A stretch of DNA of 64,000 bases from Planctomycetota bacterium (lineage in GTDB: Bacteria; Planctomycetota; UBA1135; JADKAF01). Below the pieces are notes generated by a model. That model made no database searches, was not told the origin of the DNA, and saw nothing but the letters and a program-made list of their open reading frames with translations. The stretch is taken from NCBI GenBank assembly GCA_016793245.1, contig JAEUHW010000030.1, forward strand, positions 1-64,000. The letters are read 5' to 3'. A program made the position numbers and the translations under genes. Shown here piece by piece: positions 1 to 64,000 of this stretch (position 1 is the stretch's first letter; every line of letters starts with the position of its first letter).

Positions 1-23
1 GTACCGATCTCGTGTCGACGAGT

Positions 24-55
24 GCGGCCTCGACGGCGTCAGCCGTTGAGGCCGC
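24..55. repeat. Imperfect palindrome with CGTCAG loop
   Basis: A 13-bp stem (24-36 with 43-55, one G.T wobble) encloses the six-base loop CGTCAG. The core matches, in reverse complement, the hairpin at 14823-14840 (loop CTGACG), so it looks like one copy of a dispersed intergenic repeat. No protein-coding gene is convincing between the window edge and lpdA. Confidence 0.6.
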
Positions 56-62
56 CAACATG

Positions 63-91
63 CTAGCGGGGCTGGGGCGCAGCCCCGCTAG
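63..91. repeat. 11-bp perfect hairpin
   Basis: The arms at 63-73 (CTAGCGGGGCT) and 81-91 (AGCCCCGCTAG) pair perfectly around a 7-base G/C loop. It lies in an apparently non-coding stretch (1-266) together with the palindrome at 24-55. It could be a terminator for a gene upstream of the window or a repeat element. There is no T-tract. The rest of 1-266 holds nothing I recognise. Confidence 0.5.
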
Positions 92-266
92 TGGTCTGAC
101 TCACACAGGAGGCGCATGTAGATCCCGAGAGATCGGCCTTCCTGGCAAGGCGCGGCGACGCATGCTGCATTCGGAGTACAGCGAGGATCCGCAACGCCGC
201 CAGGAAGATCGAGATCCGCGAGCTACCGCCTCGTAGCTGTGAATCAGACCGCTAGCATCGTCGCGC

Positions 267-1676
267 TCAGCGCGGCTTCTGGAAGATGTGCACGGCCTTC
301 ATGTGCACCGCCTCGGCCGCTTCCATGAGCGTCTCGGGCAGCGTCGGATGCGCATGCACCGTGAGAGCGATGTCCTCGGTCGTGGCCCCCATCTCGATCG
401 CGAGCGCGGCCTCGGCGATGAGCTCCGTCACCTCGGGGCCGACCATGTGCACGCCGAGCACGAGGTCGGTCTTCTTGTCGGCGACGACTTTCGTGAAGCC
501 GTCGGTCTCGTTCAGGCTCATCGCGCGGCCCGATGCGGCGAAGGGGAACTTACCCACCACCGGCTCGTAGCCCTCGGCCTTCGCCTGCTCCTCGGTGAGC
601 CCCACCGAGGCGATCTCGGGATCGGTGAAGATCACCGCCGGGATGCACTTCACGTCGTAGGCGGCCTTCTTGCCGGCGATCACGTCGGCGACGACCAGAC
701 CTTCCTTCGAGCCCTTGTGCGCGAGCATCGGCTGCCCGGCGAGGTCGCCGATCGCGAAGATCGACGGCACGTTGGAGCGCCGCTGCGCATCGACGACGAC
801 GAAGCCCTTCGCGTCGAGCGCGACACCGGCTTCCTTCAAGCCCAGGCCCTCGGCGTAGGGCTTCCTGCCGACGGTGCTCAGGATCTTGTCGCAGACGATG
901 GTCAGCTTCTCGCCGCTCTTCGATTCGATCGCGACCTCGAGCTCCTCGCCCTTCTTCGTGTAGCCCTTCGCGAAGTGCTCGAAGTGCATCGCGACGCCGC
1001 GCTTCTTCAGGCGCTTCTCGACCACCTTCGAGAGCTCGGGGTCCTGCCCGGGCAGCAGGCCCGGCGTCGCTTCGACGACGGTGACCTCGCTGCCGAGCTT
1101 CGAATACATGATGCCGAGCTCCAAGCCGATGTAGCCGCCGCCGATCACGACGAGGCGACGCGGACGGGCCTTCGGTGCCAGCGCCTCGGTCGAGGACCAG
1201 ACGTCCTCGCCGAACTGGAAGCCCGGGATCTCGATCGGGATCGAGCCCGTCGCGACGACGATGTTCTTCGCCGCGATCGTCTGCTTGCCGCCCTCGCCCT
1301 GCACCTCGACGCTGTTCGGGCCCGCGATGCGCGCGCTGCCGGCGTAGACCGCGACCTTGTGGTTCTTCAGCAGGCCGGCGACGCCGCCGGTCAGCTTCTG
1401 CACGATGCTCTCCTTCCAGGAGATGAGCTTGCCCATGTCGACGCGCACGCCGTCGACCTTGATGCCCATGTCGCCGGCGTGGCGGATGCGATCGACGAGG
1501 TTGCCCGCGGCGATCAGCGCCTTCGACGGGATGCAGCCGACGTTGAGGCAGGTGCCGCCGATGGCGGCCTTCTCGACCAGCGCGGCTTTCATGCCGTTCT
1601 GCGCGAGGCGGATGGCGCAGACGTAGCCGGCCGGACCGCCGCCGATCACGACGGCATCGAACGTTTCGGAGCTCAT
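267..1676 (-). CDS. lpdA: Dihydrolipoyl dehydrogenase (E3)
   Basis: 469 aa, the usual length of the family. This is the FAD flavoprotein that reoxidises the dihydrolipoyl arm of E2 and passes electrons to NAD+. Visible features are the N-terminal FAD-binding GGGPAG at about 12-17, the redox-active disulfide CLNVGC (Cys43/Cys48), a second dinucleotide motif GGGYIGLELG for NAD, and the C-terminal HAHPTLPE with the catalytic His/Glu. It is the last gene of the 2-oxoacid dehydrogenase operon, 61 nt after the second E1-alpha, and so presumably the dedicated E3 of that complex. The ATG start directly precedes the FAD motif and no longer start is needed. Confidence 0.96.
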   Translation of the reverse strand: MSSETFDAVVIGGGPAGYVCAIRLAQNGMKAALVEKAAIGGTCLNVGCIPSKALIAAGNLVDRIRHAGDMGIKVDGVRVDMGKLISWKESIVQKLTGGVAGLLKNHKVAVYAGSARIAGPNSVEVQGEGGKQTIAAKNIVVATGSIPIEIPGFQFGEDVWSSTEALAPKARPRRLVVIGGGYIGLELGIMYSKLGSEVTVVEATPGLLPGQDPELSKVVEKRLKKRGVAMHFEHFAKGYTKKGEELEVAIESKSGEKLTIVCDKILSTVGRKPYAEGLGLKEAGVALDAKGFVVVDAQRRSNVPSIFAIGDLAGQPMLAHKGSKEGLVVADVIAGKKAAYDVKCIPAVIFTDPEIASVGLTEEQAKAEGYEPVVGKFPFAASGRAMSLNETDGFTKVVADKKTDLVLGVHMVGPEVTELIAEAALAIEMGATTEDIALTVHAHPTLPETLMEAAEAVHMKAVHIFQKPR

Positions 1677-1737
1677 GCTCTTCTCCTACGGTACCTGAGG
1701 TAGGTCTTCGGGAACGTGGCGCTCGTCGTCGCGCGCA

Positions 1738-2889
1738 TCACAGCGGAAACGGCACGTCGGAAGGACGCGCGTCGCCGTGCTTGCGAGCCGATTCGAGGAA
1801 CGCGTTGTACTGGCGGCGCAGATGCGCGGGGACCTCGGCGTAGACGTCCTCGACGAGCGTCGAGAGCGCCATCGGGGCCGCGGCCTCCACGGTCTTGATG
1901 ACGCCGCGGATCTCGGCGTCGAGCTCCTCTCGGAGCGCCGCGTCGCGCGCATCGTCGATCCACGCGCGCCCTTCGAGGTAGCGCTTCGCGCGGGCGATCG
2001 GATCGCGCTTCGACCACGCCTCGACCTCGGCCGCATCGCGATAGCGCGTCGGATCGTCGGACGAGCTGTGGCCCATCATGCGATAGGTCTTCAAGTGCAA
2101 GATCTCGGGCGCGCCGCCTGCGCGCACGCGCTCGACGGCGGCGCGCGTCTCGACGTAGCACGCGAAGAGGTCATTGCCGTCGATCGAGCGCGAGGGCAGA
2201 CCGTAGGTCTTGCCCTTCAACGCGAGCGACGCCGCGGCACTCTGCTTGCACGCGGGCACGGAGATCGCCCAACCGTTGTCGATGATCAGGAACACGACCG
2301 GCGCCTTCCACACGCCGGCGAAGGTCGCCGCGCAGTGGAAGCCGCCGGAGCTCGTGGCCCCGTCGCCGAGATAGGCCGCGCAGACCGTGCGCTCACCGCG
2401 CAGCTTCGCCGCGAACGCCGCTCCCACCGCCTGCGGGAGCTGCGTCCCGATCACCGACGACCAGGAGACGAAGTTCCCGGCTTGGTGCTGGAAGTGGTTG
2501 CACATCTGCCGGCCCTTCGCGGTGTCGTAGGTGTTGCAGTACATCTGCCCCACGTACTCCTCGAGCGGCATGCCGCGGAAGAGCGCCGCACCGCCTTCGC
2601 GGAGGCCCGGGAAGATCCAGTCGCTCGGCGCGAGCCCCGCCGCGCTGCCGACCACCGAGGCCTCCTGCCCCGTCGCCGTGCCGACGAAGCCGATGCGCCC
2701 CTGCCGCTGCAGCGCGAGCATGCGCTCGTCGAGCACGCGGATGCGCAGCATCCCGCGATACATCGCGAGGAGCTGCTCGCGCTCGAGGCGCGGATCCTCG
2801 GCCCCGGGCAAGAGCTGCCCTTCTGGGTCGAGGATCCCGATCGGCGCGAGCGAGCTCGCGGAGGCGGCGGTGGAAGCGCTGGCGGTCAT
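1738..2889 (-). CDS. 2-oxoacid dehydrogenase E1 component, alpha subunit (copy 1, downstream)
   Basis: 383 aa. The thiamine diphosphate-dependent E1-alpha subunit decarboxylates a 2-oxoacid and acylates the lipoyl group of E2. The TPP motif runs from GDG at about 175-177 to the Asn near 205; the usual NN is DN here (IIDNGWAIS). The phosphorylation-loop-like segment MMGHSSSDDPTRYR is closer to branched-chain 2-oxoacid dehydrogenase than to classical pyruvate dehydrogenase. It lies 34 nt after E2 and is clearly paralogous to the E1-alpha at 5448-6566, while only one E1-beta is present. Whether it pairs with the shared E1-beta or gives a second substrate specificity cannot be told from sequence. 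Confidence 0.9.
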   Translation of the reverse strand: MTASASTAASASSLAPIGILDPEGQLLPGAEDPRLEREQLLAMYRGMLRIRVLDERMLALQRQGRIGFVGTATGQEASVVGSAAGLAPSDWIFPGLREGGAALFRGMPLEEYVGQMYCNTYDTAKGRQMCNHFQHQAGNFVSWSSVIGTQLPQAVGAAFAAKLRGERTVCAAYLGDGATSSGGFHCAATFAGVWKAPVVFLIIDNGWAISVPACKQSAAASLALKGKTYGLPSRSIDGNDLFACYVETRAAVERVRAGGAPEILHLKTYRMMGHSSSDDPTRYRDAAEVEAWSKRDPIARAKRYLEGRAWIDDARDAALREELDAEIRGVIKTVEAAAPMALSTLVEDVYAEVPAHLRRQYNAFLESARKHGDARPSDVPFPL

Positions 2890-2923
2890 CGGCTCGCTCG
2901 GCGTTGGGGATCGAAGCGGGCGA

Positions 2924-4240
2924 TCAAAGCGCGAGCAGGCCCGGCTCTTCGAGCAGCCGCTTCACGTGCACGAGGAAGCGGCACGCGTCGGCGCCATCGA
3001 CGAGGCGGTGGTCCACCGAGAGCGAGAAGTTCATGAACTTCCGCTCGACCAGCTCGCCATCGACGATCGCCGGACGCTCCATCACGCGATGGACGCCCAT
3101 GATCGCGACCTCGGGGAAGTTGATGATCGGCGTCGCGAGGATGCCGCCGATGGCACCCGCGTTCGTGATCGTGAACGTCGAGCCCTTCAGCTCCTCGGGC
3201 TTGATCTTGCCGCCGCGCGTGCGCTCGGCGAGATCCTGCAGCTCGGCGCTGAGCTGCAGCAGACCCTTCGCCGGGACGTCGCGAACGACCGGCACGATCA
3301 GGCCCTGCGGCGTGTCGGTGGCGATGCCGAGGTGCACGTGACCGTAGGTCACGATCTCCTGCGCCGCTTCGTCGAGCATGGAGTTCAACTGCGGATAGAG
3401 CTGCAACGCGGAGGCCGCGGCCCGCATGAAGAACGGCGTCAGGGTGACCTTGATCCCCTGCTCGGCGCCGAGCGCCTTCGCCTTCTCGCGCAGCGCGAGG
3501 AGCTGCGTCACGTCGACTTCCTCGACGACGGTGAAGTGCGTCGCGGTGTACTTCGAGCGCGTCATCGCCTCGGCGATCTTCTTCCGCACCCCGCGGAACG
3601 CGACGCGAGTCTCGCTCGTGGTGCGCTCGATCTGCACCGGCGCGAAGCTGCGCGGTGCGCTCGCCGCGGGAGCGGCCGCCGGTGCCGAAGGACCGCGCTC
3701 GGCGAAGGCCTGCACGTCCTGCTTGCGCACGAGCCCGTGACGACCGGAGCCGGGCACCTGTTGGAGATCGACGCCGAGCTCGCGCGCGGCGGCGCGCGCC
3801 GACGGCACGGCGAGGACCTTGCCCGAAGCGCTGACCGGCGCGGCCTTGATCGTCGCGGCGGGCGCGCTCGGCGTGATCACCGCGTCGCGCGCGGGCGCCG
3901 CCGGAGCAGCGGGCGCCTTGGCGGCGGGCGCCGCAGGCTTCGCAGTCTCGGCCTTCGGAGCCGCGGGGGCCGCAGGCGCGGCGGGAGCGGCAGCGGCGCC
4001 GGCGCCTTCCTCGAGCGTGAAGATCACGGTGCCGATCGGCACGGTCGCGCCTTCGGCGGCCTTGAGCTCCAGGATCCGCCCCGCGCGGGGTGCCGGGATC
4101 TCGACGGTGGCCTTGTCGGTCATCACCTCGACGACGGCTTGGTCCTCGCGGACGGCGTCGCCGGGTTTGACCAGCCACTTCACGATCTCGCCCTCGGCGA
4201 TGCCTTCGCCGATGTCGGGCAGCTTGAATTCGAAGACCAC
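2924..4240 (-). CDS. Dihydrolipoamide acyltransferase (E2) of 2-oxoacid dehydrogenase complex
   Basis: 438 aa, the catalytic and structural core that moves the acyl group from lipoate to CoA. Domain order: an N-terminal lipoyl domain (about 1-77) with the lipoylation motif TDKA at Lys43; a long Ala/Pro-rich flexible linker (about 78-135); a peripheral subunit-binding domain (about 145-185, PSARAAARELGVDL); and a C-terminal catalytic domain with the active-site DHRLVDG (His411, Asp415). There is a single lipoyl domain, as in branched-chain-type and many bacterial E2s. It is encoded between E1-beta (120 nt gap) and the downstream E1-alpha (34 nt gap). Confidence 0.94.
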   Translation of the reverse strand: MVFEFKLPDIGEGIAEGEIVKWLVKPGDAVREDQAVVEVMTDKATVEIPAPRAGRILELKAAEGATVPIGTVIFTLEEGAGAAAAPAAPAAPAAPKAETAKPAAPAAKAPAAPAAPARDAVITPSAPAATIKAAPVSASGKVLAVPSARAAARELGVDLQQVPGSGRHGLVRKQDVQAFAERGPSAPAAAPAASAPRSFAPVQIERTTSETRVAFRGVRKKIAEAMTRSKYTATHFTVVEEVDVTQLLALREKAKALGAEQGIKVTLTPFFMRAAASALQLYPQLNSMLDEAAQEIVTYGHVHLGIATDTPQGLIVPVVRDVPAKGLLQLSAELQDLAERTRGGKIKPEELKGSTFTITNAGAIGGILATPIINFPEVAIMGVHRVMERPAIVDGELVERKFMNFSLSVDHRLVDGADACRFLVHVKRLLEEPGLLAL

Positions 4241-4360
4241 GGCGGTGCTACTCCAGCGGAGGGACGTTGCAAGCCGCGAGCGCGCTGCGTCGCGCGCTCT
4301 CGGGCTGCGGTGTGCGGTTCAGGAATGCGCGCGCGATGGCGAGCGCAGGAAGTTCGCGGA

Positions 4361-5338
4361 TCAGAACGTGAGGACCTTCTCGAGCGCGTCGCAGACGCGG
4401 CGCTCGTCGGGCAGGTAGTGGTGCTCGAGCGTGTTCGGGAACGGCGTGTCGAAGCCGGTCACGCGCACGATCGGCGCTTCCATGTACTCGATCGCGTGCT
4501 CGGCGATCAGCGCGGAGATCTCGCCGCCGTAGCCGCAGAAGCGCGGCGCTTCGTGCAGCACCACGACGCGGCCCGTCTGCTTCGCGTGCTCGAGCACGGA
4601 GTCCTCGTCGAGCGGCGAGAGCGTGCGCAGGTCGACCACGCGCACTTGCTTCCCCTGCTCGGCGGCAACCTTCTCGGCCGCGATCGTCGCGACGGAGACC
4701 ATCGCGCCGTAGGCGAACACGACGGCGTCGTTCCCCTCGCGCACGGTGCGCGTGGTCCCGAGCGGCACGGTGTAGTGCCCTTCGGGGACCTCGCCCTTCA
4801 CCGAGCGATAGATCCGCTTCGGCTCGAGGAAGAGCACCGGGTCGGGATCCTGGATCGCGGCGATGAGCAGGCCCTTCGCATCGTAGGGCGTCGACGGCAC
4901 GACGACCTTGATGCCGGGCGTATGACAGAAGTACGCCTCGCCCGACTGCGAGTGGTAGAGGCCGCCCTTGATGCCGCCGCCGTAGGGCGTGCGGATCACC
5001 ATCGGCACGGTGTACATGCCGCCCGAGCGATAGCGGAACTTCGCCGCCTCGCTCACGATCTGGTCGAAGGCGGGGAAGATGAAGTCCTGGAACTGGATCT
5101 CCGCGACCGGCAGCAGGCCGTTCAGCGCCATGCCGATCGCGGCGCCGATGATCCCGTCCTCGCTGAGCGGCGTGTCGAAGCAACGCTGCTCACCGAACTC
5201 CTTCGTCAGACCTTCGGTGGCGAGGAACACCCCGCCCTTCAACCCTACGTCCTCGCCGAAGACCACGACGCGCTGATCTTGGCGCATGACGGTCTTCAGG
5301 GCGTCGTTGACGGCCTGGATCAAGGTGAGCGTCGGCAT
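4361..5338 (-). CDS. 2-oxoacid dehydrogenase E1 component, beta subunit
   Basis: 325 aa. The beta half of the E1 heterotetramer contributes the pyrimidine-binding half of the TPP site and the E2-binding face. The N terminus PTLTLIQAVNDAL followed by VVVFGEDVG, and later FDTPLSEDGIIGAAIGMA, are typical of the transketolase-pyrimidine-binding fold. The C terminus carries the usual LHEAPRFCGYGGEI segment. An in-frame extension upstream to 5467 exists but encodes an Arg-rich stretch overlapping the preceding gene. The ATG at 5338 gives family length and homologous N terminus. It is the only E1-beta in the operon and must serve one or both E1-alpha paralogues. Confidence 0.93.
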   Translation of the reverse strand: MPTLTLIQAVNDALKTVMRQDQRVVVFGEDVGLKGGVFLATEGLTKEFGEQRCFDTPLSEDGIIGAAIGMALNGLLPVAEIQFQDFIFPAFDQIVSEAAKFRYRSGGMYTVPMVIRTPYGGGIKGGLYHSQSGEAYFCHTPGIKVVVPSTPYDAKGLLIAAIQDPDPVLFLEPKRIYRSVKGEVPEGHYTVPLGTTRTVREGNDAVVFAYGAMVSVATIAAEKVAAEQGKQVRVVDLRTLSPLDEDSVLEHAKQTGRVVVLHEAPRFCGYGGEISALIAEHAIEYMEAPIVRVTGFDTPFPNTLEHHYLPDERRVCDALEKVLTF

Positions 5339-5447
5339 GGGAGAGAGGGCGCGCTCCTCGGCGCGGCGGGCGGGCGGGTCTGCAGGACGGTAAGTGCGGG
5401 GAACGTTGCGTCGGGCGCGATGCGCGCGACGGTGGATCTTCGGCGGA

Positions 5448-6566
5448 TCAGAGCGGGAACGCGCCATCGCCGGCGGCGGCTTCGCCGTGCCGGCTCATGA
5501 GGTCGAAGTAGTCGCGGCCCTGCTTGCGCAGCGACGGCGGAACTTCGGCGTACACGTCGGAGAAGATGGTCTCGGTGGCCGGCAACGGCGCCTTCTCCGC
5601 GGCCTCGACCGCAGCGGCGACTTGGGCCTCGGCGGCGGAGAGCGCGGCCTGCGCCTGCGCATCGTCGAGCAAGCCGCGGCGGCGCAGGTACTTCTCGAAG
5701 CGCACGATCGGGTCCTTCTTGGCCCAGCTCTCGAGCATCGCGGCGGGCACGTACTTCGTCGGATCGTCCGACGAGCTGTGGCCGCCCATGCGCATCGTGA
5801 TGGCTTCGATGAGCGTCGGGCCTCCGCCGCTCCGCGCGCGCGCCACGGCCGTGCGCACCGCGCTGTACATCGCGAGGAAGTCGTTGCCGTCGACTTGCAC
5901 GCCGGGGACACCGTAGCCCTCGCCCTTCACGGCGAAGCCATCGGAGCCGGTCTGCTTGTCCGCGGGGCAGGAGATCGCCCAGCCGTTGTTCTGGCAGAGG
6001 AAGATCACCGGCGACTTCCAGACCCCGGCGAAGACGAGGCCCGAGTGGAACCCGAGGCTCGAGGTGCCGCCGTCGCCGAACGAGGTCAGGAACGCCGTGT
6101 CCTCGCCGCGCTGCTGTGCCGCGCGCGCAGCGCCGACGGCCTGCGGGATGTGCGTGCCGATGGGCGAGGAGATCGAGACGAAGCGGATCGGATCCGCGAA
6201 GCTGTAATGCACGGGCATCTGCCGGCCCCTCGAGTTGTCGAGGCCGTTGCAGAACATGCCGTGGAGCATCTGCTCCACCGGCACGCCGTGATAGAGCGCC
6301 ATGCCGAAGTCGCGGTACGACGGGAAGATCCAGTCGCTCGCGCGCAGCGCCGCCGCCGAGCCGATCTGCACCGCCTCGACGCCCTTGTTCGGGACGGTGA
6401 AGCCGATGCGTCCCGCGCGCTGCAGGCGCATCGCGCGCTCGTCGAGATGGCGCGTCAGCACCATCGTGCGATACGCGTGGAGCAGCGTGTCCGGCGCGAT
6501 CTCGGGCTCTTGGCCCTGCACCACGCCGTCCTCGCGCAGGACGCTCAGCACCGCTTGACCCGCCAT
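5448..6566 (-). CDS. 2-oxoacid dehydrogenase E1 component, alpha subunit (copy 2, upstream)
   Basis: 372 aa. It has the same fold and role as the copy at 1738-2889, with an intact TPP motif: GDG at about 164-166 and NN at 193-194 (QNNGWAIS). The segment MGGHSSSDDPTKY is again branched-chain-type. It lies directly upstream of E1-beta (109 nt), the canonical alpha-beta order, so this copy is the likelier obligate partner of E1-beta. The N-terminal 30 residues differ from copy 1, whose N terminus is Ala/Ser-rich. The divergence suggests long-standing paralogues, not a recent duplication. Confidence 0.91.
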   Translation of the reverse strand: MAGQAVLSVLREDGVVQGQEPEIAPDTLLHAYRTMVLTRHLDERAMRLQRAGRIGFTVPNKGVEAVQIGSAAALRASDWIFPSYRDFGMALYHGVPVEQMLHGMFCNGLDNSRGRQMPVHYSFADPIRFVSISSPIGTHIPQAVGAARAAQQRGEDTAFLTSFGDGGTSSLGFHSGLVFAGVWKSPVIFLCQNNGWAISCPADKQTGSDGFAVKGEGYGVPGVQVDGNDFLAMYSAVRTAVARARSGGGPTLIEAITMRMGGHSSSDDPTKYVPAAMLESWAKKDPIVRFEKYLRRRGLLDDAQAQAALSAAEAQVAAAVEAAEKAPLPATETIFSDVYAEVPPSLRKQGRDYFDLMSRHGEAAAGDGAFPL

Positions 6567-6635
6567 CGATCGATCCTCTGGAGAGGGCTCAGTAGAGGGA
6601 CATGTGTCCCGGGTTCTGCCGTTCGCGAAGACCGG

Positions 6636-7541
6636 CTAGTTCGTTGGACCCGCGACGAGAAGCTCGCCGGGGCGTTTGCCGGCGCGCAGCACGCCGGCGA
6701 GGAAGAGCTCGCCCGCTCGATACGACGAGCGCACGAGAGGACCGGAAGCGACGTAGGCGAAGCCGAGCGACTCGGCCAACACACGCAGCTCGGCGAAGCG
6801 CTCCGGCGGCACGTACTCGTGCACCGGCAGATGCTTCGGGCTCGGCCGCAGGTACTGCCCGAGCGTCACCACGTCGACGCCGACCGCGCGCAAGTCGCGC
6901 AGCGACTGCACGAGCTCGTCCTCCGACTCGCCGATCCCGAGCATGATCGAGGACTTCGTCCACTGCTCGGGACGCAGTCGCTTCGCTCCGGCGAGCACGT
7001 CCAGGCTCTTGCGGTACGAGCAGCGCGGATCGCGGAAGGGGCGCGTCAGGCGCTCCACGACCTCGATGTTGTGCGCGAAGACGTCGGGGCCACCGGCGAG
7101 CAGCGTCCCGAGATGAGGCCCGAGGTAATCCGGCGTCAGCACTTCCACGAGCACTTCGGGATGTGCGGCCTTGATAGCGCGGATCGTCGCCGCGAAATGC
7201 TCCGCGCCGCCGTCGCCGAGGTCGTCGCGATCGACGGAGGTCAGCACGACGTAGTGCAGCTTCATCTGCGCCACCGCGTCGGCGATCTTCTCCGGCTCGG
7301 CCGGATCGAGAGGCGTTCCGCGCTTGCCGGTCTTCACCGCGCAGAAGCGACAGCCGCGCGTGCAGACGTCCCCCATCAACATGAAGGTCGCCGTGCCGCC
7401 GCTCCAACACTCGGAGACGTTCGGGCAGCGCGCTTCCTCACAGACCGTGTGCAGGCCCCGCGAGCGCAAGATCGACTTGAGCTCGGCGTAGGTCTCGCCC
7501 CCGGGAGGGCGGATCTTCAGCCAGGGGGGTTTCCTGTCCAT
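6636..7541 (-). CDS. lipA: Lipoyl synthase
   Basis: 301 aa. A radical SAM enzyme that inserts two sulfur atoms into the octanoyl group on E2 or other lipoyl domains. The auxiliary 4Fe-4S ligands C-x4-C-x5-C are at Cys34, Cys39 and Cys45. The radical [11 protein letters not shown] motif gives Cys60, Cys64 and Cys67. The conserved SSYRAGE serine motif is near the C terminus. It is first in the operon and supplies the cofactor for the E2 encoded below it, a logical functional coupling. No lipB is seen in the window. Confidence 0.95.
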
Positions 7542-7982
7542 GAGGAGGGGTCTGCCGGCGCGAAAGGGGCGCCGAAGATAGCACCCGGGATCCGATCATT
7601 CCACGGGACGAAGAAGGCCGCATTCCAGGCGAGCCTGGCGCGCCTCGTCGCGGGCGGCGCGCCGCAATCGTTCCTCTTTCCCCCTCCGATTCCGAAGCAA
7701 TTGCTGCCGATCCGGTGGTTGGCGCATAGCATCTCGCGCCAGCGCGCGGGTCGCCCGAACCCCCAGCGCGCCGCGACGCACGACCCTCCGTCCACGCCGC
7801 GCCGTCCGGCGCGACCATCTCTTGTTGTCTTGCACCGTCCTCGCCGCTGCCAGCGCATCTCCCCCGCGCGGCGCGCGAGCTCGGGCCGTTCCGCTCAACC
7901 GATCCGCGCTCGAGCCATGCTCGCTCGCGGGTTCCTCGACTCGCGGTTCCCGATCGACCGCGAGCTTCTCCTTGGAGAGACC
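7542..7982. other. Divergent intergenic region
   Basis: 441 bp separate the divergently transcribed lipA operon and the secreted protein at 7983. It should hold both promoters. I see no convincing hairpin, repeat or unambiguous promoter consensus. The Shine-Dalgarno of the rightward gene is GGAG at 7974-7977. Confidence 0.5.
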
Positions 7983-9755
7983 ATGAAAGTGATGACCCTG
8001 AGCCTCGGCGCGCTGGCGCTGAGCTGCTTCGCCGTCTCGGCCCGCGCGCAGAGCGCCGCCGACTTCGTCCCGCAGAACGCCCTCTTCAGCCTGCACGTGC
8101 CGAATCTCGGCCAGGCCATCGACGGCGTGCGCAATGCCGTCGAGACGGTCTGCGCTCACCCGGCGCTGAACCAGGCGCTGCAGGACGGTCTGCAGGACAT
8201 GAGCCGCGAGATCGGCTTCAACCCGCTGCAGAAGAACACGTGGAAGACGATGGGCATCGACGTCGCGCGCGACGCCGCGGTCTACGTCACGATGCAGCCG
8301 TCCGGTGAGGACATGGAGCCGCTCTTCGGCTTCGCGCTCCCCGTCACCGACGCGAAGGTCCTCCAGGACTTCATCGGCCGCATGGCCGCGCGCGATCGCA
8401 AGATGGAGTGGCGTCCGGTCGAGGGTCTCGAAGGCGCCGTGCAGCCTTGGATCCAATCCTGGGACGGCGAGGGCATGAACGCCGAGGAGATGATCCTCCT
8501 CGTCAAGAACGGCTACGCCGTGCTCTGCGGTTCCGACGACGATGACGCGGTGATCGAGTCGGCGAAGCTCGCCGCTTCGATGGGCAAGGGCCTCAGCTCC
8601 GACGCGGTGTACGGCGAAGCGCTGCAGAGCCTCGGCGCGCGGCAGGGCTACGCCAGCCTGCGCCTGAAGGCGCTGCTCGAATCGCTGCGCCAGAAGAACG
8701 CGGCGAAGGCCGCCGAATGGCGCAAGAAGGCCGAGGAAGCGGGCGATGACGGCGCCTGGATGAAGGACGTCGCCGAGTCGATGGAGCGCGAAGGCGCTCA
8801 GATAAACATGGTCGCCGACCTCATGAAGGGCTTCGGCGACAACTTCGTGATGGGCGCCTCGGCCGACGAGACCGGTGTGCGGCTCGGCACGTGGATGAAG
8901 GGCACCAGCGTCGCCGAGGCGATGAAGCCGCGCGCGACCCACCCGGCGCTGAACGCGCTGATCCAACCCAACGCGATGGCGGCCCTGCGCTACGCGATGA
9001 ACCCGAACCTGCTCGAGGAGCTCTTCCTCGGCCTGCCCGCCGAGATGAAGGACGAGATGGACCTCGAGGAAGCCGAAGCGGGCCTCGAGATGGTGAACGG
9101 CATGCTCGGCATCGACCTCGTGCAGGACGTGTGGCGCCAGTGGAGCGGCCGCCTGCAGCTCTCGATGGCCGCGCCGGAGGAAGCGTTCCAGCAGCGCATC
9201 GTCGACGCGATCCTCGAGGGCGACATGAACGAGCAGGCCGCGATGGAGCTCGCCTCGATGGCGGACTTCACGATCGCGCTCGAGTTCGTCGACGCGAAGG
9301 GCGCCGCGACGGCGGTGGAGACCGGCCTCTCGCTCCTCGGCGAGAGCGCGCCCGTCCTCGTCGAAGCGAAGGAGATCGCGAACGGCAAGGTGTGGAGCAT
9401 CGGCCCCGACATGGGCGGTGATCCGAAGCCCATCGGCGCCGTCGCCATCGTCCACAACACCCTCGTCGCCGGCACGATGCGCGGCGTCGAAGGCGCGCTC
9501 GCGCGCGTCGGCTCGCAGGCGGCCCTGCAGCTCGCGGATGCCAACGTCGCGAAGAGCCTCGCCGAGCCCAACGCCACGGCGGCCTACCTCGACTTGAAGC
9601 CGATCCACAAGCTGGTGAAGTCGCTGAGCGAGACGATCCAGGAACAGGAGCTCGCGATCGCCGAGGGCGTGCTGATGGCCCTCGACTCGCTGGCCTTCTG
9701 GCAGGGCGCGAAGGGCGACGTCGCGCGCGGCGAAGCGGTGATCCGCTTCCGCTGA
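7983..9755 (+). CDS. Secreted hypothetical protein (DUF3352-like)
   Basis: 590 aa with a clear signal peptide (residues 1-22, cleavage after ARA or AQS). The mature protein is rich in Ala, Glu and Met and has the feel of the alpha/beta surface proteins grouped as DUF3352: repeated VYVTMQPSG-like strands, GFALPVTD and an AAYLDLKPI segment. I see no enzymatic motif. The start is fixed by the signal peptide and by GGAG six nt upstream of the ATG. The same frame stays open far upstream, but that is an antisense shadow of the lipA operon. Monocistronic, ending in a strong hairpin at 9781-9818. Confidence 0.75.
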   Translation: MKVMTLSLGALALSCFAVSARAQSAADFVPQNALFSLHVPNLGQAIDGVRNAVETVCAHPALNQALQDGLQDMSREIGFNPLQKNTWKTMGIDVARDAAVYVTMQPSGEDMEPLFGFALPVTDAKVLQDFIGRMAARDRKMEWRPVEGLEGAVQPWIQSWDGEGMNAEEMILLVKNGYAVLCGSDDDDAVIESAKLAASMGKGLSSDAVYGEALQSLGARQGYASLRLKALLESLRQKNAAKAAEWRKKAEEAGDDGAWMKDVAESMEREGAQINMVADLMKGFGDNFVMGASADETGVRLGTWMKGTSVAEAMKPRATHPALNALIQPNAMAALRYAMNPNLLEELFLGLPAEMKDEMDLEEAEAGLEMVNGMLGIDLVQDVWRQWSGRLQLSMAAPEEAFQQRIVDAILEGDMNEQAAMELASMADFTIALEFVDAKGAATAVETGLSLLGESAPVLVEAKEIANGKVWSIGPDMGGDPKPIGAVAIVHNTLVAGTMRGVEGALARVGSQAALQLADANVAKSLAEPNATAAYLDLKPIHKLVKSLSETIQEQELAIAEGVLMALDSLAFWQGAKGDVARGEAVIRFR

Positions 9756-9780
9756 GCGCGCACGCGCGTTTCCTAACGCC

Positions 9781-9818
9781 ACGAGGGCCGGCGCCTCTCC
9801 GAGGCGGCCGGCCCTCGT
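9781..9818 (+). terminator. Rho-independent-like terminator hairpin
   Basis: An 11-bp outer stem (9781-9791 with 9808-9818) and a 5-bp inner stem (9793-9797 with 9801-9805, loop TCC) sit 26 nt after the stop of the secreted protein. There is no clear T-run, only CGTCGTGT. Confidence 0.7.
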
Positions 9819-9857
9819 CGTGTAAGCGACCTGAAGACCTCGTCGAGCTTAGGTGGG

Positions 9858-10280
9858 ATGCAGAGGGCTCCGAACTTCGATCTACCGACACCGACCTCCC
9901 CGTTCCTCGCCGAGCTCCTCGAAGCTCTGCGCGCTCGACGGAGGTCGCTCTGCCACCAAGGGCTGGCCGAGCTGCACATCCAGCAGCTGCCGAACGAGTG
10001 GTTGAGCGTGAAGTTCCGAGGCCACTATGGATCGACCTCGGGCTTCGCTTTCGGGATCGATGGCGAAGGTTGGGCTGCGTTGTATCTGTGGCATCAAGCG
10101 ACACGACGCTCACGGCGAGACCATCTCCGACTGGAGGATCTTCGGCTGCGCTGCGCCGGTGCGCGCATCGTGGCCGCGCTCGAGGAGACCGCCTCTGCGC
10201 TGTATTGCTTCGCGCGCGGCGAGCTCGATGTGCAGCAGCTCCGCGAGATCTGGGAGCCGTTGAGCCTGCGCGTCGTGTGA
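9858..10280 (+). CDS. Hypothetical protein, 140 aa
   Basis: A plausible small gene between the terminator at 9818 and the next gene. AGGTGGG lies just upstream of the ATG. The protein has a mixed soluble composition with hydrophobic/charged alternation (LAELHIQQLPNEW, GFGIDGEGWAALYLW-like strands, then an amphipathic C-terminal helix), no signal peptide and no recognisable motif. GC is somewhat lower than in its neighbours. The opposite strand has only short Arg/Ser-rich frames. I do not recognise the family. Confidence 0.5.
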   Translation: MQRAPNFDLPTPTSPFLAELLEALRARRRSLCHQGLAELHIQQLPNEWLSVKFRGHYGSTSGFAFGIDGEGWAALYLWHQATRRSRRDHLRLEDLRLRCAGARIVAALEETASALYCFARGELDVQQLREIWEPLSLRVV

Positions 10281-10360
10281 TGCGGACAAGGCGAAGCTTG
10301 CCCGAGGCGAAGGAGAGCGCCTAGAGTGGCGGCGCTCCCTCAGCACCGGCGAGGACACCT

Positions 10361-11992
10361 ATGCCCCGAAATGGAATGCGCATCGCCGCGGCCCTGGCCG
10401 CGATCACCGCGCTCGCGATCCTGCTCCTGGCGCCGGAGCAGGAATCCGGCTCCGCGCTCTCGCGGCCCGCGGATCCCGCGACCGCGAACGGCGCCTCGCC
10501 GGAGTCCGCCGTTCGCGACGCGCGCGAGACACCTGCCGCTGCTCCGGAGCGCTTGCCGGAGATCACGCGCGAGGCGGCACACGTGGAGTTTCACGTCGTC
10601 GGCCCAGGCAGCGTGGAGCTCCGCGACGCTTCGCTGCAGTGGGAGCCGGCGGAGCCCGGGACGCGCGCCGCCGACGCCGCCACGCCGATCGGAACCAGCG
10701 ACGCCACCGGCATCGTGCGCACGCGTTTCCCGCTCGCGCCTCCCGCCGGCCGCGCGCTCCTCGTCGCGAGGCACGTCGGCCACGCGGCGCGCGCGATCGA
10801 CGTCCCGCTAGCCGCGGGCCGCGTCGAGGTGGAGCTCGAGCCCACGGCCGTCGTGCGGATCCGCGCCGAGCGCAGCGATGGAGCTCCCGCGCCGGGAGTC
10901 GCGATCATCCTCTCGCGCAGCCCGGGTTTGATTCTCGATTACCCGCCGGAGCTGCTGGGGCAGCTCGCCGATCCGCGGAGCGCCCACTCGTTCTCCGGCC
11001 GCACCGACGAGAACGGCACGCTCGTCATCCACGGCGCCGCGGCGGGCAGGTATTTCGTCGGCGCCCACACCGACTGCCAGCTCGTGCTCCGCGCGGACCA
11101 GGAGAGCTCAGAGCTCGAAGTGCCGCGCACGGGCGAAGTCGAGTTGCTCTTTCGCGCGGAACCGCTCTACGCCGCCGTCGCGACCTTCGCCGGCGACGAG
11201 ATCCGGCAGATGTCGCTCGAGGAGTTCGTGAGCGACGTCCCTTGGCAACACCTGATCTTTCCACAGCTCGAGCGCTGTCGGCTCGCCTTGCTCGCGCGCT
11301 TCCCTCGGGCCCTCGTGATCGCGGTCACCGCGGCCGAAGCCCACGAGATCGGCTTCGTGAAGCGCCTCGACGTGCAGCTCGCGCGCGCGGGCGAGCACAC
11401 GCTCGACGTGCCGCTGCGCCTCGCGTGCGAGATCGAAGCTCCGCTGGTGCTCGAGCTCGCGCCCGAGAGCGGCAAGCCCGTCCCGCTGGGCCGCTTGCGC
11501 TACCGTATCCTCGATCGCGCGGAGCGCGAGCTCGAAGGCGTCACGCTCCGGCTCGTGGGTGGAAGAGAGTCGAGCTTCGGAGCGACGGTGACGATCAACC
11601 GGGAGCAAGAAGTTCCTGCCGGGCGCTACGAGCATCCCTATCTGCCGCTGCAGCCGTGGCTCCAGGATCGCCTGCCGAGGACGCGCTTCGAGGTAGCGGA
11701 GGGAGGCACGAAGGAAGTCGTGGAGCGACTGCCCGAAGCAGCGATGCCGCTGCGCTTGCAGCTCACGCGCGGCGATGGCGCCCCGATCCGGGGCGCCCGG
11801 ATCGTCCTGCGCTGCCAGAGCGGCTATCGCGCCGAGATCCCAGCGGGCGGCAAGCCCGTGCTCGTCTGGCTGCCACGTGGATCGATCGAGGGAACCATCG
11901 CGTGTCCCGGCTGCGCGCCGGCGTCGTTCACCGTCGAGGCCGCGGAGCAGGGTGATCCCGCGCCGCTCACGGTGCTCCTCCAGCCCCGCTGA
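10361..11992 (+). CDS. Membrane-anchored prealbumin-like-domain protein
   Basis: 543 aa. An N-terminal hydrophobic segment (about 6-24) acts as signal anchor, followed by an Ala/Pro/Glu-rich linker to about residue 70. Beta-rich domains follow, with the DENGTLVIHGAAAGRYFVGA type of sequence seen in carboxypeptidase-regulatory-like/SpaA-type folds (about 150-260). A C-terminal GAPIRGARIVLR segment resembles another such domain. Likely an envelope protein of unknown function. It is a smaller relative in style of the 892-aa protein at 31280-33958. GAGGA lies six nt before the ATG. Confidence 0.7.
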   Translation: MPRNGMRIAAALAAITALAILLLAPEQESGSALSRPADPATANGASPESAVRDARETPAAAPERLPEITREAAHVEFHVVGPGSVELRDASLQWEPAEPGTRAADAATPIGTSDATGIVRTRFPLAPPAGRALLVARHVGHAARAIDVPLAAGRVEVELEPTAVVRIRAERSDGAPAPGVAIILSRSPGLILDYPPELLGQLADPRSAHSFSGRTDENGTLVIHGAAAGRYFVGAHTDCQLVLRADQESSELEVPRTGEVELLFRAEPLYAAVATFAGDEIRQMSLEEFVSDVPWQHLIFPQLERCRLALLARFPRALVIAVTAAEAHEIGFVKRLDVQLARAGEHTLDVPLRLACEIEAPLVLELAPESGKPVPLGRLRYRILDRAERELEGVTLRLVGGRESSFGATVTINREQEVPAGRYEHPYLPLQPWLQDRLPRTRFEVAEGGTKEVVERLPEAAMPLRLQLTRGDGAPIRGARIVLRCQSGYRAEIPAGGKPVLVWLPRGSIEGTIACPGCAPASFTVEAAEQGDPAPLTVLLQPR

Positions 11993-12094
11993 ACTCACGG
12001 GCGGACGAGAGAGCCGCTTTGCGCTCGATCGATGGTCGACCGCTCCGTACTTCCTCGGCACACTGTCCGCAACTCCGCGACGAGCACCGAAGCG

Positions 12095-14155
12095 ATGCGC
12101 CGATCCACCGCCCTCCTAGCCCTCCCCTCCCTCGCGTTCCTCCTCGCCCCGCTCGGCGCCCAAGAGCGGCTGACCCCCGAGCTCCTCTGGAAGCTCGGGC
12201 GCGTGACCGCTCCGCGCGTCTCTCCCGACGGCGCGCATCTCGTCTACGAGATCACGCGCTACGACATCCCCGCCAACAAGGGGAACTCGGACCTCTGGTT
12301 GCAGCGCGTCGACGGCAGCGGGGCGAAGCAGCTCACGAGCTTCGAGGGCTACGACGGCGGTGCGAAGTGGGCGCCCGACGGGCGCATCGGCTTCCTCTCG
12401 ACGCGCTCGGGCTCGATGCAGGTGTGGGTGATCGACCCGCGCGGCGGCGAGGCGCAGCGTCTCACCGACGTGAAGGAAGGCGTCGCGAACTTCGCCTGGA
12501 GCCCCGACGGGAAGCGCCTCTCGTACACGCTGCAGGTGCGCCTCGACCCCGAGATCTCGTCGATCTACGCGGACCTGCCGAAGGCCGACGCGAAGATCAT
12601 CGACGATCTGCTCTACCGTCACTGGGACCAGTGGAAGGACGGCACCTACAGCCACCTGCACGTGCAGGACGCGGTGCTGGGTGCGAAGCCCGTCGACCTG
12701 ATGGCCGGCGAGCGCGTCGACACGCCGCTCGTGCCCTTCGGCGGCGACTCGCAGATCGCGTGGAGCCCCGACGGGCAGCATCTCGTCTACAGCGCGAAGA
12801 AGGTCGAGAACCCCGCGCGCTCCACCGACTCCGATCTCTACTTGGTCTCGGTGAAGGGCGGCGAAGCACGCTGCTTGACCGACGGCATGGACGGCTTCGA
12901 TCGCGAGCCGCGCTGGTCGCCCGACGGGCGCTTCGTCGCGTTCCACTCGATGCAGCGCGCGGGCTTCGAGGCCGACCGCGAGCGCTTGATGCTGTGGGAG
13001 AAGGAGAGCGGCCAGATCCGCGAGCTCTCGGGCGCGCTCGATGCGTGGATCGAGGACATGGTGTGGGCGCCGGACTCCTCACGCCTCTACGTGACGGCGG
13101 GTGTCACCGGCACGGTGCAGTGCTTCGAGATCGACCTCGCCGGCGCGGTGCGTCCGGTGACGCAGGGCCGACACAACCTCGGCGGGCTCGCGGTGACGCC
13201 CGATGGCGCGACGCTCTTCGCGCTGCGCCAGTCGCACGAGCGCGCGGCCGAGATCGTGCGCTTCGCGGCGAAGGGCAGCGCGATCGAGGCCGTGACGCAT
13301 GTGAACGACGAGGCCTTCGCGAAGCTCAAGCTCCCCAGCGTGGAAGAGCGCTGGGTCGAAGCCACCGACGGCAAGAAGATCCACTGCTGGGTGATCAAGC
13401 CGCCCGATTTCGACCCGACGAAGAAGTACCCGCTGCTGCTCTACTGCCAGGGCGGGCCGCAGAGCATGGTCTCGCAGTTCTTCTCCGCGCGCTGGAACTT
13501 CCACTTGATGGCCGCGAACGGCTACGTCGTGGTCGCTCCGAATCGCCGCGGCCTGCCCGGCTTCGGCCAGAAGTGGAACGACCAGATCTCGCTCGACTGG
13601 GGCGGTCAGGCGATGCAGGACTACCTCTCGGCGACCGATGCGCTGCGCGCGGAGCCCTGGATCGATCGCGCGCGCTGCGCGGCGGTGGGCGCCAGCTTCG
13701 GCGGCTACTCGGTCTACTGGCTGATGGGCCATGACGAGCAGGACCGCTTCGCCGCGATGATCGCGCACTGCGGCGTGTTCAACCTGGAGAGCATGTATGG
13801 CGTCACCGAGGAGCTCTGGTTCGTCGACTGGGACCTCGGCGGCCCGTACTGGCAGAACGAAGCGAACCAGCAGCGCTTCGATGCCTTCTCGCCCCACAAG
13901 TTCCTCCGCAATTGGGATACACCGCTGCTCGTGATCCACGGCGAGAAGGACTTCCGCGTGCCGGTGGGCGAAGGCATGCAGGCCTTCACCGCGGCGAAGC
14001 TGCAGGGCATCCCCGCGCGCTTCCTCTACTTCCCGAACGAAGGCCACTGGGTCAGCGGCTGCCAGAACGGGATCCTCTGGCAGCGCGTGTTCTTCGATTG
14101 GCTCGAGCGCCACTGCAAGAGCAAGGGCGGCAACGGCAAGCCCAGCAAGAGCTGA
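12095..14155 (+). CDS. Secreted S9 family prolyl oligopeptidase-type peptidase
   Basis: 686 aa. A signal peptide (about 1-22, ending LGAQ) precedes a beta-propeller of PD40/WD40-like repeats (about 25-400, with recurrent WSPDGQ, WAPDG and RWSPDGRF units). A C-terminal alpha/beta-hydrolase domain follows. The catalytic triad is visible: Ser534 in GASFGGY, Asp619 in HGEKDFRVP and His651 in NEGHWV. Such enzymes cleave short peptides after proline or from acylated N termini; export suggests nutrient peptide processing. The start at 12095 gives a clean signal peptide; an in-frame ATG at 12032 would add 21 non-signal residues. Confidence 0.93.
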   Translation: MRRSTALLALPSLAFLLAPLGAQERLTPELLWKLGRVTAPRVSPDGAHLVYEITRYDIPANKGNSDLWLQRVDGSGAKQLTSFEGYDGGAKWAPDGRIGFLSTRSGSMQVWVIDPRGGEAQRLTDVKEGVANFAWSPDGKRLSYTLQVRLDPEISSIYADLPKADAKIIDDLLYRHWDQWKDGTYSHLHVQDAVLGAKPVDLMAGERVDTPLVPFGGDSQIAWSPDGQHLVYSAKKVENPARSTDSDLYLVSVKGGEARCLTDGMDGFDREPRWSPDGRFVAFHSMQRAGFEADRERLMLWEKESGQIRELSGALDAWIEDMVWAPDSSRLYVTAGVTGTVQCFEIDLAGAVRPVTQGRHNLGGLAVTPDGATLFALRQSHERAAEIVRFAAKGSAIEAVTHVNDEAFAKLKLPSVEERWVEATDGKKIHCWVIKPPDFDPTKKYPLLLYCQGGPQSMVSQFFSARWNFHLMAANGYVVVAPNRRGLPGFGQKWNDQISLDWGGQAMQDYLSATDALRAEPWIDRARCAAVGASFGGYSVYWLMGHDEQDRFAAMIAHCGVFNLESMYGVTEELWFVDWDLGGPYWQNEANQQRFDAFSPHKFLRNWDTPLLVIHGEKDFRVPVGEGMQAFTAAKLQGIPARFLYFPNEGHWVSGCQNGILWQRVFFDWLERHCKSKGGNGKPSKS

Positions 14156-14163
14156 GCTCCGCG

Positions 14164-14388
14164 ATGCGCGCGCATGACGTCGAGTGGGACGCGGGCGAGA
14201 TGGGCTGCGGCGAGCTCGTGGTCGAGCTGAAGCTCAAGTTCCGCGAGCTCGCGCCGCGCACCGTGCTCCGTCTGCGCGCGCTGGACAGCGGCGCGCTCGA
14301 GGACATCCCGGCGTGGTGCGGCCTGACCGGGCACAAGCTGCTCGAGGCCGCACATCCGCTCTACTGGATCCAACGCAAAGACAGCTGA
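14164..14388 (+). CDS. TusA-like sulfurtransferase-fold protein (CG variant)
   Basis: 74 aa matching the TusA/SirA/YedF fold: an N-terminal strand WDAGEMGC, a helix, PRTVLRLRALDSGALEDIPAWC, and a C-terminal IQRK strand. Cys15 occupies the position of the persulfide-carrying Cys of TusA, but the classical CPxP is CGEL. A second Cys (Cys52, PAWC) is shared with the TusA domain of the 14902-16389 protein. TusA proteins relay persulfide sulfur between partners. It starts eight nt after the S9 peptidase stop, 19 nt before the DsrE-like gene. The loss of both motif prolines makes the chemistry uncertain. Confidence 0.75.
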   Translation: MRAHDVEWDAGEMGCGELVVELKLKFRELAPRTVLRLRALDSGALEDIPAWCGLTGHKLLEAAHPLYWIQRKDS

Positions 14389-14407
14389 TCAAGAAGGACC
14401 GACCGCG

Positions 14408-14767
14408 ATGGGCAAGTTCTGCGTCTCCCTCACCTCCGCGAAGAACGACCGCGACAAGGCCACCGTCGGCTTCGTGGTCGCGAACGCCGCCGTCGGCTCC
14501 GATCAGGAGACGATGGTGTTCCTCAGCACCGAAGGTGTCCGCCTCGCCGAGCGCGGCTACGCCGACGACATCCGCGAGGAGGGCTTCGCCCCGCTCGCGG
14601 AGCTGATGGCGAAGTTCACCGCCGCGGGCGGCAAGATCTTCGTGTGCTCTCCGTGCTTCAAGAAGCGCGGCCTCGACGAGACGAAGCTCGTCCCCGGCGC
14701 GACCATCGTCGGCGGTGCGAAGCTCGTCGAGTTTCTGGCCGGCGGCTCCCCCTGCGTCACCTACTGA
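14408..14767 (+). CDS. DsrE family protein
   Basis: 119 aa. DsrE/TusD-type fold with the late Cys pair VCSPCFKKRG (Cys80 and Cys83) in the position of the active Cys of the family, then GATIVGGAKLVEFL. DsrE-type proteins usually accept or pass on sulfur together with TusA partners. It lies between a free TusA-like protein and a TusA-containing fusion, which supports a shared sulfur-relay role. Ends seven nt before a 37-nt palindrome. Confidence 0.85.
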   Translation: MGKFCVSLTSAKNDRDKATVGFVVANAAVGSDQETMVFLSTEGVRLAERGYADDIREEGFAPLAELMAKFTAAGGKIFVCSPCFKKRGLDETKLVPGATIVGGAKLVEFLAGGSPCVTY

Positions 14768-14773
14768 CCGCCG

Positions 14774-14810
14774 TTGCACAGTAAAGGTGCCAGGCACCTC
14801 TACTGTGCAA
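14774..14810. repeat. GGTGCCAGGCACC palindrome, copy 1
   Basis: A 37-nt inverted repeat with arms TTGCACAGTA...TACTGTGCAA around the core AAGGTGCC-A-GGCACCTC, one arm mismatch. It lies seven nt after the DsrE stop. Same core as copies at 14838, 23969 and 59371. A potential terminator or mobile REP-type element; no associated transposase is in the window. Confidence 0.9.
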
Positions 14811-14822
14811 TGACCCGTGGTT

Positions 14823-14840
14823 CAACGGCTGACGCCGTTG
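14823..14840. repeat. Short hairpin with CTGACG loop
   Basis: Stem CAACGG/CCGTTG around the loop CTGACG. Reverse complement of the core of the palindrome at 24-55. It lies between two GGTGCC-type palindromes and shares its last three bases with the second. Confidence 0.6.
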
Positions 14841-14874
14841 CACAGTAAAGGTGCCTGGCACCTTTACTGTGCAA
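14838..14874. repeat. GGTGCCTGGCACC palindrome, copy 2
   Basis: A perfect 37-nt inverted repeat around a central T, with TTGCACAGTAAA arms identical to copy 1. It ends 27 nt before the start of the TusA-MetE fusion gene, so it lies in that gene's leader. Confidence 0.92.
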
Positions 14875-14901
14875 TGGAATCCGAGCGGTGACGGAGTGGC
14901 G

Positions 14902-16389
14902 ATGAGCGCGGAGCGAGGAGCGGCGGCGAGCTTCGACGGCGGGGAGCTCGATTGCGGAAGCGGGCTGTTGCTGCTGATCCGTCAGCACATCGATCCGCTC
15001 GCGCCCGGCGAGGTGCTCGAGCTCTTCTCGAGCGAGCCGTCGGTGAGCGAGGACCTGCCCGCGTGGTGCCGCCTCACCGGGAACGAGCTGCTGCGACACG
15101 AGAAGCACGGCGCGCGTCTCCGCTTCCTCATCGCGAAAGGCGGAGCGACTCGCCCCGTGGCGTCGCCCGCTCTTGCACCGCGCGCAAGCGCACGGACCGC
15201 GCTCGCGCTGCCGCCGCTCGCGGTCGGTGGGATCGGCTCGTGGCCGCGTCCGGCGTGGCTGCTGGAAGCGCTCGCTGCGCGGCTCGAAGGGCGGATGAAC
15301 GACGCCGAGTTCGAAGCGCGCGCGCAGGACGCGGTCGAGCTCTGCCACGCCGCGCAGGTCCGCGCCGGCGTCGACTTCGTCACCGACGGCGAGCAGCGCC
15401 GCGATGCCTACGCGAGCTTCGTCGGCGCGCACCTCGACGGCTGCCGCTTGATCCCGCTCGTCGACCTGCTGCCCTACGTCGATGACCCGCAGCACTTCGC
15501 GGCCGAGCTCGCCGCTCTCGACATCCGCGCGCAGGAGGTGCGCCATCCCGCGGTGTTCGGCCCGCTCGCCCGCCGCGAGCCGTTGGCCCTCCGCGAAGCC
15601 GAGCATCTGCGCACACTCGGCGAACGACCGATCAAGGTCGCGCTGCCCGGACCGTATCTGCTGACGCGCACGATGTGGCTCGAGTGCGTGAGCGAGCGCG
15701 CCTATGCGACGCGCGAAGCCCTCGCGCGCGACGTGGTGCGCGTGCTCCGAGAGGAGCTCACCGACCTCCTCGCGGCCGGCGTCGCGCTGGTGCAGCTCGA
15801 CGAACCCGTGCTCACCGAAGTCGTGCACGGCGTACCGGCCGAAGCCGCGCGCGCGCAGCGCAGCTTCATGTGCGGCGCGCTCGGCGCGAAGCTCGACGTC
15901 GCGAACGAGCTCGCTTTCGCCGAGCAGCTCCTCGCGGAGGTCGCGCGCGGGTTCCCGAGAGAACGCTTGGCGCTGCACGTCTGCCGCGGCAACTGGTCCG
16001 CCGACGAGTCGGTGGCGCTCCGCGGCAGCTACGCGCCGCTGCGCGAGCTCCTCTTCCGCGCGCCCGTGGGCACGCTCTTCCTCGAACTCTGCACGCCCCG
16101 CGTCGGCGAGCGCGAGCTCCTGCTCGAGCTCCCCTCCGACAAGTGCCTCGGCATCGGCGTCGTGAACCCGAAGGTCCCGCGCGTCGAGTCGCTCGCCGAG
16201 ATCCGCGCGCTGGCCGAGCCGTTCCTCGCCCGCCTCGGCGCCGATCGCGTACGGCTCACGCCCGATTGCGGCTTCGCGACCTTCGCCGGGAACCCGCTCG
16301 CCTCCGCACGCATGGCCGAGGCCAAGCTCGCGGCGATCGCCGCCGCCGCGAGCGAGCTGCGCGGAACGACGGGAGGCGGGCTCAACTGA
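14902..16389 (+). CDS. TusA-like domain fused to cobalamin-independent methionine synthase core (MetE C-terminal-like)
   Basis: 495 aa in two parts. Residues 1-80 are a TusA-like domain with Cys18 (DCGSG in place of CPxP) and Cys56 (PAWC), very close in pattern to the free protein at 14164. Residues about 110-490 are a TIM-barrel of the MetE C-terminal family, with probable zinc ligands His359 and Cys361 (HVCRGN), Glu395 (FLELC) and Cys456 (PDCGF). It lacks the MetE N-terminal half that holds methyl-folate, so the methyl donor or substrate may differ, as in core-MetE proteins. It could make methionine from homocysteine, or transfer an alkyl group from another thiol. An in-frame ATG at 14851 lies inside the palindrome and is rejected. 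Confidence 0.85.
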   Translation: MSAERGAAASFDGGELDCGSGLLLLIRQHIDPLAPGEVLELFSSEPSVSEDLPAWCRLTGNELLRHEKHGARLRFLIAKGGATRPVASPALAPRASARTALALPPLAVGGIGSWPRPAWLLEALAARLEGRMNDAEFEARAQDAVELCHAAQVRAGVDFVTDGEQRRDAYASFVGAHLDGCRLIPLVDLLPYVDDPQHFAAELAALDIRAQEVRHPAVFGPLARREPLALREAEHLRTLGERPIKVALPGPYLLTRTMWLECVSERAYATREALARDVVRVLREELTDLLAAGVALVQLDEPVLTEVVHGVPAEAARAQRSFMCGALGAKLDVANELAFAEQLLAEVARGFPRERLALHVCRGNWSADESVALRGSYAPLRELLFRAPVGTLFLELCTPRVGERELLLELPSDKCLGIGVVNPKVPRVESLAEIRALAEPFLARLGADRVRLTPDCGFATFAGNPLASARMAEAKLAAIAAAASELRGTTGGGLN

Positions 16390-16606
16390 GGCGGCTCGCC
16401 CGGCCTCCGGCCAGCGCGACGATTCAAGGTGCAGGCCGATTGCACTTTCGACCTGCTCATATCTGCGTCGAGGGACGCTCGCGGGCGCCGGCGGAAGAAA
16501 GGCCCCTCGGCGACGACGGCCCCCTCTGCCGAAGGGAGCTTCCGTTCCAGGGGGCGCGACAAGCAGCGCCTCCGCATCCGCGGATCCCCGCGGCGAGGAG
16601 CGCCTC

Positions 16607-17281
16607 GTGCGCCGTCAGGCCGGATTCACCTTCGTCGAGCTGATCGTGGTGATCGCGATCATCGCGATCATCGCTTCCGCTGCGGTCCCACGCTTCACCT
16701 TCGCGCGTCGCGAGGCGAACGAGAGCGCCGCGATCGCGACGCTGCGGAACCTCGTCACCGCGCAGCAGACGCTGCAGACGATGGGCGTCGTCGACGTCGA
16801 TCGCGACGGCGAGGGCGAGTTCGCGTTCCTCGGCGAGATCGCCGGACGAGCTCCCGTACGAGGCACGACGACGGTGCTGGAGCCGCCGAGCTTCTCGCGC
16901 GCCTTCGGCGCGATCGAGCAGAGCCGCGCCACGCGCTCGAGCTATCTCTTCCAGGTCTTCCTGCCGGCGATGGACGGGCGCGGCGTCGCGGAAGACCCCG
17001 ACGGCGGCAAGGCGCTGGCCAGCGCGGTCGACAGCAACTTGGCCGAGATCTTCTGGTGCGCGTACGCCTGGCCCGCGAATCGCGAGCCCGGCAACATGCG
17101 GGTCTTCTTCGCGAACCAAGCCGGCGAGATCCTCGCCGCGGGCAACGAGATCGCGCGCTACGACGGCGACGAGCTCCGCCCCCGCTACGACGCGGCCTTC
17201 CTGGAGAGCGAGTCGATGATCGGTCGCGCCGCGGTGAACGCCGTCGGCCGCGACGGCGAGACCTGGCGCCTCCCGCGCTGA
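16607..17281 (+). CDS. Pseudopilin-like protein with prepilin N-terminal cleavage motif
   Basis: 224 aa from a GTG with GAGGAG seven nt upstream. The class III leader is very short: [24 protein letters not shown], with Glu at position +5 and a hydrophobic helix that would pack into a pseudopilus. The C-terminal domain ([50 protein letters not shown]) is of a type recurrent in planctomycete secretion pseudopilins. It sits alone, away from the secretion operon at 46-59 kb, and is followed by a hairpin and metG. Confidence 0.85.
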
Positions 17282-17289
17282 GCGGACGG

Positions 17290-17320
17290 CAGCGCGACGG
17301 GAAGAGCTCTCGTCGCGCTG
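17290..17320 (+). terminator. Terminator-like hairpin after pseudopilin gene
   Basis: A perfect 10-bp stem (17290-17299 with 17311-17320) with an 11-base loop, nine nt after the pseudopilin stop and 77 nt before metG. No T-tract. Confidence 0.55.
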
Positions 17321-17397
17321 CTTCGCGCGGGAGATCGCGCTCCCCATCCGGCGCCGGAACACCTATCCTCTGCGGGCTCCGAACTCCGCGAGACCGC

Positions 17398-19434
17398 ATG
17401 CCTCCGAGCGAACCCCGGCGCCTCCTCGTCACCAGCGCGTTGCCTTACGCGAATGGAGCGATCCATCTCGGCCACCTGGTCGAGTACCTGCAGACCGACA
17501 TCTGGGCGCGCTATCACCGCCTCGTCGGGAACACCTGCTTCTACGTCTGCGCCGACGACACGCACGGCACGCCGATCATGCTGCGCGCGCAGAAGGAGGG
17601 GCTCGCGCCTGAAGCGCTGATCGCGCGGATGTCGGAGGAGCACCAGAGGGACTTCGCCGCGTTCGGCATCGCGTTCGACCACTACGGCTCCACGCACAGC
17701 GCCGAGAACCGCAAGCACACCGAGGCGATCTTCGCGGCGCTGCGCGCGCGCGGCGCGATCGTCGAGAAACAGATCGAGCAGGCCTACTGCCCGAAGGAGG
17801 AGATGTTCCTCCCCGATCGCCTGATCAAGGGCGATTGTCCGCGCTGCAAGACGGCGGATCAGTACGGCGACTCCTGCGAGAGCTGCGGCGCCACCTATGC
17901 GCCGACCGATCTCGGCAACGCGCGCTGCGCCTCCTGCGGCACGCCGCCGGTCCGCAAGGGCTCGCGCCATCTCTTCGTGCGCCTGCAGCACTTCCAGGAG
18001 TGGCTGCGCGCCTGGGTCCACTCGGGCACCGTGCCCGACGAGGTGGCGAACAAGCTCGACGAATGGCTGAAGGACGATCTCCGCGACTGGGACATCTCGC
18101 GCGACGAGCCCTACTTCGGCTTCCGCATCCCCGGCGAGGAGAAGCTCTTCTTCTACGTGTGGCTCGACGCGCCGGTGGGCTACCTCGCCTCCACCGAGCA
18201 GCTCCTCGCGCAGCGCCGCGAGCTCGGCCTCACCTTCGAAGACGTGTGGAAGAAGCCGGGCTTCGAGATCCACCACTTCCTCGGGAAGGACATCGTCTAT
18301 TTCCACACGCTCTTCTGGCCCGCCATGCTGCACGCCGCGGGTCTGCGCACGCCGGACAAGGTCCACGTGCACGGCTTCCTCACGGTCGACGGCGCCAAGA
18401 TGTCGAAGTCGCGCGGGACCTTCGTCTCGGCGCGCACCTATCTCGAGCACTTGGACCCGATCTACCTGCGCTATTACTACGCCTGCAAGCTCACCGCGCG
18501 CGTCGACGACCTCGACTTGAACCTCGAGGACTTCGTCGATCGCGTGAACGCCGACTTGGTCGGCAAGCTGGTGAACCTCGCGTCGCGCGCCGGCGGCTCG
18601 CTCCTCGACAAGCTAGACCGCCGCATCGGCGCCGTGCCGCCGAGCGGTCGAGCGCTGCTCACCGAGATCCGCGCGGCGCAGCGCGAGATCGAGGAAGCCT
18701 ACGAGCAGGGCGACTACGCGCGCGTCACGCGCACGACGATGGCGCTCGCTGATCGCGCGAACAAGCTCTTCAACGAAGAGGCGCCGTGGAAGTCCGTCGC
18801 CGCCGATCCCGAAGCCGCGCGCGGCTCGGTCACGACGGCGCTGAACGCGGCGCGCCTCCTCGCGGCGTACTTGGCCCCCATCGTGCCCACGCTCGTCGCC
18901 GATCTCGATGCGTTCCTCGGCGAGCCCACGCGCTGGAGCGCGCTCGGGCAGGACTTGAGTCCCCGCGCGCTCGCCCCCTTCCGTCATCTCCTCGCTCGCC
19001 TCGAAGGCGACAAGGTCCGCGCCATGATCGACGCTTCGAAGCCCGCTGAAACCACGCCGCCTCCGCCGCCCGCTCCGCCGAGCGCGCTGCAGAAGGACCC
19101 GCTCTCGCCGGAGTGCTCGATCGAGGACTTCGGCAAGATCGACCTGCGCGTCGCGCGCATCGCCGCGGCGGAGCACGTCGAGGGCGCGGGCAAGCTGCTG
19201 AAGCTGACGCTCGACCTCGGCGGCGGCACGACCAAGAACGTGTTCGCCGGCATCAAGTCCTCGTACGCGCCCGAGCAGCTCGTCGGTCGCTTGACGGTCT
19301 GCGTCGCGAACCTGGCGCCGCGCAAGATGCGCTTCGGGACCTCCGAGGCGATGGTGCTCGCCGCATCGAACGACGCCGGGCTCTACATCCTGAGCCCGGA
19401 CGCGGGCGCCGAGCCGGGGCTGCGGGTCAAGTGA
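17398..19434 (+). CDS. metG: Methionine--tRNA ligase
   Basis: 678 aa, the full length of the E. coli-type dimeric enzyme. Class I signatures are HLGHL (HIGH) in [12 protein letters not shown] near the N terminus and KMSKS around the middle. The zinc-binding connective peptide has four CxxC-type pairs (CPRC, CESC, CASC). The C terminus carries the tRNA-binding OB-fold domain ([13 protein letters not shown] to GLRVK). It charges tRNA-Met. The ATG at 17398 begins just before the Rossmann fold; the same frame is open further upstream but is antisense-like. Its stop overlaps the GTG of the next gene. Confidence 0.97.
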
Positions 19435-20165
19435 GGTTCTCGCAGGCACTCCGCGCGAGCGGCTCGCTGCTCGCGCTCGCCGGCTCGCTGCTCGCGCAGC
19501 AGCCGAGCAAGCCCGCGCCTCGAGTGCCGGCCCTCGGCGCGCTGAACGCGCGCATCGTCGAGGTGCTGCGGAGCTACCCGACCGACGGCACGCACACCTA
19601 CCACTGGCCGAAGGCGGGGAGCTGGGGCGGCAACACGAAGGATCTGCATTACGGCGGCGAGCTCTTCTCCGCGGGCGATCCCGAGAAGCGCTGCTACTGC
19701 TGCGGGCTCACCTTCGAGGTCTTCCTCGAGGCGTATCGCGCGTGGTGCAGCGCGGAGAAGCGCGCCTTCGAGCTGCCCGGAATCCCCGATGTCGCGGCGC
19801 TGAAGGCGTTCCGCCAACGCTGGTTCGGCGCCCTCGGCGAGAAGAAGACGATGCAGGATGCGCTGGTGACGGCGAAGCTCGGCACCGCGATCGCGAAGCT
19901 CGACGACGCCGAGCCCGGCGACTTCGTGCAGCTCTGGCGCAACGACGGCAGCGGCCACGCCGTGATCTTCCTCGGCTGGGAGCGCGATCCGAAGACGAAG
20001 GCGATCACGGCGCTGCGCTACTGGTCGACGCAGAAGTCGACCAATGGCATCGGCGAGCGCACCGAGACGATCGGCGCGGGTAAGAAGGACATCGACCGCG
20101 CGCAGCTCTACCTCGCGCGCGTCGGAGTGCGCCTGCCGGGCAACCAGGGCACGCGAGGGAAGTGA
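19431..20165 (+). CDS. Secreted papain-fold-like (NlpC/P60- or CHAP-like) protein
   Basis: 244 aa from a GTG overlapping the metG stop (GTGA). A signal peptide (about 1-24, ending LLAQQ) is followed by a domain with a Cys-rich [11 protein letters not shown] helix start and a later [20 protein letters not shown] strand. The Cys...His layout resembles NlpC/P60 or CHAP amidases, which would suggest cell-wall or amide cleavage. The family is not certain and the catalytic third residue is not identified. Transcription is probably coupled to metG, although the function appears unrelated. Confidence 0.6.
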
Positions 20166-20178
20166 GGCCGCGCGCGCG

Positions 20179-22386
20179 ATGAAGCCGACGAGCGAGAAGG
20201 TCTACGAGACGCGCCTCCCGTTCCCCTTGATGCGCGCGCAGGAGCTGCCGCGCTGGCCCGACCTCTGGGATCTCCCCTACGGCGCCGCCGGAGCCTATCC
20301 CTTCGCGCGGGCGCTGCTGGGCGCGGGCCGCGCACCGCAAGCGACGCAGCGCGCGCTCGTGCTGGAGAACGAGCTCTTGCGCGCGGAGCTCTTGCCCGAG
20401 CTCGGCGGTCGGCTCTTCGTGCGCCATCTCCCGAGCGGCAAGGAGCTCTTCCTGCGCCATCCGGAGCCGCGCCCGCTCGAGACGCGCGGCGGCCATGCGC
20501 GCATCCCCGGCGGTCTTTCACTCGAGTTCCTCGCTCCGCGTGGAGGCGCCCTCGCACCGGCGATCGCCTGGCACACCAACGAGCCCGCGACGCTGTGCTG
20601 GGCGCTGCCCCATCCGAGCGCCGAGATCAGCGTGCGCGTGCGCCTGGAGCTCGTCCTGGAACCCCTCGGCTTCGTCCTGCACGTGCAGGTGCTGAACCGC
20701 GGGCGCAAACACCAAGACGTCGCGCTGCGCACGCGCGCCGAGCTCGCGGTGCCGAGCGACACGGTGATCGAGCTCGGCGACGGACCGGCGACCTACGTCG
20801 ATCTCTTCACGCACGCGCTGGAGCGCATGCAGATCGGCGGGCACGATCTCACGCGGCCCGCGGCGTTCCCCTTCGCGGGTCGCGTGGAGCTCGAGGATCG
20901 GCCGCGTCTCAGCCTCGTCACGAACGGCCTGCACTTGCAGCACGTGGTGCGCTGCTCCTCGATCGTCGGGCGCGGCGTGCGCTATGCGCCGCGCCACGGC
21001 GGCGAAGCGCAGCGCGATTCCTTGCTCGAGCTGCGCTCGAGCTTGGGCTGGCCGCGCTTCCCGCTCGCGGCGGGCGGGGCCATCGAATGGAGCGAAGGTT
21101 GGTTCGTCGATGCGCCTCCCGTCGAGGCGCGCGATCTGCCGCCGCATCCCTTCCCCGTGCGCACCGACTGGACGCCGCGCATCGCGATGAACGCGAGCGC
21201 GGAGCGCGTGCGCGAGCTCTGCACCGGCGCGGATGCCGCGGTGCCCGATCTCCTCGCCGCGCGCGCGTTCCTCCTCGACGACGAGAAGGATCAGTCGGAG
21301 ATGCGGCGCATCGCGGAGGCGCGCCCCGATCAGATCGTGAAGCTGCTCCTGCATGCGCTCGAGGCAGGCACCTGGGAGCGCCTCTCGGGGCTCCTCTTCC
21401 TCCTGCCGGAGGACGACGTGAACGCGACGTTGCTCGAGGCCGCGGCCCTGCTCGAGGAGAGCGGGGCGGAGCTCGCGCGCGAGCAGCTCTACGCGCTCGA
21501 CGAGCGCGCCGCGCTGGCCGCGCGCCCTGCCGATCCGCGCTTCGCCACGCATCTGGATGCCCTCGTGCGCGTCGAGCGCTCGAGCCCCGTCTTGCCGTAC
21601 TTGGCCGCGCTCTCCGCCGCGAGCGAGCAGCGCTGGGCCGCGGCGCTCGAGCTCGTCGAGAGCGCGCGGCTCCGCGGCTGCGAATACTCCGAGGTGCGCT
21701 ATCTCGAAGCGCTGCTGCGCTTGCTGGTGGGCCGCGATCTCGAGCAGGCGCGCGTGCTCGCGCAGCGCGTGCATGACGAACATCCCGGCGAACGCGCGCC
21801 CGCGCTGCTCGCCGATGCGATCTTGCGCCAGCTCGGCCTCGACGAAGAGCGCCTCTCTCTCTGGAGCACGACGCGCGAGGCGAACCCGCGCGACGAGCTG
21901 CTCCGCGACGCCGAAGCTCTGGCGTACTTCGAAGCCGGTCGCGCGGAGGACTGCCTGGCACTCCTCGCGCGAGCGCCCTATGCCGATCCCGCGCCGACCG
22001 CGCTGCGCCGCGCCCTCTGGTGCGCCGCGTGCCGGCGCCTCGCGCGGGAAGCCGATGCCCGCGGCGAGCTCGGCGCCGCCGAAGCCGCGTATCGCCGCGC
22101 GTTCGACCCCCCGCTCGGGCTCGGCTCCCCCGAGCTCTTCTCCGGCCCCGAGCTCTACGCGCGCGTCGAGCTCGCGCAATGGCTGCGCGCCCGCGGCCGC
22201 ACGCACGACGCCGAGCAGCAGCTCGCGCAGGTTCGCGAGCGCCTCCCGAAGAGCGACCCCGCCGCCGATCGCCTGCGCTCGGCGATGGCCGACGCGCTGG
22301 CCGGCGGCGCGCTCCCCGCGGAGGGCGGGGAAGCGCCGCGCACGCCCGCCTGGCCCCGCCTCCTCGAAGGCTCCCCCTGGCGCTAG
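20179..22386 (+). CDS. DUF5107 domain and TPR-containing protein
   Basis: 735 aa. The N-terminal half (about 20-330) is a galactose-mutarotase-like beta-sandwich of the DUF5107 type: ENELLRAELLPELGGRLF, then ARIPGGLSLEF and AIEWSEGWF. The C-terminal half is helical with tetratricopeptide-like repeats (about 400-720, e.g. RWAAALELVESARLRGCEYSEVRYLEALLRL). No signal peptide. DUF5107/TPR proteins occur near carbohydrate metabolism genes in several phyla, but a reaction is not established. It starts 13 nt after the preceding stop, with no strong Shine-Dalgarno. Confidence 0.82.
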   Translation: MKPTSEKVYETRLPFPLMRAQELPRWPDLWDLPYGAAGAYPFARALLGAGRAPQATQRALVLENELLRAELLPELGGRLFVRHLPSGKELFLRHPEPRPLETRGGHARIPGGLSLEFLAPRGGALAPAIAWHTNEPATLCWALPHPSAEISVRVRLELVLEPLGFVLHVQVLNRGRKHQDVALRTRAELAVPSDTVIELGDGPATYVDLFTHALERMQIGGHDLTRPAAFPFAGRVELEDRPRLSLVTNGLHLQHVVRCSSIVGRGVRYAPRHGGEAQRDSLLELRSSLGWPRFPLAAGGAIEWSEGWFVDAPPVEARDLPPHPFPVRTDWTPRIAMNASAERVRELCTGADAAVPDLLAARAFLLDDEKDQSEMRRIAEARPDQIVKLLLHALEAGTWERLSGLLFLLPEDDVNATLLEAAALLEESGAELAREQLYALDERAALAARPADPRFATHLDALVRVERSSPVLPYLAALSAASEQRWAAALELVESARLRGCEYSEVRYLEALLRLLVGRDLEQARVLAQRVHDEHPGERAPALLADAILRQLGLDEERLSLWSTTREANPRDELLRDAEALAYFEAGRAEDCLALLARAPYADPAPTALRRALWCAACRRLAREADARGELGAAEAAYRRAFDPPLGLGSPELFSGPELYARVELAQWLRARGRTHDAEQQLAQVRERLPKSDPAADRLRSAMADALAGGALPAEGGEAPRTPAWPRLLEGSPWR

Positions 22387-22387
22387 C

Positions 22388-22426
22388 CGTCGATCAAAAA
22401 GGGGTCAGACCCCTATTTGATCGACG
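22388..22426. repeat. AAAGGGGTCAGACCCC palindrome
   Basis: A 39-nt inverted repeat directly after the DUF5107 stop: 11-bp outer arms CGTCGATCAAA/TTTGATCGACG and an inner GGGGT-CAG-ACCCC, one mismatch. A different core from the GGTGCC family but the same architecture. Possible terminator or REP-like element. Confidence 0.85.
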
Positions 22427-22486
22427 CGGCCGTCGCTGACCATCGACCAGAACGGCGCCAGGCACCCAGCGGATCGGGGCGTGAGC

Positions 22487-22750
22487 TCAACCGCTGCCTG
22501 CGACTTTCGCCGCTTCCTCTGCCGGCGACTCCGCGGGACCCGGCGGCTCTTGGTCGGGAGACGATCGTCGCGAGGCACGCGTGCCATCGATGCGATCCAG
22601 AGCATTGTCGAGGCGCTGGTCGAGCTCCACAGCGAGACGACGCTCGCTGCGCTCGACGAGCGCGACCGAGGTCTCGCGGAGCGATTCACAGCTCGTCGAG
22701 ACGAGCGCGAGGGCCAGGACACTCGAGACGAATGACGTATGCCTTTCCAT
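22487..22750 (-). CDS. Small putative lipoprotein
   Basis: 87 aa. Its ATG is preceded by a very strong GGAGGT Shine-Dalgarno seven nt upstream. The N terminus MERHTSFVSSVLALALVSTSC has a short hydrophobic core ending in Cys21, a weak lipobox. The remainder is charged and helical (VALVERSERRLAVELDQRLDNAL) with a Pro/Glu/Ala tail. It could be a small outer-membrane coiled-coil lipoprotein. A plus-strand frame overlaps it (22481-22735) but lacks a comparable ribosome-binding site. Convergent with the DUF5107 gene. Confidence 0.6.
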   Translation of the reverse strand: MERHTSFVSSVLALALVSTSCESLRETSVALVERSERRLAVELDQRLDNALDRIDGTRASRRSSPDQEPPGPAESPAEEAAKVAGSG

Positions 22751-22926
22751 GCTGCACCTCCATGTGGTTGCGGCTGGAAGAGCACCGCGCGAGAGCATCC
22801 GTCACACATGGCAGCGACCTACGGCGCATTTCCTCGAATGCCCCGTAACGAACGACGCTCGATGGTGCTCCCGGGGAAGGCAGGCGAATTCCCGCCTGCT
22901 CGAACCCCCGAAGACGGAGCACGAAA

Positions 22927-23703
22927 ATGCACTCCTCTTTCACCCTCTGCGGCATCGCCGCGACGATCGGCGCTGCGCTCCTCTCTGCAGGAGAGCCTTC
23001 CAGCCTGCTTTCCTCCTTCCTCCTGTCCGGCCTCGATTCCGCCTACACGAAGGAGATTCATCGCGAGCTCGACCTCTTCGCGGCCTGGGAGCCGAGCAGC
23101 AGGTTCGACCTCGGCGACTACGGCGAGATGGATGGCAAGATGTTCAAGAAGCTCGGCAACATCAAGCGCTTCGGCATCAACATCCGCAAGAAGACCTACG
23201 AGTCCGGCCCCTTCGACTACAGCTCGTCCGGTGCCATCTCCCTCGGACTGGACATCGGCGCGAAGGACTCCAAGGGCGACTACTCCGTCGACCTCAAGCT
23301 CGACTTCTCGAAGGAGAAGAGCATCCTGTTCATGGCCGATGGCATGACCACCGAACGCATCGAGAACATCGGCGCCGTCGGTGACGCGCTAGTCGAGCTC
23401 TACAAGGAGAAAGGCAAGGACTGGAAGCTGAGCTACGTGGTGATCACGGAAGTGAAGCGTGCGTCGAGCGGACTCGTCGTGATCTCGCAGGACGCCGACA
23501 CCAAGGTGACCGTCAGTGGCAAGGCCGCGATCAAGAAGGATGGCGCCAAGATCGCCGATATCGACCTGCGGAACCTCGCGGTGCAGGTCACCAAGGGCAA
23601 AGCCTTCACTCAAACCTTGAGCGCGGAGTCCACCCCTCTCCTCCAGCTCCACGAGGTGAAGGACCCGCTGCTGAAGAAGCCCTTCTTCACCGAGTACAAG
23701 TGA
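22927..23703 (+). CDS. Secreted hypothetical protein, 258 aa
   Basis: N-terminal hydrophobic segment (about 5-22) suggests export. The mature part has DLGDYGEMDGKMFKKLGNIKRFGI followed by alternating beta strands (GAISLGLDIGAKDSKGDYSVDLKLDF) and a Lys-rich C-terminal half. GC and codon choice are lower and more Lys-rich than neighbours, hinting at separate origin. GGAG lies nine nt before the ATG, and a long hairpin follows the stop. I do not recognise the family. The strand pattern would suit a beta-rich surface or pore-type protein, but that is speculation. Confidence 0.65.
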   Translation: MHSSFTLCGIAATIGAALLSAGEPSSLLSSFLLSGLDSAYTKEIHRELDLFAAWEPSSRFDLGDYGEMDGKMFKKLGNIKRFGINIRKKTYESGPFDYSSSGAISLGLDIGAKDSKGDYSVDLKLDFSKEKSILFMADGMTTERIENIGAVGDALVELYKEKGKDWKLSYVVITEVKRASSGLVVISQDADTKVTVSGKAAIKKDGAKIADIDLRNLAVQVTKGKAFTQTLSAESTPLLQLHEVKDPLLKKPFFTEYK

Positions 23704-23724
23704 CCTGCGGCTCCTGGAAAGACG

Positions 23725-23763
23725 CACGGCACCGCTCGATGCCAGGCATCGAGCGGTGCCGTG
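23725..23763 (+). terminator. 19-bp inverted repeat terminator
   Basis: Arms 23725-23743 and 23745-23763 are perfectly complementary around a single central A (GATGCC-A-GGCATC); the inner bases must form the loop. It begins 22 nt after the stop of the secreted protein. The GCC-A-GGC centre matches that of the GGTGCC palindromes. Confidence 0.75.
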
Positions 23764-23968
23764 TGCGACGGGTCCGAGCTCGTCAGGAGCAAAGCTCCCG
23801 GTAGCCCGAGAGCGGCGAGTCCGATCCTCCTGCCCAGCGGAACGACCGGGTCGTCGGGCGGGAGCTCGAACTGCCGCGCGACGCACAGCGCCGAAGTGAT
23901 GCGCGAGACCTGGGAGAATCGATCCCCTCGGTGCCATGGCATCCATCGGACCGGCGACGGAACGCCCA

Positions 23969-24007
23969 CTGTACAGTAAAGGTGCCAGGCACCTTTTCTG
24001 TACAGTG
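23969..24007. repeat. GGTGCCAGGCACC palindrome, copy 3
   Basis: A 39-nt inverted repeat with arms ACTGTACAGTAAAGGTGCC and GGCACCTTTTCTGTACAGT (one mismatch), four nt from the stop codon of the minus-strand S15 peptidase. The outer arms CTGTACAG differ from copies 1 and 2 (GCACAG) but match copy 4. Positioned to terminate the peptidase transcript. The rest of 23704-24011 holds the hairpin at 23725 and nothing else I can identify. Confidence 0.9.
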
Positions 24008-24011
24008 AGGG

Positions 24012-25883
24012 TCAGCGGGTGGTGATGGCCTTCTCGTAGGCCTTGGCGCCGCCCACGACCGGCAGCTCGAGCTGGACGTGGCCGAGGTCGATGGTGAGCT
24101 CGGTGCCCTTCGGCGGCCAGAGGGTGAACTCCTGGTCGCTCGAGAAGATCATGAGCCCGATCTGCTTGCCCTTCGGGATCACGTGGTCGTCGGGCTGTAG
24201 ATCGAAGGCCAGGTCGTAGAACTTGCCCGGCACGAGCGGCTCGCCCTTCTCGAGCGAGGAGTGGTTCTGCGGATCGGCCCAGCCGCGCGTGATCACGTTG
24301 TCGTAGATGCGGCGCGACTTCGGATCCCACGGGAGCTGCACGAGCCAGACGGAGAGATTGGCGGTCTTCGCGTTGCTCGCGACGCGCAGCTTGATGCGCG
24401 CGGTGCCCGAGAGGTGCACGGGCTCTTGCAGCACTTCGGTCGCGTAGAGCAGGCGGTGCTCCGACGACGGCGCCTGCGCGAGATCGGCGCCGCTGATGGC
24501 GACGTCATCGACGAGCTTCTCCGCGGCGACCTTGGGGGCGCGAGTCGTGCGCAGGGATCCGACATCGTTGCCGCCGAGCCCGAGCTGCAGCGTTACCCCC
24601 GACGACTCCGGATGCGGATACTCGGGATAGGCCGTCGGCTGGCGCTCGCCTTCGCGCACGATCCACGCGCGCGGGTCCTTCTCGACGCCGTTCTGGACGC
24701 CGTAGAGATAGCGCGAGAACCAGCGATTGATGAGCTTCAGCGGCGGAGGTCCGCCATGGCCCCCCTGATGGAAGTAGCACATCGCGGGGACACCCTTCGC
24801 GCGGATCGCGCGATAGATGCGCACGCTGTGCTCGGGCATCACGTTCCAGTCGTTGAACGCATGCGCCATCAAGGTCGCGGCCTTCAGCGGCTTCAAGTCG
24901 AGCAGGTAATCGCGGCCCGCCCAGAACGAGTTCCAGTCGCCATTCTGGCGATCGAAGTTCTTCCGCAGCTCCTCGTCGCGCACCTTGCAGTCGCAGTCCT
25001 TGCGCAGCTCGGGATAACCGCTGTGGATGAAGTCGTAGAGGACGTCGATGTCCTCGCCCATCCAGCCGCCGGGATGCCGCACGAGGCCGTTCGAGCGGTA
25101 GTAGTGGTAGTACGAGGTGTTCGGCGCGATCGGCACGATCGCCTCGAGGCCGTCGACGCCGGTCGTCGCCGCGGCGAGCGGCAGAGTCCCGTTGTAGGAG
25201 GTGCCGATCATGCCGACCTTGCCGGTCGACCAGGTGGCCTTCACTTCCTCGCCGCCCGTGCGCTCGGTGTAGCCCTTCGCGCGCCCGTTCAGCCAATCGA
25301 TCACGGCCTTCGGCGCCAGCGACTCGTTGTCCCCGCCGACCGTCGGGCAGCCTTCGCTGAGCCCCGTGCCCGGCGAGGACGAATGCACGACCGCGAAGCC
25401 GCGCGGCACCCAGGTCCCGACCTCGGTGTCCGAGAGCACCGGCCGCAGGCTCTGGTGCGGGATCGACGGCGTCTCCTTCCGCATCGGCGGCGGCGCGCCG
25501 AGCTCCTGCTTCGGGCTCCAGAAGTAATCCAGCGACATCGGCGCCGTGCCGGCGAAGTACGGGCTCGTCTCGTAGATCACCGCGACCTTCAAGCCCTCGG
25601 TCTCGGTCTGCTGCGGCCGCGTCACCGCGACGTGCATGCGGTCCTTCCGCCCATCGCCGTCGCTGTCGAACTCGGTCTCGACGAAGAGATCATGGCGGAT
25701 CCAGCTTGCGCGATCCTGGAAGCCCGGAACGACCTGCGCCTCCCCGTTCTCGAAGACGGGCATGCTCAGCTCGGCGGAAGCCGCGGGAGCGGTGGGCGGA
25801 GACTTCTGGGCGAACGCGCCGGTGACCAAGAACGCGCACGAAGCGAGGGACGCGAGAGACAAGCCGCGAGCTGAGAGGGCCAT
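24012..25883 (-). CDS. Secreted S15 (CocE/NonD-type Xaa-Pro dipeptidyl-peptidase-like) hydrolase
   Basis: 623 aa. Signal peptide about 1-26 (GAFAQ). The alpha/beta-hydrolase domain has the nucleophile in GTSYNG (Ser229), a likely acid in AHAFNDWNV and the His in HQGGHGG. The C-terminal jelly-roll (about 430-620, LSGTARIKLRVASNAKTANLSVWLV) is typical of the S15/CocE family. Members release X-Pro dipeptides or hydrolyse acyl esters; export suggests degradation of external substrates. An internal CDCKVRDEELRK segment lies in the cap region. Monocistronic, ending beside palindrome copy 3. Confidence 0.9.
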   Translation of the reverse strand: MALSARGLSLASLASCAFLVTGAFAQKSPPTAPAASAELSMPVFENGEAQVVPGFQDRASWIRHDLFVETEFDSDGDGRKDRMHVAVTRPQQTETEGLKVAVIYETSPYFAGTAPMSLDYFWSPKQELGAPPPMRKETPSIPHQSLRPVLSDTEVGTWVPRGFAVVHSSSPGTGLSEGCPTVGGDNESLAPKAVIDWLNGRAKGYTERTGGEEVKATWSTGKVGMIGTSYNGTLPLAAATTGVDGLEAIVPIAPNTSYYHYYRSNGLVRHPGGWMGEDIDVLYDFIHSGYPELRKDCDCKVRDEELRKNFDRQNGDWNSFWAGRDYLLDLKPLKAATLMAHAFNDWNVMPEHSVRIYRAIRAKGVPAMCYFHQGGHGGPPPLKLINRWFSRYLYGVQNGVEKDPRAWIVREGERQPTAYPEYPHPESSGVTLQLGLGGNDVGSLRTTRAPKVAAEKLVDDVAISGADLAQAPSSEHRLLYATEVLQEPVHLSGTARIKLRVASNAKTANLSVWLVQLPWDPKSRRIYDNVITRGWADPQNHSSLEKGEPLVPGKFYDLAFDLQPDDHVIPKGKQIGLMIFSSDQEFTLWPPKGTELTIDLGHVQLELPVVGGAKAYEKAITTR

Positions 25884-26118
25884 GGTGCTGCTCCGAAGGA
25901 CCGGGGTAGGGTACGAGTTGCCGAGCCGACCGCCAGCGTTGCTCGAACTCTGTCTCGGAGGCGACTCCCACCTCCGCCGCGCGATCGGCCGGAACGGCTC
26001 CCGCGATTCCTCGCAGCCCTCCAGTCCAGGGGCGCTCGGTGGCGGCTCCCGGCGGCGCCTCCTTCACTTCCGCAGCGACTCCGTGCTCGGCTACTCGCTC
26101 CCGGATAGTCTTCCGCCC

Positions 26119-26574
26119 ATGTTCGAACCTCAACGCAAGTTGCTCTCGCGCTTCCTCGAAGACCTCCTGCCCCGCCTAGAGGACCGCAACTCGTCCGCGG
26201 GGTGGGCCCAGGCGAAGGCCGCGCTACAGGCCTGCGTAGAGCCCGAACCCGATATCTCCGCAGCCATCGAGGCACGCGATCACGGTGTACTCGCCGCGCT
26301 CATCGCAGACTGGAAAGCCGACCGCCGCCCCTTTCCCGCCCACGATCGAGAGCTGCTGAAGGGCGCGATGACCACCTTTCGCAAGAGCTTGAAGGTGAAG
26401 CGCCTCGACGCGGAGTCGTCGATCGGCGGCGGTCCGATGAGCGGAGGACGCAAGTCCGCGATCGCCGGGATCCTCCCGCCGAGCCGCTTCGCCGAAGACG
26501 TCTGGCAGGAGCTCGCACGCCAGAAGCGCTTGATCGCTCTGCGGAACGGCACCTATACCTTGCCTCCCGAGTAA
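26119..26574 (+). CDS. Hypothetical protein, 151 aa
   Basis: Starts at an ATG with no strong Shine-Dalgarno. The sequence is soluble, with an N-terminal helical half (FEPQRKLLSRFLEDLLPRLEDR) and a Lys/Arg-rich C-terminal half (FRKSLKVKRLDAESSIGGG), no signal peptide and no recognisable catalytic motif. The start was chosen because upstream in-frame sequence is antisense to the S15 gene. The 235 bp before it (25884-26118) should hold the divergent promoters, with nothing else obvious. Convergent with the pseudopilin operon. Confidence 0.65.
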   Translation: MFEPQRKLLSRFLEDLLPRLEDRNSSAGWAQAKAALQACVEPEPDISAAIEARDHGVLAALIADWKADRRPFPAHDRELLKGAMTTFRKSLKVKRLDAESSIGGGPMSGGRKSAIAGILPPSRFAEDVWQELARQKRLIALRNGTYTLPPE

Positions 26575-26609
26575 GCGCGCCGGCGCCCGCGTCGCGTGAG
26601 TGATCCGCC

Positions 26610-27725
26610 TCAGCGCCACTCGACGCGAACGCGAGAGAGGCTCGGCGGCGCGAGCAGCGCCGCGGGCCGCTCCGAAGGCTCGCCCAGCGACGGCTCGAAC
26701 GTCACGCGATGCAGGGCCTGCACGGCGCCGCGAGCCCAGAGAGCGCCGCGCAGCTCGAGATCGTGCAGTTCGCGCGCTTCGCCGACGAGCGCCAGCCCCT
26801 CGAGCTCGGTCGTTCCCTCACCGGCGAGGCTCCACTCGGTGCAAGGCGCCGCGAGCGCGAGCGAACCCAGCACCTCGGCGCGCGCGCGCACGCGGCTTCT
26901 GCCACGCAGCACGACGCGCGCGTGCGCCGTCTCGATCGCCTGCTGCTCCGGCGCGAGATCCACGCTCTGCACGAGGAGCGTTCCCTCCAGCTCCAGGTTC
27001 TCGAGGATGAGCTCCTCGCCGCGCGCGAGCTCGACCCAGAGCACCCCGGCGTGACGCAGATCCTTCCAGGTACCCCCGCCGCGCAGACGCTCCAGCGGAA
27101 CGGCGCGGCGCTCGAGCTCGCGCAGCAGCGCCGCGAGATCGAGCTGCGGCAGCTCGGCCGCGCGCCGCGACGAGCGCAGTCGGCCGACATGCGCGAAGCG
27201 CACGAAGGGCAGCGCGAACCCTGCCGCGGCGAGCTCGAGATCACCGCAGAGATCGAGCACAGGTTCGCCGACGAACGGTTCCTCTCGCGCCGCGAAGTAG
27301 GCCGCGCCGCGGATCTGCACCGGCGAAGGGAACGAGCTCCGCGCACCGAAGACCACCAGGGCATGCTCGTCCAGCGCACTCGCCAACGAGAGCTCGGCGG
27401 CAATCGCAGAGCGCGCCGAGCCGCTGCGCCCGACGACGCGCACGTTGGGGCTGCGCTCGGGATCGATGTCGAGCTCGATCTCCTGATCCGCGCCGAGCGA
27501 GAGGAGCTCGTTCCCCGCGACGAGGGGACCTTCCTGCCGACGCGCCGCGGCGATCTCGACTCCGGCACGAGCGAGGCGCCGCGCCGCGTTCGTCGCTTCG
27601 GCATTCGCGCTCCCGCGCATCTCCATCGACGCGGCCGAGAGCACGCTCAGCGTGAGCGCCGCGAGAAGCCCGCCCAGCAACACCGCGAGGAGCAGGATCG
27701 CGCCGCGTTCCTTCGCGCGCATCAT
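26610..27725 (-). CDS. GspK/PilX-like minor pseudopilin
   Basis: 371 aa. The N terminus MMRAKERGAILLLAVLLGGLL resembles the short leader of PilX/GspK proteins: a Gly at the processing site followed by a hydrophobic helix, with no Glu at +5, as is usual for GspK. The long C-terminal region is Leu/Glu/Arg-rich with beta-type segments. It is the last of four overlapping minor-pseudopilin genes (ATGA overlap with the preceding gene). GspK caps the pseudopilus tip in type II secretion. Confidence 0.72.
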   Translation of the reverse strand: MMRAKERGAILLLAVLLGGLLAALTLSVLSAASMEMRGSANAEATNAARRLARAGVEIAAARRQEGPLVAGNELLSLGADQEIELDIDPERSPNVRVVGRSGSARSAIAAELSLASALDEHALVVFGARSSFPSPVQIRGAAYFAAREEPFVGEPVLDLCGDLELAAAGFALPFVRFAHVGRLRSSRRAAELPQLDLAALLRELERRAVPLERLRGGGTWKDLRHAGVLWVELARGEELILENLELEGTLLVQSVDLAPEQQAIETAHARVVLRGRSRVRARAEVLGSLALAAPCTEWSLAGEGTTELEGLALVGEARELHDLELRGALWARGAVQALHRVTFEPSLGEPSERPAALLAPPSLSRVRVEWR

Positions 27726-28987
27726 CGCCCCACTCCCGGATCGCTGGTCCCGGGCAGCGCCGCGGGCAAACCATGCGCGGCGCGTTCGCGCGCGAGCGCT
27801 GCGGCAGCGAGGTGCTGCAGCGGCAAGCGCGCGACCTCCGCGCCTTGCTCGCTCCAGCTCACGCGCACGAGCAGAGCGAGCGGAACGCGCTCGACCAGCG
27901 GCGCCGGCAAGGCCAGCTCATGCACGAGCTCGACGCAGAGTCGCGCGTCGCGATGGACCGCCAGCGCGCTCGGTACCTCATCGACCCCCGACACCGCCGC
28001 GAGCCCATCGTCGAGACGCCACGCCGCGAGGCCCACCGTATCGCGCGCCATCTCGAGGCGTAGCTCGAGACCGCCATCGCCCCCGAGGCTGCGCACCAGC
28101 AACACGTACTCGCGATCTCCCGCGAGGTTCCCTGCGAGCGGGATCTCGAGGTTCGACCAGCTCGAGGAGAGCGCCTCCAGCATCACTGCCGACGCGCGCG
28201 CGTGGACCAACGGAACCTCCGGTTCCTCGGCTGCGGCGAGGCGCAACTCGAGCGAGCCCGTGTCGCTTCCGGTGTGCCGCCGCGCGACCAGGCGGACGAA
28301 GCGAAGCTCTCCGCTCGCGCGCTCCAAGCGAAAGCGCAGGCCGATCCAAGGCGCCGTGAGCCCGCCCGAGAGCGGCGAGAGCTCGAAGCTCTCGCGCGCG
28401 GGCAAAGCGAGCTCTTCCACGCGCGAGCCGGCGGCGGCGAACGAAGCGCGATCGAAGCCGGCGAAGCCCATCGCGCGCTCGAGTCCAGGTCGCACACCGC
28501 GCTGTGGTGAGAGAACCTCGCGCTCTTCGATCGACCAGGTGATCTCGCGCATGCCGAGGAGCAGCGCGCTCTCTCGAAAGGCGCTCTCCGGGAGCCACCC
28601 CGCTTCGAGTCGCGGCTCCACCGCATCGGCGTCGAGCCCGAGCTCGCCCAGCGCGACGCGAGCCGCAGCCTCGTCGGCCGCGATCACGCGATGGAGCTGC
28701 GTGCGACCGCGGCTCCGCTGATATCCGGCCCAGCTCCCGTCGTCGCGCTGGAGCAGCACGCGCTCGCCATCGAAGCGCAGCGCGCGCGCGCGGAAGAGCT
28801 CCTCTTCCAAACGCGCCAAGCCGCGGCGAGCGAGCGCTTCCCCCGTCGAGGCCGTATCGAGCGCCGAACCTTGCTGCGCGAGGCTGTCCAGCGCCGCCAG
28901 CGTTCCCAGCGCGACGAAGCTCGCGAGCACGAGAGAGATCGAGAGCTCGATCAGCGTGAACCCGCGCGACGAAGCTCTCTCGCTCAC
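27722..28987 (-). CDS. GspJ-like minor pseudopilin
   Basis: About 421 aa with a short leader and the canonical RG/FTLIELSISLVLASF processing site and helix (Glu at +5). Far longer than typical GspJ (about 200 aa): the extra C-terminal half (about 200-400) has HTGSDTGSLELRL and REYVLLVRSLGG strands and may be an added beta domain. The GTG at 28987 overlaps the preceding stop as GTGA; a second in-frame GTG at 29002 is possible. The GspK-like gene overlaps its end. Confidence 0.78.
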   Translation of the reverse strand: MSERASSRGFTLIELSISLVLASFVALGTLAALDSLAQQGSALDTASTGEALARRGLARLEEELFRARALRFDGERVLLQRDDGSWAGYQRSRGRTQLHRVIAADEAAARVALGELGLDADAVEPRLEAGWLPESAFRESALLLGMREITWSIEEREVLSPQRGVRPGLERAMGFAGFDRASFAAAGSRVEELALPARESFELSPLSGGLTAPWIGLRFRLERASGELRFVRLVARRHTGSDTGSLELRLAAAEEPEVPLVHARASAVMLEALSSSWSNLEIPLAGNLAGDREYVLLVRSLGGDGGLELRLEMARDTVGLAAWRLDDGLAAVSGVDEVPSALAVHRDARLCVELVHELALPAPLVERVPLALLVRVSWSEQGAEVARLPLQHLAAAALARERAAHGLPAALPGTSDPGVGR

Positions 28988-29421
28988 GGCTTGGTCACCC
29001 ACACGACCCCGCTGGCCTCGTGCACGCGCACGACGCGGCGCTCGCTACCGAGCCCGAGCTCGAGCACGCCACCCGAGATCGCCGAACCATCCGCCGCGAA
29101 CACGACCCAGCCCGCGCGGCGCAGCGCGAGGCGCGCGAGGCGGCCGGCGAACAAGCGCCGCGTCCAGAGGGGCGCGACCTCTGCGGCGCCTCCGACATCC
29201 GCATAGAGCGCATAGCTCACGCCATCGGCGAGGAACGCGAGTCCGGCGGGTTCTCCCCCGCGCAGCGCTTCCTCGCGCGCGCTCTCGAGATCCGCGCTGA
29301 GCGCGCGCACCGCCGCATCGAGCTGCACGGCATCGGAGCGATCGTGCGCCACGGGCAGCGCCGCGAGCACACCGAAGATCGCCAGCGCGATCAAGAGCTC
29401 GAGCAAGGTAAACCCGCGCAT
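28984..29421 (-). CDS. GspH-like minor pseudopilin
   Basis: 145 aa with a two-residue leader, MRG/FTLLELLIALAIFGVLAAL, Glu at +5, then ALSADLESAREEALRGGEPAGL, the pattern of GspH/FimT. Size fits GspH. Two nt after the GspI-like stop and overlapping the start region of the GspJ-like gene. The upstream extension to 29481 overlaps the GspI-like gene and adds only Arg-rich residues, so the ATG at 29421 is preferred. Confidence 0.82.
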   Translation of the reverse strand: MRGFTLLELLIALAIFGVLAALPVAHDRSDAVQLDAAVRALSADLESAREEALRGGEPAGLAFLADGVSYALYADVGGAAEVAPLWTRRLFAGRLARLALRRAGWVVFAADGSAISGGVLELGLGSERRVVRVHEASGVVWVTKP

Positions 29422-29423
29422 CC

Positions 29424-29900
29424 TCAGCGTTCTCCGACGCGCCACGCCGTGCCCTCGGCGAGCAGCACATCGTCTCGCCACACCCCGACGCGAAGACGCA
29501 GCAAACCACCCCGCGCGTCGAGCTGCTCGGGAGCGCTCGCCGCGACGCGCTCCACCGCGAACTCACGACGCCATGCTCCGGGAGCTTCGACGATCTGACC
29601 GAGCGCATCGCGCGGCGGCGCTTCCCTGCGCCCATCGAGATCGCCCACGTCGTCGACCGAGCCGGCGAGCTCACCGGCTTCGAGTCCCCCCTGCGCGCCC
29701 GTCTCCGGATCCAGCAGCGGCAACGCGTGCGCGAGCTCCAAGCCCTCGGCGACGAGAGAGCGCGCGAGGGAACGCTCTGCCACGTCTCGCTGCCCGAGGG
29801 CATGGCTCTGCAGCGCGAGACCCGCCGCGCTCACCGCGCTCGCCACGACGACGAGTGCCAGCAGCACCTCGAGATAGCCGAAGCCTCGTTGCGAGCGCAC
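29424..29900 (-). CDS. GspI-like minor pseudopilin
   Basis: 158 aa from a GTG with GAGGAA six nt upstream. Leader VRSQRG/FGYLEVLLALVVVASAV with Glu at +5, then QSHALGQRDVAERSLARSLVAEGLELAHALP, typical of GspI/PilV. First gene of the four-gene minor-pseudopilin operon (I-H-J-K order). An in-frame extension to 30200 encodes about 100 charged residues without helix and is rejected. Expected to prime the pseudopilus of the system encoded at 46-59 kb. Confidence 0.8.
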   Translation of the reverse strand: MRSQRGFGYLEVLLALVVVASAVSAAGLALQSHALGQRDVAERSLARSLVAEGLELAHALPLLDPETGAQGGLEAGELAGSVDDVGDLDGRREAPPRDALGQIVEAPGAWRREFAVERVAASAPEQLDARGGLLRLRVGVWRDDVLLAEGTAWRVGER

Positions 29901-30337
29901 GCGTTCCTCGCCGGGAGTGCGCGCCGAAGTTGGCGCCTTCGGGGCATCGGACCCGAGCGCGCGAGCACGCGAGGAAAGAAGTTCCAGCTCGTGCGGCCCC
30001 GGCGTAACGAGCGCCACATGCCTCCGCCTTCCGCGCTCCGGCCCGAGCCGCGCTCCCTCGGACACAGCGGGATCAGCGGTACGCTCGGCCTCTTCCTCGG
30101 CAGCGCGAGCCTGCTCGCGGTGCTCTGCTTCCACTGCCCCCGAAGTCCTGACGACGCCGGAGCTCCCCGCTCTGCTGCCGCTGTCGTGGGTGCGCCGCAC
30201 GATCCCCGTACTTAGGAAGTCGCAAGATGCCCTGCGCGATCGGGCAGAGCGAGCGGTTCCTTGCCCGAGCGAAGGATCGGGGTAAGATCCCCTTGCCGGC
30301 CCGCCTGTCCCCCGTCACCCCCACCGCGGATCTTCCG
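29901..30337. other. Divergent intergenic region
   Basis: 437 bp between the divergent minor-pseudopilin operon and the secreted protein at 30338. Open frames here are Arg-rich with no ribosome-binding site. I see no repeat, tRNA or clear promoter consensus. Confidence 0.45.
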
Positions 30338-31234
30338 ATGCGCCTCCTCGTTTCCGCACTCCTCGCTTCTTTCCTCGCCCCCGCGCTGCACGCGCAGGGG
30401 CCCGAGATCGTCACCAACGGCGACTTTACCGGGGGTCTCGCCCCGTGGGTCACCGGCGGAGGCTACAGTGTGAATCCGGCTTGGGAAGCCGGCATCGACG
30501 TCACCGGCATGGGCGCCAGCGACAGCTTCGGCTGCCAGGCCGGCGGTCAGGTGACTCCGGCTCCGTACCCGCCGAACACCCTCGAGCAGAGCGTGCAGGT
30601 GATCGCCGGCCTCACCTACGAGTTTCGGATGGACGCCCTCGGCGCCCGCTACAACTCCACGACCGGCAACGCCGACACCGGCACGATCTGGGCGACGCTC
30701 GACGGCGTCGAGGTCGCGCGCATCGCGTTCGGAAGCTGGGCCAACCCTGAGCGCAAGCGCGCGCAGCTCTGCGGCCGCATCGTGCCGGTGAACTCGGGCA
30801 GCGTGCAGCTCGTGATCTTCTTCCAGCGCACCTTCCTCGCGAACACAACGACGCCGCGCGTCAACATCGACAACGTCTCGCTGCGCGAAGTGCCTGGCCC
30901 GACCTTCTGCATTCGCGGCAATCGCAAGCTCACCCGCAGCATCGACTTCGTCGTCCTCGGCGAGCCCACCGCGCCGTACGCGGGCTTCGTCGCCTCCGGG
31001 CTGCTGCCCGTCGGTTTCCCGATCTTCCCGCTCTCGGGCGAGCTCTGGCTCGATCCGTCGAGCATGATCCAGTTCGTCGGTGGTGCGCTCGACGCCGGTG
31101 GCGCGGGCACGACGAGCTTCGTGATCCCGAACGAGCCGGGTCTCCTGACCGTGCCGCTCTCCTACCAAGCGATCGCCTTGCTCGCGCCGACCTTCGGCTT
31201 CAGCTTGCCCACGACGCTGGTGATGACGCTGTAG
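30338..31234 (+). CDS. Secreted protein with carbohydrate-binding-like jelly roll
   Basis: 298 aa. Signal peptide about 1-19 (ALHAQ). Residues about 20-185 begin NGDFTGGLAPW, the hallmark opening of CBM4/9-type or choice-of-anchor jelly-roll domains, and end NIDNVSLREV. A C-terminal beta domain (about 190-298, IDFVVLGEPTAPYAGFV to PTTLVMTL) looks like an end module, possibly for surface retention. No catalytic motif. The signal peptide sets the start; the frame is open upstream. Convergent with the 892-aa gene. Confidence 0.72.
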   Translation: MRLLVSALLASFLAPALHAQGPEIVTNGDFTGGLAPWVTGGGYSVNPAWEAGIDVTGMGASDSFGCQAGGQVTPAPYPPNTLEQSVQVIAGLTYEFRMDALGARYNSTTGNADTGTIWATLDGVEVARIAFGSWANPERKRAQLCGRIVPVNSGSVQLVIFFQRTFLANTTTPRVNIDNVSLREVPGPTFCIRGNRKLTRSIDFVVLGEPTAPYAGFVASGLLPVGFPIFPLSGELWLDPSSMIQFVGGALDAGGAGTTSFVIPNEPGLLTVPLSYQAIALLAPTFGFSLPTTLVMTL

Positions 31235-31279
31235 ACGCCGGACGCGTCGACACGACGCCGCTCCGCTGCTGCTTGCGCG

Positions 31280-33958
31280 TCAGCGCTGCATCTCGAGCTC
31301 GATCCCGGAGGTCTCTCCGGGACCGAGCTCGATGCGTTTCGCGCCGTGCCACATCTCGTTGCCGCTCTGGAAGAACGCGTTCAGCAGATAGGGCCCGGGC
31401 CGCAGCCCCTCGATCGTGAACTGGCCCTTCTCCGCGAGCGCACCGAAGTGCTGGGGCGCGTCGTCGCTCTGGTTCTCGCTCCCGGCGTAGAGCACGTTCA
31501 CGGAGACGACCGCGGGGAGATCGACGGCGCAGCGCAGCGAGCCGTGGAGCACCGCGGTGCCCTCGGGCTTCAGCAGCACCTCGGCGGGAGCGTTCGGCAC
31601 GAGCGCGATGCGGCGCGTCACCCGCACGGCCTCGATGCGCTCCCGCTTGTCGATCCAAGCGACGTCGTAGCGCCCCGCTCCGAGCTCTTCGAAGAGGAAC
31701 TCGCCTTGCGCGTCAGTGCGGCCTTCCTCGGAGAAGCGCGTGCCGGCGCTGGCGAGCGCCGTCGCGCGTACGAGCGCTCCCGCGACCGCGCGGCCCGCGC
31801 TGTCCTGCACGCGGACGCGCAGCGCGAGGGCCGCGGCCAAGCGGATCTCGCGTTCCACCGTCGCACCAACAGCGACCTCGAAGGGCCCGTCGTCGAACGG
31901 CGGACGCTTGGGAGCGGCGACGGAGAGCAAGCTAGCCCCGGGCGGCACCTCGCTCAACGCGAAGCGCCCGTCGGCGTCGGTGAACACCACGCCGAACTCG
32001 TGCGGCTCATCGTTGTAGTAGAGGCCGGGCTCGGTGCCCGCGGCACGCCACGTCAGCTTCACACCCGCGATCGGCGCGCCCTCCGTGGCGAGCACGCGGC
32101 CGCGGATCGCGCCACCGGCGCCGAGGCGCAGCACCACGGCATCGCGCGCGGGTGCGGCTTCGACGGCGACGCGCGCCGCACGCGCGAGCGCGCGTCCCGG
32201 AGCGCGCGCTTCGATGGCGAGGAACGTGCCGGGCGGAAGCTCCTCGCCTTCGCTGTCCCAGTAGCCGTCGGTTCGCGTGAAGCGCTTCCCTTCGCGCGCC
32301 CAGGTCGCCGAGTAGCCGCTCGCCGTCTGCTCGCCTTCGCTCAGCGTCGGCGATACGAAGCGGATCGTGAAGTCGTCGAGTCCCAGCCCGGTCTGCGCAT
32401 CGACCACGCGCCCGGCGACCTTGCCGGCGCGCTGCACTGAGAACTCCTGGTCGTCGCGATCGAGGACGAGCAGCGGGACCTCTTTGCGGACGATCGCCTC
32501 TCCGTAGAACTCGAGCGAGACTCCCTCGGCGGGCAAGCCCTCGATGCGGAAGCGGCCCGCGGCATCGGTCGAAGCGCGCGCGTCGATGTACTCGCCGCCG
32601 ACCTGGCCCGCGACGCGGAGATTCGCCACGGGCTGCCCCGCTTCATCGCGCACCACGCCGCCGGCGAAGTGCGCGCTCTCCAGCACGAGTCGGAGCTCGA
32701 AGCGCGCCGGTCCTTTCCCGAGCTCGAAGACCTTGCGCAGCGGAGCGAAGCCCGTCCGCTGCGCGACGAGCGTCTGGCTGCCGGAATCCACCGCGGGGAA
32801 CACGAACTTGCCCTCCACATCCGAGCGCGCATCGAGGCGGTTGTACGCCGAGGGCGAGAAGCCGATGTAGAGCGCGACCCCTTCGACGGGTCGCTCCCGT
32901 GCATCGACCACGACGCCCTCGACGCGGGTACCGCGCTTCAGCACGAGGTCCTGCTCGATCGCCGCGGTGCCCCTGGGCTTCACCTCCGCTCGTCCTTCGA
33001 CATAGCCGTCCTTGCGCGCGAAGAGCGAGTGCGACTCGCGCTTGGGGTCCAAGCGATCCAGCTCGTAGCGCCCCATTGCGTCGCTCTCGACGACGTGGCT
33101 CATCGTGAAGAAGGTCGTCACGCGCGCGCCGACGATGGGCTGCCCCGCCTCGTCGAGCACGCGCCCGCGGATCTGGAACGCCATGGTGAGCGTGAAGTCG
33201 AGCTCGATGGAAGCCCCCGGGCCGCTCGCCTTCACGATCTCGCGCGCGCTCGCGTGCAACGGTGAGGAGGCATCGATCCAGAGCTCCCGCAGTGCCGAGC
33301 TGGTGCGCAGCTCGTAGCGTCCGTCTCGGTTCGCCTCCACGCGGTCGCCCTGTGCTCGGACCTCGGCCGCCGCGAGCGCTTCACCGCTCTCGCTCCGCAC
33401 GACGCCGCGCACGATCACGTCCAGCGGATAGACCTTCACGACGAGCGGCGCGAGCTCGGCCGTCGCCGAGACCTCGCGCTCGCCGACATAGGCGAACCAG
33501 CCGTCCTTCTTCGCGTGGAAACGCAGCGTGGTCGCGCCGCGCGGAAAGGCATCGAGCTCCCACGCGAACGCGCCCTCCGCGTCGCTCGCGATCTCGAGGC
33601 GCTGCAGCGCGGCGCTGCGATCGGGATCACCGGCGTGCAGCGAGAGCTCGACCAGCACGCCCTCCAGCGCCTTCTGATCCGCGCTCTGCGCGCGTCCGCG
33701 CACGACCCACTTCGCCGCGCTCGGCACCGCTGCGCTGCTCTCGACGTTCGCCGCGTCGCGCCGCGCGACATCGGTGGAGCTCGGCGCTTGCAGAGGCTCC
33801 GCGGAGCGCGTGACCTCGAGCGCGCCCGCCTGATCGAGCTCCCGCGCACCCGAGGGACGGGAGTCCTCTCCGCGGAGGGCGAGCCACGCGCCGCCCGCGA
33901 GCAGCGCGAGCACGAGCAGTGCGAGGAACGGGACGGAACGCGAACCAGGCTTGGACAT
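31280..33958 (-). CDS. Large membrane-anchored carboxypeptidase-regulatory-like multi-domain protein
   Basis: 892 aa. One N-terminal transmembrane segment (about 9-27) followed by a tandem array of about eight prealbumin-like domains. Recurrent signatures include RVLDEAGQPIVGARV, VVDARERPVEGVALY, VVRDEAGQPVANLRV, VVDAQTGLGLDDF and RVLATEGAPIAGVKL. No enzymatic domain is visible, so it is probably an extracytoplasmic binding or scaffold protein. It has lots of Arg/Glu/Ala and no Cys-rich region. Divergent from the propeller gene across 476 bp. Confidence 0.82.
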   Translation of the reverse strand: MSKPGSRSVPFLALLVLALLAGGAWLALRGEDSRPSGARELDQAGALEVTRSAEPLQAPSSTDVARRDAANVESSAAVPSAAKWVVRGRAQSADQKALEGVLVELSLHAGDPDRSAALQRLEIASDAEGAFAWELDAFPRGATTLRFHAKKDGWFAYVGEREVSATAELAPLVVKVYPLDVIVRGVVRSESGEALAAAEVRAQGDRVEANRDGRYELRTSSALRELWIDASSPLHASAREIVKASGPGASIELDFTLTMAFQIRGRVLDEAGQPIVGARVTTFFTMSHVVESDAMGRYELDRLDPKRESHSLFARKDGYVEGRAEVKPRGTAAIEQDLVLKRGTRVEGVVVDARERPVEGVALYIGFSPSAYNRLDARSDVEGKFVFPAVDSGSQTLVAQRTGFAPLRKVFELGKGPARFELRLVLESAHFAGGVVRDEAGQPVANLRVAGQVGGEYIDARASTDAAGRFRIEGLPAEGVSLEFYGEAIVRKEVPLLVLDRDDQEFSVQRAGKVAGRVVDAQTGLGLDDFTIRFVSPTLSEGEQTASGYSATWAREGKRFTRTDGYWDSEGEELPPGTFLAIEARAPGRALARAARVAVEAAPARDAVVLRLGAGGAIRGRVLATEGAPIAGVKLTWRAAGTEPGLYYNDEPHEFGVVFTDADGRFALSEVPPGASLLSVAAPKRPPFDDGPFEVAVGATVEREIRLAAALALRVRVQDSAGRAVAGALVRATALASAGTRFSEEGRTDAQGEFLFEELGAGRYDVAWIDKRERIEAVRVTRRIALVPNAPAEVLLKPEGTAVLHGSLRCAVDLPAVVSVNVLYAGSENQSDDAPQHFGALAEKGQFTIEGLRPGPYLLNAFFQSGNEMWHGAKRIELGPGETSGIELEMQR

Positions 33959-34434
33959 CGGCAGCCCTTCCCAAAGTGCGCCAACGAAACCCCAACGCGC
34001 ACTGCCGTCATGCTGCCCGCGCGCAAGCTACGGTCAAGCCGGTAGAGGCTCGTTCCGGATCTTGAGGCGCGCAAGCAGCAACAGCCCCTCGCGCTCGCGG
34101 AGCGAGAGCCCTCAGCCACGCGAGCGGAACACGTAGCCGCGTGCCAGGTTGGGAGTCGTACTCGCCGCGCTCTGCGCCGCCGAGAAGCAGGAACCGACCG
34201 GGAACGTGCTGGTTCCAACAGGTTCCGGTCACGGGGGCCGGGTGCCCGCAAAGAGCGATCCGGACTACCCGGACTCCTTCGCAAGACTGCGCAAGAGCCA
34301 CGGGGTCCGCCGCACTCCGAAAACAGCATTCCTGCATCGCGGATCGGCTGCGCAGACGCACACAGGGTGATCTACCTCTCCATCCCCATCTTCTGCGGAG
34401 ATCGATGCGTCGTAGACGCTCGAGGAGCCGACTC
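33959..34434. other. Divergent intergenic region with possible operator repeats
   Basis: 476 bp between the 892-aa protein and the propeller gene. It contains an imperfect stem (34196-34205 with 34222-34230, one bulged base) and, inside it, two GGTTCC direct repeats ten bases apart (34211 and 34221), which could be a regulator site. Open frames across it are Arg-rich and lack a ribosome-binding site. Confidence 0.4.
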
Positions 34435-37032
34435 ATGCGTAGTTGCCTTTGGATCCTCGCCGGCCTGGCGGGGTTCGTCGCATTCCAGCGCTCATCCGAG
34501 GCCCAGGCGCTAACACGCCTGGAGTCCTCTTACGGATCTTCGGCATCGACAGCGCTGCATGCCTCGAGCGACGGGCAGCGGATCTACGTTGCCGACGGGG
34601 CGACGGTCACGATTCTCGATGCGGCGTCGACAGCGGTCCCCATGCCTACCGTCGCGCAGGTGCCGGTCTTCGCGCAGATCTCGCAGCTCCTGCTCGACCC
34701 CACGGAACCGCAGCTCTACATCGCCGGAGGATCCCATGGTCTGCTGAAGATGCATACCGCTGAAGCGGCCTCGTGCGACCCTTGCACCATCGGGAAGCAG
34801 GGTGGATGCCATCCGGTCGTCGTCCTGGATGACGACGATCCAGCGACCACCTCCGCGCAGGACAATGAGAAGTTCTGCCTGGGTCTGGCCGTGCTCGGCG
34901 GGCAGTACTTGGTCGCGACTTTCGGCGCCCGAGATCTGAACGAAGTTCGCATCTATGCCCTCGCTACCCTACGCGCCGCGACCAGCCCGATCTCGCCGCT
35001 AAGCATCGCATCCATCCCCCCGCACCCGAACAGCGCCTTCCGCGGACCCGCGCATGCGCTCGCCGTGCGAGCGAGTCGTGCCTATGTCGCGCTCGGAGGG
35101 CAAGGACTGGCGCGGGTGGACTTCGCCATTCCTACGGCCCCATCCGTGATCCAGGGCCCGGTCTTCGGTCCAGCCAATAACCCGTTCCCAGGACAAACCG
35201 GCGATGTGCGCAGTGTCGCGATCGCCCGCGGAAGGCTCTACGCCACCGTGGACGGACTTGGCATGGCGGAGATCTGGCTAGGAGCGCCGTGGAGTCCCAA
35301 CGTTGCCGTCAACCTGATTCCCATGCAGGACGCCGCCGGGTTCCCGCACTACCCGATTCGCCTCAGTGCGCTAGAGCAAGGCAGCGAGGACTTCCTGCTC
35401 GGAGTAGCAGTAAACTCCGCACCGGCGATGGCTGCCGATGCCGCTCCGTTCAACTCATGGGGCGCCGTAAGCTATGATGTCGCTCCGGGCAACCTGCCGA
35501 CAACCCCGGCGGAAGGAGCGCAGACCGGACTGATCGTAATGTCCGGAAGTCAGTCGAGCGGAGTCCAGGTATCGAGCCAGGTATTCATCGGCACACAAGA
35601 ATGGCAGGGCTTGCAGCTACGCGCTGGGCCACAGGCCCCCTGGAGCTATGAACTGCACAAGGGCACCGTGCAAGTGCGCGACCTCGGAGGAAGCTATGCG
35701 GTCATCGCAAGCCGAAACATCGCCGTCCTCAGGGGGAAGAACCCGGCTCGGGTCGGCTTCAGTGAAGCCAATCCTCGGCTACTCCTTACGACGACCGACT
35801 ACTATCCGAACCAGGGTCCCTTCCTCGCAACATGCACGCCGGGATGTATCGATGCGTTCGCCACTCCTCCAGGCGGAGTCTCTGACTTCGGGGTCATCAC
35901 GAACTTCGATGCGCAGTGGATCGAGCCGTCGATTCCCGGGGCATCCTGGCTCTTGCGGGGACGCAAGTCGGGTGGTTGGTGGTTGCAGCTCCTGCAGACG
36001 AATGGGATCTGCGGCGGCGTGCTACCAAGCTGGTATGAGTGGAGAGTCGATACGAGTCCCGACAGCTATGGTCTCACTGGGCGCCTCGGTTACTTCGGCC
36101 ACAAGAACGACGCCTGGGACCCCGATCTCCTACTCGCCACGCGGACGGCGACGCGGGACGGGCTGGTCGCCTACAGCCGCAGTAGACTCGCTCAGGTCGC
36201 GCTCCAGAATCCTCCGCCTCCTACGAGCATCCAAGGGCCAGCCCTTTCGTGCCAAACCGCTCCCGGGTCCTGCGAAGTCTGGAGACTGGATACCCATCCC
36301 GAGTTCAAGGGTTGGAACCATGGCTGCTCGAGCTTTCCCTGCGACGCGATCAGGGAGCACTTCTCCGCCCGCGTGCTCAACCTGGACTGCGACACGGCCC
36401 AAATCTTCGATCCCAGCTCAGGGAGCACGAAGTGGATCGTCGCAACCGCAGCCGGATATCACAGCCGCGATCCCCAGGATCCTCTCCTTGGCCTCGGGAG
36501 CAATCCTGACGGAGCCTTCTACACGAGCGCCATGCTCACCGTTCACGACCTCTCGACGGTGCCGATCTCGCCTTCGCCACTGCTGCGGCTCTACAGCTCG
36601 ACGAAGCCTGGAAACGCAACGGACGTCAAGATCGTCACGGTCGCCAGCGGAACCTGGGTACTGGCCTCTGACTACGCTGGACACCTACAGTGCTTCGACA
36701 TTACCGGACTCGGTTCCGGAACCGGCGGTGTCGTGACCTCCAGCGCGATCTGGACCTTGCCGCTGAACCTCTACGACGGCCTGCATGACAATGCATCAGA
36801 GGTCGAAGTCGACACTTTCGTGGAGAGCGGAACGACGCGCACCCTGGCCTACGTAGCCTGCTATCGACGCGGAGTGGAAGTGCTGGACCTAACCAATCTC
36901 CCCATCATCACCAAGGTGGCGACGCTAGACACGCCAGGGCTCGCGGAAGGGGTGAAGCTCCGGTCCTTCGCCGGAAGCAAGCGCCTGCTGGTCGCCTGTC
37001 GGGCGGGCGGCGTGCACATCTTCGCCCCTTGA
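34435..37032 (+). CDS. Secreted LVIVD-like beta-propeller protein
   Basis: 865 aa. Signal peptide about 1-24 (VAFQRSSEAQ). Regularly repeated blades such as DGQRIYVADGATVTILDA, SRAYVALGGQGLARVDF and TLAYVACYRRGVEVLDL are typical of LVIVD or similar propellers. Many Cys pairs (e.g. CDPCTIGKQGGC) suggest disulfides in an exported protein. GAGGAG lies seven nt before the chosen ATG; the in-frame ATG at 34405 would add ten Arg/Ser-rich residues. GC and codon choice (GGA, GTA, CTA, AAT) are lower than the flanks, suggesting recent acquisition. No catalytic residues seen. Confidence 0.75.
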   Translation: MRSCLWILAGLAGFVAFQRSSEAQALTRLESSYGSSASTALHASSDGQRIYVADGATVTILDAASTAVPMPTVAQVPVFAQISQLLLDPTEPQLYIAGGSHGLLKMHTAEAASCDPCTIGKQGGCHPVVVLDDDDPATTSAQDNEKFCLGLAVLGGQYLVATFGARDLNEVRIYALATLRAATSPISPLSIASIPPHPNSAFRGPAHALAVRASRAYVALGGQGLARVDFAIPTAPSVIQGPVFGPANNPFPGQTGDVRSVAIARGRLYATVDGLGMAEIWLGAPWSPNVAVNLIPMQDAAGFPHYPIRLSALEQGSEDFLLGVAVNSAPAMAADAAPFNSWGAVSYDVAPGNLPTTPAEGAQTGLIVMSGSQSSGVQVSSQVFIGTQEWQGLQLRAGPQAPWSYELHKGTVQVRDLGGSYAVIASRNIAVLRGKNPARVGFSEANPRLLLTTTDYYPNQGPFLATCTPGCIDAFATPPGGVSDFGVITNFDAQWIEPSIPGASWLLRGRKSGGWWLQLLQTNGICGGVLPSWYEWRVDTSPDSYGLTGRLGYFGHKNDAWDPDLLLATRTATRDGLVAYSRSRLAQVALQNPPPPTSIQGPALSCQTAPGSCEVWRLDTHPEFKGWNHGCSSFPCDAIREHFSARVLNLDCDTAQIFDPSSGSTKWIVATAAGYHSRDPQDPLLGLGSNPDGAFYTSAMLTVHDLSTVPISPSPLLRLYSSTKPGNATDVKIVTVASGTWVLASDYAGHLQCFDITGLGSGTGGVVTSSAIWTLPLNLYDGLHDNASEVEVDTFVESGTTRTLAYVACYRRGVEVLDLTNLPIITKVATLDTPGLAEGVKLRSFAGSKRLLVACRAGGVHIFAP

Positions 37033-37249
37033 GGGCCCGTCCATTCACTGCTCCCGGAGTGCCCGACGTGCCAGGCGCGCGCGCGACAGCCAAGATGCCG
37101 CGGGCGGCGCACACGGCGGACCTTACGTCACCCAATCATGGCTCTCGGCTCGGGGCCAGAGTCATCCAGGTCAGTCCTACGTTCGGCCACGTCGAGGGAA
37201 TCACTCCTCGCCAAGACCGTAGATCCATACCCAACCCCAGGAGTCTTCC

Positions 37250-39262
37250 ATGCGCATCGCGTCTTCAACTCTCCGCCTCAGTGGCGCACTGATCTCCATC
37301 TTCTTGACCGGAACACTCGCAGCCCAGAACCCGCAAGTCGATGGGCTGAAGGTCTTTCACCGCAGCGGCCAGACCTTCCTCACCTGGAATGAGCATGTTG
37401 GCTCGGGAGGCGAGCACTACAACATCTACCGAGTCAACAATCCCTCCACCACCATCACCGACGTCAGCGGACTGACCCCCGTCTTCACGGCCTGGAACGA
37501 CTCCGCGGAGATGTACTCCGATCGCTGGCGCAACAACGCGCCGCGGTGGGTCAGGCGCTGCGTCATCGCTGACGACAAGGACGAGCTCGGCGACGGGATC
37601 GGCCTCTGCGTGCTGACACTGAAGCGAAGCGACTTCGGGGGAGGCACCGATAGCGGCACCGGCTTCTACGTGGTGACGCTCGTGAATAGCGCCGGATGGG
37701 AGAACAAGACCGCGGTGGCCGGCATCAACGCGATCGGAGGCATCGCGGAGTCCGTAGCAGACCCACTTCCCGTGCGCGTCGCGGACAATCCCGCGAATCC
37801 GCACCCCAGTCTCGTCTCCGTCTTCATCCAGTACCTGGACTGCCGCGACATCAACACGACCTTCTTCGCCCCGAATCCGCTGAACGGCTACTGGGGTGAG
37901 AATCCCAACCTCCCACACATAGCCAATGCGCAGGCGTATGCGTGCGCTTATCGCGTGGGAGTGCACCCTATGCTCACGAGTGGGCCTCATCCGCTCGTGC
38001 TGAGACTTCATGTCCATGCCGGGAATCGCTTCCCGGATCCGAACAATCTCTACGAGCTCCCCGCGTCGCCCTGCATAGAGATCACCCCGACCGACGTGAA
38101 TGACACTTGGTGGTTCGGATTCTCACGACTCCATGACTACCGCAATGGTGGCGTTCCGGCAAACGGCAACATTCAGAACGTGACCGAGCACCGCGTCCTG
38201 CGCATGATTCACGACGTCGAGCGTGATCCGGAATTCGACATCGACTCCAAACGAATCTACGTGCACGGACACTCGATGGGCGGATCGGGCGCGCTCGCGT
38301 TCTCGATGCGCTTCCCAGGAGTCTTCGCCGCGGCGTACGCCAGCAAGCCCATGACGAACTACCTCGCGTATGTTACGCAGCCACCCATTCCCCGGCCCGC
38401 GGACTATCGACAAGACCTCATCGCCCGCTGGGGTGACCCGAATGCAGCCCATCTCGGGACGCGCGTCGCTGCGCCGAGAGACTGGGCAGACCACTTGCAG
38501 CCCTACGTCGGCCCGAACGTCAGTGTCTGGGACTGGCAGAATCACCAAGTCCAGATGAGCCAGCTCTTAGCGGAGGAAATGGTCCCCTTGGGCATCCACC
38601 ATGGGCTGAACGATTCGACCATTCCGGGTCCAACGCAGTGCGATCCCTTCTACCAGCCCTTGCTCGAAGGGCGGCGCGCATTCGCCGCGCTAGTCGACTG
38701 CTCGGGGCATGATGGAAGCAACGCATTCGCGGGCATGCCCCCGGCCTTTGAAAGCCAATTCGTTGCCTCAACGCAGATCCCCTTTCACGGCTTCGAAGCT
38801 CGGATCGACCAGAGCGTGCCAGGATTCTCTCAGGTGGCGTACTCCCCACAGTGCCCACAGGAACCTTGCTCACCAGTTCCGTTTCCCTTGCCGCCTTCGC
38901 TCGCGTTCTCCTGCCCGCTATCGGGGAGCACCCCTCCGCACTACCTCGGCGATCTGGAGTGGGGTACGAAGTGGATGCAGTTGAGTCTCCCCCAACAACC
39001 CCTGCCGCCGGTGGATGATCACTCCCGCTGGGAGATGAGCTTTAGTTGCCGCGGCACGGCGAGCTACACGGTGGATATCACTCCTCGTCGGCTGCAGAGA
39101 TTCCAGGTACTAGCCCAGACGCCGTACACTTACGAGAACTGGCCGCACGGCGCGACGGCTCCCGTGAAGACCGGGATCGTGTATGCCGATTCCCTGGGAC
39201 TCTTGACCATTCCGAACTTCAGCATCAGCGGCGCCGGCAATCGCCTCGTGATCTACCGCTAG
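37250..39262 (+). CDS. Secreted alpha/beta-hydrolase (PHB-depolymerase/esterase-like)
   Basis: 670 aa. Signal peptide about 1-25 (LAAQ); the N-terminal part (about 28-150) may be a fibronectin-III-like domain (GQTFLTWNEH). The hydrolase core is at about 240-500, with nucleophile elbow GHSMGG (Ser342), a likely acid Asp in HHGLNDSTI and His in DCSGHDG. The C-terminal extension (about 500-670) is beta-rich and Pro-rich. AGGAG lies six nt before the ATG. Lower GC like the preceding propeller gene, with which it forms a tandem pair separated by 217 bp with nothing else evident. Substrate unknown. Confidence 0.8.
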   Translation: MRIASSTLRLSGALISIFLTGTLAAQNPQVDGLKVFHRSGQTFLTWNEHVGSGGEHYNIYRVNNPSTTITDVSGLTPVFTAWNDSAEMYSDRWRNNAPRWVRRCVIADDKDELGDGIGLCVLTLKRSDFGGGTDSGTGFYVVTLVNSAGWENKTAVAGINAIGGIAESVADPLPVRVADNPANPHPSLVSVFIQYLDCRDINTTFFAPNPLNGYWGENPNLPHIANAQAYACAYRVGVHPMLTSGPHPLVLRLHVHAGNRFPDPNNLYELPASPCIEITPTDVNDTWWFGFSRLHDYRNGGVPANGNIQNVTEHRVLRMIHDVERDPEFDIDSKRIYVHGHSMGGSGALAFSMRFPGVFAAAYASKPMTNYLAYVTQPPIPRPADYRQDLIARWGDPNAAHLGTRVAAPRDWADHLQPYVGPNVSVWDWQNHQVQMSQLLAEEMVPLGIHHGLNDSTIPGPTQCDPFYQPLLEGRRAFAALVDCSGHDGSNAFAGMPPAFESQFVASTQIPFHGFEARIDQSVPGFSQVAYSPQCPQEPCSPVPFPLPPSLAFSCPLSGSTPPHYLGDLEWGTKWMQLSLPQQPLPPVDDHSRWEMSFSCRGTASYTVDITPRRLQRFQVLAQTPYTYENWPHGATAPVKTGIVYADSLGLLTIPNFSISGAGNRLVIYR

Positions 39263-39327
39263 CAGTCTTTCGAGGAGTTGCTCTTCGGCCGGGAGCGTCG
39301 CCACGGACGCCAGCAAGGGCCCGAACA

Positions 39328-39346
39328 GGCTCTCGCTTCGAGAGCC
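39328..39346. terminator. Hairpin between convergent genes
   Basis: A perfect 8-bp stem GGCTCTCG/CGAGAGCC with loop CTT, between the esterase stop and the end of the DAB operon. Suited to terminate either strand. Confidence 0.55.
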
Positions 39347-39410
39347 CAACGGGGAGAACATCCGTGATCACCGCACGACCACGCGTCCTAGCGGACTAGG
39401 CGAGCTCGCG

Positions 39411-40451
39411 TTAGTGAAGCTGCGCCAGCAAGAGCTGCGGCCAGAGGCCGAAGAGCAGAGTCGTCAGCACCAGCGCGACGAGGAGTGGCGCGAGCCAGCG
39501 CCGCTCCTCGCCGAGCGCCTCGACGAGCTGGCGCGGGCGCCCGCTGAAGACGCCGAGGTAGATCCGGTAGAAGCCGACGCCGTTCAGAACGGAGGCGAAG
39601 ATCATGCCGATGCAGGCGGCGGTCGAGCGCTCGAGCAGCGTATGGAAGACCAGGTCCTCGGCGAAGAAGACGACGCCGCCGGGGACGCCGACGAAGAGCC
39701 AGCCGGCGACGAGGAAGAGGCGATTCGAGGTGGGCGCCACTTCGGCCAAGCCGTTGTCGGGGGCCAGCTCGGCCAAGCCGAAGCGGCGGCGCAGGTCGTC
39801 GAGGACGAGGATCAGCACGGCGAGCCCGAGATTCGTGCCGAGGAGCATCAGGAGCTCGGCGGCGAAGCCCTCATCGCTCGCGATGGCGCCGGCGATGAGC
39901 AGCGCGGACTGCGAGAGGCCGAGCGCGAAGACCGCGCGCAGCGGATCGCGGCGGATCAGCGACAAGCCAGAGTGCAGGATGGCCGTTCCGACGAACCAGA
40001 GCGCGAGCCACGCGCGCACACCGGGTTCGACCGTCGCAGTCTGCGGACCCAGAATGTGCACCGCGAGCACGAGCCCCGGCTGGGCCAGCATCAGGGCCAG
40101 GATCTCGAGCGCGGGCAAGCGCAGCTTCAGCGACTCCATCCAGAGATGGAACGGGAAGGCACCGCCCACGAGAACCAACGCGGTGATGGCCAGGGCCACC
40201 GAATAGGGTCGCTCGCCGTGCGCCGCGAGCAGCGCGAGAACCAGCACCGGCGGCACGAGATCGAAGCGCCCGCGGCGCAGCGCGAACGCGAAGCGACTCC
40301 GCACCACGGCGAAGCCGATCGCCGCGCCGAGCAGGACGACGAAGAGCAGGTGGGTCGGCGCGAACCACGTCGCGAGGGCCAGAGCTCCTCCGAGCAGCGG
40401 CCAGCCCAAGGCGTGCGGATCTTCTGCGCGTGCGTCGAGGTCGCTTCTCAT
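39411..40451 (-). CDS. NuoM/NuoN-like membrane subunit of the DAB cluster
   Basis: 346 aa, almost entirely hydrophobic with many transmembrane helices. FHLWMESLKLRLPALEI and LSLIRRDPLRAVFALGLSQSALLIAGAI are the conserved proton-antiporter (NuoL/M/N, PF00361-type) helices. It overlaps the NuoL-like gene by four nt (ATGA), so both are made together. Usual DAB systems have one such subunit. A second, shorter one could be an added proton-channel module or the other half of a split protein. A longer reading frame extending to 41876 crosses the neighbouring gene in the wrong frame and is rejected. Confidence 0.75.
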   Translation of the reverse strand: MRSDLDARAEDPHALGWPLLGGALALATWFAPTHLLFVVLLGAAIGFAVVRSRFAFALRRGRFDLVPPVLVLALLAAHGERPYSVALAITALVLVGGAFPFHLWMESLKLRLPALEILALMLAQPGLVLAVHILGPQTATVEPGVRAWLALWFVGTAILHSGLSLIRRDPLRAVFALGLSQSALLIAGAIASDEGFAAELLMLLGTNLGLAVLILVLDDLRRRFGLAELAPDNGLAEVAPTSNRLFLVAGWLFVGVPGGVVFFAEDLVFHTLLERSTAACIGMIFASVLNGVGFYRIYLGVFSGRPRQLVEALGEERRWLAPLLVALVLTTLLFGLWPQLLLAQLH

Positions 40452-41749
40452 CGGTGCCTCCGGCGATCGACGCGGCGCCCGAGACAGCGATCCTCGAGAG
40501 TCGCCACCGCGCGGAAGAAGGCGAAGAAGGGCCGCACGACGAAGCGCGTCTGGACGCTGTCGATCCAGAACTGCCGCACGGCGCCGAGGTAGAGCTTGCG
40601 CTGCATCGCGAGCGGGAGCAGGCGCTCGTAGAAGGAGAGGCGCTGCAGGCGCAAGCTCCCGGCGAAGACGGGGTTGTCCTGGAAGTCCTGGATGAGCGAA
40701 GAAGAGCGCAGGAACTGCCACGTGCGCAGCCCCGCGTGCGCGAACATGTGCGCGAGCACGACGCGCTCGAAGCCGAGGGCGAGCTCGACGTACATGATGC
40801 CGATCTGCGCCATCGTGGCGTAGGCGAGCGAGGTCTTCGCATCCGGACGCGTGCGCCCGACCAAGGTGGCCCACAGCGCGGTGAGTCCACCGATCGCGAG
40901 CATCGCCGCGCGGACCCCGTCCTGAGGCAACCAGAGTTCCCGCGTGCGCAGGAGCAAGAAGGGCCCGAGGTGCACCGAGAGGGCGCCGTAGAAGATCGCG
41001 CTGGAGGCGGCCGGGCCCTCCATCGCGCGATGCAGCCACGGCGAGAACGGGAGCTGCGCCGACTTCGCCAGCGAGCCCAGGAGCAGCGCGAGCGCCACCA
41101 GCGCGGCGTCGTGCGCGAGCACGTCGCTCGAGAAGTGAGCGAAGCGCTGGTCCGGGAAGCTGTGATGGACCAGCACGGCCGCGAGCAGGATCCCGAAGTC
41201 GCCCAGGCGGTAGTAGACCAGCGCGCGCAGGCTGTTCTGCGCGGCGCGCACATGCCCGCGGAAGAAGGCGATCAGCATCACCGAGCTCATGCCGACCACT
41301 TCCCACGCGACGTAGAGCGTGTCGATGTTGCCGGCGAAGCAGAGCAGCCAGAGCGCCGCTCCGAGCAAGGTCACCAGGAACCAGTAGCGCGAGGCTCCCG
41401 GCTCGCGGTGGAACGACGGGATCGAGAAGCGCACCACGACCGGATAGACCAGCGCCACCAGCGCGGCATAGGTCATGCCGATGTGATCGACGAGCAGCAT
41501 CGGCAGCCAGCGGTAGCCGTGGTGATCGAGCGCCGGCGGCAGCACGGTCTCGTAGACGCCGTCGCCGGCGCTCACCCACGCGTAGAAGACCGCGGCCGTC
41601 GACGCGAGCACGACGAGCGAGTGCAACGCCGCGAGACGCGGCTCGTAGCCCGCGCGCCAGCGGATGCCGAGCAGGAGCGCGAGACCGAGCAAGGCCGGCG
41701 GGACGAGCACCGCCAGCAGCAGCGGTACGAAGAGCACATCGAGGCTCAT
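40448..41749 (-). CDS. dabB: NuoL-like proton-conducting subunit (DabB)
   Basis: 433 aa of dense transmembrane helices. WEVVGMSSVMLIAFFRGHVRAAQNSLRALVYYRLGDFGIL, LLLGSLAKSAQLPFSPWLHRAMEGPAASSAIFYGAL and KTSLAYATMAQIGIMYVELAL are NuoL/MrpA-type signatures, with the Lys residues used for proton translocation. DabB couples cation movement to DabA-driven bicarbonate formation. A start at 41749 overlaps the dabA stop by one base (TGATG), indicating coupling; the frame upstream is a shadow. Somewhat shorter than typical DabB, which may be compensated by the next gene. Confidence 0.83.
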   Translation of the reverse strand: MSLDVLFVPLLLAVLVPPALLGLALLLGIRWRAGYEPRLAALHSLVVLASTAAVFYAWVSAGDGVYETVLPPALDHHGYRWLPMLLVDHIGMTYAALVALVYPVVVRFSIPSFHREPGASRYWFLVTLLGAALWLLCFAGNIDTLYVAWEVVGMSSVMLIAFFRGHVRAAQNSLRALVYYRLGDFGILLAAVLVHHSFPDQRFAHFSSDVLAHDAALVALALLLGSLAKSAQLPFSPWLHRAMEGPAASSAIFYGALSVHLGPFLLLRTRELWLPQDGVRAAMLAIGGLTALWATLVGRTRPDAKTSLAYATMAQIGIMYVELALGFERVVLAHMFAHAGLRTWQFLRSSSLIQDFQDNPVFAGSLRLQRLSFYERLLPLAMQRKLYLGAVRQFWIDSVQTRFVVRPFFAFFRAVATLEDRCLGRRVDRRRHR

Positions 41750-44283
41750 CACGCGCGCCCTCCCGCGACCCCGACGACATGGTCGCAGTGCCGGTCGAAG
41801 ACCGTGGCAAGCTCGCCTGCGCGCAAGATCGGCGCCTCCGGCCAGACCTCGCGCCAAGGACGGAACTCACCTGCACTCCAGAGCTCGATGGCGCCGGTCT
41901 CGGGATCGATGCGCCCGAGCCGCATCCACTCCCCGTGGACCATGCGCTTCAAGCGTCCGTGTCCCTCGACGAGCGCGTGGATGCGCTCGGCCGGCGCCTC
42001 CATCAGGACCAGGATGCGCATCGGCTCGTGCAGCTCGACCTGCTGACGCGCGAGGCCGATGCGGAGATCGCTCTTCGAGCCCGTGATCACGCCGAGCAGC
42101 GAGACGACGTTCAGCGGCAGCTTCGAGCTCGCGCCGAAGCCGTCGTTGTCGACCCGCGAGAAGTAGTAGTCCATCGCGATGTTCACCGCGACCGGCACGG
42201 TGCCGAGCACCGCGTCGCGCAGCACGCTCCCATCGGGATCGATCGTCGGGTCGTAGGAGACGAGGAAGGTCCGGCGATCGAGGAAGGAACGCTGCGTCGC
42301 CGCGCGACGCCCGACGATGCACGCTGCGACGCGGTTGTGCCCGTACTCGGGACGCGGCTGCGCCAAGTCGTGGCCGCGGTCCTGGACGTGCTGATACGCG
42401 GCCTCGGGCGAGCGCGGCCTCGCTCGCGGCAGCAGTCGGAGACAGCGCTCCGCCGCGTTGGCTCGCGCGGCACGCCGCAGCCGCTCGGCGAGAGCCAAGA
42501 CCTCCTCCCAGCGTTCGGCAGGAACGAGCGAGCGGTCGAGCAGCTCCACCTCGTCGAGCGTCGTGTCGTGGAAGAACGGCACGAAGAGCGTCGCGTCGGG
42601 GATGTCGATGCCGAGCTCGCGCAGACGCTGGCGTACCGCCGGGCGATTCGCGAGCAGCGCATACGAGCGGGCATTCGGCTTGCCGGGATTGCCCGAGCAC
42701 GCCCCGCAGCCGTAGGCCTGGCGGAGCGGGTTGTTGTTCGTGGTCGAACCGTGGCTCACCACGGCGACGAGCGGGCGGAACGCGCTCACGAGCCCGCTGG
42801 TACGCAGGATCGAGCGCACGATCTGCGCTTGCTCCTCGGGCGAATAGCCCCCCGCGGCATCGATCTCGATGCGCGTCGCCGGCCGCGGCAGCACCATCCA
42901 CTGCAGACGTCGGCGCCAGCCGTGCACACGGCTCGGCAGGAGCAGCTTGAAGACCAGCGGGAGGAAGCTCAGCAAGCCCGCGAAGAGCGAGACGAAGAAG
43001 CCGCGCACGAGCGTGCGCGATTGCAGATAGAGCGAGAGCGCCATCGAAGCGCCGAGCTTGTCCGCGGTGCGCGAGCGCGCCCAGTCCTGTCCTTCCTCGT
43101 CGACGGGCAGCTCGCGGATCGTCCGCGAAGGCTCGACGACCGGCGGGCATTGGCGCGACGCGCGCCCTGCGCCCAGCGCATGGAAGTTCATGTCGAAGTT
43201 GAAGAAGCCCACGACGCCATAGGTTTCGAAGTCGTAGCCCGGGCTCTCCAGCACGCGCCGCATCGACTCCTCGCGATCATCCATGCAGAGCAGCGCTTGA
43301 GCCGCGATCTCGCGGCGCGGCAGCGGCTGCGCGAGGTCGCGCTCGAGCGTCGCCAGGAGCTGCCCACCGAAGCTCCGCTCGTAGGCCTCTTGCCAGCGCT
43401 CGAGGCGACCGAGTCCGATCGTGTTCCGCGAGAGGACGGGGGAACGATGATGCGGGTGATCGCGGCGCAGCGCCTCGTCGAGCGCGTGCATCGAGACGAG
43501 CATCACCGCGAGCCACTCCTTCAGCTTCAGGTGGGGCACCTCGGCCGGTGCCACTTGCGGCTCCGACTCGAGCTTCCAGACCATCCCCGACCAGCCCTTC
43601 AGCACGAACAGCGTCTGGAGCACGTACGCCGCGGCGTCATCCGCGGAAGCGACGGAGCTCACCTCCTCGTGGATCAGCTCGTCGAGCGAGCGCGCTCGGT
43701 CTCGATGCGCTCGCAGCCTCGCTCTGAGCTGCGGCGCCCATTCGAAGCCGAACTCTGGCGTGCTCTCGACCGAGGCGACGAAGAAGGCCCAGAGCCCCTC
43801 CGCGGCGAACGGGTTGGGCCAGGGTGCCAGCCCTTGATCGAGATAGCTCGCGATGATCGGCACGAGCCAGTCCTGCAGCGGCCGATCGCGCACCGAGTAG
43901 CGCAGCAAGTGCTCGGCGCTGGGCCCCGCCACGAGCCGCACCGGCGGAACGTCGTCGCCGAGGTCCGCTTCGCCGAGGAAGCGCGCCACGGCCTCTTCGC
44001 CATCGCGCGGGAGCTGGCGTCCCGCGGGCCAGCTCGAGAGCAAGACCTCGCCGAGCGTCGCGCGCTCGATGCGTCCGCGACGGAGCTGACGCCGGAAGAA
44101 GCGCTCGCTCTCGTAGGGCCGCGCGCGATAGAGCGCCGCGGCTTCGCGCACCGCTCTGCGGAACGGCCGATCCTCCCATTGCAGGAGGATGTTGTTGTGC
44201 ACGAACGCCCAGAGCGGGTTCTGGATCGGCAGGAGCGGGCGGCAGTACGCGAGCCAGCTCTCCACTGCGGCTGCGTGGGACAT
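41749..44283 (-). CDS. dabA: Inorganic carbon transporter subunit DabA (DUF2309)
   Basis: 844 aa. The carbonic-anhydrase-like zinc site of the DUF2309/UPF0753 family is intact: Cys333 and Asp335 (CMDDREES), His511 (VSHGSTTNNN) and Cys526 (YGCGACSGNPGKPNARSY). The His-Cys spacing of 15 equals that of characterised DabA. The family converts CO2 to bicarbonate unidirectionally, driven by the cation flux through DabB. No signal peptide, cytoplasmic face expected. Preceded by a SulP transporter (12 nt) and followed by overlapping dabB. Confidence 0.9.
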   Translation of the reverse strand: MSHAAAVESWLAYCRPLLPIQNPLWAFVHNNILLQWEDRPFRRAVREAAALYRARPYESERFFRRQLRRGRIERATLGEVLLSSWPAGRQLPRDGEEAVARFLGEADLGDDVPPVRLVAGPSAEHLLRYSVRDRPLQDWLVPIIASYLDQGLAPWPNPFAAEGLWAFFVASVESTPEFGFEWAPQLRARLRAHRDRARSLDELIHEEVSSVASADDAAAYVLQTLFVLKGWSGMVWKLESEPQVAPAEVPHLKLKEWLAVMLVSMHALDEALRRDHPHHRSPVLSRNTIGLGRLERWQEAYERSFGGQLLATLERDLAQPLPRREIAAQALLCMDDREESMRRVLESPGYDFETYGVVGFFNFDMNFHALGAGRASRQCPPVVEPSRTIRELPVDEEGQDWARSRTADKLGASMALSLYLQSRTLVRGFFVSLFAGLLSFLPLVFKLLLPSRVHGWRRRLQWMVLPRPATRIEIDAAGGYSPEEQAQIVRSILRTSGLVSAFRPLVAVVSHGSTTNNNPLRQAYGCGACSGNPGKPNARSYALLANRPAVRQRLRELGIDIPDATLFVPFFHDTTLDEVELLDRSLVPAERWEEVLALAERLRRAARANAAERCLRLLPRARPRSPEAAYQHVQDRGHDLAQPRPEYGHNRVAACIVGRRAATQRSFLDRRTFLVSYDPTIDPDGSVLRDAVLGTVPVAVNIAMDYYFSRVDNDGFGASSKLPLNVVSLLGVITGSKSDLRIGLARQQVELHEPMRILVLMEAPAERIHALVEGHGRLKRMVHGEWMRLGRIDPETGAIELWSAGEFRPWREVWPEAPILRAGELATVFDRHCDHVVGVAGGRA

Positions 44284-44295
44284 GGTTCGCTTTTC

Positions 44296-45774
44296 CTAGG
44301 CCGGTCGACCGATGAGGTCGCGCCACAGCGAATCGAGCGAGCCCTTGACCACCTTGCCGCCGCCGCGCTCGTAGCCCGCGCGCCAACCGCGCACGGCCTC
44401 GATCGCCGCATGGTCGATCTGATCGACCTCGAAGTGCAGATGCACGGTGCGCTTCCCAGGTAGATCGCCGAGGCGCGCCACGAGCGCGGGGACGGCGAGG
44501 AAGTTCAGGTTCCCGCGGACGTGAACCTCGATCTCCGAGCCTTTCTCCGCGCTCTCGACGTCCAGGCGCGAGAGGCGGCGCAGAAGCAGCACGAGTGCCA
44601 GAGCGAAGCCGATGCCGATGCCCCACAGCAGATTGATGAACACCACCCCGCCGATGGTCACCACGTAGACCAGCAGATCGCCGAACGCCGCGACCTTCTT
44701 GATCTCCTTCACCTTCACCAGCTTCACCCCGACCTGCACCAGCAACGCAGCGAGCGCAGCCATCGGGACGCGCGAGAGGATCCCGGCGAGGAAGATCACG
44801 AAGAGCGCCATCCACACGCCGTGCAGCGTGGCCGACCAGCGCGTCTTGGCGCCCGCGGCGATGTTCGCCGAGCTGCGCACGATGACGCCGGTGATCGGCA
44901 AGCCGCCGAGGAGGCCCGAGGCGGTGTTGCCGAGGCCTTGCGCCAACAGCTCGCGATCCAGATTCGCTCGCGGGCCCGAGTGGAGCTGATCGGTCGCCAC
45001 CGCGCAGAGCAGCGACTCCGCGCTCGCGACGATCGCGAGCGCGACGCCCGCGATCACGAAGTCCCCGAGCGCATGATCGCCGAAGACCGGCAAGTGCAGC
45101 GCATCGAAGATGCTGCCGCTCACTTCGACCTTGGCGAAGCTCCCGGGCAAGAGCAGCGACACCAGCGTTCCCACGACGATCGCGACGAGCGAGGCGGGCA
45201 GAAAGCTCAGGCGTTTGCCGACCTTCGGCCAGCCGAAGAGCACCGCGAGGGTCACGGCGCCGATCAGCATGGCCTGCGGGTTCGCCTCCATGATCGTCTG
45301 CGGGAGCGAGCTCAGGTTCTCCAGCGCGCTGCCTTTCGGCTTCGCGCCGAAGAGCACGTGTACTTGTCCGAGCGTGATCAGGACGCCGATGCCGGCGAGC
45401 ATCGCGTGCAGCACCGCCGGCGAGATCGCCATCGCGGCGCGCGCGATGCGAAAGAGTCCGCCCAAGATCTGCAGGAGTCCCGCGATCAGCACCACGATGC
45501 CCAAGCTCGGCAAGCCGAACTTCTGCACGTAAGCGTAGACCATCACGGTCAAGCCAGCGGCCGGACCACTCACTTGGAGCGGGGCGCCACCGCAGAGGCC
45601 GACGACGATGCCGCCGATCATCGCGGCGAGGAGTCCCGACTCCGGCGGCGCGCCGGAAGCAACGGCGATGCCGAGCGAGAGCGGGAGAGCGACGAGGAAT
45701 ACGACGAGAGAAGCGGGGAAGTCCGCCGAGAGCTTCGAAGCCGAGGGCTTCGGTTGCAGCGTGGAGCTGCTCAT
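44296..45774 (-). CDS. SulP family anion (sulfate/bicarbonate) transporter
   Basis: 492 aa. Multi-spanning SulP core: SADFPASLVVFLVALPLSLGIAVASG at the N terminus, GGAPLQVSGPAAGLTV (the characteristic SulP loop), and SSANIAAGAKTR. The C-terminal cytoplasmic STAS domain (about 390-490, HLHFEVDQIDHAAIEAVRGW) is shorter than usual. Substrate could be sulfate or bicarbonate; the 12-nt link to dabA favours bicarbonate or carbonate-linked anion transport. ATG at 45774 chosen because it precedes the SulP core; an extension to 45807 adds eleven residues. The 253 bp upstream (45775-46027) holds only a small 6-bp hairpin near 45963-45979. Confidence 0.88.
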   Translation of the reverse strand: MSSSTLQPKPSASKLSADFPASLVVFLVALPLSLGIAVASGAPPESGLLAAMIGGIVVGLCGGAPLQVSGPAAGLTVMVYAYVQKFGLPSLGIVVLIAGLLQILGGLFRIARAAMAISPAVLHAMLAGIGVLITLGQVHVLFGAKPKGSALENLSSLPQTIMEANPQAMLIGAVTLAVLFGWPKVGKRLSFLPASLVAIVVGTLVSLLLPGSFAKVEVSGSIFDALHLPVFGDHALGDFVIAGVALAIVASAESLLCAVATDQLHSGPRANLDRELLAQGLGNTASGLLGGLPITGVIVRSSANIAAGAKTRWSATLHGVWMALFVIFLAGILSRVPMAALAALLVQVGVKLVKVKEIKKVAAFGDLLVYVVTIGGVVFINLLWGIGIGFALALVLLLRRLSRLDVESAEKGSEIEVHVRGNLNFLAVPALVARLGDLPGKRTVHLHFEVDQIDHAAIEAVRGWRAGYERGGGKVVKGSLDSLWRDLIGRPA

Positions 45775-46027
45775 GACTCGACCAACTGCTCGCGCGTGCG
45801 AGCGCATGCACTGAAGTCACACCGGAGGGCGATCGACGCCGTCGTTGCCTAGAGGCGCTCGTCGCGGGTGACTACAGGTGGAGCATGCTGCAGCGCCGTC
45901 ACTGCGCAGGACAAGTCCTCGAACGCGGCGTCTGTCGCGGATGCGCAGCTTGCTCATGCATTGCGCACCTAGCGTGCGCCACCGCACACCCTTTGCAGTT
46001 CTTACAAAGCGACGGAGGGTCGCAGAT

Positions 46028-47635
46028 CTAGATGGAGGTGCTTCCTTCTGCTACGCGCGCGCGCGGCAGGCGCACGCGGAAGCAGGAGCCCGCCCCGCCG
46101 ACCAGCTCGGCCGATCCGCCGACCTTGCGCGCGATCTCGCGCACGAGCGCCAAACCGATGCCCATGCCCGGCACGCTCCCGCAGAACTCTTCATCACGCT
46201 GGCGGAAGGTCTCGAAGAGCACGGCGCCGTCGCGCGGCGAGAGGCCCGGTCCGTCATCGCTGCACTCGAGCGCCACCAGCTCCTCGCCGTCGAGCTGCGC
46301 ACGGAGCACGATCCTCCCGCCGCGCTTTGCGCCGAACTTCAGCGCGTTGTCGAGGAGGTTGTCGAGGACGAGGCGGAGACGCGAGGCCGGGATCGAGACA
46401 CCGCGCGCGTCCTCCTCGATCGTGCACTCGATGGCGATGCCCAGCTTCGCCGCTCGCTCGGCGCAGTCCTCCAGCGCTTGCGCCGCTACCGCGCCCAGGT
46501 CCGCGCGCCCGAGCGTCGCCCACGAGCCTTCGAGCACCTCGACCATCGCGAGCAGCCGATCGACCATCCCGGCGAGCTCGTCGACGCGTTCGTCGACGGC
46601 CTGCAGCAGCTCGCCGCGCTCCGAGGGGCTCGGGGCGTACGGACTGCTCTCGTCCTGGAGCATCGCGACGATGCCCTTCACCGCCGCGAGCGGTGTCCGC
46701 AGCTTGTGCGACACGAGCGCGAGGAAGCTCCGCTTCACCCGCTCCTCGCGGCGCTTCTCGGTGAGATCGTGCAAGGAGAGCAGCAGGTTCGCGATCCGCC
46801 CGTCTCCGCCGCGCACCGCTCGCGCCGCGCAGGCGATCACGCGCTCTCCTCGCCCGTCCCCGCGCACGAGCTCGAGGCGGAGCTCCGCGCGCTCGCCGCG
46901 CCGCAGGGCTTGCAGCTCCTCCACGCCGCGCCAACTCGGCGCGAGGCGCGCGAGCAAGTCGAAGCCCTCGGGCTCCTCGGCCGCGACATCCAGCAGCGCG
47001 CGCGCCGCCGCATTGGTGAGCGCCGTTCGCCCCTCGGGGTCGAGGACGACGATCCCCTCGGCGTTGTCCTGGATCACCGAATGCAGCTTCGCGCGCTCGA
47101 GCAGCACCGCGGCGAAGTGCATGCATCCGCCGAGCGCGATCGCGGCCTGGGAGGCGACCGCCGTCACGAGCTTCAAGTCGGCGGTGGAGAAGCTGGCACC
47201 CGGTTCGCGGAGAAGCAGCAGTCCACCGAAGCCGCGCCGCCCGTCGCTGAACGGGGCCCAGAGCAGCGCGCGCTCCTCGACACCCGGCGCGAGCACGCCA
47301 TCGCCCGACGTCGGATGGAAGAACGCCGCCGTCGCTCGCGCGCCGAGGAGCTGCGCCGCCTCCGGCCCGAGCAGCGGAACGACATCGCCGCGCTCCGCTC
47401 GAGGCGTGAGCAAGCCGTCGATCTCCAACAGCGCGAGCCCGCGCTCCACTTGCACCGCTTCCAGCGCGCGCTCCAGAGCGAAGCTCGCGATGGCCTCGGC
47501 ATCGAAGAGCCGCGAGAAGCTCTCGGCGCACTCGTAGACGATGCCCAGCGCGTCGAGCGCCTCGAGCAGGTCCTGCGCGATGCGCTCCACGGCGTCGTTG
47601 CCGCGCTGCGCTTCGAGATCCTGTGTCGCGCTCAT
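46028..47635 (-). CDS. GAF-PAS sensor histidine kinase
   Basis: 535 aa. An N-terminal GAF-like domain (about 40-170, ALLEIDGLLTPR...VASQAAIALG), a PAS-like domain (about 180-295), then HisKA with His310 in SHKLRTPL, and a HATPase_c domain with N, G1 (DDGPGL) and G2 (GMGIGLAL) boxes. No transmembrane helix, so a cytoplasmic sensor. It is the last gene of the secretion operon and overlaps gspF by four nt. A partner receiver may be the stand-alone regulator at 50854. The frame is open upstream but antisense-like. Confidence 0.88.
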   Translation of the reverse strand: MSATQDLEAQRGNDAVERIAQDLLEALDALGIVYECAESFSRLFDAEAIASFALERALEAVQVERGLALLEIDGLLTPRAERGDVVPLLGPEAAQLLGARATAAFFHPTSGDGVLAPGVEERALLWAPFSDGRRGFGGLLLLREPGASFSTADLKLVTAVASQAAIALGGCMHFAAVLLERAKLHSVIQDNAEGIVVLDPEGRTALTNAAARALLDVAAEEPEGFDLLARLAPSWRGVEELQALRRGERAELRLELVRGDGRGERVIACAARAVRGGDGRIANLLLSLHDLTEKRREERVKRSFLALVSHKLRTPLAAVKGIVAMLQDESSPYAPSPSERGELLQAVDERVDELAGMVDRLLAMVEVLEGSWATLGRADLGAVAAQALEDCAERAAKLGIAIECTIEEDARGVSIPASRLRLVLDNLLDNALKFGAKRGGRIVLRAQLDGEELVALECSDDGPGLSPRDGAVLFETFRQRDEEFCGSVPGMGIGLALVREIARKVGGSAELVGGAGSCFRVRLPRARVAEGSTSI

Positions 47636-48798
47636 CCGGCCGCTCCTCGCGAGAGCGCGAACACCGGCAGCAGGATCGCGAGCACGACGAAGCCGATCAC
47701 GAGACCCATGAAGATCACCATCGCGGGCTCGATCAAGCTCGCGAGATCCTTCAGGCGGCGCTCGACTTCGCTCGAGAGGTGGACTGCGATGCGCACCAGC
47801 ACGCGATCGAGGAAGCCTGCCTCTTCTCCCGCCGCGATCATCTGCCGTACCGTCGAGGGCACGCCGCCCGCCGCCGTGAGCCCGGTCGACAAGCGGCCTC
47901 CGGAGGCGACTTCGCGATGCACGGCGTTCCAGAGCTTCTGATGCCGAGCACTCCCCGCGACCTCGGCGGCATGCTCGAGCGCCACCAGCACGGGTACGCC
48001 CGACTGCATCATCAGACCGAGCGTGCTCGCGCTGCGCGCGAGCGCCGCCCGCGTCGTGATCGGCCCGAGGATCGGCAAGCGCGAGCAGAGCGCATCGAGA
48101 GCCGCGCGCCCGGTCGGAGTCCGCAGCCAGAGCACGAGCGCCACCGCCGCCGCCGCGATGACTCCGAGCAGCGCGAGGCCGTGGCGCGAGAAGAAGGCGC
48201 TCAGCCCGAGCAGGATCTTCGTCGGCGCCGGCAGCACCGCTTCCTTCCCCGCGAAGAGGCGCTCGAAACGCGGCACGATGAAGGTCAGCAAGAACGCGAC
48301 GACGACGCAGCAGACCCCCGCCATCACCGCGGGATAGGTGAGCGCGGAGCGCAGGCGCGAGCGCAGGGCGGCCTCGGCCTCCGTCGCCACGACGAGGCGT
48401 CCCAGCATCTCGTCCAGGCGTCCGCTCGCCTCGCCCGCGCGCAAGAGATGCACGGTCGCGAGCGGGAACGCGGGGCCGCAGGCCGCCGCTGCCGCCGAGA
48501 GCGGCGCCCCCGAGCTCACGCGCTCGATCAAGCGATCGAGCACCGCCGCCGCGCGCGGGCTCTCGCACTCCGCGCGCAGACCGGCCAGCGCCGAGGGGAT
48601 CTGGATCCCGCTCTCGAGCAGGATCTGCAGCTCCCCGAGCAGCGCCAAGCGCTCGCGGAGCGGGAGACGGAGCCGCTCCTCGCCCAGCCCTTGATCGACC
48701 TCGTGATCGGGGAACGCTCCGCTCGCTCGCGAGCCGCGCTCACGCGTGCTCCTCGACGCAGCGCCGAGGGAATGCACATCGCCGGGACGCGCGCTCAC
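47632..48798 (-). CDS. gspF: Type II secretion/type IV pilus inner-membrane platform protein GspF/PilC
   Basis: 388 aa with two GspF domains (about 50-170 and 250-370). Each contains the conserved Gly/Glu pattern (LLRAGEASGRLDEML, MIAAGEEAGFLDRVL) followed by membrane helices (VMAGVCCVVVAFLLTFIVP; EPAMVIFMGLVIGFVVLAILLP). Anchors the assembly ATPase to the pseudopilus machine. Overlaps gspE (ATGA) and the downstream kinase. Confidence 0.93.
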   Translation of the reverse strand: MSARPGDVHSLGAASRSTRERGSRASGAFPDHEVDQGLGEERLRLPLRERLALLGELQILLESGIQIPSALAGLRAECESPRAAAVLDRLIERVSSGAPLSAAAAACGPAFPLATVHLLRAGEASGRLDEMLGRLVVATEAEAALRSRLRSALTYPAVMAGVCCVVVAFLLTFIVPRFERLFAGKEAVLPAPTKILLGLSAFFSRHGLALLGVIAAAAVALVLWLRTPTGRAALDALCSRLPILGPITTRAALARSASTLGLMMQSGVPVLVALEHAAEVAGSARHQKLWNAVHREVASGGRLSTGLTAAGGVPSTVRQMIAAGEEAGFLDRVLVRIAVHLSSEVERRLKDLASLIEPAMVIFMGLVIGFVVLAILLPVFALSRGAAG

Positions 48799-50504
48799 GA
48801 CGACACCACGCGCAGCACTTCCTCGAGCGAGGTGATGCCCGCGGCCGCCTTGGCGATGCCATCATCGAGCAGCGCGCGGAGCCCGCTCGCGCGCGCGGCG
48901 CGCCGCAACTCCGCGAGATCCGGTTGCGCGCTGATGCGATCGGCGAGCAGATCGTCGACGACGAGCAACTCGAAGAGCCCGATGCGGCCCGAGTAACCCG
49001 TGCCGCGGCAGGCGTCGCAGCCGCGCGGTGCGAAGAAGCGCCGGTCCTGCACCAGCTCGCCGAGGCGGCGCCGCAGGCTCTCCGGCACGCGCACTTCCTG
49101 CCGACACGCGCCGCAGAGCTTGCGGATCAGCCGTTGCGAGAGCACGCCGCGGAGCGAAGCCGCGATGAGATAGGGCTCGACGCCCATGTTCGCGAGACGC
49201 GTCACGGCGCTCGGCGAGTCGTTGGTGTGCAGCGTCGCGAGCACGAGATGGCCGGTGAGCGAGGCCTGCACCGCGATCGCCGCGGTCTCGGCGTCGCGCA
49301 CTTCGCCGATCAGGATGACGTCGGGGTCTTGGCGCAGCAGCGCGCGCAGCGCATCCGCGAACCCGACTCCACCGCGCTCGCCGGCCTGGATCTGATTGAT
49401 CCCGCGCACGTGGTACTCGACCGGGTTCTCGACCGTGCAGATGTTGAGATCGGGTTGGTTCAGCTCCTGCAGCGCGGCGTAGAGCGTCGTGGTCTTGCCG
49501 CTGCCCGTCGGCCCCGTGACGAGGAGGATCCCGTCGGGCTTCGCGATCAGCTCCTTCCAGCGCTCCAGGTCCTGGGCCGCGAGCCCCAAGTTCGGCAGGT
49601 CGACGCGCATCGAGCTGCGGTCGAGCACACGGATCACGACCTTCTCGCCCTGGATCGTGGGCAGCGTGGAGACGCGGAGGTCCACCGCGCGGCGCTCGAG
49701 CTGCACGCGCAGGCGGCCGTCCTGGGGCCGGCGGCGCTCGCTGATGTCGAGGTCGGCCATGACCTTGATGCGCGAGACGATCGCCGGATGCATGCGCTCG
49801 GGCGGCGTCATGATCTCGCGGAGCTCCCCGTCGATGCGATAGCGCACGCGGAAGCGCCCTTCATCCGGCTCGACGTGGATGTCGGAGGCACCGTCCTTGA
49901 TCGCGCGATAGAGGATGAAGTTCACCAGGCGCACGACCGGTGAGAGCCCGGCGACCTCCTCGAGCTCGGAGAGGTCCTCGGAAGCGCGCTCGACGAGCTG
50001 CACCTCGCCCTCGTCGACGCGGTCGACGAAGTCCTGGATGTCGAAGCGGCGCTCTTCGTCGCCGAGCAAGCTCTGAAGTGCCCAGTCGAGGTCGGCGGCG
50101 GCCGTCACCACCGGCAGCACACGGCACCCCGTGCGGCGCGCTACCTCGTCGAGCAGCGGCAGATTCGTCGGGTCGTCCACCGCGATCGTGAGCTCGCCCT
50201 CGACCTTGAACAGTGGCACGATCCGGCTCTGCTGCAGGAACGCTCGAGGCAAGAGCTCCGCGATGCCGAGGTCGATCAGCTTGCGCTCCAAGCGCGCGAA
50301 CGGCAGAGCGTATTGCTCGGCGAGCGCCGCGCGGAGCTCCGCGTCCTCGACGAGCTGCAAGCGCAGCAGGATCTCGCCGAAGCGCTCGAGCGGCGAGCGC
50401 GCTTGCTCGCGCAGCGCGGCTTCGAGGTCGCTCGGCGCGAGGGAACCGCGCTGCACGAGCAGCGCGCCGAGCGGCGCGGCGTGACCGAGCAGCATCTCGC
50501 CCAT
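48795..50504 (-). CDS. gspE: Type II secretion/type IV pilus assembly ATPase GspE/PilB
   Basis: 569 aa. N-terminal MshEN-type domains (about 1-150), then an ATPase with Walker A GPTGSGKTT (331-339), Asp box, Walker B ILIGEVRD (about 396-403), His box and the tetracysteine zinc motif (Cys464, Cys467, Cys496, Cys499). It powers pseudopilus extension. Co-transcribed with gspF (four-nt overlap) and placed three nt after the STAS gene. Two MshEN domains could sense c-di-GMP, as established in related ATPases. Whether these bind is not visible. Confidence 0.95.
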   Translation of the reverse strand: MGEMLLGHAAPLGALLVQRGSLAPSDLEAALREQARSPLERFGEILLRLQLVEDAELRAALAEQYALPFARLERKLIDLGIAELLPRAFLQQSRIVPLFKVEGELTIAVDDPTNLPLLDEVARRTGCRVLPVVTAAADLDWALQSLLGDEERRFDIQDFVDRVDEGEVQLVERASEDLSELEEVAGLSPVVRLVNFILYRAIKDGASDIHVEPDEGRFRVRYRIDGELREIMTPPERMHPAIVSRIKVMADLDISERRRPQDGRLRVQLERRAVDLRVSTLPTIQGEKVVIRVLDRSSMRVDLPNLGLAAQDLERWKELIAKPDGILLVTGPTGSGKTTTLYAALQELNQPDLNICTVENPVEYHVRGINQIQAGERGGVGFADALRALLRQDPDVILIGEVRDAETAAIAVQASLTGHLVLATLHTNDSPSAVTRLANMGVEPYLIAASLRGVLSQRLIRKLCGACRQEVRVPESLRRRLGELVQDRRFFAPRGCDACRGTGYSGRIGLFELLVVDDLLADRISAQPDLAELRRAARASGLRALLDDGIAKAAAGITSLEEVLRVVSS

Positions 50505-50507
50505 CGC

Positions 50508-50852
50508 TCAGCCCTCCGCCCGCAAGCGCGCGAGGGCTTGCTCGCGGCTCGGCAAGATCTCGAAGCGCCCCTCGAGGCGCGTCAGGCGCAGCACGAGCCC
50601 CATCGTCTCGCCGAGGCCGCAGAGCCCGAGTCGTCCCCCTTGCTCGCCGATCCGTCGCGCCGCGGCGACGAGCACTTCGAGCCCCACCGAATCCGCGGTG
50701 GGCACGCGCGAGAGATCGAGGAGGAAGCGCCGCTGGGCGCCCGCGAGCGCGCGATCGATACGCGCCAAGAGCTCCGGAGCCCCCTCGTGGTCGAGAGCTC
50801 CATCCGGGCAGAGCGAGAGGACGCGGCCCACCTCCATCTCGTCGCAGCGCAT
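50508..50852 (-). CDS. STAS domain anti-sigma-factor-antagonist-like protein
   Basis: 114 aa. Single STAS domain (about 8-110) with the phosphorylatable-Ser position in TADSVGLEVL (Ser55). Related to SpoIIAA/RsbV, which bind partner kinases in partner-switching, and to STAS proteins associated with sensory modules. Lies directly after the receiver gene (one nt) and just before gspE. Unusual inside a secretion operon; regulatory role inferred only. Confidence 0.85.
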   Translation of the reverse strand: MRCDEMEVGRVLSLCPDGALDHEGAPELLARIDRALAGAQRRFLLDLSRVPTADSVGLEVLVAAARRIGEQGGRLGLCGLGETMGLVLRLTRLEGRFEILPSREQALARLRAEG

Positions 50853-50853
50853 G

Positions 50854-51234
50854 TCAGGTCGCGACCTCGGTGAGCAACGCGCGGATCCGCTTCACGAGCT
50901 CGCGCGGCGAGAAGGGCTTCATGAGAAAGCTCGCGACGCGGATGCGCCCCTGCACCTCGGACGGCAAGGCGAAGTCCTGGGCCGTGAGGATCACCACGGG
51001 CACGAGCGCGCCCTCGGGAGTGCGCTGCAGCCGCTCGGTGAACGAGTAGCCGTCGAGGCGCGGCATGCCGACGTCGACGATCACGAGCTGCGGCCGCTCG
51101 CGCGCGAAGACCTCGAGCCCGTCCTGCCCATCCACGGCCTCGACGACGCGGAAGCCCGAGCCGCGGAGCTTGACACCGATCGCGATGCGGATCGCGGGAT
51201 CGTCGTCGATGACGAGGATCAGCGGCTCGTTCAT
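50854..51234 (-). CDS. Stand-alone response regulator receiver
   Basis: 126 aa. Complete CheY-like domain: acidic pocket Asp10-Asp12, phospho-acceptor Asp54 (VDVGMPRLDG), Thr84 and Lys106 (MKPFSP). No output domain. The ATG overlaps the upstream kinase stop (ATGA), so the kinase is its likely donor. Could bind a motor or assembly component instead of DNA. An in-frame start at 51252 is less likely. Confidence 0.92.
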   Translation of the reverse strand: MNEPLILVIDDDPAIRIAIGVKLRGSGFRVVEAVDGQDGLEVFARERPQLVIVDVGMPRLDGYSFTERLQRTPEGALVPVVILTAQDFALPSEVQGRIRVASFLMKPFSPRELVKRIRALLTEVAT

Positions 51235-52610
51235 CGCGCGCCTCCGCTCCAACCGCCGATCGAAGCGAGCTGCAACGCGGGCTCTTCCGCGCTCGAAGCG
51301 AGCACCGGGAGCCGGACGCGGAAGGTGCTCCCTTGCCCGAGCACCGAGGAGACCTCGATGCGGCCGCCGTGCGACTCCACCAGATAGCGCGCGAGCGGCA
51401 ATCCGAGCCCGGTGCCGGGGATGCGCGAGCTCTGCGCCTGCGAGGCGCGATAGAACTTGTCGAAGATGCGCGGCAAGTCCTCGGGCCCGATCCCGATCCC
51501 CGTATCCGCGATGGCGATCTCGAGCTCCTCGCCGTCGAGCGTGGCTTCGAGCGCGACGCGACCGCCTTCGGGCGTGTACTTGATCGCGTTGCCGATCAGG
51601 TTCACCAGAGCCTGGCGCAGGAGCTCGCGGTCGCCTTGCAACGCCGGGACGTACGGTGAGACCTCCCAGGCGAGCTCGATCGACTTCCGCTCCGCGAGCG
51701 GGCGATGCGCTTCGCGGAGCTCGGTGAGGAGCGGCGCCATCTCGACGCGCTCGCGGCGCACCTGCGTGAGCCCGGCCTCCACGCGGGCGAGCTCCAGGAG
51801 CTCGCGGATCATGCGCGCGAGGCGGACGCTCTCGCCGTGCGCCAAGTGCAGCAAGCGCGAGCGATCTTCCGCAGAGACACCGCTGCCGTCCTCCTCGTCC
51901 TCGACCAGCATCTCCAGCGCGGCCTGGATCGAAGTGAGCGGCGTCTTCAGCTCGTGCGAGACACCGTAGACGAACTCCGAGCGCATCCGCGCCGAGGCCT
52001 CCTCATAGCTCTGGTCCTCGAGGAGCAGCACGGCGCGCGAAACTCCCGTGCACGCGGGACCAGTCGCGGCGAGCGCGCGCACGCGCCAGATCGCCTTGTC
52101 TCGCTCGCCGCTGCCGCGGAGCTCGACCTTGCGCGCACAGAGCCCGCGCGCGAGATCGGCGCGCAGCACTTCGCGGATCGCCGCGAGCAGCTCCGCATCG
52201 CCGCGCGCCGTCGCGAGGGAGAGGGCGCCCTCCTCGGCGCAGCGCAGCAAGCCCCGCGCCGCGGCGTTCGCCGCGACGAGCCGCTCGCCCTCCTCGAAGA
52301 CGAGGACGCCATCGGGGAGCGTCTCCAGGATGCAGCGCAGCCGCGCGCTCTCGTCCTCGGCGACGCGCAAGCGGAGCTCGACGCGACTCGTGCGCGACGC
52401 TCTCCGCTGGAGCTCCTCCACGTGCTCGGCGACGCGCTCGAGCTCCCTCGGCGCGCTCGTGCGAGCCTGCGCCGGCTCCAAGCCCACGCGCTCGGCGAAG
52501 CGCGCGAGACGCGCTCGCTCGGCCGCGACGGAGCGCTGCCGGGAGGCCAGCCACGCGATCGCGAACGCGACCGACGCCGCGGCGACGGCGCTCAACAACT
52601 CCGTGCTCAA
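51231..52610 (-). CDS. Membrane-bound PAS sensor histidine kinase
   Basis: 459 aa from TTG. One N-terminal transmembrane helix (about 5-22), a coiled helix (about 50-95), a PAS-like domain (about 88-200), HisKA with His219 (SHELKTPL), and HATPase_c with DTGIGIG and GTGLGLPLA. The TTG overlaps the stop of the TPR gene (TTGA) and has a GGAGGA-type Shine-Dalgarno eight nt upstream. The upstream ATG would give 71 Arg/Ala-rich residues overlapping the TPR gene. Likely the partner of the receiver gene directly downstream. Confidence 0.88.
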   Translation of the reverse strand: MSTELLSAVAAASVAFAIAWLASRQRSVAAERARLARFAERVGLEPAQARTSAPRELERVAEHVEELQRRASRTSRVELRLRVAEDESARLRCILETLPDGVLVFEEGERLVAANAAARGLLRCAEEGALSLATARGDAELLAAIREVLRADLARGLCARKVELRGSGERDKAIWRVRALAATGPACTGVSRAVLLLEDQSYEEASARMRSEFVYGVSHELKTPLTSIQAALEMLVEDEEDGSGVSAEDRSRLLHLAHGESVRLARMIRELLELARVEAGLTQVRRERVEMAPLLTELREAHRPLAERKSIELAWEVSPYVPALQGDRELLRQALVNLIGNAIKYTPEGGRVALEATLDGEELEIAIADTGIGIGPEDLPRIFDKFYRASQAQSSRIPGTGLGLPLARYLVESHGGRIEVSSVLGQGSTFRVRLPVLASSAEEPALQLASIGGWSGGAR

Positions 52611-53803
52611 CGTCCGCGCTCCTCCGCGAGCAGCTCCTCGACCTCGCGCAGCACCGCGGCATCCGCGCCTGCTCGCCGCGCGCGCTCCAAGCTCTCGCGC
52701 GCCGCGGCTCCCGCGCCGAGCGCATGCTGCGCCGCCGCGATCAGCGCCAGGAGCTGGGCACTCGACTCTCCGAGGCGCTCCGCTTGGCGCAGCGCGCGCA
52801 GCGCTTCGCTGGCGAAGCCGCATTGGAGACTCGCCTTGCCGAGCGAGAACCAGACGCGCGACGGCGCTTCGGCTTCGGCTTCGGTGGCGCTCGCGAGCTC
52901 GACTCGCGCTTCCTCGGCGGCACCGAGCGCGAGCAGCACTTCGCCGCGGAACGCGCGATACGCGGCGTCGCGCGCTTCCGCCGGCACGAGATCGAGCTCC
53001 TTCAACGCGCCCTTCCGATCGCCGCGCTCCAAGCGCGCGGAGGCGAGCACGAGCGGCAGGACCGGCTGCTCCAAGCGCGCGCGCGGTGGGAGCTGCTCGC
53101 CGATCTCGAGCACTTCCGCGGGCTGCCCGAGCGACCAGGCCCCGATCGCGAGATGCCCCGCGACGGAGTGATCGTCGGGAGCTCTCCGCCGCGCTTCGCG
53201 ATACGCGGCGAGCGCTTGCTCACCGCGGCCCTGCTCCAGATACCAAGCCGCGCCCTGCACGAGCGGCGCCGCATCGGCGCGCGAGCTCCCGAGGGTCGCG
53301 AGCACGCGCTCCGCCTCGGCCTCGCGACCGCGCGAGAGGTAATGCAAGTAGAGGTCGAAGCCCGCGCGAGGATCGTCGGGTGCGCCGACGCGCGCTTCCT
53401 GGAGCAGCGCCTCGGCTTCGTCATGGCGACCCGCGGCGTCGGTGAGCAGGCCCTGCAAGCGCAGCGCTTGCGCATCGCTCGGCGCGACGGCGCGCCACGC
53501 CGCGGCATGGTGCAACCCGCTCGCGATGTCGCCCGTCTCGTGCGCGAGACGCGTCCGCAGCGCGAGCGCGGGAACATAGCGCGGGTCTTGTCCCAGGGCG
53601 TCCTCGAGGAGCTGCTGGGCGCGGCTCGGCTCGCCGCGTTGCACTGCTTCGAACGCGAGCCGCGTCGTGAACTCGGCGCGCTCGCGCCCCCACGCCGCCG
53701 CGTCGAGCGCGGTGCCCCGCGGCTCTTCCACCGCGACGCAAGCGGAGAGCCAGAGCAAGCCCAACGCGGAGCCGCGTCGCGCGAGTGCAGCGTACTTCCC
53801 CAT
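52607..53803 (-). CDS. TPR lipoprotein (PilF/PilW-like pilotin candidate)
   Basis: 398 aa. Lipoprotein signal with lipobox LSAC (Cys22), then tetratricopeptide-like helix pairs (about 50-390; e.g. GEPSRAQQLLEDALGQDPRYVPAL). In type IV pilus systems TPR lipoproteins pilot the secretin to the outer membrane. Its place immediately after the secretin gene (three nt) fits that role, but it is longer than PilF. The final part overlaps the kinase start. Confidence 0.8.
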   Translation of the reverse strand: MGKYAALARRGSALGLLWLSACVAVEEPRGTALDAAAWGRERAEFTTRLAFEAVQRGEPSRAQQLLEDALGQDPRYVPALALRTRLAHETGDIASGLHHAAAWRAVAPSDAQALRLQGLLTDAAGRHDEAEALLQEARVGAPDDPRAGFDLYLHYLSRGREAEAERVLATLGSSRADAAPLVQGAAWYLEQGRGEQALAAYREARRRAPDDHSVAGHLAIGAWSLGQPAEVLEIGEQLPPRARLEQPVLPLVLASARLERGDRKGALKELDLVPAEARDAAYRAFRGEVLLALGAAEEARVELASATEAEAEAPSRVWFSLGKASLQCGFASEALRALRQAERLGESSAQLLALIAAAQHALGAGAAARESLERARRAGADAAVLREVEELLAEERGR

Positions 53804-53806
53804 CGC

Positions 53807-55570
53807 TCAGCGGCCTCCTGCGCCACGGCTCTCGGCGAGATGAGCCTTCAAGCCCCGCAGCGCGCCGAGGCTCATCTCCACGTCGTCCTGCGGCGCGCGC
53901 TCGAGCGCCAACCGCTTCAGCAGATCCTGGCGCAGGACGGCGGCGCCCACGTTCGTCGGATCGAGCGTCGTCGCGCGCTCCGCCGCGGACAGCGCGCCGC
54001 GGAGATCACCGCGCGCGCGCAGCACCTCGGCGTCCGCCGCGCAGCGGCGCGCCTGCACCGGCCGCAGATACCACGAAAGGTTGTCCCAGGTGGCGCTGCG
54101 CGCGGCCGAGAAGCGCTCGCGCGCGCGCTCGACTTCGGCGGCCTGCGCCGCGGCGTCGAGAATGCGCGGCGTGAGCAGGATCACGAGCTCGGTGCGATCG
54201 ATGCTCTCCTCGGTGCGCCCGAAGAGCACCCCGACGATCGGCAGCGAGCCGAAGAACGGGATCTGCGCGCGGCGCTCGGCGACGCGCTCGGCGATCAAAC
54301 CGCCGATCACGATCGACTGGCCGTCGCGCACCATGACGCTCGTCGTGACCTCGGTGGTGGACTCCGAAGGCACGCCCGAGATGGGATCCACCACCGCGCT
54401 CGAGTTCTGCGGATGGACGTCGAGGCGGATCCAGCCGTCGTCGGCGATGTACGGCGTGAACACGAGCTGCGAGCCCACGTCGAGGAAGCTGATCTGCTCG
54501 ATCGACGTGTTGTCGTTCTGCGTGACGGTGCTGTAGCCGACGCGCCCGCCGACGATGATCTGCGCCTCTTGGCGATTCACCGCGAGCACGCGCGGGTTGT
54601 TCACGATCGTGGCGTGGGTCGTCTCCTCGAGCGCTTCGAGGAACGCGGCGACGTGGCTGCCGACGTAGCCGATCGAGAGACCGCCGGAGGGCGGCGAGTT
54701 GGTGAAGTCGAAGGTGCGCCCCGAGAACACGCCATCGGCGAACGAGGGGCCGGGCACGTTGTAGGTCGGGAGCCCCGTCATGTCGCTGCCCGCGACGGCG
54801 TCACCGATCCCGGCGCCGGTCAGCACGTTGAAATCGATGCCGAGGCGATTCTCCTCGCCGAGGTCGATCTCGAGGATCGTCGCCTCGAGCAGGACTTGGC
54901 GCGGCGGTTGATCGAGAGCTTTCAGAGCGCGCGCGACCTCGACGAGGCGCGTCCTGCGCTCGCGCACGATCAGCATCTCCGGGCTCGCGGTCTGGCGCAG
55001 GTTCGCGCCGAAGGCCGCGGTGCCGCCCGTGCCCGCGCCGGCCGGCGTCGCCGCCGTGGCGCCGGTCGCACCGCCGCCGAGCGCGCCGAGCCCTCCGCCA
55101 CCCGTCACGGCGGAGGTGCCTTCCTCCGAGAGCATCGGCTGCACCAGCGTCTGCGCTTCGAAGGCGGTGAGGTGATTGAGGGGAAAGACCTGCGTCTCGA
55201 ACGCGTCGAGCGCCTGCTCGTGCTGCACGCGCTGCTCCGCGCTCAGCACGCGATAGAAGCTGCCTTCCTTCACGAAGGAGAAGCCCTTCGTCGCCAGCAC
55301 CTGCCGCAGCGCCTCTTCGAGCGGCACGTCATAGAGATTGATCGTGACGCGCCCGTCGCCGACCTCGGCCGAGACCAAGTTCAAGCGATGCTGCACGGCG
55401 AGCGCTTCGAGCACCGCGGAGAGCGGCTCGTCGCGCACGTTCAGCGTCACGCGTTCCTCGCTCTGCGCCGCGAGCGACGGGGCGAGCCAGAGCGCGGCGC
55501 ACGCCGAGAACGCGGCGCGACGCGCGCGAGCGCTGCCGCTCGCGTTCTCCTTCTTCCTCCGCGCCCTCAC
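53807..55570 (-). CDS. gspD: Secretin (GspD/PilQ) with C-terminal TPR tail
   Basis: 587 aa from GTG with GGAGGAGG about nine nt upstream. Basic N terminus with a signal helix (about 18-36, LAAQ), an STN/N-domain (about 40-100), a Gly/Ala/Thr-rich insertion (about 150-200), then the secretin domain with VPLLGDLP-like segment FFGSLPIVGVLFG and the Ile-rich final strand RTELVILLTPRI. Forms the outer-membrane channel. Residues about 520-587 resemble one or two TPR units, an addition not usual in GspD. Upstream gene ends five nt before; downstream TPR lipoprotein may pilot it. Confidence 0.92.
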   Translation of the reverse strand: MRARRKKENASGSARARRAAFSACAALWLAPSLAAQSEERVTLNVRDEPLSAVLEALAVQHRLNLVSAEVGDGRVTINLYDVPLEEALRQVLATKGFSFVKEGSFYRVLSAEQRVQHEQALDAFETQVFPLNHLTAFEAQTLVQPMLSEEGTSAVTGGGGLGALGGGATGATAATPAGAGTGGTAAFGANLRQTASPEMLIVRERRTRLVEVARALKALDQPPRQVLLEATILEIDLGEENRLGIDFNVLTGAGIGDAVAGSDMTGLPTYNVPGPSFADGVFSGRTFDFTNSPPSGGLSIGYVGSHVAAFLEALEETTHATIVNNPRVLAVNRQEAQIIVGGRVGYSTVTQNDNTSIEQISFLDVGSQLVFTPYIADDGWIRLDVHPQNSSAVVDPISGVPSESTTEVTTSVMVRDGQSIVIGGLIAERVAERRAQIPFFGSLPIVGVLFGRTEESIDRTELVILLTPRILDAAAQAAEVERARERFSAARSATWDNLSWYLRPVQARRCAADAEVLRARGDLRGALSAAERATTLDPTNVGAAVLRQDLLKRLALERAPQDDVEMSLGALRGLKAHLAESRGAGGR

Positions 55571-55575
55571 TCGCT

Positions 55576-56160
55576 CTAGCCTCCTCCGCTGCGCACCATC
55601 TCCAACCTGTATCGACCATGTCGTCCGCGCAGGCTCACCCAACGCGGGCCGACCTCTTCGAGCACGAAGACTCCAAAGGGCTCCCCCTGCTTCAGCAGTC
55701 GACCGTCGATACGCGCCGCGGCCGGGCGGCCGGGCGAGAGAAAGGTCGCTCCGAGACGCGAGCGCGCGGCGCTCTCCGCTTCACGCGCGGCGTCGTCGTT
55801 CGCAACGGAGCTCGGCGCCGCAGCGGGATCGCTCGCCACGTTCGCCGAGGTCCCGAGCGCCGTGCACGTAAAGGGATCGCGGAGCACCTCGGGAGAACGC
55901 GCGGGTGAGTTCCAGCTCGCGAGGCGCGGGCGCAGGCGCGCGAGGACCTCGAGATCGGTCTTCCGCGGCGCGCTCACGAGGGCCGCGGGGATCGGCGCCG
56001 CCGGAGCGAACGGCGCCTCGGCGGCCTCTGCTCCTTGCAGGAGCGGCAGCCAGACCGCGATCAGCACCGGCACCAGTAGCATCAGCGCGAGCGCGTGCCT
56101 CGGCTTCGCGCGCAGCTCGGCGCGGAAGCGCCGCCAGAGACCGCTCTTCCGCGCGCTCAC
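55576..56160 (-). CDS. GspC/PilP-like assembly protein
   Basis: 194 aa from GTG overlapping the PilO-like stop (GTGA). One N-terminal membrane helix (about 19-40, ALALMLLVPVLIAVWLPLLQG), a long Ala/Pro-rich linker (about 41-130) and a short C-terminal beta domain (ARIDGRLLKQGEPFGVFVLEEVGPRWVSLRG) like the HR domain of GspC or the PilP beta domain. These contact the secretin periplasmic domains, consistent with the secretin gene following immediately. Assignment rests on topology and position. Confidence 0.7.
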   Translation of the reverse strand: MSARKSGLWRRFRAELRAKPRHALALMLLVPVLIAVWLPLLQGAEAAEAPFAPAAPIPAALVSAPRKTDLEVLARLRPRLASWNSPARSPEVLRDPFTCTALGTSANVASDPAAAPSSVANDDAAREAESAARSRLGATFLSPGRPAAARIDGRLLKQGEPFGVFVLEEVGPRWVSLRGRHGRYRLEMVRSGGG

Positions 56161-56711
56161 GGGTCCTCGCTCCAGAAGCGCACCACTTCCAGTCGCGCGC
56201 GAAGCAGCGCCGCTTCCGCGCCCGGCGCGCTCGACGACGTCGCCGCCGCGCTGAGCTCGAGCTCGGTGACGCGGCAGTGCGGATCGAGGGCTTCGATCGC
56301 GGCGATGAGCGGCAGGATCTGCGGGAAGGTCCCGCGGAGCTCGAGCTTCACGGCTTGGCGCAGCAGCGGAGGCGCCAACTGACGGGGCCCGGGATCGATC
56401 GAATCGGCGTCGAGCCCCTGCGCGCGCAGCACTTGCGCGAGCGCCAGCAGGAACTGCGGCGTGCCCTCCGCGTTCTGCATGCGCGCGCGCACCTGCTCCA
56501 GCGCTTCGCGCAGCCACGCGACGTCGACGAGGAGCTGCTCGAGATGCGCGCTGCGCTCTTCTTCCTCGTCGACGCGGCGATGCGCGACGCGCACGCGCTC
56601 CTCCAGCGCGTCGAACGCGCGCTCGTGAGCGCGGAGACCGAACCAGGCATAGCCGGCGACGCCGCTCGCGAGGAGCAGCGCGAACGCGAGCGTGTCGCGG
56701 GCGAGGTTCAT
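56157..56711 (-). CDS. PilO/GspM-like inner-membrane protein
   Basis: 184 aa. Short N-terminal helix (about 6-25), a coiled coil (about 35-75, RVAHRRVDEEEERSAHLEQLLV) and a C-terminal ferredoxin-like half (about 90-180). Classic PilO/GspM layout of the inner-membrane alignment complex. Overlaps both neighbours by four nt. Sequence motifs in this family are weak, so the call depends on topology and order. Confidence 0.72.
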   Translation of the reverse strand: MNLARDTLAFALLLASGVAGYAWFGLRAHERAFDALEERVRVAHRRVDEEEERSAHLEQLLVDVAWLREALEQVRARMQNAEGTPQFLLALAQVLRAQGLDADSIDPGPRQLAPPLLRQAVKLELRGTFPQILPLIAAIEALDPHCRVTELELSAAATSSSAPGAEAALLRARLEVVRFWSEDP

Positions 56712-57283
56712 CGCGAGCTCGCCCCCGCGTCCTTGGAGTGCACGCGGAATTGCAGCGCGCTGCCGCGGGCCTTCGCGCTGCGCTGCGAGCTCTCGAGCTC
56801 GACGGCAGGCAACGCGGGCTCGCGCTCCAACGCGCGCAGCCAGGCGGCCAGCGCATGCGCATCGGCCGCTGCTCCGGCGAGCTCGAGGCGCGGCGGCCGC
56901 GGGCTCGCCTCGAGGAGATCGTGCGACCAGAAGCACCGCTCGAGGCCGATCGCCTCGGGTGTGGCGCGCAGCAGCGCTTCGAGCGCGCTCGTCGCCGCCG
57001 GCAGCTCCAGCGGCTGGGTCCAGCGATCCAGCTCGGACGAGAAGAGCAGATGCTGATCCTCGAAGTCCGCGGCGCGCGAGGCGCGGGTGGCGATCTCCAG
57101 CGCGTGCTCCTCCGCGAGCTCGGCGACTTGCTCCAAGCTCGCGCGACGCCAGCGGAAGATCACCTCCGTCAGCACGCAGCCGAGCAGCACCAGCAGCGCG
57201 AGCAAGAAGCGCGCGCGCAGCGTGAGCCGCGCGCTCTTCGCCTCGCGATAACCGGGCGGGAGGAAGTCGATCGCGTTCCTCAT
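56708..57283 (-). CDS. PilN-like inner-membrane protein
   Basis: 191 aa. N terminus MRNAIDFLPPGYREAKSARLT has the NxLP(P)-type motif that docks PilN onto PilM, then a helix (about 25-42) and a coiled/ferredoxin-like C-terminal part. Overlaps pilM and the PilO-like gene by four nt each, the usual M-N-O order. Confidence 0.8.
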   Translation of the reverse strand: MRNAIDFLPPGYREAKSARLTLRARFLLALLVLLGCVLTEVIFRWRRASLEQVAELAEEHALEIATRASRAADFEDQHLLFSSELDRWTQPLELPAATSALEALLRATPEAIGLERCFWSHDLLEASPRPPRLELAGAAADAHALAAWLRALEREPALPAVELESSQRSAKARGSALQFRVHSKDAGASSR

Positions 57284-58323
57284 GCGGCGAGACCTCGCAG
57301 CGCGAGGCCGAGCGCCGTCGCATACGCGCTGCGTCCGCGCCGCAGACTCTGCGGCAGCCCGCCGGTCGCGCCGATCGCGCGGAAGGGATCGCCGACCTCG
57401 ACCGCCAGCTGCAGGCGCGCGCCGAGCAGCGGCGCGAGCTGCGGGATCTCGGCGGCCCCGCCGACCAGGAGCACGCGCTCCACGCCGCGCCCCGCGCCGG
57501 AGGCCGTCGCGTAGCGCAGGCACTCGGAGAGTCCACCGGCGAGGGCCTCGAGAGGTCCCTCGAGGGCCGCGCCGAACGCGCGTTCGAGCTCCAGCGCGCG
57601 CTCCTCCGCGCTGCTGGCCTCGGCGGCGAGATCTTCCAAGGCGCGCCGGTCGAGATGCAGGCGTTCGCGGAGGCGCGCGAGCAACGCCTCGCCCCCGGTG
57701 GTGAGGACCCGGACGAGCACGGGCTCACCATCGCGCAGCAGACAGACGCGCGAGGACTGCACGCCGAGCTCCAGCAGAGCGAGCGAGCCTTCGCCGCGGC
57801 GCGCGAACGGCCGCGCCATCGCGCAGGCGTCGAGATCGAGCGCGCTCGCGGCGAGACCGATCTCGGCGAAGCACGCCAGGTTCTCGCGGATCGCCGCTTG
57901 CGGCGCGTAGCAGCACAGGATCTCCGTGCGGTGCTCGCCGCGCTCGATGCGCTCGCCGACCTGCAGCCACTGCGCGGCGTACTGCGCGGCCTCGGCGCCG
58001 AAGAGCTCGTCGGCGTCGCGCGCGATCGTGCCCTGCAAGTCCTCGAGCTCGTGGCGCGGCACGCGCAGCGAGCGCGTGGTCGTGCGCTCGAGCGGGATCG
58101 CGCCGATGGCCTCGCGACCGCGGAACTCACCGCGGCGATACGCTAGCTTCAGCGCATGCGCGGCGCGCCGCGCGCGCTCCTCATCGTCGCGAGCTCCGGG
58201 CTCGATCTCGACGCACACCGCGTCCTGCACGAAGAGCTCGCCGTGCCGCTGCACGAGCTGGAGCAATTTCACCGCTCGGGTGCCGAGATCGACCGCGATC
58301 GGCGAACGGCGGGCGAAGAGCAT
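57280..58323 (-). CDS. pilM: PilM-like actin-fold assembly ATPase
   Basis: 347 aa. Actin-like fold with phosphate-binding strands IAVDLGTRAVKLLQL near the N terminus and LALLELGVQSSRVCLLRDG, plus VERVLLVGGAAEIPQL. PilM binds PilN and anchors the inner-membrane complex of type IV pili; GspL fills this role in type II secretion. Here it is split from the PilN-like protein, as in pilus systems. 45 nt after gspG. Confidence 0.88.
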   Translation of the reverse strand: MLFARRSPIAVDLGTRAVKLLQLVQRHGELFVQDAVCVEIEPGARDDEERARRAAHALKLAYRRGEFRGREAIGAIPLERTTTRSLRVPRHELEDLQGTIARDADELFGAEAAQYAAQWLQVGERIERGEHRTEILCCYAPQAAIRENLACFAEIGLAASALDLDACAMARPFARRGEGSLALLELGVQSSRVCLLRDGEPVLVRVLTTGGEALLARLRERLHLDRRALEDLAAEASSAEERALELERAFGAALEGPLEALAGGLSECLRYATASGAGRGVERVLLVGGAAEIPQLAPLLGARLQLAVEVGDPFRAIGATGGLPQSLRRGRSAYATALGLALRGLAA

Positions 58324-58368
58324 CGCGTTCCTCCTCCTCGGCGCGGACAGACAGCGCCGCGCGCGCTC

Positions 58369-58887
58369 TCAGAAGTCGAAGTACGCGGTGCCCGAGGCGG
58401 TGGTGCCGATCGAGTTCGCGCGGAGCTTCCCGGTCAGCGGCTTGAAGATCCACCCGGTGGCGCCGTCGGCGGCGGTCGGGAACGCGGTCGCGTCGTCGAG
58501 CACCTTCACCGTCGAGAGACCGTTCACCGGGTTCACCGGGAGGGATTCCTTGAGATAGGGACCGAGATCGAAGCCCGCCGTTCCCGGCACGGCGGTGGAG
58601 CCATCCGACTTGCTGGCCTGCGTGAGCTGGGCCACGAACACCGCGGGATCCGGGGAGCCCCCGCCCGCGGGATAGCCGGGATAGCGACTCGCGTGCTGGA
58701 ACTTGTAGTACTCGGCCGCTCTGCGCAGCACGTTCAGATTCGTCTGCAGGCTGGTCACCTGAGCGTCTCGCGTGCTGTTGGCGAACTGCGGGATGGCGAT
58801 CGCGGCCAGGATCCCGAGGATCACGACCACGATCAGCAGCTCGACCAAGGTGAACCCCCGTGAGGAACGCGGGCGGGCGACGTGCAT
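58369..58887 (-). CDS. gspG: Major pseudopilin GspG-like
   Basis: 172 aa. Leader ending in SSRG/FTLVELLIVVVILGILAAIAIPQF with Glu16 (+5), a textbook processing site. The C-terminal domain (AGFDLGPYLKESLPVNPVNG, GTAYFDF) matches GspG-type pseudopilins. It would be the main fibre subunit for the machine encoded downstream. First gene of the 13-gene operon. The 157 bp upstream separate it from the divergent parvulin gene and should hold both promoters. Confidence 0.92.
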   Translation of the reverse strand: MHVARPRSSRGFTLVELLIVVVILGILAAIAIPQFANSTRDAQVTSLQTNLNVLRRAAEYYKFQHASRYPGYPAGGGSPDPAVFVAQLTQASKSDGSTAVPGTAGFDLGPYLKESLPVNPVNGLSTVKVLDDATAFPTAADGATGWIFKPLTGKLRANSIGTTASGTAYFDF

Positions 58888-59044
58888 CGGTCCTGCTCCG
58901 GTGAGCGACGAGCAGCCGGGAGGAGCCCGGCCACTGGAGATCGTCCTCCGGGATCGACGCCACCCACGCCGCGACTTGAGTCCATCCGTTCCGCCCCGCT
59001 ACAGTTCCCCTCTCCCCTCCAGAACCAACGCCTCGAAGGGCCCC

Positions 59045-59365
59045 ATGTCCAGCACCGTCCGCGCCTCGCACATCCTCCTCATGTACAAGGGCTCCCAGCG
59101 CTCGAGCGCCACGCGCACGAAGGAAGAAGCGCGGAAGCAGATCGAGGCCCTGCGCCAGAAGGTCACCGCGGGCGAGAGCTTCGCCGATCTCGCCAAGGCC
59201 CACTCCGACTGCCCCTCCGGCAAGCAGGGCGGCGACCTCGGCAAGTTCGGCCGCGGGCAGATGGTGCCGGCCTTCGAGACGGCGACCTACGCGCTCGAAG
59301 TCGGCAAGACGAGCGACATCGTCGAGACCGCCTTCGGCTACCACCTGATCCAGCGCACCGGCTAA
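59045..59365 (+). CDS. Parvulin-type peptidyl-prolyl isomerase
   Basis: 106 aa. A single rotamase domain: RASHILLMYKG, ESFADLAKAHSDCPSGKQGGDLGKFGRGQMVPAFE, ALEVGKTSDIVETAFGYHLIQRTG. No signal peptide or membrane segment, so a cytoplasmic PpiC-like enzyme catalysing cis/trans prolyl isomerisation. ATG at 59045 preferred; upstream frame is antisense. Convergent with the radical SAM gene, separated by one palindrome. Confidence 0.95.
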   Translation: MSSTVRASHILLMYKGSQRSSATRTKEEARKQIEALRQKVTAGESFADLAKAHSDCPSGKQGGDLGKFGRGQMVPAFETATYALEVGKTSDIVETAFGYHLIQRTG

Positions 59366-59370
59366 CCCCA

Positions 59371-59407
59371 CTGTACAGTAAAGGTGCCAGGCACCTTTAC
59401 TGTACAG
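59371..59407. repeat. GGTGCCAGGCACC palindrome, copy 4
   Basis: A perfect 37-nt inverted repeat around a central A, outer arms CTGTACAGTAAA. It lies between two convergent genes, five nt from the parvulin stop and three nt from the radical SAM stop, filling almost the whole gap. Best placed of the copies as a bidirectional terminator. Confidence 0.93.
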
Positions 59408-59410
59408 CGA

Positions 59411-61480
59411 TCAGTGGTAGCTCCGCTGCGCCTCGGGGAACGCGCTGCGCCACGTCGCGCGCCCGAGCGCCGCGGAGCTCTCCGCATACGTGGGCGGCGT
59501 GAAGAGGCCTTCGCGCTCGAGCTGGCGACGCAGCGCCGGCAGAGCCGAAGCCGTGCGCGGACCGAAGAGCTCTTCGAGCTCCCGCTGGATCTCGCGCAGC
59601 GTGCGGCGGCCGTCCAAGCGTTCGACGAAGGCGACCGTCGCTTCGTCGACCTCGAGGACGCGAGCGGCGCCCGTGCGAGGGTCGGCGAAGAGGAGCGTCT
59701 GCACGGCGCGCGGAGTTGCGCGCTCGACCTCCGCTCGCTCGATCTTGCGATGGAGGTCGTTCGGATCGAACCCGAAGGCGCGGAGATCGACGTCGCTCGG
59801 CAGCCACGGAGCTCGCGCGGCGATCTCCGGTGCGAAGGGGCGACGCGCGACCTCGGGCACGGAGGCGGCGGTCACGACGCCGACGCGATGCAGCGCGGCG
59901 TAGGGCTCGCCGAAGTAGAGGTCGCGCACGTCGGCGAGGAAGGCGCTCGTCCAGGTGCGGCGCCGCCGGTAGAGGTGATAGCGGAGCTGCTCGCGCGCGA
60001 ACGCGCTGACATCCGCCCGATGCTCCCGCTCGCAGTGATCCGCGACGAAGCGCTGCCAGAGCTGCGCGAGCGTCTCCACCGCCGTGGGGTCGATGCGATG
60101 CGTGTGGAGATCGTCGATCTCCGTGCGCGAGAAGCCCGCCTCGTGCGCGCGATGCGCCCAGTCCTCGATCACATCCGCCGCGGGGCGCTCGATCCAACGC
60201 ACGAGGCGCAGGAAGAGGCTCTGGAAGAGGCGATGCCAATCGTTGATCGCCTTCCCCGTCGCGACCTCGTCGCGCGTCATGGTGCTGGTCGCGAGCACCT
60301 CGTGCCCGACCTCGGGGTCGAACTCGATCTTGTAACGCTCGACCTCGCTCTCGAGCGGCGTGCGCGGAAGGATCGCCAGGTTGAACGACTTCAGATCGGC
60401 CGGCCGACGCGCATAGGTCCAGGACAAGGTGTTCTTGAAGTCCTGCAGCGTGTCCTCCGGCAAGCCCAGGATCATCTCGTAGCTCGTGATCACGTTGGGC
60501 CGCGCCCGTAGGCGATCGAGCAAGGGAGCCACGCGCTCAGGCTGCCACACGCGTCGCACCGCGCGCATCGAGCGCGGGTTCGTCGTCTGGATGCCGACGC
60601 CGAGGAAGACGAGCGGCGAGCGCTCGAGCAAGCCGGTGAGCTCGTCGTCGAGGAGCGTTGGGAAGATCTCGATCCAGTGCAGCGCGCGGAGGTCGAGGTC
60701 GATCGCGAGCTGCAGGAGCTCCGCCGCGCGATGCTTGCGGTAGTTGAACGTCGGATCGACGTTGAAGAGCACCTTCGCGCCGCGTTCCGCGAAGTGCTCG
60801 AGCTCCGCGCGCACGCGAGCGAGCGAGAACTCGTGGTAGGGCTGGTTCCGCCCGTAGTCGCAGAAGGAGCAGACGAAGGGGCAGCCGCGCGCGGTCTGGT
60901 ACAGCGCGCCCTGGCGCACGGGATCGAGATCCATCACGCCGCTGAGATACGGCGAAGGGAGCTGATCGAGATCGGCGAGATACGGACGCGGCGCCGGCAG
61001 GTGCGGCGTCCGCACCTTGCGCTGCCCCAAGCCCGCGATCTCCTCGTGAGCAGGTCCTTCGAGCCCGAGCTCCGCGCGCAAGAGCTCGCGGAAGGTGAGC
61101 TCGCCCTCGCCCACGCCGACCCAGTCGACCTGGCGATGCTGCCGCAGCACGCGCTCGTAGTGATAGCTGACCTCGGGTCCGCCGAGCAGCACGCGCACCT
61201 GCGAGCGCCGCCGCTTCAGCTCCTGCATCGCGCGCAGCACGTCGGGCGTGTTCCAGACGTAGCAGGTCGCGGCGACGAGATCGGGCTCCTCGGCCGCGAT
61301 GCGGGAGGCGATCTCCTCCGGGCCGAGCAGCGCGGGATCGTAGGTGCGATGCACGATCGTCGCGCGGGAGGCGATCTCCGGGTCGGCCTGCGCGTACGCG
61401 TGGAGGTAACCCAGCGCCAGGAACTGGCGCTGCGGCTGGTAGGGCGTCGCGAAGCTGATCGAGGCGAGGAGGACTTTCAT
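59411..61480 (-). CDS. B12-binding radical SAM protein with DUF4080-like region and C-terminal PqqD-like segment
   Basis: 689 aa. N-terminal B12-binding (Rossmann) domain (about 1-140, LLGGPEVSYHYERVL), radical SAM core with CPFVCSFC at about 200-207, then a DUF4080-like region (about 370-570). The last part (about 600-660: RVLEVDEATVAFVERLDGRRTLREI) resembles a PqqD/winged-helix recognition element. Such enzymes methylate or otherwise modify unactivated carbons; the substrate is unknown. No precursor peptide seen nearby. Next upstream are a methyltransferase and a sulfatase on the other strand. Confidence 0.88.
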   Translation of the reverse strand: MKVLLASISFATPYQPQRQFLALGYLHAYAQADPEIASRATIVHRTYDPALLGPEEIASRIAAEEPDLVAATCYVWNTPDVLRAMQELKRRRSQVRVLLGGPEVSYHYERVLRQHRQVDWVGVGEGELTFRELLRAELGLEGPAHEEIAGLGQRKVRTPHLPAPRPYLADLDQLPSPYLSGVMDLDPVRQGALYQTARGCPFVCSFCDYGRNQPYHEFSLARVRAELEHFAERGAKVLFNVDPTFNYRKHRAAELLQLAIDLDLRALHWIEIFPTLLDDELTGLLERSPLVFLGVGIQTTNPRSMRAVRRVWQPERVAPLLDRLRARPNVITSYEMILGLPEDTLQDFKNTLSWTYARRPADLKSFNLAILPRTPLESEVERYKIEFDPEVGHEVLATSTMTRDEVATGKAINDWHRLFQSLFLRLVRWIERPAADVIEDWAHRAHEAGFSRTEIDDLHTHRIDPTAVETLAQLWQRFVADHCEREHRADVSAFAREQLRYHLYRRRRTWTSAFLADVRDLYFGEPYAALHRVGVVTAASVPEVARRPFAPEIAARAPWLPSDVDLRAFGFDPNDLHRKIERAEVERATPRAVQTLLFADPRTGAARVLEVDEATVAFVERLDGRRTLREIQRELEELFGPRTASALPALRRQLEREGLFTPPTYAESSAALGRATWRSAFPEAQRSYH

Positions 61481-61607
61481 CGCGGGGGCATTCTAGGACC
61501 CGCGGCGCGGTTCTCGACCCTCAGGTCCGCGAACGTCCTTGCTCGGAGCCGTGTCCTTTCGCGATCCTCTGCCTCGCAGCCTGCGCTCCGCCCGCGTACG
61601 GGTGCCC

Positions 61608-62426
61608 ATGACGACGACCTACATCCACGGCACCTCCCCCACCGAGCAGCAGCGCCTCTCGCGCATGCAGGCGCTCCTGAACGCGGCCGAGCTCGCGCAG
61701 CTCGAGCTCGGAGGCGTGCGCCGCCTCGTCGACTTCGGCTCGGGCCTCGGACAGATGACGCGCGCCTTCGCGCGAACGCTGGGCGCCGGCGCGCGCGTGA
61801 TCGGGATCGAGCGCGACGAACGCCAGCTCGCGACCGCGCGCGTGCTCGCCGAAGAGGCCGGCGAGGCGGCACTCGCGGAGCTCCGCGGCGGCGACGCTGA
61901 AGCACCCCCGCTCGCCGCCGAGGAGCAGGCGAGCTTCGATCTCGCGCATGCGCGCTTCCTGCTGGAGCACGTGCCCGATCCGCTCGCCGTCGTGCGCGCG
62001 ATGGTCGCCGCGGTGCGCCCCGGCGGACGCGTGGTGCTCGTCGACGACGATCACGAGCTGCTGCGCCTCTGGCCGGCTTGCCCGCCGCTCGAGGAGGTCT
62101 GGCGCCTCTACTGGGAGAGCTACCGCGATCGCGGAACGGATCCGCTCGTCGGGCGGCGCTTGGCCGAGCTCTTGCTCGCCGCGGGCGCGGAGCCCTGCCG
62201 CGCGACGACGATCTTCTTCGGCGCGACGCGCGGCAGCGAGCGCTTCGATCTCGTCGTCGAGAACCTGCGCGGCGTTCTCGACGGAGCCGCCGCCGAGCTC
62301 GCGAGCTCCGGTCGCGTGCCGCGCGAGCAAATGAACGATGCGCTGCGCGCTCTCGAGACGTGGCGCCAAGGCGCGCACGCGACGATCTGGTACTCGATCC
62401 CGCTCGTCGAAGGACGGCGCAGGTAG
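61608..62426 (+). CDS. Class I SAM-dependent methyltransferase
   Basis: 272 aa. Motif I VDFGSGLGQMTRAF, acidic ribose-binding end of strand 2 (VIGIERDERQL), motif IV LAHARFLLEHVPDP and the post-motif PGGRVVLVDDDH. Small-molecule methyltransferase of unknown substrate. ATG at 61608; an in-frame extension adds 23 residues of Arg/Ser-rich sequence. The sulfatase begins five nt after the stop, so the two are co-transcribed. Divergent from the radical SAM gene by 127 bp. Confidence 0.9.
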   Translation: MTTTYIHGTSPTEQQRLSRMQALLNAAELAQLELGGVRRLVDFGSGLGQMTRAFARTLGAGARVIGIERDERQLATARVLAEEAGEAALAELRGGDAEAPPLAAEEQASFDLAHARFLLEHVPDPLAVVRAMVAAVRPGGRVVLVDDDHELLRLWPACPPLEEVWRLYWESYRDRGTDPLVGRRLAELLLAAGAEPCRATTIFFGATRGSERFDLVVENLRGVLDGAAAELASSGRVPREQMNDALRALETWRQGAHATIWYSIPLVEGRRR

Positions 62427-62431
62427 CCCGC

Positions 62432-63913
62432 ATGAGAAAGTCCTCGACGGCGGCGTTCGGTCTCTCGTTCCTGCTCGCGAGCTGCGCGAGCGACCCCAGC
62501 GCGCGCACGCCGCCGCCGACGACGAAGGCTCCGCGTCTACCGAACCTCGTCGTCTTCTTCGTGGATGATTTGGGCTACGCCGACATCGGCCCCTTCGGCG
62601 GGGCGAACGCGACGCCGCGCCTCGATCGCCTCGCGTCCGAAGGGCTGCGCTTCACCGACTTCTGCGTGCCGAGCGCGGTCTGCTCCGCGTCGCGCGCGGC
62701 GCTGCTCACGGGCTGCTATCACGTGCGCGTCGGCATCCACGGCGCGCTCGGCCCCGGCGATCGCCACGGCCTGGCACCGCGCGAGGTCACGCTGGCGGAG
62801 CTCTGCAAGCAACGCAATTACGCCACCGCGATCTACGGCAAGTGGCACTTGGGGCATCTCGAGCCGCATCTGCCGCTCGCGCACGGCTTCGACGAGTTCT
62901 ACGGCTACCCGTACTCGAACGACATGTGGCCGCTCCACCCCGACTTCGCGCACTTGCCCGCCGATGCGCAAGGGCGGAAGCGCGGCTACCCACCGCTCGC
63001 GATCTACGAGGGGAACGCGATCGCCGACCCCGAGGTCGATGGCGCCGATCAAGCGCGCTTCCTCGGCGACTGCACCGCGCGAGCGCTCGACTTCATCGAG
63101 CGGCAGGGCGAGCATCCGTTCTTCCTCTATCTGCCCTACGCGATGGTGCACGTCCCGCTCTTCGCTTCGGAGGAGTTCGCAGGGAAGAGCGGCCGCGGCC
63201 TCTACGCGGATGTGCTGCGCGAGGTCGACGACTCCGTGGGACGCGTGCTCGACGCGCTCGAGCGAGCGGGCGTCGCGGACGACACGCTGGTCGTGTTCAC
63301 TTCCGACAACGGACCGTGGCTCTCCTACGGCGAGCACGCGGGCTCCGCGGGGAACCTGCGCGAAGGCAAGGGCACGATGTTCGAAGGCGGTGTGCGCGTG
63401 CCGATGCTCGCGCGCTGGCCAGGGCGCATCCCGGCCGGTGCCACGTGCGGCGAGCTCGCCTCCACGATGGATCTCCTGCCGACCTTCGCGAAGTTGATCG
63501 ATGCCGAGCTTCCCGCGCACCCGATCGATGGCCGAGACCTCGCGCCGCTCCTCTTCGGGGCGAACGGCGCGCGCTCGCCGCACGATGCCCTCGCCGGCTG
63601 GTACGCCGGCGGCGAGCTGCAGACGATCCGCGATCGACGTTGGAAGCTCTGCTTCCCTCACACCTACCGCACGCTCGACGGCAAGGCCGGCGGCACCGGC
63701 GGCTCTCCTGCGCCTTACAAGCAGCGCCGCATCGAGCTGAGCCTCTTCGACCTCGCGAACGACCCCGGCGAGACGCGCGACGTCGCCGCAGAATATCCTT
63801 CCGTCGTCGCGCAGCTCGAGGCCGCCGCGGACGCGCTGCGCGCGGAGCTCGGCGACAAGCTGCAGAAGGTCGAGGGGCGAGCGGTGCGGCCGGCGGCGCG
63901 CCGCGCCCCATGA
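62432..63913 (+). CDS. Sulfatase (lipoprotein, formylglycine-type)
   Basis: 493 aa. Lipoprotein signal with lipobox-like LASC (Cys18), a Pro/Thr linker, then the sulfatase domain: LVVFFVDDLGYAD (metal Asp pair), formylglycine site CSASRAALLTG (Cys84, with Ala where Pro is commonest), GKWHLG, and FTSDNGPWL near the middle. The Cys is converted to formylglycine by a maturase not present in this window. It hydrolyses sulfate esters, as in degradation of sulfated polysaccharides. Probably in an operon with the methyltransferase; five nt apart. Confidence 0.94.
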   Translation: MRKSSTAAFGLSFLLASCASDPSARTPPPTTKAPRLPNLVVFFVDDLGYADIGPFGGANATPRLDRLASEGLRFTDFCVPSAVCSASRAALLTGCYHVRVGIHGALGPGDRHGLAPREVTLAELCKQRNYATAIYGKWHLGHLEPHLPLAHGFDEFYGYPYSNDMWPLHPDFAHLPADAQGRKRGYPPLAIYEGNAIADPEVDGADQARFLGDCTARALDFIERQGEHPFFLYLPYAMVHVPLFASEEFAGKSGRGLYADVLREVDDSVGRVLDALERAGVADDTLVVFTSDNGPWLSYGEHAGSAGNLREGKGTMFEGGVRVPMLARWPGRIPAGATCGELASTMDLLPTFAKLIDAELPAHPIDGRDLAPLLFGANGARSPHDALAGWYAGGELQTIRDRRWKLCFPHTYRTLDGKAGGTGGSPAPYKQRRIELSLFDLANDPGETRDVAAEYPSVVAQLEAAADALRAELGDKLQKVEGRAVRPAARRAP

Positions 63914-63938
63914 CCGAAGATCCGAGTCGGAGACCACG

Positions 63939-64000
63939 ATGGAAGAGAACACGAGCCTGATGGGCCAGCCCGTTCCCCGCGACGACTATCGCGCCGATCT
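63939..64000 (+). CDS. 5' end of a gene truncated by the window edge
   Basis: An ATG at 63939 preceded by GGAG at 63929-63932 opens a frame (MEENTSLMGQPVPRDDYRAD...) that runs to the window end without a stop. 25 nt after the sulfatase stop and so probably in its operon. Too short to identify. Confidence 0.55.
   Translation, partial: MEENTSLMGQPVPRDDYRAD

Follow-up and report, generated by a model that had tools for sequence, protein, structure and literature searches.

What would a sulfur relay contribute to a methionine synthase? Persulfides and thioethers have no methyl-donor role in known enzymology, so it is odd to find a methyltransferase paired with a sulfur relay. The question is raised by a 64,000-nucleotide stretch of DNA from a Planctomycetota bacterium (GCA_016793245.1, contig JAEUHW010000030.1, positions 1-64,000, forward strand), referred to here as the window. 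Three genes lying in the same direction (+ strand) inside 2.3 kb encode a free TusA-like protein (TusA1; 74 aa, 14164..14388), a DsrE-family protein (119 aa, 14408..14767) and a second TusA-like domain fused to a MetE core (TusA2~MetE; 495 aa, 14902..16389).

The open reading frames are as the preliminary description had given them, namely a free TusA, a DsrE protein and a TusA~MetE fusion devoid of the folate half, and Pfam agrees. TusA1 and the TusA domain of the fusion score 35.6 and 34.3 bits, respectively, with the Pfam TusA model (PF01206, cut-off 28.6), and the DsrE protein, whose nearest solved structure is the DsrE/DsrF-like 3mc3, scores 52.6 bits with PF02635 (cut-off 22.7). The fusion reaches 89.8 bits with Meth_synt_2 (cut-off 21) and displays the zinc ligands H-x-C, E and C; the folate-half model Meth_synt_1 stays under its cut-off and the reading frame has no such half. 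Its AlphaFold model (mean pLDDT 86.6, pTM 0.82) matches the fold of MetE and of the core synthase 3rpd with an E value of about 1e-21. Counting residues from the ATG at 14902, alignment to E. coli TusA places the TusA2 domain at residues 11-81 (14932..15144, +), and the Pfam match, the model and the fold match place the core MetE-like TIM barrel at residues 105-490 (15214..16371, +). The replacement of CPxP by CG, also claimed previously, holds: when the fusion is aligned with E. coli TusA, its cysteine falls on that of CPxP and a glycine stands for the proline. Of the pattern said to be common to both domains, the Cys-Gly pair is real, but PAWC is nothing special, being the equivalent of DIPGFC in ordinary TusA, and its cysteine is replaced by alanine in 10 of 86 fusions.

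Scores of 28.3 and 31.1 bits with canonical TusA (NF001423, cut-off 78) place the TusA-like sequences outside that equivalog, and membership of YedF is contradicted by the separate TusA and DsrE genes and by their motifs, CG and CxPC. The fusion scores 69.9 bits with full MetE (TIGR01371, cut-off 929.95), 94.6 with the MesD model PRK09121 (cut-off 392), 66.5 with the MesA model PRK00957 (cut-off 258) and 129.6 with PRK04326 (cut-off 406), and there is no DUF1852 (MesX) gene among its neighbours in the window. The fusion family is under every curated methionine-synthase cut-off, and it is unlike MesB and MesC in lineage and context.

Two details of the locus itself had to be revised. A start of the fusion at GTG 14851 had been proposed, but this codon sits within a palindromic repeat and the conserved start lies nearer ATG 14902, for which reason the latter is preferred. 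The repeat has the core AGGTGCC[TA]GGCACCT flanked by CAGTAAA arms. Of its four copies in the window, two (at about 14771-14814 and 14835-14878) lie in the gap between the DsrE gene and the fusion, and the others are near 23980 and near 59382. A link to metG (17398-19434) had also been suggested; however, a pilin-like gene stands between metG and the cassette, and none of the other loci that we examined has metG close by, so that its adjacency here is due to chance. Besides the pilin-like gene, the neighbours of the cassette in the window include a peptidase gene.

Is the arrangement peculiar to this contig? When species genomes were scanned, 360 related stretches came up. The best 80 of these, with 55-67% identity to the fusion, were retained; they come from Planctomycetota, Burkholderiales, Binatota, Myxococcota, Rokubacteria and others, which rules out an assembly artefact or a one-off architecture. 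Among these best 80 of 360, the DsrE gene is found at 77 loci, one of the three exceptions ending at a contig edge, and a free TusA is also found at 68, most Binatota loci being without it; the genes are usually a few tens of bases apart. A second search, seeded with DsrE alone, found this gene in 3 of 337 alphaproteobacterial, 13 of 349 Burkholderiales and 5 of 195 Myxococcota genomes. Nineteen DsrE loci were fetched from these three lineages, and in 17 of them a substantial TusA~MetE reading frame is adjacent (called shorter than full length in L135 and L143). Another locus, L141, retains the start of the fusion, the rest being lost at the contig end, and L145 contains TusA, DsrE and an ABC importer and no fusion. 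A planctomycetotal locus chosen since its genome had no MetE match (L151) likewise has no fusion. Across 392 Planctomycetota genomes, the MetE core occurs in 42 of the 44 with this DsrE as against 57 of 392 overall. The proposed co-occurrence of CG-type TusA and DsrE with the MetE core thus applies almost without exception, and the patchy distribution of the cassette suggests horizontal transfer. The DsrE gene is present twice in each of two Myxococcota genomes, G419 and G1155.

The carrier cysteines and the predicted active-site residues are well preserved too. Cys18 of the fusion (codon 14953..14955, +), the equivalent of the TusA CPxP cysteine, is kept in all 85 of the 86 aligned fusions that have this column, and the zinc ligands His359 and Cys361 (15976..15984, +; aligned with those of MetE, MesD and the type II enzymes), Glu395 (16084..16086, +) and Cys456 (16267..16269, +) are invariant in 86 of 86, although the peptide patterns used in the homologue scan included the TusA cysteine and the last zinc cysteine, which inflates part of their conservation. 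Equally invariant (86/86) are Ser113, Glu164 and Asp300, predicted to bind homocysteine by correspondence with the MetE residues named in PMC7857596. In the carrier proteins, C15-G16 of the free TusA is invariant in 88 of 88 aligned homologues, with CG in place of CP throughout, and the C80-x-P-C83 motif of DsrE in 114 of 114 proteins. Neither of the two outcomes that the preliminary description had named as fatal to its proposal, an arrangement unique to this contig or a lack of conservation in orthologues, is what we find: the arrangement recurs in many lineages, Cys18 and the zinc ligands do not vary, and the carriers co-occur.

The cassette comes in more than one form. In the fused form, TusA1 and DsrE accompany TusA2~MetE. 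Planctomycetota commonly have a split form, whose TusA1 and DsrE accompany a TusA2~OsmC protein and a separate MetE core, so that the same parts are linked by a second arrangement too. In a third, OsmC-linked form (L106, L109 and L116), the MetE core occurs with OsmC and a PhnD-like binding protein but has no TusA or DsrE beside it. The zinc and homocysteine residues on the MetE side are invariant in the split and OsmC-linked forms as well, and all three forms have Cys324 (15871..15873, +), which follows a low-confidence loop in the AlphaFold model and is not found in MetE, MesD or the type II enzymes. In the tree, the MetE cores of the three forms make up one group, with support of 94/94 that narrowly misses the starred threshold, apart from MesD, full MetE and the type II enzymes, with the caveat that the outgroup branches are long and their placement unsure; true MesD with DUF1852 falls outside the family of the cassette, and the fused form makes up one side of a branch with support 97/99. 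A peroxidase role of the OsmC domain can be rejected, as an alignment of 14 TusA~OsmC proteins shows no conserved cysteine within OsmC. Internal TGA codons read as selenocysteine in the fusion family were discarded as well: in L010 and L013 the flagged stops fall where the protein ends, at its C-terminus, and that in L012 lies upstream of the separate MetE gene.

Given that the cysteines of the carriers are invariant, the zinc-homocysteine site is complete and the linkage is near-obligate, TusA1, DsrE and TusA~MetE very likely form a functional unit, as judged from sequence and models. Most likely this unit would transfer a group to homocysteine, the second substrate being brought by TusA2. 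In the scheme that we propose, DsrE (via CxPC) and TusA1 (via Cys15) would hand on a group bound to their thiols, and Cys18 of TusA2 would receive it. TusA2 is part of the same chain as the core MetE barrel or, in the split form, encoded beside it; the barrel, having bound zinc and homocysteine, would then pass the group on to the homocysteine thiolate. Methionine would thereby be formed from a methyl donor other than methyl-folate, under special conditions and alongside MetH. The direction of the relay, homocysteine as the substrate, methionine as the product and an imported small anion as the source are what we infer.

That the cassette would act beside another methionine synthase is consistent with the gene content of its carriers. 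The host of the window has a complete MetH and no full MetE, and a complete MetH scoring over the cut-off is present in all nine carriers from other phyla, which rejects the cassette as the sole methionine synthase. Each of the Planctomycetota carriers tested also has MetH or MetE, some of the MetH matches being partial: in G006 and G011 they end near position 855 of 1182, and the fusion carrier G002 combines a partial MetH with a full MetE. Because MetH or MetE occurs in the host and in the carriers tested, we regard the cassette as accessory. The reading that we tentatively favor, and to which we attach a sizeable if minority share of our belief, is that a TusA/DsrE relay feeds an accessory zinc-homocysteine enzyme, which might make methionine from a donor other than methyl-folate beside MetH.

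How does this compare with the known core enzymes? Of the four described families of core MetE, MesD alone has been reported to require a dedicated partner protein, MesX. MesD/MesX (Price et al. 2021, PMC7857596; structure 3rpd) resembles the cassette in having a MetE core without the folate half, the same zinc and homocysteine residues and, in many genomes, an accessory position beside MetH. It differs in its partner, which is DUF1852 instead of TusA/DsrE, and the cassette enzyme has the extra invariant Cys324, a separate branch in the tree and a PRK09121 score below the cut-off. MesA, MesB and MesC (PMC7857596) are likewise core MetE proteins lacking the folate half, but they come from methanogens or Wood-Ljungdahl organisms. 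Our literature search found no paper on TusA together with a core MetE, nor on TusA together with OsmC and DsrE. The cassette enzyme is perhaps a fifth family of core methionine synthases. A bolder version of this idea is somewhat doubtful. In it, the fifth family would make methionine (or selenomethionine) independently of folate and B12 from a donor that sits on a protein thiol of the TusA/DsrE relay, and chalcogen trafficking would be physically coupled to homocysteine chemistry. The cassette looks like an accessory route, not described before, for chemistry on homocysteine. Because the near-obligate partner set comprises three short, clonable genes, both donor and mechanism are directly testable; if our proposal were true, TusA/DsrE carriers might have a role in methionine or selenium metabolism. 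Several points count against methionine synthesis: the pairing with a sulfur relay is odd, MetH or MetE is present anyway in the host and in the carriers tested, the OsmC-linked form has a MetE core without TusA or DsrE neighbors, and methionine synthesis alone leaves unexplained the recurrent importers and the acyl-CoA dehydrogenase-like neighbor described below.

Alternatively, the zinc-bound homocysteine (or a similar thiol) could be a chalcogen acceptor that takes sulfane sulfur or selenium from TusA2, so that thiosulfate sulfur or selenium would be assimilated or detoxified without any movement of a methyl group. We consider this unlikely, while granting it a real chance. In its favor, all the carrier proteins have an invariant cysteine, and it has precedents. 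DsrE3A and TusA of Metallosphaera, encoded side by side, carry and transfer thiosulfonate via their cysteines (PMC4175335), but they serve dissimilatory sulfur oxidation and have no methionine-synthase-like partner; the TusA-like YeeD acts with the thiosulfate importer YeeE (PMC11073785). Like YeeE-YeeD and YedE-YedF (PMC5322559), a fused-form cassette (L127) combines TusA-like and DsrE-like carriers with a membrane importer: a YedE-family putative selenium transporter gene (L127:8683-9765; 390 bits with TIGR04112, cut-off 200) overlaps that of the free TusA. Unlike the cassette, with its separate genes, CG and CxPC motifs and MetE core, YedF unites TusA and DsrE in one protein, with the motifs CPxP and CGxC. 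YedE has been reported to be exclusive to selenium users and often adjoins SirA(TusA)-like genes, and in Paracoccus ferrooxidans selA and trxB follow the fusion. However, YedE was seen at one locus and selA in Paracoccus only, and the YedE-bearing genome, G185 (82% complete), has no SelD match over the cut-off. Neither does SelD separate carriers from non-carriers in Planctomycetota (34/39 vs 28/30), Burkholderiales (15/17 vs 18/22) or Myxococcota (4/4 vs 10/10), the exception being a small alphaproteobacterial sample (3/3 vs 2/13), and an obligate link to selenium is therefore rejected. Moreover, a complete methionine-synthase site exceeds what a sulfur acceptor needs.

A further possibility, suggested by the neighboring genes, is that alkyl transfer serves to use or detoxify a small anionic compound, organosulfur or other, that the importer brings in. 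The carriers would bind this compound through a mixed disulfide or a thioether bond, from which the zinc thiolate would strip off the alkyl group. Many Burkholderiales, and also Alphaproteobacteria, have genes for phosphonate-type ABC importers between DsrE and the fusion, and such genes adjoin the cassette in one Rokubacteria and one Myxococcota locus (L074 and L028); PF12974 binding proteins with no evident export signal occur in L100, L106, L109, L116 and L073. In L073, L109 and L116, the MetE gene adjoins one for an acyl-CoA dehydrogenase that is nearest to the Rv1679 family and has SfnB and 3-sulfinopropanoyl-CoA desulfinase among its relatives. Against this stand the variation of importer type by lineage, the many carriers with no importer nearby and the retention of all homocysteine-binding residues, and we hold the proposal to be unlikely. 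That the TusA domain is a mere docking or structural module on an ordinary or degenerate relative of methionine synthase is the least probable of all, for although TusA-like domains are small and common and the split form exists without covalent linkage, the MetE site is complete and a pure docking domain would not need the invariance of Cys18, of the CG cysteine of the carrier and of CxPC.

Returning to the accessory methionine-forming enzyme that we favor, its surroundings point to a module common with the uncharacterised Rv1679-Rv1680-Rv1681 genes of M. tuberculosis (NF049984, NF049985 and NF049973), on which our literature search found nothing functional. The likeness lies in the neighbors at L073, L109 and L116. 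The Rv1679 and Rv1680 models are the best matches of the acyl-CoA dehydrogenase and the binding protein in L073 and L116, all below the equivalog cut-offs; in L109, where the dehydrogenase alone was scanned against NCBIfam, this too matches the Rv1679 model best, below the cut-off. The Rv1680 model is the best match, again below its cut-off, of the binding protein in L106. The Rv1681 model matches the TusA domain of the fusion weakly (E 0.006), but it describes a radical SAM protein with no MetE core. In L073 (8208-10371), the Rv1679-like dehydrogenase and the Rv1680-like binding protein are encoded directly downstream of a fused-form cassette.

Further neighbors recur in individual lineages. 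A ThiH-like radical SAM protein is encoded upstream of TusA in three related loci, and PADLOC gave no phage-defence match. A transglutaminase-like exported protein occurs at 15 loci in a phmmer tally, and one is so annotated at the Paracoccus locus. In Paracoccus, Bordetella and some Oxalobacteraceae, two proteins take the place of the importer: a small one in the membrane and a periplasmic one of 505 aa. The pair has no match among the Pfam and NCBIfam models scanned, and the structure model of the periplasmic protein is poor (pLDDT 43.5). The two genes, with a CLGC motif in the small membrane protein, lie inside the cassette at L095:6832-8916 and L027:3817-5883. Finally, the free TusA exists in long forms (L043:4107-4685, L006:432-1082 and L035:5638-6201) with an N-terminal cysteine-rich region that contains CxxC pairs and often histidine.
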